Of a DNA stretch of 38,130 nucleotides, positions 1 through 38,130 are shown piece by piece. Source of the DNA: Pseudomonadota bacterium (GTDB taxonomy: Bacteria > Myxococcota_A > UBA9042); NCBI GenBank assembly GCA_005777155.1, contig SXNM01000194.1, positions 1 through 38,130 on the forward strand, written 5' to 3'. A program made the translations under genes and the position numbers. Every line of letters starts with the position of its first letter. Position 1 is the first letter of the stretch. Below the pieces are notes generated by a model. The model was given only the letters and a program-made list of their open reading frames with translations. It searched no databases and had not been told where the DNA came from.

Positions 1-108
1 GGCGCCGGGCGGCGTCGGCGCGGCGGGTGTCTGCGCCGTCAGCGCGGCGGTGACGACGCCGAGCAGCAGCGCCGCGAAGGCGCAGAGCGCCTCCGTCGTG
101 CGTGTCAT
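1..108 (-). CDS. Partial CDS, N-terminus of an exported protein (MTRTTEALCAFAALLLGVVTAALTAQTPAAPTPPGA...), truncated by window edge
   Basis: Reverse-strand ATG at 108 overlaps the TGA of the upstream gene (ATGA); the translation looks like a signal peptide and is open to the edge. Confidence 0.5.
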   Translation of the reverse strand, partial: MTRTTEALCAFAALLLGVVTAALTAQTPAAPTPPGA

Positions 109-605
109 GGCGAGGCCTTCGGGGGCAACAGCCAGCGGCGAACTACGGTGGCCTGCAGCGTCCGCAGGGCGTCCGCGGCGTCCGCCGAGAGCGGCGCCGG
201 CGCGTCGTCAAGGAGCCCCTGCTGTTCGTAGCGCAGCACCAGCCACTGGGCGAGCCGCGCCTCGGGCTCGCGGAGCGGCCGTAGCGCGATCGCGGGCAGT
301 CCTGCGCCCTCGGCGCCAGCCGCGGCCTCCATCGCCGGCAGCAGCCCCCGAGCGCCGAGAACGAAGCGCAGCGCCCCGAGCCCTGCCTCCTGATCGGGCG
401 CCTGAGCCGCCGCCACCTGGGCAGAAGAGGCAGAGGAGGTCGTTGAGGCTGGCGCTTGGCCGATCTCCGGGGCACCGCTGGTGACGGTCGGCGCCGCGAC
501 GTCGAGCAGGCGCGCGCCGTGGAAGCCCGCCGACGCCGCCGCCGCGTACAAGAGCACCCGCGCGGCCCAGGTCGTCGCGCCGCGGCTGGTTGGAGGCCTC
601 GCCAT
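105..605 (-). CDS. Hypothetical protein with N-terminal hydrophobic segment
   Basis: ORF of 166 aa with a TM-like segment (VLLYAAAASAGFHGARLL); collinear with neighbouring minus-strand genes; ATGA overlap with the next gene. Confidence 0.6.
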   Translation of the reverse strand: MARPPTSRGATTWAARVLLYAAAASAGFHGARLLDVAAPTVTSGAPEIGQAPASTTSSASSAQVAAAQAPDQEAGLGALRFVLGARGLLPAMEAAAGAEGAGLPAIALRPLREPEARLAQWLVLRYEQQGLLDDAPAPLSADAADALRTLQATVVRRWLLPPKASP

Positions 606-691
606 CGTCCTTCCGATCCCTCCGCACCCGGTTCGCCCCGCCGCCGGCAGCTTCGAGGCCGTCGCCGCGCGCCGCGTCGTTGCAGAGCGGG

Positions 692-1453
692 CTACCGCTG
701 GTCCGCCGCGTCGTCAACCGCTGGCGAGGGCGCGACGAGCCTTGGCAGCGCGGGCGCAGCGAAGGTGAACAGCGCGTGAGTCGCGAGGTAGAGCATCAGC
801 CCCACCCGCGCCGGTGCTGTTCGCAGTCGGCGGGCGCGGGCGTCGATCCAAAGCGCCGCGCAGCAGGCCTCCATCAGCCACAGCTCGCCGTGGCCGGCCC
901 ACTCGACCCGTTCGAAACCAGGCGCATAAAACAGCAGCAGACGCTGGACCACCGCGCCGCTCAGGGCGAGGCCGGTGAGCGCCATCCACGCGCCGTGCAG
1001 GGCTGGCTGGCGGCGCTGCATCGCCCCAGCGGCCAAGGCGACCACAAACACGCACAGCGCGCCGCCGGCGAGCACCAAGGCATACGCGGCCTCACCGCGC
1101 TGACCGAGCGACGCCTCGCCGTCTGCCACCGCCCGCGCCGTTTGCAGCAGCGGTGGCAGCGCGGCCAGCGCCACAGCTGGACCGAGAGAGAGCCCCACGC
1201 GACCGACCCGGCGATGGCGGCCGAGCGCACCCGACCGCACCGCCCGGAGCTGCGCCGCCAGCAAGACCAGCCAGGCCAGCGCGGTCAGGGCGTGGAGGTG
1301 CAAGGTCCAGGGCGCCGCCGGCAGTCTCGTCAGGTAGTTCGGTCCAAACGCCGCCCCTAGGCTCGCGAACGCCAGCGCAGCGCCGAGCCATGGCGCAACC
1401 TGGGCCGCGCCCGGTTGGGCGATGTCGCCGCGCGCTGCCGTTTGTTTGCTCAC
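692..1453 (-). CDS. Polytopic membrane protein (DUF2306-like)
   Basis: 253 aa with multiple hydrophobic helices and conserved-looking 'HLHALTALAWLVLLAAQLRAVRSGALGRHRRVGRVGL'. Confidence 0.7.
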   Translation of the reverse strand: MSKQTAARGDIAQPGAAQVAPWLGAALAFASLGAAFGPNYLTRLPAAPWTLHLHALTALAWLVLLAAQLRAVRSGALGRHRRVGRVGLSLGPAVALAALPPLLQTARAVADGEASLGQRGEAAYALVLAGGALCVFVVALAAGAMQRRQPALHGAWMALTGLALSGAVVQRLLLFYAPGFERVEWAGHGELWLMEACCAALWIDARARRLRTAPARVGLMLYLATHALFTFAAPALPRLVAPSPAVDDAADQR

Positions 1454-1556
1454 GCCTTGTCCGTCGCGCCGCGCCTCCGCCGGCGCAGAGGCCCAGCCTG
1501 CTGACGCAAGTTGCCACGTCGGCTGCGCCGCCGCCAGCGCCGCCGGGTCGCGCCCC

Positions 1557-1931
1557 TCAGGGACGCACGTAGACCAGTGTCGTGGCGCCCGCCAGCGCCA
1601 GCAGGCCGGCCACCATCACCATGAAGCCAAGGGCGCCGAGGCCGCCCCAGACTAACACTCGCGTCCGCTCCGCTCCGGGCTCCAGGAGCGGATGCAGCTC
1701 TGTTGGCCGCCAGTACCAGTCTTCCGGCAGGGCGCCGCGCCGCTCCAGCGCCCGCCGCAGGTAGACATGGTAGAGCAAACCGGTGGGTAGCCCTAGAGAG
1801 GCGCCCAGCGCGAGCAGCCAAGCCGCGACCTCGGCCAGCGTCTCCCACGGCAGCAGCAAGGAGGCGCCCAGCGCGGCTGAGCACAACATGAACAAGGCGA
1901 TGGCGAGGAGCTCGATCATCGACCTCTCCAA
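1557..1931 (-). CDS. Small membrane protein, hypothetical
   Basis: 124 aa ORF with three hydrophobic segments; same strand as its neighbours. Confidence 0.6.
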   Translation of the reverse strand: MERSMIELLAIALFMLCSAALGASLLLPWETLAEVAAWLLALGASLGLPTGLLYHVYLRRALERRGALPEDWYWRPTELHPLLEPGAERTRVLVWGGLGALGFMVMVAGLLALAGATTLVYVRP

Positions 1932-2059
1932 CCCCGCTTGACGCCGGCCATTCCTGGCGCCCGATGCGTCGGCGCCGCACGGTCACTCTGCGCAGATCGA
2001 ACGCGCCGCTCAAGCGTCCAAGGACTGACCGGCACCTGCGCGCCGGCCGGAGGAGACCC

Positions 2060-4336
2060 ATGTCGACGTTCCTTGCTCGCCACCCTACTCAGCACAACGT
2101 CCGACCGCTATCGGCCGCTGCGCTCCTCGTCGTCGCTAGCCTGTTGGCCGCGTGTGGCGGCTTGCACAGCAGCGCCGTCCAGTCCGATGGCGCCGCGCTC
2201 GGTCGGGTCGTCATCTACCGCAACGGCGTCGCGTACTACGAGCGCCGGGCCACCGTCGAAGACGGCAAGCTCACCATCGCGGTGCCGAGCGACAAGATCG
2301 ACGACTTCCTGAAGTCCATGACGATCACCGACCTCGCTACCGGCCAGCCGCTACCCGTCGCCTTCCCGGCCCCGGGCCACCGACCGACCCGGCAGCCCGG
2401 CGTGACCGAGCTGGTCGTCACCGTGCCGCCGGTCGACGGCGTGCGCCGCGACAAGCGCGAGGTGTTGCTCACCTACGTCACCGAGGCTGCGGCCTGGAAG
2501 CCCAGCTATCGTGTGGTCCTGCAGCAAGACGAACGCGGCCAGACCCACGGCGTCGAGCTGCAGGGGTGGGCGGTGGTCGATAACACGTCGGCTGAGGACT
2601 GGAACGCCGTCCGCGTCGGGGTCGGCTCCTCGTCGGCCCTCGCTTTCCGCTACGACCTGCGCTCGATTCGCCACGTGCAGCGACAGACGCTGCACGGTGA
2701 GGCGACCTTTGTGCGGGCGCCTCCCCGCGGCGGCGCCGTGGGCACCGAGCGGGGCGAGCCGGCTGAGCGCGAGCTGGCCGCCGTCGACGACAAGGACATC
2801 GCGCGCAACGAGGGGCACCCTGACGTCGCCGAGGCGCCGGCGAGCGTCGATAAAACCAGCAGCAGCGAGGGCGCTGGTGCGCGGGCAGGCGTGGCGCGAG
2901 CTGGCAGGCCCGCGGCGCCGGTCAAGGTGCAGCAGCAGGCTTACCGCAGCTACAGCATCAAGGCGCTCGCCAAGGCAGACGCCAAGAAGAACGACGCAGA
3001 GGAGCCGCGCGACGCTCGCGACGCCCAGGTCGACGCCCTCGCCGACCGGCTGCGGCGCACTGGCGAGGCGGTCCGTGTCGAGGGGTACGCCGCGAGCAAT
3101 GAGCCAGACTTCGGCGACCGCTCCCGCGACCGCGCCCACTTGCTGCGCAACCAGCTGATCGAGCGCGGTGTCCCACCGGCGCAGGTCGCGGCGGTCGGCA
3201 AGGGCGTGCAATCTGGCCGCAGCGCGGGCGTCCGCATCGTGGCCCTGCCGACGCCGCCGGCCGGAGAGTCGGGCCAGGTCTCGCAGGCTGACGCGCCGCC
3301 GGTCGGGGAGAGCCACTTCGAGAGCCGCATGGCCATGACCGTCGCCCGGGGAAGCTCGGCGATGGTCTCGATCTTGAAGTCGAAAACCAAAGGCGACATC
3401 GTCTACCTGTACGCGCCAGAGGGGCGCGGTGGCGACGGGCGATACGCCTTCCGCGCCGTGCGCTTCGTCAACCCGACTAACTACACCCTCGATCCCGGCC
3501 CGATGACCGTCTATGGCGCTGGTCGCTTCATCGGTGAGGGGATGGCAGATCCGATTCCGCCTGGCCGCAGCGCTGTCGTGCCCTACGCCCTCGATCGCCA
3601 GGTCACGGTGGAGCGCGACGCCGACGCGGGCGAGGAGATCGCCCGCCTGCTCAAGCTCAGCCGCGGCGTGCTGACCGCCGAGGTGCAGCACCTGCGTCGA
3701 CACAGCTACCGCATCGCCAACCGCAGCCACGAGAAGGTGACGGTGCTGGTCCGCCACGAGACTTCGCAGGGCTGGACGCTACAGAAAGGCCCGGACACGC
3801 TTGAGCGCTTCGGCACCGCCCGCCTCTACGCCGTCGACGTGGCGCCGGGCAGCGTCCAGACGCTGGCCCTGGTCGAGGCGACGCCGCTGCAGCGCACCAT
3901 CGACCTGCGCAGCCCAGTCGGCCTCGACATGGTGCGCTTGCACCTCGTCAACATTGCCAAGGACGCCGAGCTGCAGGCCGCCATGTCGCGGGTCATGCAG
4001 CACCACGAGGCATCGGCCAAGGCTGAAGAGAAGATCGCCCTGCTGCGTGAGCGCGTCGCCGAGCTGCGCGTCCGGCTCGATGAGTTGCACGGCCAGCTCG
4101 CCAGCTTGGAGGGGATGGCCCGCGGCGCCAGCCTCGAAGCGCACCTGCAAAAGAAGATGCGTGAGACCAGCGAGGCCGTGCAGAAGACGACGATGGCCAT
4201 CGTCGAGGCGCAGCAGGAGCGAATGCTCGCCCGCGTCCGCTTTCAAGACGAGCTCAGCGAGCTGACTCTGGCCAAGGTCGCCGAGCGGGCCGCAGCGCCT
4301 GCCCCGGCCGTAGCGACCGCCGGGCCGCGCAGCTAG
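2060..4336 (+). CDS. DUF4139 family lipoprotein with internal OmpA-like segment and C-terminal coiled coil
   Basis: Start MSTFLARHP after GGAGGAG; lipobox LLAAC; 'VLLTYVTEAAAWKPSYRVVL...DNTSAEDWNAVRVGVGSSSALAFRYDL' is DUF4139-like; 'VRVEGYAASNEPDFGDRSRDRAHLLRNQLIERGVPPAQVAAVGKG' resembles OmpA C-domain. Confidence 0.8.
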   Translation: MSTFLARHPTQHNVRPLSAAALLVVASLLAACGGLHSSAVQSDGAALGRVVIYRNGVAYYERRATVEDGKLTIAVPSDKIDDFLKSMTITDLATGQPLPVAFPAPGHRPTRQPGVTELVVTVPPVDGVRRDKREVLLTYVTEAAAWKPSYRVVLQQDERGQTHGVELQGWAVVDNTSAEDWNAVRVGVGSSSALAFRYDLRSIRHVQRQTLHGEATFVRAPPRGGAVGTERGEPAERELAAVDDKDIARNEGHPDVAEAPASVDKTSSSEGAGARAGVARAGRPAAPVKVQQQAYRSYSIKALAKADAKKNDAEEPRDARDAQVDALADRLRRTGEAVRVEGYAASNEPDFGDRSRDRAHLLRNQLIERGVPPAQVAAVGKGVQSGRSAGVRIVALPTPPAGESGQVSQADAPPVGESHFESRMAMTVARGSSAMVSILKSKTKGDIVYLYAPEGRGGDGRYAFRAVRFVNPTNYTLDPGPMTVYGAGRFIGEGMADPIPPGRSAVVPYALDRQVTVERDADAGEEIARLLKLSRGVLTAEVQHLRRHSYRIANRSHEKVTVLVRHETSQGWTLQKGPDTLERFGTARLYAVDVAPGSVQTLALVEATPLQRTIDLRSPVGLDMVRLHLVNIAKDAELQAAMSRVMQHHEASAKAEEKIALLRERVAELRVRLDELHGQLASLEGMARGASLEAHLQKKMRETSEAVQKTTMAIVEAQQERMLARVRFQDELSELTLAKVAERAAAPAPAVATAGPRS

Positions 4337-4513
4337 CCCCGGGGCATCTTTGACCCACCCGCCGTCTCTCCCCGAGCCGCCGGCCAACGCTCGACCGCTC
4401 CATGGGCCGATCGGCCGCGCCGCCCAAGACGACCTCGATTCGACGTGGCTGTTGACGCACCGCGGCAAAGTCTGCCAAGGTCGGCGCAACGGCAGGGAGC
4501 GGATGGCTGGATC

Positions 4514-5977
4514 ATGCGCGATTTCATAGCACTGCGGCGGCGGCTCCTGGTCGCCATGGGGCTGTTCGGCGCGGGGACCGTCGCCTGCGCCGCGCCAGCC
4601 GCCGGGACCTCGACCAGCGCTGTCGATGACGGCGCGAGCGCGACAGAGGCCCTCGGCGACGCCGTGCAGGACACTGGCGACGGCCAGTCCGCGGTCGATG
4701 GCGCGGACGTAGGCGACGTCGGCGGCGGCAGCGACGTCTCCACCGACTCCAGCGTCGGCGTCGACACCGACGGGACTCTTGGTGGAGACACGGTCGGTGA
4801 CGCCGGTGGTGACACGGCCAGCGATTCTGTCGGCGACGCCGGCGGCGACAGCGGTGGTGATGGCAGCGCCGACGGCGTCATTGGCGACGGCGGGCTCAGC
4901 ATGGACGTCTGCACGTTCGGCAAGCCGCAGCAGGAGTGCATGAACGCCGCGCAGCTCGCTTACGCCGTAGACAACAAGTGGGGTGGCGGCGAGCAGGTCG
5001 ACGCTGGCGCCGCCGACGCTGGACCGCCCAAGATCGACTATCCGGTGCCACCTGAAGGCTGCCCGGTCAAGGAGCGCGTCTTCGACGGCTGCTGCAACCC
5101 TGCGCACGACGGCCCGATCATGGTCGGCGACACCTGCTGTTACGTCTTCTGCACCGGCGGCTGCTGCGGTCGGCCGCTGCGCGCTGGCGGCGTCGCGATC
5201 TTGGCGGACATGCGGGCCGACGCCGGTTGGTCTGGGCTCGGCTTCTCCGAGGGCGACGCCGCGCGCGCCGATGCCCTCAGCGCCGACGTCCGCGCCGCGA
5301 TCGCAAAGGCGTGGGCCGGCGACGCCGCGCTGGAGCACGCCAGCATCGCCAGTTTTCAGCGCTTTGGCCTCGAGTTGTTGCGCCTCGGCGCGCCCGTCGA
5401 CCTGGTCGCTGACGCGGCGCGCGCCGTGCTGGATGAGGTCGATCACGCCGAGCGCTGCTTCGCCCTCGCCAGCTTGGCGGCCGGGACCCCGATCGGCCCT
5501 GCCGCCCTTCCGCTGCCCGCCGCGGTGCAGTTGGCGCCCGACCTGCGCGCGGCCGCCCTCGCCGCGGTCGAGGAGGGCTGCGTCGGCGAGACGCTGGCGG
5601 CGGCCCTGTGCGCCGAGGCCGCGCGCACGGCGAAGGTGCCGGCGGTGCAGACAGCGCTGCGGCAGATCGCCGAAGACGAAGCGCGCCACGCTGAGCTGGC
5701 CTGGCGTTTTGTGCGTTGGGCGCTGCGCACAGACGCCACCTTGCGCCCCGCGGTCGCCGAGGCCTTCGAGCGTGCCATGCAGCGCCTGCCCGAGCCGCCG
5801 CCACAGCCCGCGGTCGATCTCGCGAACTGGGAGGCCTGGGGCCGGCTGCCGTCACATCGCTTCCGCGCCGTGGTGCGGGCGATGGCGCGCGAGGTGCTGC
5901 AGCCATGCGCCGCCGCGCTGTGCGGCCGGGACGTCGTCTTCGACGTCGAGCGCATGCGCTCGGTGGCGCGGGCGTAG
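4514..5977 (+). CDS. Ferritin-like domain lipoprotein with Asp/Gly-rich linker and Cys-rich segment
   Basis: Lipobox-like GTVACA; linker 'GDTVGDAGGDTASDSVGDAGGD'; CC motifs; putative diiron ligands in EHASIASF, EVDHAERC, EEGCVGETLA, EDEARHAELAW. Confidence 0.8.
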   Translation: MRDFIALRRRLLVAMGLFGAGTVACAAPAAGTSTSAVDDGASATEALGDAVQDTGDGQSAVDGADVGDVGGGSDVSTDSSVGVDTDGTLGGDTVGDAGGDTASDSVGDAGGDSGGDGSADGVIGDGGLSMDVCTFGKPQQECMNAAQLAYAVDNKWGGGEQVDAGAADAGPPKIDYPVPPEGCPVKERVFDGCCNPAHDGPIMVGDTCCYVFCTGGCCGRPLRAGGVAILADMRADAGWSGLGFSEGDAARADALSADVRAAIAKAWAGDAALEHASIASFQRFGLELLRLGAPVDLVADAARAVLDEVDHAERCFALASLAAGTPIGPAALPLPAAVQLAPDLRAAALAAVEEGCVGETLAAALCAEAARTAKVPAVQTALRQIAEDEARHAELAWRFVRWALRTDATLRPAVAEAFERAMQRLPEPPPQPAVDLANWEAWGRLPSHRFRAVVRAMAREVLQPCAAALCGRDVVFDVERMRSVARA

Positions 5978-6033
5978 AGACCGCCTCAGTTTCGCGCCAT
6001 GGCCGCCGAATGACGCGCGGCGCCGGTGCGGGA

Positions 6034-6061
6034 TGGCCGGAGAGAGACAAGTCTCCGGCCA
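6034..6061 (+). terminator. Candidate stem-loop downstream of the ferritin-like gene
   Basis: Perfect 10-bp inverted repeat TGGCCGGAGA-gagacaag-TCTCCGGCCA, 56 nt after the stop; no T-tract follows. Confidence 0.4.
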
Positions 6062-6408
6062 CCGAGGCCGAGCCCCACAAAGACAGACGGCGAGAGGCGC
6101 AGCGAGTTCTCACCGGTCGCGCTTCTCTGCCGCTCAGCATAGCCAGTACGCGCTGCGCCACTCGTTGGCACCGCTCGTGCGCGATCGCGGCGAGCGCCGC
6201 GCGGCGACTCGCGGTCCGCCGGCGGCGCCGGATTTGACGCGCTGTGCCTGCGGCAGAGGACGGGATGGGCAGTCGACTCTTTTCGGCATGGCCCCGTTCC
6301 GACTTCTGCGGCAGACTCAGTGGCCCGTGACAAGATCACGCGCTGGCGCCCCAAGCCCTTGCGGCGCCTCGCGGCTGCGGCGCCTCGCTGCGCCACTTGG
6401 AGGCTACG

Positions 6409-7212
6409 ATGCTCCGCTCTCGAAGGCCCGACGCCTCGTCATCGCCCGCGCGGCCTCTCGCGACGGCGCTCATCGCCTGCGCTGTCGCCGCGCTTGGCTG
6501 CGGCAGACCGCCAGCCACTGCGCCGACACCGGCCGCGCTGCCCGCGCCGGCCGAGGTCGCGCGTGGCGCGTCGCCTGCTGTCGAAGCGGCGGCGCCTCCG
6601 GTCGCACCTGCGGCGCCGGTCGTCGCCGTCGCTCTGGCTGCGCCATTGACCCCAAGCATCGCCGCCGACGCTGTGGCCAAGGTCGGCCAGCCGGCCCCAG
6701 ACTTCGTATTGCCCGACACGCAGGGCCGGCTGACGCGCCTCTCTGAGGCCAAGGGCAAGGTGCTGGTGCTCGAGTGGTACAACCCAGATTGCCCCTTCGT
6801 GAAGCACGCCCACACCGAGGGCGGCCTCGTCGACCGCGCAGCTCGCGCCGCGGCAGAGGGGGTGGTGTGGCTGGCGATAAACTCCGGCGCGCCGGGGATG
6901 CAGGGGCACGGCCAGACGCGCAACCACGCCTCCATCGCCGAGTACAAGCTCGGCCACCCGGTGCTCCTCGACGAGAGCGGCGGGGTCGGCCGGGCCTACG
7001 GCGCCACCAATACGCCCCACCTCTACGTCATCGACCCGGCCGGCGTGCTGGTCTACGCCGGGGCCCTCGACAACCTGCCTTACGGCGAGCAGGCCGGTGA
7101 GGGGCCGGAGCGCCACTACCTCGACGAGGCGCTCGTCGCGGCGCGCGCCGGGCAGCCGGTGCCGACGCCAATGACGAAGGCGTGGGGGTGCAGCGTCAAG
7201 TACGGCTCCTAG
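6409..7212 (+). CDS. Redoxin/thioredoxin-fold lipoprotein
   Basis: Lipobox AALGC; 'VGQPAPDFVLPDTQGRLTRLSEAKGKVLVLEWYNPDCPFVKHAH' and 'GATNTPHLYVIDPAGVLVYAGALDN' are typical of AhpC/TSA-redoxin proteins. The start could be 6397. Confidence 0.85.
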   Translation: MLRSRRPDASSSPARPLATALIACAVAALGCGRPPATAPTPAALPAPAEVARGASPAVEAAAPPVAPAAPVVAVALAAPLTPSIAADAVAKVGQPAPDFVLPDTQGRLTRLSEAKGKVLVLEWYNPDCPFVKHAHTEGGLVDRAARAAAEGVVWLAINSGAPGMQGHGQTRNHASIAEYKLGHPVLLDESGGVGRAYGATNTPHLYVIDPAGVLVYAGALDNLPYGEQAGEGPERHYLDEALVAARAGQPVPTPMTKAWGCSVKYGS

Positions 7213-7268
7213 CGGGCGCACGGCCTTGTCCGCCGTGCAGACACGCCTGCTGCAAGCCTAGGCCGCCC

Positions 7269-7739
7269 TTAGGAGCCGGGCAGGTAGCGCTCGCCACCGT
7301 CGGCGTAGCGCTCGAGCTTCCACACCGGCAGATCGCGCTTGATCGCCTCGACGACCTCGCGGCAGGCGGCGAAGGCGGCGACCCGGTGCGGGCTGGCGGC
7401 GTGGACGACCAGCGAGACGTCGCCGGGCACCAGCTCACCATGGGCATGCAAGATCTGCAGGTGGAGCGGGTGGCCGTCGGGTTGGGCCGGCGCCGCCAAT
7501 TCCCCGGCGTCGAGCCGCGCCGCCACCAGAGCCGCGATGCGCTGCAGCTGGAGCTCAGCCATGGGTCCGTAGTGATCGTAGCGCAGCGACGCCACCGCGC
7601 GGCCGCCGTGGTGGTCGCGGACGACGCCGAGGAAGCTGGCGACGGCGCCGTCGTGCGGGTTCACTAGCGACGACGGAGCGATCTGCGCCGCCGGCAGGGC
7701 GCCGGCGACCATCGCCGTCCGAGCTGCGCGCAAGGGCAT
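7269..7739 (-). CDS. moaE: Molybdopterin synthase catalytic subunit MoaE
   Basis: 'GAVASFLGVVRDHHGGRAVASLRYDHYGPMAELQL...HGELVPGDVSLVVHAASPHRVAAFAACREVVEAIKRDLPVWKLE' is characteristic. Confidence 0.92.
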   Translation of the reverse strand: MPLRAARTAMVAGALPAAQIAPSSLVNPHDGAVASFLGVVRDHHGGRAVASLRYDHYGPMAELQLQRIAALVAARLDAGELAAPAQPDGHPLHLQILHAHGELVPGDVSLVVHAASPHRVAAFAACREVVEAIKRDLPVWKLERYADGGERYLPGS

Positions 7740-7740
7740 C

Positions 7741-8025
7741 CTAGCCTCCCGACACCGGTGGAATGACCGCCAGCTCATCTCCCGCAGCGAGCGTCAAGGA
7801 ACCTTTGACGAACGAGAAGTTGTGGGCCAAGCGACATGCCGGCAGCAGCCCCTGCAGCGGCGGGTGGCGCGCGGCGAGCGCGGCAAACACCGACTCCACC
7901 GAGGCAGAGGCCGGAAGCGTCAACGTCTCTTCTTGGCAGCCCGTGGCCTGCGCCGCCGACGCGAAGTAGCGCATCGTCAGCGAGACCCGCGGCGTCGTGC
8001 AGTCACTCGTCGCACCGGCGGTCAT
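7741..8025 (-). CDS. moaD: MoaD/ThiS-family molybdopterin synthase sulfur carrier subunit
   Basis: Ubiquitin-like carrier with C-terminal 'ELAVIPPVSGG'; 1 nt from moaE. Confidence 0.92.
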   Translation of the reverse strand: MTAGATSDCTTPRVSLTMRYFASAAQATGCQEETLTLPASASVESVFAALAARHPPLQGLLPACRLAHNFSFVKGSLTLAAGDELAVIPPVSGG

Positions 8026-8053
8026 GGCGCGCTCCCCACGGCTTTGCCGCTGG

Positions 8054-8695
8054 CTAGCCGGCGATCGCGGCGGTCCCGAGCTCCGCAAACCACAGATAAA
8101 GCACCACCCGTGGCACGCGCAACAGGGAAACCAAGAGAAAGGTCCGCCAGCGCATGCCAAGGGCGCCGGCCGCCCAGACGAACCAAGCGTAAGGCGCGGG
8201 GATCATCGCCGCCAGCGCTAGCGCGATCCAGCCGTGGCGGGCGATCACCGCTTGCGCTCGCGCGCCCCTGGTCGCCAGCAGCGTCGCGATCTTCGGCATT
8301 TGCGCCAGACGTCGGCCCGCCGCGAACCCCACAGGGCCCGCGGCGAGGGTGCCGATGCAGCCCCACGCCGCCGCCTCCCAGAACGGCACGCCGCCGAGCA
8401 GGGCGAAGGTCGTCACGGCCTCCAGGGGCATGGGCACGACAAGGAAGATCGGCACGAAGTACGCGACCGCCACCGCCCAGCCGCCTGTGGCCTCGACGAA
8501 GACGCGCGCCGCTGCGATCACCGGCTCGCGGAAGGCGATCCCCAAGCCGATGGCGGCGCTGGCGACGACAAGCAGGCCGAGCGCCGCGCGCCACAGGAGC
8601 GATCCCAGATCGGCGTCGGCCGCCTGCCCGCCTTGACCCACGGGCGCCGGCGCCGACGTCACCGCGCCACCAACCGCGGCCCGCACAAGGCGCAT
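8054..8695 (-). CDS. DedA/VTT (SNARE-associated) family membrane protein
   Basis: 'VPMPLEAVTTFALLGGVPFWEAAAWGCIGTLAAGPVGFAAGRRL' and 'RVPRVVLYLWFAELG', multiple TM helices. Confidence 0.65.
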   Translation of the reverse strand: MRLVRAAVGGAVTSAPAPVGQGGQAADADLGSLLWRAALGLLVVASAAIGLGIAFREPVIAAARVFVEATGGWAVAVAYFVPIFLVVPMPLEAVTTFALLGGVPFWEAAAWGCIGTLAAGPVGFAAGRRLAQMPKIATLLATRGARAQAVIARHGWIALALAAMIPAPYAWFVWAAGALGMRWRTFLLVSLLRVPRVVLYLWFAELGTAAIAG

Positions 8696-10503
8696 GCCCG
8701 CTCAGGTGGCTGCTGCGGCGCCATCGGTGGGCCATCGACGCAGCGCGTTGCCCCTGCCAACTCGGCGAGCACCCGCGAACCAGCGACGCCGCCGGTGGCG
8801 TACGCATGCCGCCGCCACGCTGCCAGTCGGTGCGCGCCCGCCGCGACGAGCAGGCAAGCGCCAGGCTGCGGGCGGTCGCCATGCAGAAATGGGATCCAGC
8901 GCCGATCGTGCAGCCCCACCTCAGGCGCCGGCTCGATCGGGCTCCAGCCGAGGACAGCAGACGCCATAAAGCTGTGCACCGGCCAGTGCGGATGCAGGAC
9001 GCCCTGCACCGCGTAGCCATCGGCTCGCACCGCGTCGGCGAGCGACAACAGCGAGAGATCGACCAGCGGCGAGACCTGGGCCCACGGTCGTAGCCCAGCG
9101 CGCTCCTGGTACCCCACCACCATCGCCAGGTTGGATTGTGCCACCCGACCAGGCGCGAAGACCGCCAAGACCACCGTCAGCGCCAACAACTGCAGCGCCA
9201 GCGTCCGCCGCGCCAAGATCGTCGCCACCGACCCGGACTGTGGTGGCGCCCTGCCGCCCAGCGCCGTCACCGTCACGGCGACCGCGGCACCGGCGGCGGC
9301 CGCCACGGCGCACAGGCCCATCATCTCTGGCCACATGCCATGCTTGAAGAAGTAGTACTCACGAGGCCACTCCGGTTGCAACAGGTGCAGGACGACGACC
9401 AGGGCGCCGAACATGACCTGAACCCACACCGCCGCCGCCAGCGCCCTCGCCTTCGGCTGGAGCAGCAGCAGCAAGAACGCCCCCGCTCCACCGAGGGACA
9501 GCCCGAGCAGGCGGCCGTACACCGTCGGGTGCAAGAGCGACCCAGGCTTGGCCCACGACAGGCTGAGCTGTGCCATCAAGAGCGCCGCCTGCAGCGCCGC
9601 CAGCGCGCTGAGGCCGAGCAACAGGGCCCGGGCGGCAAAGGGCCAGCACGGCGGCGCCACTCCAAGGCGCGATGGCCAGGGCGGGGCTCGCCTCGCCGCA
9701 GCGGCCGCCAGCAGCGCCACCCCGACCAGCAGGGCAGGCAGGTCCATGGCGTAGCTGTAGCGCATCGCCACGACCCCGACCAGCGACACCACCAGCGCCT
9801 CGCCGAGGCCGCCCGCGCAGGCCAAACCGACCCAGAGCAGGGCCCAAGGCAGCAGGGCGTGGAGCTGCGCGACGAAGCCCTCGGCGGCGAGGTAATGCAG
9901 CACGGCGAAGCCGAATTCTTCGGCAAAGACGCAGAGAGAGAGCGCGGCCCCCACCGCCGCCCCGAGCGCCGGGCGGCCCCGCCAGCCGGCGCTCGCCGCC
10001 CGCACCACCCCGAGCCCGAGCAGCGAGAGGGCTGCCCCGGTTGGCAGGTGCACGGCGAACGCCGCGGCGTCGGCCATGGGCAGGTCGAACGCCTGTGAGA
10101 GCGTCCACAGGGTCATGTGCCAGCCAGTGCAACCGAGGTAGACGCCTGGCATCCTGTCGGCGAGCTGGGCGGCGATCCACAGGTGGTTGCCGAAGTCTCC
10201 GCCGCCGATGGTGACGAGCCCCTGCGGCGCCGAGATCACCAGCAGCTGCACCATGCGCAGCGGCAGCCAGGCGGCGACGAGCAGCGCCGGAACCCCAAAC
10301 TCAAGGCGCACGCCGCCACGACGGAGGGTCGCCGCGAGCGCCGCCGCCCAGACCGCGAGCGCAAGCACCACACCGCCGATCGCGCTGCCCGCCATCGACC
10401 ACCGCAGCCCCGACCGCAGCGCCGCCGCCGGCAGCATGCCGCCGAGCAGCGCCGCCGGCAGCCCGACGACGACAAAGATCGAGAGCGCCAAGGCGAGGCG
10501 CAT
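8659..10503 (-). CDS. Large polytopic membrane protein, hypothetical
   Basis: 615 aa from ATG at 10503 (MRLALALSIFVVVGLPAALLGG...), many TM helices; the stop overlaps the downstream DedA-like gene. Confidence 0.75.
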   Translation of the reverse strand: MRLALALSIFVVVGLPAALLGGMLPAAALRSGLRWSMAGSAIGGVVLALAVWAAALAATLRRGGVRLEFGVPALLVAAWLPLRMVQLLVISAPQGLVTIGGGDFGNHLWIAAQLADRMPGVYLGCTGWHMTLWTLSQAFDLPMADAAAFAVHLPTGAALSLLGLGVVRAASAGWRGRPALGAAVGAALSLCVFAEEFGFAVLHYLAAEGFVAQLHALLPWALLWVGLACAGGLGEALVVSLVGVVAMRYSYAMDLPALLVGVALLAAAAARRAPPWPSRLGVAPPCWPFAARALLLGLSALAALQAALLMAQLSLSWAKPGSLLHPTVYGRLLGLSLGGAGAFLLLLLQPKARALAAAVWVQVMFGALVVVLHLLQPEWPREYYFFKHGMWPEMMGLCAVAAAAGAAVAVTVTALGGRAPPQSGSVATILARRTLALQLLALTVVLAVFAPGRVAQSNLAMVVGYQERAGLRPWAQVSPLVDLSLLSLADAVRADGYAVQGVLHPHWPVHSFMASAVLGWSPIEPAPEVGLHDRRWIPFLHGDRPQPGACLLVAAGAHRLAAWRRHAYATGGVAGSRVLAELAGATRCVDGPPMAPQQPPERACALCGPRLVAR

Positions 10504-10547
10504 GGGCTCGACGCCAACGGCCGCAGCCCCGGTGCGCGAGGGCGCCG

Positions 10548-12743
<2,196 letters not shown>

Positions 12744-12780
12744 CGCGATCACCCCCTAGTTGCACACCGACCCAACGTCC

Positions 12781-12812
12781 GACGCTGCTCGGCCACGACG
12801 CTGCTCGGCCAC
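12781..12812. repeat. 16-bp perfect tandem duplication (gacgctgctcggccac x2)
   Basis: Read directly; lies in the 107-bp gap between the kinase and surface protein genes. Confidence 0.85.
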
Positions 12813-12850
12813 GACGCGATCGGGCGCGCAAATCGTAGCAAGCGCATCGC

Positions 12851-14137
12851 CTAAGCGCTAGGTATCGGTGGGGGCTCATCTTCAATCATCAAGATGGCCG
12901 CAGGCGCCAGCACCTCGAACTCGTCCAGTGGGTCACCTTCGACCTTGGCGGTGTCGGTCCACCTTGCCGAGGCGTGAGCGCGCGCCACCGCGATCTCGGC
13001 GGCTGTACGCGGCGCACGGCGCTCGGTCGAGGTACCGAGAGCGCGCCGGGCTAGACGCGGCGGGCCACCCGACCTCACGTCGCCGACTGGTCCCAACTCC
13101 GCTCGCGTCGGGCCCGCGGACACTACTGGGCTGGCTCCGACGACGGATCGCAGCGTCATCCGCATCTCGGCGGCATCAGCGAAGCGTCGCGCCGGCTCCT
13201 TGGCGAGCGCCTGCGTCACCAGCGCCGCGAGGGCCGGGCTGGCTTCTGGCCGCGCTGCCCGCAGATCTGGGACCGGTGTCAGCACGTGGTGCATCATGGT
13301 CATCAAAGGGTTGGCTTCTTCCGGGAATGGCGTGCCCCCGGTCAAGAGCTGATACAAGATGACGCCCACCGCGTAGAGGTCGGCACGGCCGTCGATGGAT
13401 TGACCGCGGGCCTGCTCCGGGCTCATGTAGGCCGGCGTCCCCAAGGCCTGCCCTACCTTGGTCATCTCGCTGCCCTCGCGGTGGGCGATGCCGAAGTCGA
13501 TGACCTTGACGATGCGGCCGCGCTCGCCGGCGCGGTGCAAAAAGATGTTGTCCGGCTTTAGATCGCGATGCACGAGGCCGCTGGCGTGCGCCTCGACCAG
13601 GCTGTTGAGGACGCCGATCGCGATCTGCGCCGCCTCGTCGATGGGCATCCGCTGCTGCGCCTGCCGCAGGTCTCGGATGCGCTGCGTGAGGCTATGGCCT
13701 CGCAGGCGCTCCATGATGAGGATCAGCTGCCCATCGGCGGTCTGGCCGACATCGTAGACTCGAATCGTGTTGCCGTGCGTCAACCGGCTGGTGATCTCGG
13801 CTTCACTGACGAAGCGACAGATATTGTCGGGATCGCTGGCGATGTAGGCCTTCGACATCACCTTGACTGCCAACTCCGCGTGCGTGTGCTCGTCGATCGC
13901 GCCGTAGACCTTGGCGAAGCCGCCGACGCCGATCACTTCGACGATCCGCACCTTGCCGTCGAGCAGCGCTCCTGGCCCGATCGACGCCGCATCGCAGCCC
14001 ACGGGCCGCACGGTCGGCGCCCCCTCGACCTCGCAGCATCGAGCGACGGTCTGGCCGCCGCAGAGGGGACAGACGCGCCACGCTGCCGTCCCGCTCGTCG
14101 CGTCAGGTCGCAGAGGCTTGGCGTTGACCTGCGGCAT
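12851..14137 (-). CDS. Ser/Thr protein kinase (Hanks type) with N-terminal CPLCGG/CC motif
   Basis: 'VIGVGGFAKVYGAIDEHTHAELAVKVM', 'LVHRDLKPDNIFL', 'KVIDFGIA', 'GTPAYMSPEQARG' kinase motifs. Confidence 0.95.
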   Translation of the reverse strand: MPQVNAKPLRPDATSGTAAWRVCPLCGGQTVARCCEVEGAPTVRPVGCDAASIGPGALLDGKVRIVEVIGVGGFAKVYGAIDEHTHAELAVKVMSKAYIASDPDNICRFVSEAEITSRLTHGNTIRVYDVGQTADGQLILIMERLRGHSLTQRIRDLRQAQQRMPIDEAAQIAIGVLNSLVEAHASGLVHRDLKPDNIFLHRAGERGRIVKVIDFGIAHREGSEMTKVGQALGTPAYMSPEQARGQSIDGRADLYAVGVILYQLLTGGTPFPEEANPLMTMMHHVLTPVPDLRAARPEASPALAALVTQALAKEPARRFADAAEMRMTLRSVVGASPVVSAGPTRAELGPVGDVRSGGPPRLARRALGTSTERRAPRTAAEIAVARAHASARWTDTAKVEGDPLDEFEVLAPAAILMIEDEPPPIPSA

Positions 14138-14771
14138 CCGCGACGTCCTAGCTGGCGACTCGCCTCAAAAGCGTCGGCGCGGTGGCCGCTGTGGCCGATG
14201 AGACCCGCACGGCTGCGCTGAAGCCCGATCCCAGCCACCCCCAGGCTATCCGGCAGAGCCGTCCCAGGCAAGGTCGAAGTCCCCGGGTCAACCGGCGCCG
14301 TCGCCATCTACCCTTGCGAGAGAGACCGCGCTGTCGGCGATCTCCGCTGTCCGCATCGACCGCACCGCCCCGCTGACCTGTCCCCGCGTCGAGGGCCTGT
14401 GGCACGTTGCAGCCTGCCGCGCCGTTCTGCTGGCCGGTGCACGGAGGCCAGGTGAACTCCATTGCGCGCTTCACCACCTATGTCGAGACCTTGGCCGCGA
14501 TTGGGCTGTCCGCCTGCGACGACCCCGGGCCAGCGCCCATCGACGCCGCCGACGGGGGCCCTCCCTCGAGGTCGACGTCAGCGGCGCCGACTGCAAGGTC
14601 GCAGCCGACTGTCCGTCGCCCGCCAATCCATGCGCTGTCGCCACTTGCAGCGTCGACGGCCAGTGCGGCAGCGGCGCGGCCGCCGACGGCAGCCCGTGCA
14701 GCGACAACGACCCCTGCACCGCGGCCGTGGCCTGTCTAGGTGGCGTCTGCGCCGGCCCCTCGACCTGCGCC

Positions 14772-16460
14772 TGCAAGACCGACGGCGATTGCAAGCCTTT
14801 CGAGGACGGAGACGCCTGCAATGGCACGCTCTTCTGCGACGCCAGCGGCGCCAAGCCGGTCTGCGTCGTGCTGCCGAGCTCGCGGATCACTTGCCGTAGC
14901 GCCTCCGACACCGCCTGCAGCGCGAACCAGTGCGAACCGACGACCGGCGCTTGCACCGCCAAAGCACGCTCGGACGGCACCGCTTGCGACGACGGTGACG
15001 TCTGTACGACGAAGGACGCCTGCGCCGCCGGCGTCTGCGCTGGCCAGAGCGCCTGCGCCTGTAAGTCCGACGCCGACTGCCAGGCATTCGACGACGGCGA
15101 CCTCTGCACGGGCACCCTCTACTGTGCCGACCTCGGTAGCCCTGCCGCGGCCTGCAAGGTCAACCCGGCGACCGTCATCACCTGCGACGGCAGCGACGAC
15201 GGCCCCTGCATATCTAACCAGTGCCAAGCCAAGGATGGCACCTGCAAGCTCCTCGCCAAGGCCGACGGCAGCGGCTGCGACCTCGACGGCTCCAGCTGTT
15301 CGCTCGACCTCTGCAAGGCGAGCGTCTGCAAACCGGGCGCCCTCGCTGAGCCCTGCGACTGCAAGAACGACGCCGACTGCTCGGCCTTTATTGATGGAAA
15401 CCTATGCAACGGAGAGCTGTTCTGCAGCAAGGCTTCGGGACACTGTGAGTTGAACCCAGCGACCGTGGTGAGCTGCCCCACGGCTGACGACACCGCATGC
15501 CTGTCGCACCTGTGCAACCCTGCGTCCGGCCTATGCCAGACGACCACAAGCGCCGACGGCGCGGCCTGCGACGACGGCTGGACGTGCAGCGTTGGAGATC
15601 ACTGCGAGAAGGGCGCCTGCGTCGCCGGCAAAGGCGACTGCGTCTGCCAGCAGACCGCAGACTGCGAGGCCTACGCCGGCAGCAACGCCTGCGCCAAGCT
15701 CTATTGCGACAAGCCCGCCGGCGTCTGCAAGGTCAACCCGGCGACGCAGAAGACCTGCGACGAGGCGGCAGATCCTGCCTGCAGCGACATGGTCTGCCAT
15801 CTGCAGACGGGCAAGTGCGTACCGGTGCCCAAGAACGAAGGCGGTCCCTGTGAGGCCGATGGTACTTGGTGCACCAGCCTCGACATCTGCAAGGGCGGAT
15901 CGTGTCAACCCGCCACCAGCAAGTGCCCGTGCAAGGCCGACGTAGACTGTCTGGCCATGGATGACGGCGACGCCTGCAATGGCACGCTGTACTGCGACAA
16001 GCCGACCGGCACCTGCTTGGTCAACCCCGCGACCGTCAAGACCTGTGCTGGCGACGCTGGGCCCAGCAAGACCATGGCCTGCGACCCCAAGTCGGGTGCC
16101 TGCTCGGCCAAGGCCCAGACCGACGGCGCCGACTGCGACAGCGACGGCTTTGTCTGCACCGTCGAGGCCTGTAGCGGCGGCAGCTGCGCGCTCCAACAGC
16201 AGGGATGCCTGTGCTGGGAGGCCGCCGACTGCGCGCCCTTCGAGGATGGCGACGCCTGTAACGGCAAGCTCTACTGCGACAAGACCGCCGGCCCACCGGC
16301 CTGCAAGCTCAACCCGGCGTCGGTCGTCACCTGCGCGCAATCGGGGAGCGCCCCCTGCCAGTCCAAGATGTGCAACCCTGCCACTGGTAGCTGCGACGCC
16401 AGCGCCACGCCCGACGGTACCCCCTGTCCCGACGCCAGCGCTTGCACCAGCGGCGAGGTC
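14772..16460 (+). repeat. Six Cys-rich protein repeat units of ~94-100 aa
   Basis: Units begin CKTDGDCKPFEDGDACNGTLFC, CKSDADCQAFDDGDLCTGTLYC, CKNDADCSAFIDGNLCNGELFC, CQQTADCEAYAGSNACAKLYC, CKADVDCLAMDDGDACNGTLYC, CWEAADCAPFEDGDACNGKLYC. Confidence 0.9.
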
Positions 16461-16789
16461 TGAAAGGGCGGCGCCTGCGCCACCAAAGCCGTGGTCTGCG
16501 ACGACGGCCTCTCTTGCACGGTCGACAGCTGCAACTCCGGCACCGGCTGCGTTTTCTCGAAGGCCAGCGACCTCGACCCCTGCGACGACGGCAACGCCTG
16601 CAGCGAGAACGACGGCTGCCAAAAAGGCCTCTGCATGGGCCAGAGCCCGCTCGTCTGCCAGGATGGCGACCTCTGCACCACGGACGCCTGTGACCCCAAG
16701 ACTGGGTGCACCGCCGCCGTGAGCCAGGTCGGGGCGCCGTGCCCGAGCGGCATCTGCGGGGTCGGCGGCTGCGTCGTCGCCGCCGGCCG

Positions 16790-19019
16790 GACCATCGGCG
16801 CCAGCAGCTCCAGCCAGGCTTTTGCCGTCTTCGCGGGCGCGGTCTTGGGCTGGGGGCGCAACGTCCACGGCATGTTACCGTCGAAGGCGGTCGGCGAAGG
16901 GCCGCATCCGCCCCTCGTCTTGAGCGTTGGGGGCCTCGTTTTGGTCGGCGCCTCGGAGTCGCGCGCCTGCGGTGTCGACGGCCTCGGCGCCCTGACCTGC
17001 TGGGGCCGCAACGGCAAGGGCGTGGCGTTTGCGCCGACAAAGGTGACGACGCCGGTCCCAATCGTTCAGGTCGTCGGTCACGCCGACACGGCGCTCCTGC
17101 TCGGCACCGACGGCGCCGTCTACAGCCTATCGCCGCTCGCGGCGCCGCTCGGGGTCACCAAGCTGGTCACGCCGCAGGGGGTCAAGCCCTTCATCCAGAT
17201 CGCCAGCGGCGATGGCGTCGGCTGCGCGCTGCAGAGCACCGGGACGCCCTACTGCTGGGGCGACAACGACTTCGGCCAGCTTGGCCAGGGCGCCGGCAAG
17301 GCCACGGGTGGCACTCCGGCCTCGCAGCCTCTGCCGGTGTCGCTGACTGGGGTCGTCGATCTCTGCGCTGGCAGCGGTTTCGTCTGCGCCATCGATGACA
17401 AGGGCGCGGTGCGCTGCTGGGGCGCTGGCGAGAGCGGGCCGCTCGGCGACGGCCAGGGCAAGAACGCGCCGGCGCCGGTCCTGGTCAAGGACACCGACAA
17501 GGCCGCTCCCGGCGGCCCGGCCGCCAAAGCCCTGCGCTGCGCGATTGCCCATGCCTGCCTGCAGGCGTCGGACGGCCGCGTCCTGTGCTGGGGCGACAAC
17601 ACGCGCGGTGGGCTCGGGGTCGGTGATACCGCGCCGCGTTCGACGCCGACGCCGTTGCTCAAGGCTGACGCTGCGGTGTTCAAGCTGCCGGGCGGCAAGC
17701 TCATGACGACCGCGGGCGGCGGCTGTGTGCTCGGCGGTGGCAGCGCCCACTGCTGGGGCGACGACGCGGAGGGGGTGCTCGGCCTGTGGCAGGCGGGCAC
17801 CCAAACAGACCCGCTGATCCCGTCGCAAGTTCGCAAGGCAGACGGCAGCAATTTGGCCGGAGTGACCGAGCTCGTGGGAAGCGAGGGGGCCTACTGCGCC
17901 TCGACGCTTAGCAATCCGAACGACGTCGAGTCGCCGAACGCGTGGTGGTGCTGGGGCGACAACGAGGGCGGCATCACCGGACTTCAGGGCAAGTTCGGCA
18001 GGACGCTGCAGGTCGCGACCCCGACACCGCTGCTCGCCGCCTCGTCGATCGTCGTGGTGACCCCGGACGAGGGCTGCCAAGTCCTCGTCGAGGGCGGCTT
18101 CGACAAGCTGTTGTGCTGGGGCCGCAACATCGCCGGCGCGAAGCTCGGGGTCGACGACGGCAAACCGGTGCCGCTACCGGTGCTGCTCAACAACGTCAGC
18201 GATGTGAGCCAGCTCGTGCGATCGGCTAATCACGCCTGTGCCAGCAGTGGCGGCGGGAAGCTGCAGTGCTGGGGCCAGGGCGGCTTCGGCGCGATCGGCA
18301 CCGGTTCGACGCCCAAGTCTGCGACCCCTCAGCAGATCTCCTGGTCTGATGGCATCGGCAACCTGTCCATTGGTCCTTTTCACAGCTGCGCCACCAACCT
18401 GATGTCGGTGGCCAAGTGCTGGGGCAACAACACCAACGGCGCGCTGGGCCTCGGTACGAAGGGGCCCGTCGTGCCGAGCCCCACCTTCGTCACCGGCAGC
18501 CAGACGATGACCCACATCGCCGTCGGTACCCTCCACACCTGCGCGCTCGACGGCGCCGGCAAGGTCTACTGCTTCGGTCTCAACGGCGGCGTGATGAATG
18601 CCCTGGGCCTCGAGAACGACACGGTCTTCGACAAGCCGACTGCGGGTCTCGCCGCCGGCATCGGTGGCGCCGGTCAGCCCAAGGCGAAGGCGCTGTCGGT
18701 CGGCAACGGCGCAAGCTGCATCATCGATGACGGCGACGTCGCGCACTGCTGGGGCAACAACGTCGTCGGACAGCTCGGCTTCGGCACGCCCAATGCCGTC
18801 GGGTTCGACAAGCAGCCTGGCTCCCCGCTCGGCCTGCCCAAGGTCCAGCGCATCGTGCTGGGCTCTTACTCCGGCTGTGCGCTAACGTTCGGCAAAGGCG
18901 GCGCGGGCCCCCCGACCGCCGAGGTCTGGTGTTGGGGCACGCGCACAGGTGGGCAGACCGGGCGCGGCGTGCACATGCGGACCCACGCCATCGTGCGCCT
19001 GTTGCCGGTGGCCGAGACT
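16790..19019 (+). repeat. RCC1-type beta-propeller repeats (about 12-13 C-W/F-G motifs)
   Basis: LTCWGRNG, PYCWGDND, VRCWGAGE, VLCWGDNT, AHCWGDDA, WWCWGDNE, LLCWGRNI, LQCWGQGG, AKCWGNNT, VYCFGLNG, AHCWGNNV, VWCWGTRT. Confidence 0.9.
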
Positions 19020-19351
19020 TAGCCCGCGGCCTCGGCCTGGCGCTGGCCTAGCCCCAGACCTTGGCGCCGGCCACCGCATGACGCCTCCAGCGCCATTGCC
19101 TGCAGAGCTCGGCCGCGCCGGGGCTGTCTTGAGCGGCGCCACCATCACGCGACGTCTGCCAAAGGGCGCCCGACCCCCTCGCCGCCGCAGCGAGCCGTGG
19201 TAGACAGCGGCTGCGTCTTCGCATTGTCGCTGCCGGTCGTCGCTGAGTGGCTACCGCCTTGACCCCCGTGCCACCCCGACTGACACTTTCACCCCGCCGC
19301 CGGCAACCTCCCCGGGGAAGTCAGCTTGCGGCCTATCGTCACGGAGCACCC

Positions 19352-20509
19352 ATGCCTCGACCTCATCTGCGCCACGTCGGCCCTGCCCTGGTTGCGGTCC
19401 TTTGCCTCGGCGCCTGCGACAAGCCACAGAAGCCCCACCCACAGGGGCCGGGCGTCACGGCGGAGGCCAAGGCCAAGACCATCGAGCAGGTGCCGGCCCC
19501 CAAGCTCGCGGCGGGCATGTCGAAGCTGACGCCTGAGCAGCATGCGACGCCCGTGGCCACCATTGGCAACCGTACGCTGACCCTCGGCGAGCTGGAGGCC
19601 AAGCTGGACCGGCAGCCCGAGCCCGTCCGCTTGCAGTACGGAACGGTGGCCAAGCGTCGGGAGTTCTTGCTCAACTGGGTGCAAGCCGAGGTCCTCGCCG
19701 ATGAGGCCGTCCGCCAGGGTTTCGACAAAGATCCCGAAGTGCTGGAGACCCTGCGCGGGCAGCTAGTGCGGCGCTTCCTCGAGGAGGCGGTCGTCGACAA
19801 GGTCAAGCTCGATGACGTGCAGCCCGACGAGATCAAGGCTTATTACGAGGCCAACCTGCGCCTCTACCAGCGCCCAGCCTCGGTTGAGGTGCGCCATTTG
19901 CTGGTCGGTGAAGAGGCCAAGGCGCGCAAGCTGCGCGAGGAGATCCTCGCCGCCGGGGCAAACGTGCCGGCAAAAATCGTGGGGTTTTGGCAAGACTACG
20001 TTGGTCGCCACAGCGAGGACGCCAGTACGCGCGAGCGCCTCGGCTCGCTCGGGCTCATCTGGGAGCGGCTGCCGCCAGGCGCCACGCCAGAGGAGCAGGC
20101 GCTGCACGAGACCCTACCGGCGGCCCTGCGGACGGCGGCCTTGGAGTTGGACGCCTACAAGATCAGCCAGCCCGTTCGCAGCGATCGCGGCTGGCACCTG
20201 CTCTTGGCGATCAGCAAGTCGCCGCTGCTCAACGTGCCCATGGCCGACGTCGAGACGCAGATCCGCTCGCGGCTGCTCAAGCGAAAGCGTGACCAGGCGC
20301 GCAACGACCTGGTCCGTGGTCTCGTCGACAAGGCGAAGATCGAGCTCAACGACGAGGCCATCGGTCTGCTGCCTGCCCCCTCTCCCAGGCCGCGCCTGCC
20401 CGACGCCCACGGCAAGGGCGATGGCCATGACCACGGCGGGCATGAGGGCGGCTCCCCCGATCAGGGCGGGCCCGGCGGCGGAGGCGGCGAGCATGGCCAT
20501 GGTCACTGA
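19352..20509 (+). CDS. Parvulin-type peptidyl-prolyl isomerase lipoprotein with His/Gly-rich C-terminal tail
   Basis: Lipobox LGACD; SurA/PpiD-like 'ATIGNRTLTLGELEAKL' and 'ASVEVRHLLVGEEAKARKLREEI'; tail HGKGDGHDHGGHEGG...GEHGHGH. Confidence 0.85.
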   Translation: MPRPHLRHVGPALVAVLCLGACDKPQKPHPQGPGVTAEAKAKTIEQVPAPKLAAGMSKLTPEQHATPVATIGNRTLTLGELEAKLDRQPEPVRLQYGTVAKRREFLLNWVQAEVLADEAVRQGFDKDPEVLETLRGQLVRRFLEEAVVDKVKLDDVQPDEIKAYYEANLRLYQRPASVEVRHLLVGEEAKARKLREEILAAGANVPAKIVGFWQDYVGRHSEDASTRERLGSLGLIWERLPPGATPEEQALHETLPAALRTAALELDAYKISQPVRSDRGWHLLLAISKSPLLNVPMADVETQIRSRLLKRKRDQARNDLVRGLVDKAKIELNDEAIGLLPAPSPRPRLPDAHGKGDGHDHGGHEGGSPDQGGPGGGGGEHGHGH

Positions 20510-21542
20510 GCGTTCGGCCCTGCGGCGTGCGGGCGGCGTTGTCTTTGCTGGTCTAATCGCGGTCTTCGGCCTGGGAGCGCGGGCCGAGGCCGAGGCGCCG
20601 GCAGAGGTGCGCCGCGCTGCCGTCCCGGCGCAGTACACCGAGATCGACGGGATCGCCGCCGTGGTCGGCAAGAAGATCATCACCGTCTCGGCGCTGGTCC
20701 GGGCCCACGCCCAGGGCCAGGCCGCCCAGCAGCAGTTGCCGACGACGATCGAGCGGCCACGCAATGAGCGCGACGCCCTGCGGCAGACGCTCGACACCCT
20801 GGTCGACAACGAGCTAGTCGCAGAGGCGGCGCGCGGCCTCGGGCTGACGGTCGCTGACGCCGACATTGACGCTCACCTGGAGGACCTGCGGCGCAAGAAC
20901 GTATGGGACATGGCGGAGCTGCGCGAGGCCGTTCGCGGTCTCGGCTTCGTCGACATGGCGTCGTACCGGGAGCACGTCCGCGCCGAGAAGCTGCGCATGC
21001 AGGCGATTGGCGCCAAGCTCGGCTCGCGGCTGCGCGTCAGCGACGAGGAGATCCAGCGTGTCCTCGCCGCTGACTACGACGGCGGCGCGACCGAGGAGGA
21101 GATCCACTCCCATCACATCTTGCTCAAGCTCAGCGACGGCGCTTCGCCGCGAGAGGTCAGCCGACTCCGCAAGCGCGCTTGGGAGATCCATGACCTGGTC
21201 ACCACCGGCAAGCGCGAGTTCGCTGACGCCGCCGAGGAATTCTCCGAGGACATGGGCACCGCCTACGGCGGCGACCTCGGGTGGATGCGGCGCTGGATGC
21301 TCGATCAGACCTACGCCAACGCCCTCTGGGCCCTAAAGCCAGGGCAGATCTCCGAGGTCGTCAATACCCGCTTTGGCTTTCACATCATTCGCGCCGTCGC
21401 TCGCCGTCGGGCGCCGGTCAAGGACGCCAAGATCCTCGAGCAGTTCATTCGCGCCCAGCTCTCGGAGGCCGCCTTCGCCCGGCTCTACAAGGTCTGGATT
21501 GGAGAGCTGCGCGCCGCGACCCACATCGAGCTGCGCATCTAG
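20493..21542 (+). CDS. SurA-like peptidyl-prolyl isomerase/periplasmic chaperone
   Basis: 'IDGIAAVVGKKIITVSALVRAH', 'HSHHILLKLSDGASPREVSRLRKRAWEI', 'GGDLGWMRRWMLDQTYANALWALKPGQISEVVNTRFGFHIIRAVARR'; start overlaps the upstream stop by 17 nt. Confidence 0.9.
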   Translation: MAMVTERSALRRAGGVVFAGLIAVFGLGARAEAEAPAEVRRAAVPAQYTEIDGIAAVVGKKIITVSALVRAHAQGQAAQQQLPTTIERPRNERDALRQTLDTLVDNELVAEAARGLGLTVADADIDAHLEDLRRKNVWDMAELREAVRGLGFVDMASYREHVRAEKLRMQAIGAKLGSRLRVSDEEIQRVLAADYDGGATEEEIHSHHILLKLSDGASPREVSRLRKRAWEIHDLVTTGKREFADAAEEFSEDMGTAYGGDLGWMRRWMLDQTYANALWALKPGQISEVVNTRFGFHIIRAVARRRAPVKDAKILEQFIRAQLSEAAFARLYKVWIGELRAATHIELRI

Positions 21543-21563
21543 CTTCCGCCGCGGGTCCACCTC

Positions 21564-23114
21564 TCAGCCACCGCCAGAGGGCACCGCCGCCTCCTCCGGC
21601 GCCATCGTCGCTCCTGTAGGCGTGATGCCCAGGTGGGCGGTGCGGGCCAGCCGTTCCAGCCACAGCCGCTCGGCCGGCAGCGTCGCGGCGTCGATCGCGG
21701 CCCGACCCAGCGCCCGCAGCGGCGGGGGCGACCCGCGCCCCTGCAGCGCCGACATCACCTGACGGGCGGTGCGGCGCGGCTTGTAGTCCTTGTGCACGAC
21801 CCGATAGAGCTGGCGGTAGAACGCTGTCGAAAACGGGCCATTGTACATCATGTCGAGGTCCGACGAGTCGAGCCACTGCCGCTTGGCGCCGAGTTGGTCG
21901 GCGACCCGATCGAAAAAGCGCGTCCCCGGTAGCGGATAGCTGACCGAGATGCCGATGTCGTCCGGCGCGTTGCGGCGGAGCATCTGCAGGGTGGCGGCGA
22001 TGTCGGCGCGCGTCTCGCCCGGGTAGCCGAACTGCAAGAAGTAGCCGACCTGCACGCCGCGCTCGTGCAACAGGCGCGTCGCCTCGTCGATCTGGTCGAT
22101 GCGCGTGCCCTTGTCCATCGCGTCGAGGACCTGTTGGCTGCCAGACTCGGCGCCGATCCAGATGCTGTCGGCCCCAGCCGCAGCGAACGCGGCGGCCTCG
22201 CCAGGGCGCACGAGGAGGTCGGCGCGGGTCAGGGCCTTGAACGGCAGAGGGCCGCCGCGCGACGCCATCGCCGCAGCGAACTCGCCGACCCAGCCTCTCT
22301 TGAGACCAAAGATGTCGTCCATCCACCACAAGTGTTCGGCGCCGAAGTCGTCGCGCAGCCGGGCCGCCAGCTCAGCGGCACGCGCTGGGCTGTGCATCGC
22401 GTAGCGCTGGCCCCAGATCGGTTTGGCGCACCAGTTGCAATGGAACGGACAACCGCGCGTGCTGACGAGGTTGAGCGAGAACCGGCCATGCCGCTGTAGC
22501 CACAGCCTTCGGTAGCGCGGCAGATCGGCCAGATCCCAGGCGGGGTCGGGCAGCCCGTCCAGCTCCCGCAGCACGGGGCGCTTCGGCGTTCGGACGATGG
22601 CGGCGCCGACGCCAGGCCGCGGCCGATACGCCAAGCCGGCGATCTGCGACAGCTCTTCGGGCTCCAGGCGCCGGGTGTCGGCGCCGCGGCTCAGCAGCTC
22701 GCGCAGCGTCTCGTCGCCCTCGCCGTGCAAGACCAATTCGGCGCCAGCGTCGAGGTAGGGCCCCGGGTGGTCACTGGCGTCGGCGCCGCAGACCAGGGCG
22801 CGAACGCCGCGCCGCCGCGCCGCCGCCAGCATCACCAGCGCCGCTTCGCGCATTCGCAACAAGCACATCTTGCTCAGGTAGTTGAAGTTGTCCTCGAACA
22901 ACACGGCCAGACGTGGCCGCTGTGCCTGCAGCGCGTCCTCAAATTCGCGTGCGTCCTCCGCCAGCATGGCGTCAAAGAGGCTCACCGACCGCCCCTGCTG
23001 ACGCGCCACCGCCGCCGCGACCAGCGTGCCAAGCGGAGGATAGGGCTGCATGGCCGCATGCAGCTTGGGATCGAAGCGCAAAAAGTAGGCGTGGGCAAAG
23101 AGGATGTCAGTCAT
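21564..23114 (-). CDS. B12-binding-type radical SAM protein
   Basis: 'STRGCPFHCNWCAKPIWGQRYAMHSP' (CxxxCxxC), 'WWMDDIFGLKRGWV', 'GAESGSQQVLDAMDKGT', 'YFLQFGYPGET'. Confidence 0.92.
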   Translation of the reverse strand: MTDILFAHAYFLRFDPKLHAAMQPYPPLGTLVAAAVARQQGRSVSLFDAMLAEDAREFEDALQAQRPRLAVLFEDNFNYLSKMCLLRMREAALVMLAAARRRGVRALVCGADASDHPGPYLDAGAELVLHGEGDETLRELLSRGADTRRLEPEELSQIAGLAYRPRPGVGAAIVRTPKRPVLRELDGLPDPAWDLADLPRYRRLWLQRHGRFSLNLVSTRGCPFHCNWCAKPIWGQRYAMHSPARAAELAARLRDDFGAEHLWWMDDIFGLKRGWVGEFAAAMASRGGPLPFKALTRADLLVRPGEAAAFAAAGADSIWIGAESGSQQVLDAMDKGTRIDQIDEATRLLHERGVQVGYFLQFGYPGETRADIAATLQMLRRNAPDDIGISVSYPLPGTRFFDRVADQLGAKRQWLDSSDLDMMYNGPFSTAFYRQLYRVVHKDYKPRRTARQVMSALQGRGSPPPLRALGRAAIDAATLPAERLWLERLARTAHLGITPTGATMAPEEAAVPSGGG

Positions 23115-23487
23115 CGATGTCGGTCGCCTCGGCGGCGCGGCTGGGTGCGCCTTGGGGATTGCAGCAGGTCCGGGGCCCGAGAGGAAGAGCGCGTCGCGGT
23201 CCGCCAGCGCATGGTCCCGCGCCGCCACACAGAGACGCGGCGCTGGCGCTTCACCGCCACCTCACGTCGTCCGGCCATGCACGCCGCCACCCGCCACAGC
23301 GCGGCGCGATTGGTCGTCGCGACGCGGCCCACCCCGAATCGTCCGGCATCGCGTCGTCGCCGCCGGTGGCATGGCTCGCTGTGTCACCACCGCCTCCTTG
23401 ACGGCGGAGCGCCAAAGGCATCCAATCGCGCGCAGGCGCCCGCGGCCTCGCCTGGCCTGCGTCCGCCTCACTGAAGGAGGACGCGTC

Positions 23488-25260
23488 ATGGCCACCACCC
23501 CAGCGATCGACAACGCGCATGTCCGCGCCTGGGTAGCAGAGGTCGCATCGCTCTGTGAGCCGGACGCCATCGTCGTCTGCGACGGCTCTGAGCAGGAGCG
23601 CGATCGCCTCACCGCCCTCGCCGTGGCTACTGGAGTGTTGATCCCGCTGAACCAAGAGAAGCTGCCCGGCTGTTACCTCCACCGCTCCGATCCGAGCGAC
23701 GTCGCCCGCACCGAGCACCTGACCTTTGTCTGCCCGCCGACCGCCGACCAAGCTGGCCCCAACAACAACTGGCTGGCCCCCGACGCCGCTCGTGAGAAGC
23801 TGTCCGCGCTCTACCGCGGCGCCATGCGCGGCCGCACCATGTATGTCGTGCCGTTCATCATGGGCCCCGCCAACTCGCCCTTCAGCAAGGTGGGCGTCGA
23901 GATCACGGACTCTGTCTACGTCGCGCTCAACATGCGGATCATGACGCGCATGGGTGCTATCGCGACGCGCCAGCTCGGCGACTCCAACGACTTCACCCGT
24001 TGTCTGCACTCGCTCGGCGACCTGTCGCCCGACCGCCGCTTCATCTGCCACTTCCCCGACAGCAACGAGATCTGGTCAGTCGGCTCGGGCTACGGCGGCA
24101 ACGCGCTGCTAGGCAAGAAATGCCTCGCCCTGCGCATCGCCTCGGCCCTCGGTCGCAAGGAGGGCTGGCTCGCTGAGCACATGCTGATCTTGGGTATTAC
24201 CCGCCCAGACGGCCACAAGTTCTACATCACCGGCGCCTTCCCCTCGGCCTGCGGCAAGACCAACTTGGCCATGCTGCAGCCGCCCGCCTCGATGCCAGGC
24301 TGGAAGCTTGAGACCATCGGCGACGACATCGCCTGGTTGCGCCCGGGTCCCGATGGTCGCCTCTACGCCGTCAATCCTGAGGCCGGCTTCTTCGGCGTCG
24401 CCCCTGGCACCAACAGCAAGACCAACGGCAACGCGATGATCTCTATCGCGCGCGACACCATCTATACCAACGTCGCGCTGCAGCCCGACGGCACCGTCTG
24501 GTGGGAAGGACACGACGACGAGCCCCAGCCCGGCATGCTCGACTGGCGCGGCAGGCCCTTCGACGCCGCTTCGGGCGAAAAGGCTGCCCACCCGAACAGC
24601 CGCTTCACCGCCCCAGCGTATCAATGCCCCTCGATCTCGGTCGATTGGGAGAAGCCCGAGGGCGTGCCGATCGCCGCGATGCTCTTTGGCGCCCGCCGGC
24701 AGCGCCGCGTGCCCCTCGTCTACGAGGCCGAGAGCTGGGAGCACGGCACCTTCCTCGGCGCCACGCTGAGCTCAGAGACCACCGCCGCCGCGACGGGCAA
24801 GGTCGGCGTGCTGCGCCGCGACCCCATGGCGATGCAGCCCTTCTGCGGCTACAACTTCGGCGACTACTTCGATCACTGGCTCGACATCGGCAAGCAGCTT
24901 AGCCACCCCCCCAAGATTTTCCGCGTCAATTGGTTCCGCACCGACAGCCAGGGTCGCTTCCTGTGGCCGGGTTTTGGCGACAATCTTAGGGTATTGCAGT
25001 GGATTTTGCAGCGATGCGAGGGCAAGGGAGAGGCACGCGAGACCGCCATCGGGCTGATCCCGGTCGAGGGCTCTATCGACGTCTCTGGCCTCTCGCTGCT
25101 GCCCGACGCCATGAAGCAGCTGCTCGCCGTCGATCCTGCCGAATGGTACGAGGCGATCGGATTGCAGTCCGAGTACTTCGAGAAGTTCGGGGACCACATC
25201 CCAGGCGGAATCTGGCACCAGCACGCAAACTTGGTGCGGCGCGTGACCGGCTTGGCGTAG
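23488..25260 (+). CDS. pckG: Phosphoenolpyruvate carboxykinase (GTP)
   Basis: 'GAFPSACGKTNLAML', 'NPEAGFFGVAPGTN', 'MQPFCGYNFGDYFDHWL', start after GAAGGAGG. Confidence 0.96.
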   Translation: MATTPAIDNAHVRAWVAEVASLCEPDAIVVCDGSEQERDRLTALAVATGVLIPLNQEKLPGCYLHRSDPSDVARTEHLTFVCPPTADQAGPNNNWLAPDAAREKLSALYRGAMRGRTMYVVPFIMGPANSPFSKVGVEITDSVYVALNMRIMTRMGAIATRQLGDSNDFTRCLHSLGDLSPDRRFICHFPDSNEIWSVGSGYGGNALLGKKCLALRIASALGRKEGWLAEHMLILGITRPDGHKFYITGAFPSACGKTNLAMLQPPASMPGWKLETIGDDIAWLRPGPDGRLYAVNPEAGFFGVAPGTNSKTNGNAMISIARDTIYTNVALQPDGTVWWEGHDDEPQPGMLDWRGRPFDAASGEKAAHPNSRFTAPAYQCPSISVDWEKPEGVPIAAMLFGARRQRRVPLVYEAESWEHGTFLGATLSSETTAAATGKVGVLRRDPMAMQPFCGYNFGDYFDHWLDIGKQLSHPPKIFRVNWFRTDSQGRFLWPGFGDNLRVLQWILQRCEGKGEARETAIGLIPVEGSIDVSGLSLLPDAMKQLLAVDPAEWYEAIGLQSEYFEKFGDHIPGGIWHQHANLVRRVTGLA

Positions 25261-25310
25261 TCTGAGCGCACCGCGCCTCCATCGAGTCCGCGTGGCCACC
25301 AGGACGACCC

Positions 25311-28300
25311 ATGATCGCGAACACCACCCCTTGGCCAAAGGCTGCGGCTTCTATCGCCGCTTGGCTCTGCTGCCTCGCCCTCGCCAGCGCTTGCGATGCG
25401 GACTCGGCGACCAGCGCCAGCGACGTCAGCCAAGACGAGGCCGCCAGCAGCGACTCCGGCGGGCCTGGTGACGGCGTCTCGAGCGCCGAAGACGGCGTGA
25501 CCGGCCAGGATGCCGCTCAGACCGACGCAGCCCCTGACGCCGCCGACGCCACCGACGTCGCCAACGCGGACGTCGCCGCCCCGATCGACGTCGCCATCGA
25601 GAGCCCAGGCCCCTGCGGACCAACCGCCAAGCCCAGGACGTTTCAGGTCGTTCTGCCGCTCGGAGAGACGCTCTTCTTCGCTGGCGACGACTACTTAGCC
25701 TTTTGGCCGCAGGAGCTCACCTGCGCCGTCAGCCTCGTCGAGCAGCCCAAAAACGCCAAGGCCGGGCTGGCAGGCAGCGACACCGTCGGCGATCACCGGC
25801 TGACACCCGACCAACCAGGCCTGTGGCGCCTCCAGCGCGGCGCCGACACGGTGGACGTCAACGTCGTCGCCAACTATTGGACCGAGGACACCTTCTCGAA
25901 CCACAACTACGCGCCGACGCAGCCGCTCGTCGTCGACCCGAGCAGCGCCGGCGATGGTAGCAAGGGCGCGCTCTGGGTGACCGCGACGACCTCAGCGCAG
26001 CTGCAGCGCATCGACCTTTTCAGCGTTGACGCGCCGGCATCGGTCAAGGCGGTCGCCGGCCCAGCCGTTCCGGTCGGTGGCTGGCCGACGGCGGTGGCGG
26101 TGTGGCCCGAGAGCGACTTCCTCGTCGTCACCCAGACCGCCCGCGACACCCTCGGCTTTGTCAGCCGCAGCCAGGGCGTCCTGGTCGACGCGGTGCGGGT
26201 CGGCGACGAGCCCCACAACATCGTCATCGACGGCGTCGGTCCGCAAGCGCGTGGCTGGGTAGCGCTGGCCGGTGAGGACCGCGTTGTGCGCGTCCACCTC
26301 GACACCCGCTCGATCGAGGCGTCGGTGTCGGTCGGCCGCGAGCCGCGCGCCATGGCCTTCGACGTCATCAGCCGCCACCTCTACGTCGCCTCCCTCATCT
26401 CGGGCAATGCCCACCCGAAGGGCCTGCTGCAGAAGGGCGAGCCCGTCGCCGAGGCTTGGCTGCGCGACGTCGTCATCGTCCACGTCGACAAGTCCATCCA
26501 AGTCGGGGTGATCCCCGAGGTGGGCACCATCAACCGCGGCCTCTACCTGGAGCCGGCCGCTCCTGGTCAGCCCGCGGGGGCGCTGTTGGTCGCCACTAGC
26601 CACGCCGACAACACCAAAGCGCAGATCAGCGCCGAGACGCGGCCTCACGCCCACCACCTGGTGCGCGTCGACCTCGGTGCCGCCGGAGCCGCGCCCAAAG
26701 TCGCCCTCGATCACGACCTCGACATCCACCCGGTGACCGGCAAGAAGAAGCCTGCCGCGTCGCCCTACTCCCTGCTGCGGACGCCCGACGGCGCCTACCT
26801 CGCCGCCACTTTGTCGGCCGGCGGGGCTGTGCTTTTTGCCCGCCCGGACACGCTGCATGAGGTCGGCCGCGTCCCAACGGGCCATGACCCGCGCGGCCTG
26901 GTGATGGCCATCGGCAGGCTGTGGACCTACAGCTGGCTCTCCAATCAGGTCGAGGGCATCGAGCTGCCTGCCGCGGCGACGCTGGTGCAAGCCAGCGGTC
27001 TCGGCGCCGGCAGCGGCAAGCCAGCGCCGAATCCGAAGATGGTGTGGGCATTTTCGGCGCTGCCCGGTCCCAACGTCGTGGTCGGCGTCGGCGCCGATCC
27101 GACCCCCAAGGACGTGCGCGCCGGGCAGCAGATCTTCAACGACGCCGCCATCAGCAAGTATGGAGACTTCTCCTGCAATAACTGCCATGTCGATGGCGTC
27201 ACCGATGGTTTGACCTGGGATCTGCTCGTGGATGGACCGGTCAACACCTTGGCCTTCCGCAACATCGGCGGCACCGAGCCCTTCTTGTGGGGCGGCCAGC
27301 TGCCGACCCTGTTCGACTTCTCGCGCGAGGTGCTGAAGTTGGTCGGCGCCCAGGCGAGCGGCAAACAGATGGAGCAGCTTACGCGCTACATGCAGTCCGT
27401 CACCGCGCCGCCCAACCCCGCGGCGGGTCCGGGTGGCAAGCTCGACGCCGTCGCTCTACACGGCCGCGCCGTGTTCCAGAAGCCGGTCGACGCCGGAGGC
27501 GCTGGGTGCGCCAGCTGCCACGGCGGCCCGCTCGGCACCACTGGGATGCTGGTCGAGGGCAAGACCAAGGGCGAACAGACCGACGTCCCCTCACTGCTCG
27601 GCGTCTACGACACCGCACCGTATGGCCGCCAAGGCCAATGGTTCGATCTGCCGGCGATGCTCGACTTCGCGCTCACCTTCACCGGCGCCAAGCTCAACCA
27701 GGAAGACCGCGACGCCGTCCTCGCCTACCTGCGCCAGCTGCCCGGCGACCTGCTGGTGCTCAACAGCGCCCGACCGCTGGCTGGTGCCTCCCACGTCTGG
27801 AAGGAGGTCAAGCCCGAGCTGCTCTTCTCCGCGGTGCTGGCGCTCGGCCAAGAGCCACTGTTCGCCATGATGCAGCTCGACGCCGACGGCAAGGCGACGC
27901 CCGTCGCAGGTGCTTGGAAAATCAGCGGCCGCGCTGCTCGTTTCGAGGTCCAGGGTGGCGCTCTGAAGCTGGAGTCCAGCTACCGCATCGACGTCCAGGC
28001 CGGCCTGAAGAGCGCACTCGGCCAGAGCCTCCCCCAGGCGCTGCAGATCGCCTTCACCACCGGCGGCGTTCCGGCCTTCGACGTCTCCGGCCAATGGAAG
28101 ATGATGCTGGCCAGCAAGGCTGTCGGTCAGATCACGGTGAATATCGCCGTCTTGATGGCTGAGGGCGGCAAGATGACGGGCGTCGTACTGGATGCCTTCG
28201 ATCAGGCCAGCCTCGCCGCCGACGCCATCACCGGCGTGGTCTCGGGCAAGACGCTCCAACTCGATCCCTTCTACGTCAACAGCGACTTCGGCCAGTTCTA

Positions 28301-28448
28301 CGTCAAAGATGGCTTCGCCAGCACGCTCGAGGACAGCAACAGCGACGGCTTCGCCGACAAGGGCACTGGCGCCTTCGACTTCAAGTTTGGCGAGACCCTG
28401 TTTCCCATCGCCGTCACCTGGAAGCGCACCGCCCTGCCCAAGGGGTAG
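25311..28448 (+). CDS. Lipoprotein with YncE-like beta-propeller region and two c-type heme motifs
   Basis: Lipobox LASAC and D/A-rich linker; 'VRVGDEPHNIVIDG', 'VSVGREPRAMAFD' propeller-like repeats; CNNCH and CASCH with 'NTLAFRNIGGTEPFLWGGQLPTLFDF'. Confidence 0.85.
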   Translation: MIANTTPWPKAAASIAAWLCCLALASACDADSATSASDVSQDEAASSDSGGPGDGVSSAEDGVTGQDAAQTDAAPDAADATDVANADVAAPIDVAIESPGPCGPTAKPRTFQVVLPLGETLFFAGDDYLAFWPQELTCAVSLVEQPKNAKAGLAGSDTVGDHRLTPDQPGLWRLQRGADTVDVNVVANYWTEDTFSNHNYAPTQPLVVDPSSAGDGSKGALWVTATTSAQLQRIDLFSVDAPASVKAVAGPAVPVGGWPTAVAVWPESDFLVVTQTARDTLGFVSRSQGVLVDAVRVGDEPHNIVIDGVGPQARGWVALAGEDRVVRVHLDTRSIEASVSVGREPRAMAFDVISRHLYVASLISGNAHPKGLLQKGEPVAEAWLRDVVIVHVDKSIQVGVIPEVGTINRGLYLEPAAPGQPAGALLVATSHADNTKAQISAETRPHAHHLVRVDLGAAGAAPKVALDHDLDIHPVTGKKKPAASPYSLLRTPDGAYLAATLSAGGAVLFARPDTLHEVGRVPTGHDPRGLVMAIGRLWTYSWLSNQVEGIELPAAATLVQASGLGAGSGKPAPNPKMVWAFSALPGPNVVVGVGADPTPKDVRAGQQIFNDAAISKYGDFSCNNCHVDGVTDGLTWDLLVDGPVNTLAFRNIGGTEPFLWGGQLPTLFDFSREVLKLVGAQASGKQMEQLTRYMQSVTAPPNPAAGPGGKLDAVALHGRAVFQKPVDAGGAGCASCHGGPLGTTGMLVEGKTKGEQTDVPSLLGVYDTAPYGRQGQWFDLPAMLDFALTFTGAKLNQEDRDAVLAYLRQLPGDLLVLNSARPLAGASHVWKEVKPELLFSAVLALGQEPLFAMMQLDADGKATPVAGAWKISGRAARFEVQGGALKLESSYRIDVQAGLKSALGQSLPQALQIAFTTGGVPAFDVSGQWKMMLASKAVGQITVNIAVLMAEGGKMTGVVLDAFDQASLAADAITGVVSGKTLQLDPFYVNSDFGQFYVKDGFASTLEDSNSDGFADKGTGAFDFKFGETLFPIAVTWKRTALPKG

Positions 28449-28763
28449 CGGCGCCGCCAGCGCCGGAGCTCCGTGCCGCAGCGGCGTGCCGTTCTACGCA
28501 TTGCCGGCGTCGTTGGAGCTTCGTCCGGGACCTTGATCCCCCTTCCGGCGGCCCGTTGCCGGCCGTCCAGCGCGCCGCGAGCCGATGTCGCCCGCAGCGG
28601 CGCGACAGGTCGCGCCGCGCTGATCGCCGAACCGAAGGGTCGTCCTCGGGCGCCCGCCTCGGCGTCGGCGGACCCGGCCCGCCCGCGTGGCGTCGCTGGC
28701 CCCTCATGGCGCCGGGCCCGCCGTCGCGCTGCCGGAGGTGCAGGCCCGGCCCACCGCCCGACC

Positions 28764-31165
28764 CTAGACGCCGAAGTCGACGCCGACGCCAATGCTCTGT
28801 TCCAGGCGCACGTGCAGGCTGCGCCGCGAGCGAACCATGAGGGTCTGCAGCCGCTGCAGCCGCGCCTCCCAGCGCTGGGCGAGCTCCCGGCCTCGCTCCG
28901 TCCGCCAGTACTGCCTTTCGTGGTGGTGGTGAGAGAGCTCCCATGGCAGCTCATCGTCGTGCCAGGCCAGCACCATCGCCGAAATCCAATCGGCCAGCTC
29001 GTCGAGGTCGAGGCCCTCCTGGAGCGCCAGGGTCTCCAGCCGACGCTGGGCGGTAGCGCTGATGACGCCGCAGACGCGCAGCTCACGCCACGTCGCGAGG
29101 CCACTGCAGTCGGCGATCAGCCCCTGTTCGTAGGCGCGCACCAGCCTCGCGGCGTTGGTCTTGGCGCCGAGCTGTTTGCACGGGACCGGCGCCGGCACCC
29201 AGGCCCCCGTCCGATTCGGCGCGCTCAGGCGGTTCCGATGCGAGTCGTCGTCGAAGCGCCCGACCGCGTCGTGTTGACGGCCGTCGATGTCGTCGACTCG
29301 CTCCTGCAGCCGCTGCACGCTCTGGCTCAGCGTCTTGAAGGGCTTGGGCGCGTGCAGCGGCCGCAGTGCGCTGTGTGTCATCGCGTTGCCGGAGCCCGTC
29401 GGCGCGACGTAGGCGTCGAGTTGGCCGAAGTCGCAGGGAGCGTGATCGAGCGCGAGCGCACCATGGACGAGCTGTTGCGGCACAGACACCGTCTCCGGCT
29501 GACCACTATACCGGCTGTGGTAGCGCCGCGCCGCGACGACGAAGAAGGCCGTGCCGGGGTGGGCGACTTGATAGCGCACGGCGAGCATGACGGCCTCGGT
29601 CTGCGGCAAGGTCCGCACCCGCTGCGCCACAGCCATTCGCGCCAGCCAGGGCTGCGACCGCCGCGCCGGGCGGACGGCGACCTCGAAGCGCTCGCCACCC
29701 ATCTTCACGAAGAGGACGTCCGGCACTGGGCCCTTCACCGCCGCGGCGATCGGCAGCGACTGGCCGGCGGAGACGGTGCGCGGCGGCGGTACCTGCCACT
29801 CGAGCTTTGCGTCGCCAGTGTCGATCTCGCTGATCCGCAACTCCGTTTGGCATAGCCCGGACCACAGTCGAGCGACGCAGGGGGCGACCTCTTCAGGTCT
29901 ATGGAGGACTTCGAGGCGGCCATGGCCGGCCCGGGCGACGTCGGCGCCGAGCGCGGCGTTCGGCGCCGCCCCACCATGACCACCGAGACGCGGTGCTTCA
30001 GCTCCTCTGCCGCCTGGACGCTGGCGCGGATGTCGTGGACCTCGCCGTCGGTGATGAGGACGAGGTGGCAGGCTTGGCCGTGGGTCTCGATGTCGGTCCC
30101 GCAGGCGCGGATCGCCGCGGCGACCTCGGTGCCGCCGCAATCGGCCCGCATGACCGCCAACGTGTCGAGCAGGTCTTTGCGCTCGGCGCCGCTCAGCGGC
30201 GCGACAACGCCACGTACAACTTCATGTGCTGTGCCGAAGCGCAAGACGCCGACGGCGTCGTTCGGATCGAGCTTCGCGATCAGCTCGCTGGCGATCGCAC
30301 GGGCGTTGCCGATGCGGTCGCGGCTGTCCATCGAGCCTGAGCAGTCGATCACCAGCAGCAGCCGTAGCGCGTCGGCGGCGTCGTCGGCGTCGGTGGCGGG
30401 GGCCACGAGCTGGCCCAGCAGGATGGTCTCGTCGTGGTCGAGACCGCTGGCCGTAAAGACTACGGGCGGGATGGTCGCGGCCTCGACGACGACCACGACA
30501 TCGCGATCGAGCTCGGCGTCGGGCGGCAGGGTGACCAGAACGTCGCCCCCGAAGGCGTCCGGCGCGATGTGCGCGTGGTGGGTGACGCAGCTCACTCGAG
30601 CGGCGGAGCCGAGGTCGCAGAGCCGGAGCTCGCAGTCGAGGTGATAGCGTGCGAACAGGTTGTGCCGTGGCGCCTCCTCTGGCTGAAAGCCGGCGGCGCC
30701 AGGGTCGCCGTAGCGCTCGCCAATCACCGTCGGCAGGGCGATGTGCACGTGGCCTTCGAAGACCTGGAGCAGGACGCCATAGCGCAACGTGATCTGGCAC
30801 TCGTCGCCCGGCCGAAGCGCGCCGACGCTGCAGGTGATGACCTCACCGAGTCGCACCGAGACCTGCACAGCGGTCTCACCTTCTTTGATGGCCAGCTCAT
30901 AGGCTGAAGCCGCCGATCCCCGCCGGAGCGCCATCGCCCGATGCGTCTCACCGTTCAAAGTGAGTTCGACGTCGAGCAGCGTCGACGCCGGCGGCATGGG
31001 GAAGGTGTAGACAGGCTCGATCAGCACGTTGCCGGTGTGGACGAAGTCGTGCACCACCTCGACGTGCATCAGCAGCCCCTCGACTGCCGCCCGCACCCGC
31101 ACCCCGCGCAGCAGTAGGTCGTGACCGACCCTGTGGCCGAAGCCGCGCACCAAGCTGTCGCTCAT
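28764..31165 (-). CDS. VIT + VWA domain protein, with apparent 1-nt frameshift near 29969-29972
   Basis: 'VEVVHDFVHTGNVLIEPVYTFPMPPASTLLDVELTLNGE' (VIT); 'LLLVIDCSGSMDSRDRIGNARAIASELI' (VWA MIDAS DxSGS); C-terminal part is in another frame (ORF 28764..30140). Confidence 0.85.
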
Positions 31166-31617
31166 CGCTCCTCCTCCGTCGGCGGCGCCGCGCACGCCTG
31201 CACTGCCTGCGTCACCGCAAGCGCCACTCGGCGCAGTTCGCCCTCGCTGAGCTGCAGCTCCCGCTGATCGATGATGAGGGTCAGGCCGCGCCCGATGGCG
31301 ACATGGACGCTCGTCCACATCGCGCCGACCTCTGGTCCGGACCTCGGCAGGCCGCGCAGCGCGCGCAGACGATCGATCACGGCGTCCAGGCGCAGGCCTT
31401 CGCCGGTGAGGCGGCGGGCCTCGACGAGCGCGCTCAGGTGCTCGAGGCCATAAATCGGTGCCCGCGCTGTGCCCTGTGGCCCAGGCAGCAGGCCCCGCTG
31501 GATGTAGTAGCGAATCGTCCGCGCCGGGAGGTGGGTCAACGTCTCGAGATCGGCGAGGCTGTAGTAGGGCCCCGCTGCCGCGGCTGAGGTGGTCTGGTCT
31601 GGCGTCCCATCGTTCAT
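31162..31617 (-). CDS. MerR-family transcriptional regulator
   Basis: 'YYSLADLETLTHLPARTIRYYIQRGLLPGPQGTARAPIYGLEHLSALVEARRLTGEG'; stop overlaps the VIT/VWA start (ATGA). Start could be 31629. Confidence 0.88.
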   Translation of the reverse strand: MNDGTPDQTTSAAAAGPYYSLADLETLTHLPARTIRYYIQRGLLPGPQGTARAPIYGLEHLSALVEARRLTGEGLRLDAVIDRLRALRGLPRSGPEVGAMWTSVHVAIGRGLTLIIDQRELQLSEGELRRVALAVTQAVQACAAPPTEEER

Positions 31618-31653
31618 GACAGTAATCATGACACAATAACTGTCGCAATGCAA
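31618..31653 (-). promoter_or_regulatory. Candidate promoter and dyad upstream of the MerR gene
   Basis: Dyad GACAGT (31618-31623) / ACTGTC (31639-31644); minus-strand TTGCAT (31653-31648) - 17 nt - CATGAT (31630-31625) then 7 nt to ATG 31617; direct repeat TCATGACA at 31614 and 31626. Confidence 0.4.
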
Positions 31654-32120
31654 GCAGCTCGGTGCCTGCCGGAGATCTTTCCGTGTGAGGCGAGAAAACA
31701 GACTTGGTATCAAGATATTGTGCTACGTCCGTGCCAGCGCGGTCTGCGCCGAGAGCGCCTCGCTGAGAGGCGGCCGTGGCGACAGGCGTCGACCCGACAT
31801 CCTCGTCGTCTGTCGAACTGGCGCAGGTGCTCGATCCTCAGCGCGGTGGCCGCTGAGCCTGCTGGACCTCAACGTCGCAGCCGCGTCCAGACCCTTGCAA
31901 CTGCTGGCTGCCCCAGACGGCGATTTGGCGCGCGGCGAACCGGCGCCAACAAGCGTAGAGGCCAAGGGCCGGCGCCTAGGGTCAGTCCGACGTCACCGCT
32001 GGCCGCTGAGCGCGCGGCGGACTCAGCGGCCGAGCCCGGGCGCGCGTCCGCCCGCTTCGGTAGGGTGCGGCGGCGTGCCACGCAGGTCGCCACCGCCTCC
32101 CAGGCCCTGTGCTGCGCTCG

Positions 32121-33521
32121 CTAGGAGCGATCGAACGCTGCGTCGGCCCGTATCATGGCGACGACCACTTCGAAGTGGTGGGTGTGCGGCATCGTATCGA
32201 CCCAGCTCGCAGAGACACGCCGGTAGCCCGCCGCCGCCAGCGTCTGTAGGTCGCGCCGCAGGGTGTTGGGCGCGCACGACACATAGACCAACCCCGCCGG
32301 CTGGCGCCAGGCCGCCTGCTCGCAGACACCCTTGGCGCCTTGACGGCCGGGATCGAGGAGCCACAGCGTGTCGCCTCCGCCCGGTAGCGGCAGCGACTCT
32401 GCGTCGCCCTGCGTCAGCTCGAGCTGACCGGCGTCGCGCCCAGCGCCAAGCACCGCACCGTGGAGCGCCTCGGCGCGCTCCACCGCGGCGATATCGAGCT
32501 CCACGCTGCGTACCCGCCCGGCGACGTCGAGCAACAGCGGCGTCAGGTTGCCGCTGCCGGAGAACAGGTCGAGCCCGAGCGCGAAGGGACGGCCCCGCCG
32601 CCGGACAAGCTCGCGCAATCCGGCCCGCACGGCGGCTCGGATCGCGATGTTGCCCTCGACCGACGCTTGGCAGAAGCCGCCGGCAGCCGCCCACTCTGTG
32701 GTCGCGTCCCCTTCATCCTTGAGGGCCACCCGCACCGCTCCCACCGAGAGCGCCAGCCCAGGCGCCTGCACCTGCAGGCCGACGATCGGCGCGCCGCCGT
32801 CCGGGGGCGTCTCCGCGAGGAACCCCTCCAGTGCCGCCACCGAAGGCGCTGGAGCCCCGCTTCGCAGCCGCACGTGCAGGGCAAGGAGCGCGCCGCCGTC
32901 GCCCAGCGTCATCAGCAGCTCCCCCTCTTCGACGAAGGGCGCCGCAAAAGCCCGCAGCCGCGGCAGCCAAGCGTCGAGGCCCGCCACCAGCTGCGGGCAA
33001 CGCTCAAGCGCTACGAGCTCGGCGCTCCGTGCTGCCATCAGGCCCACACGCAGCTGCCCCCCTTGCCGTCGCAGGTGCAGCCGCGCGCGTCGCCGCCAAG
33101 CGAGCGGCGCACCCCCGCCGAGCCCGGCCAGGGCTGCGTCAGCATCGGCGGCGAGTGTGAGTGGCTGCAGCGCCCGTTCGGCCAGCCCGGCGCGGAATCG
33201 TCGCTGGCGCGCTGGCATCACGTGCTGCAGGCCGCAGCCGCCACAGCGGTCCGCCACCGGGCAGGGCGGACTGACCCGGTCCGGCGAGGCGGTGAGCAGC
33301 TTCACGATCTGGGCACGCAGGACGCCCTGACGCCGACTCGGCGCGCTGATCTGGACCCGGTCACCCGGCACAGCCAGCGGTATTAGCACCGCTTCCCCAC
33401 TCGGCAGCCGCGCGACTCCATCGCCCAGGCCCGCCAGATCGACAACCTCGACCTCCAGCGGCGACTGTCGCGTCGCGGACCCGGTCGGTTGCGCCCGCGG
33501 CGCTCGCACTTGACTTGACAT
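32121..33521 (-). CDS. TrmA/RlmC/RlmD-family RNA (uracil-5-)-methyltransferase
   Basis: N-terminal TRAM-like region, 'CPVADRCGGCGLQHV' cluster motif, 'LDLFSGSGNLT', 'LLDPGRQGAKG', 'VYVSCAPNTLRRDLQTL'. Confidence 0.92.
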   Translation of the reverse strand: MSSQVRAPRAQPTGSATRQSPLEVEVVDLAGLGDGVARLPSGEAVLIPLAVPGDRVQISAPSRRQGVLRAQIVKLLTASPDRVSPPCPVADRCGGCGLQHVMPARQRRFRAGLAERALQPLTLAADADAALAGLGGGAPLAWRRRARLHLRRQGGQLRVGLMAARSAELVALERCPQLVAGLDAWLPRLRAFAAPFVEEGELLMTLGDGGALLALHVRLRSGAPAPSVAALEGFLAETPPDGGAPIVGLQVQAPGLALSVGAVRVALKDEGDATTEWAAAGGFCQASVEGNIAIRAAVRAGLRELVRRRGRPFALGLDLFSGSGNLTPLLLDVAGRVRSVELDIAAVERAEALHGAVLGAGRDAGQLELTQGDAESLPLPGGGDTLWLLDPGRQGAKGVCEQAAWRQPAGLVYVSCAPNTLRRDLQTLAAAGYRRVSASWVDTMPHTHHFEVVVAMIRADAAFDRS

Positions 33522-33577
33522 TCCTAGCGTTCCTAGCCTGCCCAGCCCCGCGACCAATGCGACGGCGGAGGATTGGA

Positions 33578-34735
33578 ATGAACAGCGTCCTGCGGCCACA
33601 ACAGCCTTCTCTCGTCTACCTCGTGGGATGCGCGGTGCTCTTCGCGGCCAGCGCCTGCACGACCAGCAGCGGCGGCGGTGGCAGCCTGGCGGTGCCATGC
33701 GCCCTCGACGGTAGCTGCCCGCTGAACATGGTCTGCTCGGGCACCATCTGCGTCGCCAACGGAGACGCCTTCGGCGGCGGCGCAGGCGACACCGCGGGCG
33801 GCGACGGCGCTGGAGCAGCTGACGCCGGCGGCGGTACAGGGGGAGACGCCGACGCCGCCCCAGCCGACACCGCCCCAGCCGACACCGCCCCAGCCGACAT
33901 CGCCCCAGCCGACACCGCCCCAGCCGACACCGCCCCAGCCGACACCGCCCCAGCCGACACCGCCCCAGCCGACACCGCCCAGACCGACACCGCCCCAGCC
34001 GACACCGGCGGCTCCGATGCCCAGGGCGCTCAGGGTGTATCGATCGCCGGGCTGCAGCAGGGCACCGCCAGCGTCGTCTGTGCAAAGACCGATGGCGAGG
34101 CGACAACCGTCTCTGCTGCCAACCTTGAGGTCGGCATCGCCACGGCGCCCATCGCCGCGCTCGGCACCCTGCGCGTCTTCTACCTGCGCCCCGAAGGCGC
34201 TCCCGCTCAGAACGGCAGCTACCAGGGCATCAAGGTCGTCGTGTTTGGCAAAGAACCGCTGGCCGTCGCCGCCGGCGATCGCGTCCGGGTCAAGGGCGAC
34301 GTCGTCGAGTACTTCTGCGAGACCGAGATCAAGACCGACGCCGGGAAGGTCGAGGTGCTCGGGCAGTCGTCCTTTGCCCCTCAGCCCTACGTGGTCTCGA
34401 CCGGTGATCTGGCAGCGAGCTCGGCAGGGAGCGAGAAGTTCGAGGGTGTCTACGTCGAGCTGCAGAACGTCGCCATCGTCTCGGCCAACGTCATCGGCAG
34501 CGACGGCAAACCCCACGGCTCCTTCGCCGTGGCGCAGATCGGCAGCTCGTCGCCAGAAGTCCACGTCGGGCCAACCGCCGGGACCACCTTCACCAAGAAG
34601 AACCCGAAGACCGGCGAGACCCTCACCGTCTTCGTCGGCAACGAGGTGTTTGCGTCGATTCGCGGCCACTTGACCTACTCGTTCGGGACGTTCCAGCTGC
34701 GCCCGACCTCCAGCGCCGACCTCGTCGCCAAGTAG
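33578..34735 (+). CDS. Lipoprotein with APADT repeat linker and C-terminal OB-fold-like domain
   Basis: Start after GGCGGAGGA; lipobox ASAC; Cys motif [19 protein letters not shown]; '[17 protein letters not shown]...[23 protein letters not shown]' resembles OB-folds of extracellular nuclease-type proteins. Confidence 0.8.
33857..34006 (+). repeat. 15-bp tandem repeat (~10 units of gccccagccgacacc) encoding APADT
   Basis: Read directly; one unit has APADI and one AQTDT. Confidence 0.92.
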
Positions 34736-34817
34736 GAGACGGCCGCGGCGCGCTCCGCCGCCCGGGTTGGGTGCCGCCGAACGGCAGTCCCGCCGGCCGG
34801 CCGCAGCTCTGTCTCGA

Positions 34818-36341
34818 TCAGCTGGCGTCGCCGCTGCGGCGGTCGATCTTCTCAATGAGGCTCAGCAGCTCGGCCGCGGCACGGTCGAACAGCTTGCGGT
34901 CACGGCTATCGACCGACGGACCCTCATCGTCGCGCACCGACATCGGATCGACATGGGCGCCCTTGTGGCGAATCCCGAGGTGTAGATGCGATGCCGTCGA
35001 GCGGCCACTGCTGCCGACACCGCCGATGACCTGGCCGCGCCTGACCTGCTGACCCGCGCGCACGCTGCGGTCAATGCTCGACAAGTGCAGGTAGTCACTG
35101 CCGTATCCGCGAGCGTGGCGGAGCTTGATGTACCGCCCGGCGACGTGGTCGCGACCGACAGCGACGACGACCCCTTCAGCCACGGCGCGCACCGGCGTGC
35201 CCGCCGAGGCCGCGAGATCGATGCCCAAGTGAGGGCGCATCTGCAACAAGATCGGGTGCATACGCATACCAAAGCCAGAGGTGAACCGCGCCCCGGGCAC
35301 CGGCTCGCGCAGGAAGAAGGCACCAAAGCCCTTGCCATCCGGCGTGAAGTAGCCGTGCGACGCCTCGCCATCAAAGCGCAGCGCCGTGTGGCGGCCCGCG
35401 GCGCCGCGGTAGTCGACCGCCAGCAGACCGGTCACACGCACCGTCTCGCCGGCAGCGACCAGCTCCTCGAAGACGACCCGCAGCTCATCGCCCACTTGGA
35501 CGTCACGCTCGAGGTCGAGCCGCTCCTCAAGCACTTGCGCCAACATACCGATGAGGGCGTCACCATGGCCGCAGCGTGTCAGCGATACCGCGAGGCTGCC
35601 ACGCATCCCGCAGCGCAGGACGCGCCGCACGATCTCACCGGGAACGCCCCCCAGCTCGGCGCGGAAGCGGAGGCTGGCGTCGGCATCGCCGGTCAGCGCC
35701 AACGCATCCTCCAGCAGCCGGGCCTTGGCCTCGCCCTTGCCTGATCGACCCTCGCTCGGCAGGCGCGACACTGTGACCGCGTCGGCTCCTTGAGCGTTGG
35801 AGATCACCACCTCGCGCAGCGCCGCCGCGTCGAGCGGGCTGTCCTCATCGAAGCGGGCCAGCAGCCGTGTGCCCGGCCGCAGCTTGCGGGGGTCACGCAG
35901 CGTGCGGTAGGCATCGATCACGCCTCGCGCCGCCTCGCCATGAATGTAGAGCGCCGCCAGCGCGCCCTCGAGCGTGGAGCCGGCCTCAATGACCCCGGCG
36001 CGCTCGATCAGCGTCGCCAGCGGCTGAACCGGGGCGCCGGCGATGCGGCTGGCCGACTCCTCGACCGGCGGCGGCACCTCGGACGGACCTCCTGGGCTGC
36101 GCCCAGCTGGGTAGGCGCGGGCCGCGTCTGCCCCACCTGTCGCTGCACCGGCGGCCTCGACACGCTCGGACCGCAGCGACTCCAGCCGCGTCTGGGCGTC
36201 GAGGGGGGCGGGTTCGGCGTGATCGCCCTCGCCCCACCACAGGTGAGCGGCGACGACCAACGCGATCGCCGACAGGGCGCCGAAAGGGAGCGAGGCGCGC
36301 TGCGCCCGACCCGATCGCCAACCGCCGCCCTGCAAACGCAT
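34818..36341 (-). CDS. M23-family metallopeptidase (LytM type), membrane anchored
   Basis: 'TSGFGMRMHPILLQMRPHLGIDLAASAGTPVRAVAEGVVV', 'DYLHLSSIDRSVRAGQQVRRGQVIGGVGSSGRSTASHLHLGIRHKG'; N-terminal TM. Confidence 0.93.
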   Translation of the reverse strand: MRLQGGGWRSGRAQRASLPFGALSAIALVVAAHLWWGEGDHAEPAPLDAQTRLESLRSERVEAAGAATGGADAARAYPAGRSPGGPSEVPPPVEESASRIAGAPVQPLATLIERAGVIEAGSTLEGALAALYIHGEAARGVIDAYRTLRDPRKLRPGTRLLARFDEDSPLDAAALREVVISNAQGADAVTVSRLPSEGRSGKGEAKARLLEDALALTGDADASLRFRAELGGVPGEIVRRVLRCGMRGSLAVSLTRCGHGDALIGMLAQVLEERLDLERDVQVGDELRVVFEELVAAGETVRVTGLLAVDYRGAAGRHTALRFDGEASHGYFTPDGKGFGAFFLREPVPGARFTSGFGMRMHPILLQMRPHLGIDLAASAGTPVRAVAEGVVVAVGRDHVAGRYIKLRHARGYGSDYLHLSSIDRSVRAGQQVRRGQVIGGVGSSGRSTASHLHLGIRHKGAHVDPMSVRDDEGPSVDSRDRKLFDRAAAELLSLIEKIDRRSGDAS

Positions 36342-36468
36342 CGGACCCCCGCTGCGAGTCGTGTCCCGCTCAGCGGAGACTGTGCGTCAGAGTGGCGATC
36401 TTGTCAACGCGGCCTGCCCTCCGCGACCGCGCCAGCTGGCTTCCCGCCGTGGAATTCTCATGCACCTC

Positions 36469-36496
36469 TTGCAGAAGTCGCCCGCGCGCGTACACT
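36469..36496 (+). promoter_or_regulatory. Candidate sigma70-like promoter (TTGCAG-16-TACACT)
   Basis: Read in the 290-bp divergent gap upstream of the 36632 gene; weak consensus match only. Confidence 0.25.
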
Positions 36497-36631
36497 TCGC
36501 GCCCCGGCCGCTAGGGTAGGGTCGGGCGCGTCGCGCTTGGCCCCTGTAGAGGGTTCAGGCGCCGTCAGGGTATAGGCGTCGGCAGGCGGGCGCCTCACCA
36601 ATCCAATCGGGTCGCGGCCGCGGAGCAGATC

Positions 36632-36877
36632 ATGGACGACACCTTCATGCGCGAGTTGATGCTCTTCGTCGCGATTATCGGCATCTTCGTTGCGACCGTG
36701 CCCTTCGTGCTGCGCGGCCGCATGGCGCCATCGATCGATCCGACAATCGGCGGCGGCCACGCTGCCCGGCGCGAGGCCGACGATGACGACGAGGCCAGCG
36801 CCGGCGGTGAGGGCCAGATCAAGGTGTCCCGTAAGCGCAAGGCGCGTGCGCGCGACACATCCCGCAAGCCCGCCTAG
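36632..36877 (+). CDS. Small single-TM protein with charged C-terminus
   Basis: MDDTFMRELMLFVAIIGIFVATVPFVLRGRM..., acidic then basic tail; in line with the downstream oxidoreductase gene. Confidence 0.6.
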   Translation: MDDTFMRELMLFVAIIGIFVATVPFVLRGRMAPSIDPTIGGGHAARREADDDDEASAGGEGQIKVSRKRKARARDTSRKPA

Positions 36878-36969
36878 ACATTCGGCGGAGCCCTGGCGGC
36901 GGCGCGGTCGCCGACGCCCGACTCCGCTCTCCGTCGGCGAACCAGCGCGCGGGCGCAGGAGGTCGGGCG

Positions 36970-38130
36970 ATGTCCATGGGGGAGTCGACAGCGCAGACGC
37001 GACAGCGCGAGACGCTTGAGTCGGTGGTGGTGCGCTTCGCCGGCGACTCCGGCGACGGAATGCAGCTCGCCGGCAGCCAGATGACGCTAGCTTCGGTGCT
37101 GGCCGGCAATGATGTCGCGACCTTTCCGGACTTTCCAGCCGAGATCCGTGCGCCCGCCGGGACGCTGGCCGGCGTATCGGGCTTCCAGCTGCACTTCGCC
37201 AGCGACGAGGTCTTCACCCCGGGTGACGCTGTCGACGCCTTGGTGGCGATGAACCCCGCCGCGCTCGCCAAGAACCTCAACGCGCTCCGCAAGGGCGGCC
37301 TGTTGATCGTCAACCGTGACGCCTTCACCGCGCGCGGCCTGAAGATGGCGGGCTACGCCGAGAACCCGCTGCAAGACGGTTCGCTCGCCGAGTATCAGCT
37401 CTTCGAGGTCGACCTGTCGCGCCTGTGTCGCGACGCCTTGGCAGACACAGAGCTCGGCTCCAAAGAGGTCGAGCGCTCGAAGAACTACTTCGCGCTTGGG
37501 CTGATGTGCTGGCTCTACGAGCGGCGGCTCGAGGTGGTTGAGGAGGAGATCGCGGCCCGCTTTCAGGGCAAGCCGCACCTGCTCGACGCCAACCTCGCTG
37601 TGCTGCGCGGCGGTTGGGCCTATGGCGAGAACTCGGAGCTGTTCCGGATTCGTTTTACGGTGCCGCCGGCGCCGGCCGGTGCGCCTGGCATCTACCGCAA
37701 CATCACGGGCAACGAGGCCGTGGCGCTTGGGCTCGTCGCGGCGTCGGTGCAGTCCGGGCGTGACATCTTCTTCGGCTCGTACCCGATCACCCCGGCGTCG
37801 GACGTTCTGCACGCGCTCGCAGGTCAGAAGTCGTTTGGTGTCAGGACATTCCAAGCCGAGGACGAGATCGCCGCCGTGTGCTCAGCGCTCGGCGCTGCGT
37901 GGGGCGGACAGCTCGCCGTGACCTGCACTTCAGGTCCGGGCATGGCGCTCAAGCAGGAGGCGATCGGCCTCGCGGTGATGACCGAGCTGCCGCTGGCGGC
38001 TCGTGCGCATCGGGCAGCGCAGCACTGGTCCGCCGCAGGCGCGGTGCTCCTCGAACTCAGGAAGACAGGCGCACTGGAGGCTGCGGCGAGGCTGTGGATT
38101 CCAGCCATGCTGTCCGTACGCCGTCCCGAC
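36970..38130 (+). CDS. 2-oxoacid:acceptor (2-oxoglutarate ferredoxin-type) oxidoreductase alpha subunit, partial
   Basis: AGGAGG before ATG; 'VVVRFAGDSGDGMQLAGSQMTLASVLAGNDVATFPDFPAEIRAPAGTLAGVSGFQLHF' and 'FQAEDEIAAVCSALGAAWGGQLAVTCTSGPGMALKQEAIGLAVMTELPL'; open at the edge, divergent after ~37993. Confidence 0.9.
   Translation, partial: MSMGESTAQTRQRETLESVVVRFAGDSGDGMQLAGSQMTLASVLAGNDVATFPDFPAEIRAPAGTLAGVSGFQLHFASDEVFTPGDAVDALVAMNPAALAKNLNALRKGGLLIVNRDAFTARGLKMAGYAENPLQDGSLAEYQLFEVDLSRLCRDALADTELGSKEVERSKNYFALGLMCWLYERRLEVVEEEIAARFQGKPHLLDANLAVLRGGWAYGENSELFRIRFTVPPAPAGAPGIYRNITGNEAVALGLVAASVQSGRDIFFGSYPITPASDVLHALAGQKSFGVRTFQAEDEIAAVCSALGAAWGGQLAVTCTSGPGMALKQEAIGLAVMTELPLAARAHRAAQHWSAAGAVLLELRKTGALEAAARLWIPAMLSVRRPD

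Follow-up and report, generated by a model that had tools for sequence, protein, structure and literature searches.

The in-frame TGA codon at positions 16461-16463 of the window, a contig (C169) of 38,130 nt, is very probably an ordinary single-base lesion, either an assembly error or a recent nonsense mutation, and not a recoded codon. The affected gene belongs to a large family of paralogues encoding predicted exported proteins, in which Cys-rich repeats are joined to an RCC1 propeller, and it is broken twice, by a frameshift near its N-terminus and by the TGA. As the sequence stands, translation would end with the TGA, leaving the propeller half out of the protein. The basis for this reading comprises the position of the TGA, the conserved Cys that it replaces, the second lesion, family stops that look random and the lack of a SECIS element beyond background after the TGA; as a counterpoint, UGA is decoded as selenocysteine (Sec) elsewhere in the genome, in fdhA.

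Architecture of the interrupted gene

Translation confirmed that the open reading frame at 14727-16463, its terminal TGA and the open reading frame at 16491-19022 share one frame, as originally proposed, and the repeat units quoted at that time are present in the sequence. The same kind of Cys-rich repeat is found on either side of the TGA, third-position GC amounts to 0.92 immediately past it, and the frame then remains open and coding-like for ~850 codons. Alignment with stop-free family ORFs from the genome and its relatives places Cys at the TGA column in 865 of 1055 stretches, and in 77 of the 85 that reach at least 38% identity; when each ORF is represented by its best alignment, 136 of 153 have Cys there. 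The residue had been described as invariant; with 136 of 153 ORFs it is conserved, but invariance is slightly too strong a term.

Table 1 Features of the interrupted gene and a further frameshift on the same contig
Feature	Position	Strand	Basis
Likely N-terminus in the other frame, with a short hydrophobic stretch and a lipobox-like LSAC/DD	14407-14560 (start codon approximate only)	+	Frame translation, third-position GC at 14381-14500, arrangement in paralogue C6
Frameshift (indel), in or near gacgggggccctccc	14553-14575 (approximate)	+	Reading passes out of the 14407 frame into that of 14727
Cys-rich repeat modules before the TGA, ~85 aa each	14576-16460	+	Repeat comparison
In-frame TGA at conserved Cys column	16461-16463	+	Frame translation and alignment to the repeat family
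Last Cys-rich repeats after the TGA, frame unchanged	16464-16782	+	Repeat comparison, third-position GC
C-terminal RCC1-like beta-propeller domain, ending with TAG 19020-19022	16783-19022	+	Pfam
Frameshift in unrelated VIT-VWA gene	29900-30010 (approximate, ~29950)	-	Pfam, GC phase

The gene does not begin at GTG 14727, a point missed in the original prediction: the Cys-rich protein extends upstream of this codon, with its beginning in another frame. No ATG, GTG or TTG exists in the 14727 frame within the 175 codons back to the stop at 14199, third-position GC changes phase somewhere between 14441 and 14561, and the likely N-terminus lies in the other frame, which together place a frameshift at ~14553-14575 in the TGA-containing gene. 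In the closest paralogue (C6, 55% identity), the corresponding N-terminus (LGACEQ...) and the repeats are encoded in a single frame. The lipobox-like motif suggests that the protein is exported.

The propeller domain was matched in Pfam by WD40_RLD (PF25390, 300.6 bits) and by RCC1 (PF00415, 123.9 bits in seven stretches), with RCC1 repeats exceeding the curated Pfam score. The Cys-rich N-terminal half matched no model in Pfam or NCBIfam, and none of the NCBIfam models, TIGR02232 included, matched either half. TIGR02232, the myxobacterial cysteine-rich acidic repeat, is also a Cys-rich repeat and is carried by the neighboring gene at 10548-12752 (minus strand) along with a fibrinogen-like GGGW domain, whereas the repeat of the TGA-containing gene does not match it.

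Internal stops across the repeat family

The Cys-rich repeat family is very large, with 335 matches in the genome, which is an incomplete draft (4.71 Mb, 467 contigs, 58.9% complete), and the repeat was matched in 52 of the 53 genomes of the kin search. Its modules of ~85 aa are sometimes fused to RCC1-like propellers. In paralogues on C429, C110, C30 and C259, an RCC1-like propeller (Pfam WD40_RLD/RCC1) likewise comes after the Cys-rich modules, the first three being seemingly intact, single long open frames of 2188, 1768 and 2498 aa, respectively; compared with these paralogues, the copy in the window is broken twice. The closest paralogue, C6, has Cys at the column of TGA 16461-16463 and carries a TGA of its own elsewhere, at a position where the gene in the window has Cys.

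Internal stops were surveyed in 117 family segments of the genome (47,869 aa) and in 62,692 aa from relatives. Segments of the genome contain four TGA and five TAG codons. The TGAs, all at Cys or likely Cys positions, are the one at 16461-16463, that of C6 and two in C28; the TAGs are located in C45, C395, C459, C392 and C35. A fifth TGA, in C273, was excluded from the count as a frameshift artefact, and in the paralogue on C259 a TGA adjoining the propeller domain does not fall on Cys. Relatives yielded three TGA, two TAG and one TAA codons, leaving out two further TAGs that look like ordinary gene ends. One family member of a relative (L182, G011:C48) harbors three in-frame stops, two TGA and one TAG, and is a decayed or badly assembled copy. 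TGA is hence not in excess over TAG and TAA in either set (4 versus 5 in the genome, 3 versus 3 in relatives), and recurrence of a stop at one and the same column was not observed. The stop rate in the genome (9 in 47.9k aa) is about twice that in the relatives (6 in 62.7k), a difference that is not clear.

Chance expectations were derived from codon counts of the genome's family segments (12,135 codons, 14.5% Cys). If bases are substituted at random, stops are expected to arise as TGA, TAG and TAA at a ratio of ~0.50:0.42:0.08. The probability that a TGA created in this way strikes a Cys codon is ~0.95, and it stays within 90-96% when the assumed transition bias is varied broadly. The coincidence of the TGA with a Cys position is therefore expected of a random lesion.

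The open and coding-like frame downstream of the TGA would also be compatible with readthrough by a near-cognate tRNA (e.g. Trp), yielding some full-length protein without Sec. Such a protein would still be broken by the upstream frameshift, no stop is conserved across the family and TAGs are equally frequent in it, and we regard readthrough as very unlikely.

Selenocysteine decoding in the genome and at the TGA

The genes selA, selB, selC and selD, which the original prediction had named as a genomic check on Sec insertion, were all found. The genome encodes a tRNA-Sec with anticodon TCA (72.8 bits), and matches were obtained for selB (270.9 bits), selA (446.2 bits) and selD (359.6 bits); in a kin search covering 21 genomes, selA scored above cut-off in 19, the present genome among them. 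The formate dehydrogenase alpha gene, fdhA (L119, C390:1494-3530), contains one TGA (...QCAAT(U)HAPTVAGL...), past which the sequence forms a 7-bp hairpin with the loop GGUCU, and encodes a genuine selenoprotein with a canonical SECIS. Since the full machinery and a Sec-containing FdhA are present, missing machinery, which had been proposed as a route for arguing against Sec, is inapplicable here.

A SECIS had also been suggested as a feature to look for downstream of the TGA. Hairpins were scored by a rough version of our own of the published bacterial consensus, which an atypical SECIS could escape, and compared with a background of 2500 Cys codons drawn from the family. Neither this rule nor folding identified a SECIS beyond the Cys-codon background after TGA 16461-16463: the best hairpin (-7.2 kcal/mol), beginning ~27 nt past the UGA, has a score equalled by 21.7% of the sampled Cys codons, and folding of the stretch gave a z of -0.76. 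The fdhA control passes, with a value of -12.4 that is equalled by 2.8% of the sampled codons. A GGUCUG ~32 nt past the TGA resembles the fdhA loop and was dismissed as coincidence, as it spells a Val-Cys codon pair common in the family.

The paralogue on C28 (L080) carries its two in-frame TGAs at 2861 and 3617 on the minus strand, 252 codons apart and at likely Cys positions. A strong hairpin follows the TGA at 3617, ranking with the best 0.3% of Cys codons; it was rejected as a SECIS, being one of eight sites tested and not the minimum-energy fold, with a z of -0.57 for the stretch. Within the family this paralogue is the least badly fitting Sec candidate, and is probably explained by chance.

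Decoding of UGA 16461-16463 as Sec, standing in for a disulfide-type Cys of an exported repeat protein, would be in line with the presence of selA, selB, selD, tRNA-Sec and Sec-containing fdhA, with the TGA falling precisely on the Cys column and with the TGAs that three further sites in paralogues from this genome show where Cys is likely. Bacterial selenoproteins, for which FdhA of this genome served as reference, likewise have an in-frame TGA where homologues carry Cys, together with the Sec machinery. In contrast to them, the TGA-containing gene shows no SECIS-like hairpin above the background that the fdhA control exceeds, its site is not the active site of a redox enzyme, and its reading frame is not otherwise intact, owing to the separate frameshift at ~14553-14575. 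Its family, moreover, contains TAGs at an equal rate, with no excess of TGA, and TAG cannot be decoded as Sec. For a new selenoprotein family, a search in environmental DNA required the TGA to be conserved in at least two sequences, as isolated cases can stem from sequencing errors (PMC1088965); no column with two TGAs was seen in the family survey, and the TGA at 16461-16463 is unconserved. Literature searches turned up no earlier case of Sec in a protein of Cys-rich repeats; the original prediction had regarded Sec in an exported disulfide-type repeat as unprecedented. We therefore consider Sec at this codon extremely unlikely, and equally so a lineage-specific selenoprotein that would use Sec for a structural disulfide Cys of an exported Cys-rich repeat protein, with an atypical SECIS and an upstream frameshift that is a separate assembly error.

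A true stop at the TGA, with the ORF from GTG 16491, 28 bases past it, as a separate gene, is scarcely credible, because the break point lies inside one repeat module, the downstream half would be without an export signal and paralogues carry both halves, seemingly as single frames.

Assembly error or recent decay

An ordinary lesion at the TGA corresponds to the default of the original prediction, a sequencing error or nonsense mutation, which is favored by the SECIS analysis, the conservation, the stop ratio and the second lesion. As to its origin, the balance tips slightly towards base errors of the assembly at both breaks, in which case the gene would be intact in the living organism, over a recent pseudogene. 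An old pseudogene is unlikely, since the frame is open and coding-like far past the TGA.

The window contains a second frameshifted gene (VIT-VWA, Table 1), in which Pfam VIT and VWA matches lie in one frame and the continuation in another, with third-position GC switching phase. Two frameshifted genes on one contig, together with the low quality of the draft, point to assembly errors. At the contig end (37990-38130, plus strand), the match of a 2-oxoacid:ferredoxin oxidoreductase (POR) gene breaks off within the final 150 bases, which suggests contig-end errors or a chimeric end. Outside the family, a screen masked against shadow frames of the Cys-rich genes found no convincing lesion in ~10,000 homology-covered codons, where one or two were expected, and thus gives no positive support for a high genome-wide error rate. 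The stops left after masking are those in L091, which look like shadow frames, and one in L158; rpoC, the intended essential-gene control, is absent from the incomplete genome. Stops in family members of relatives also fit genuine gene decay, within a large family that evolves by birth and death.

If true, Sec at this position would be a new use of the amino acid beyond redox enzymes. In Cys-rich proteins, nearly any random TGA hits a Cys codon, so that its coincidence with a conserved Cys says little in favor of Sec in such proteins, even when the genome is known to use Sec. A comparison of TGA counts with those of TAG and TAA within one family provides a fast and telling control.
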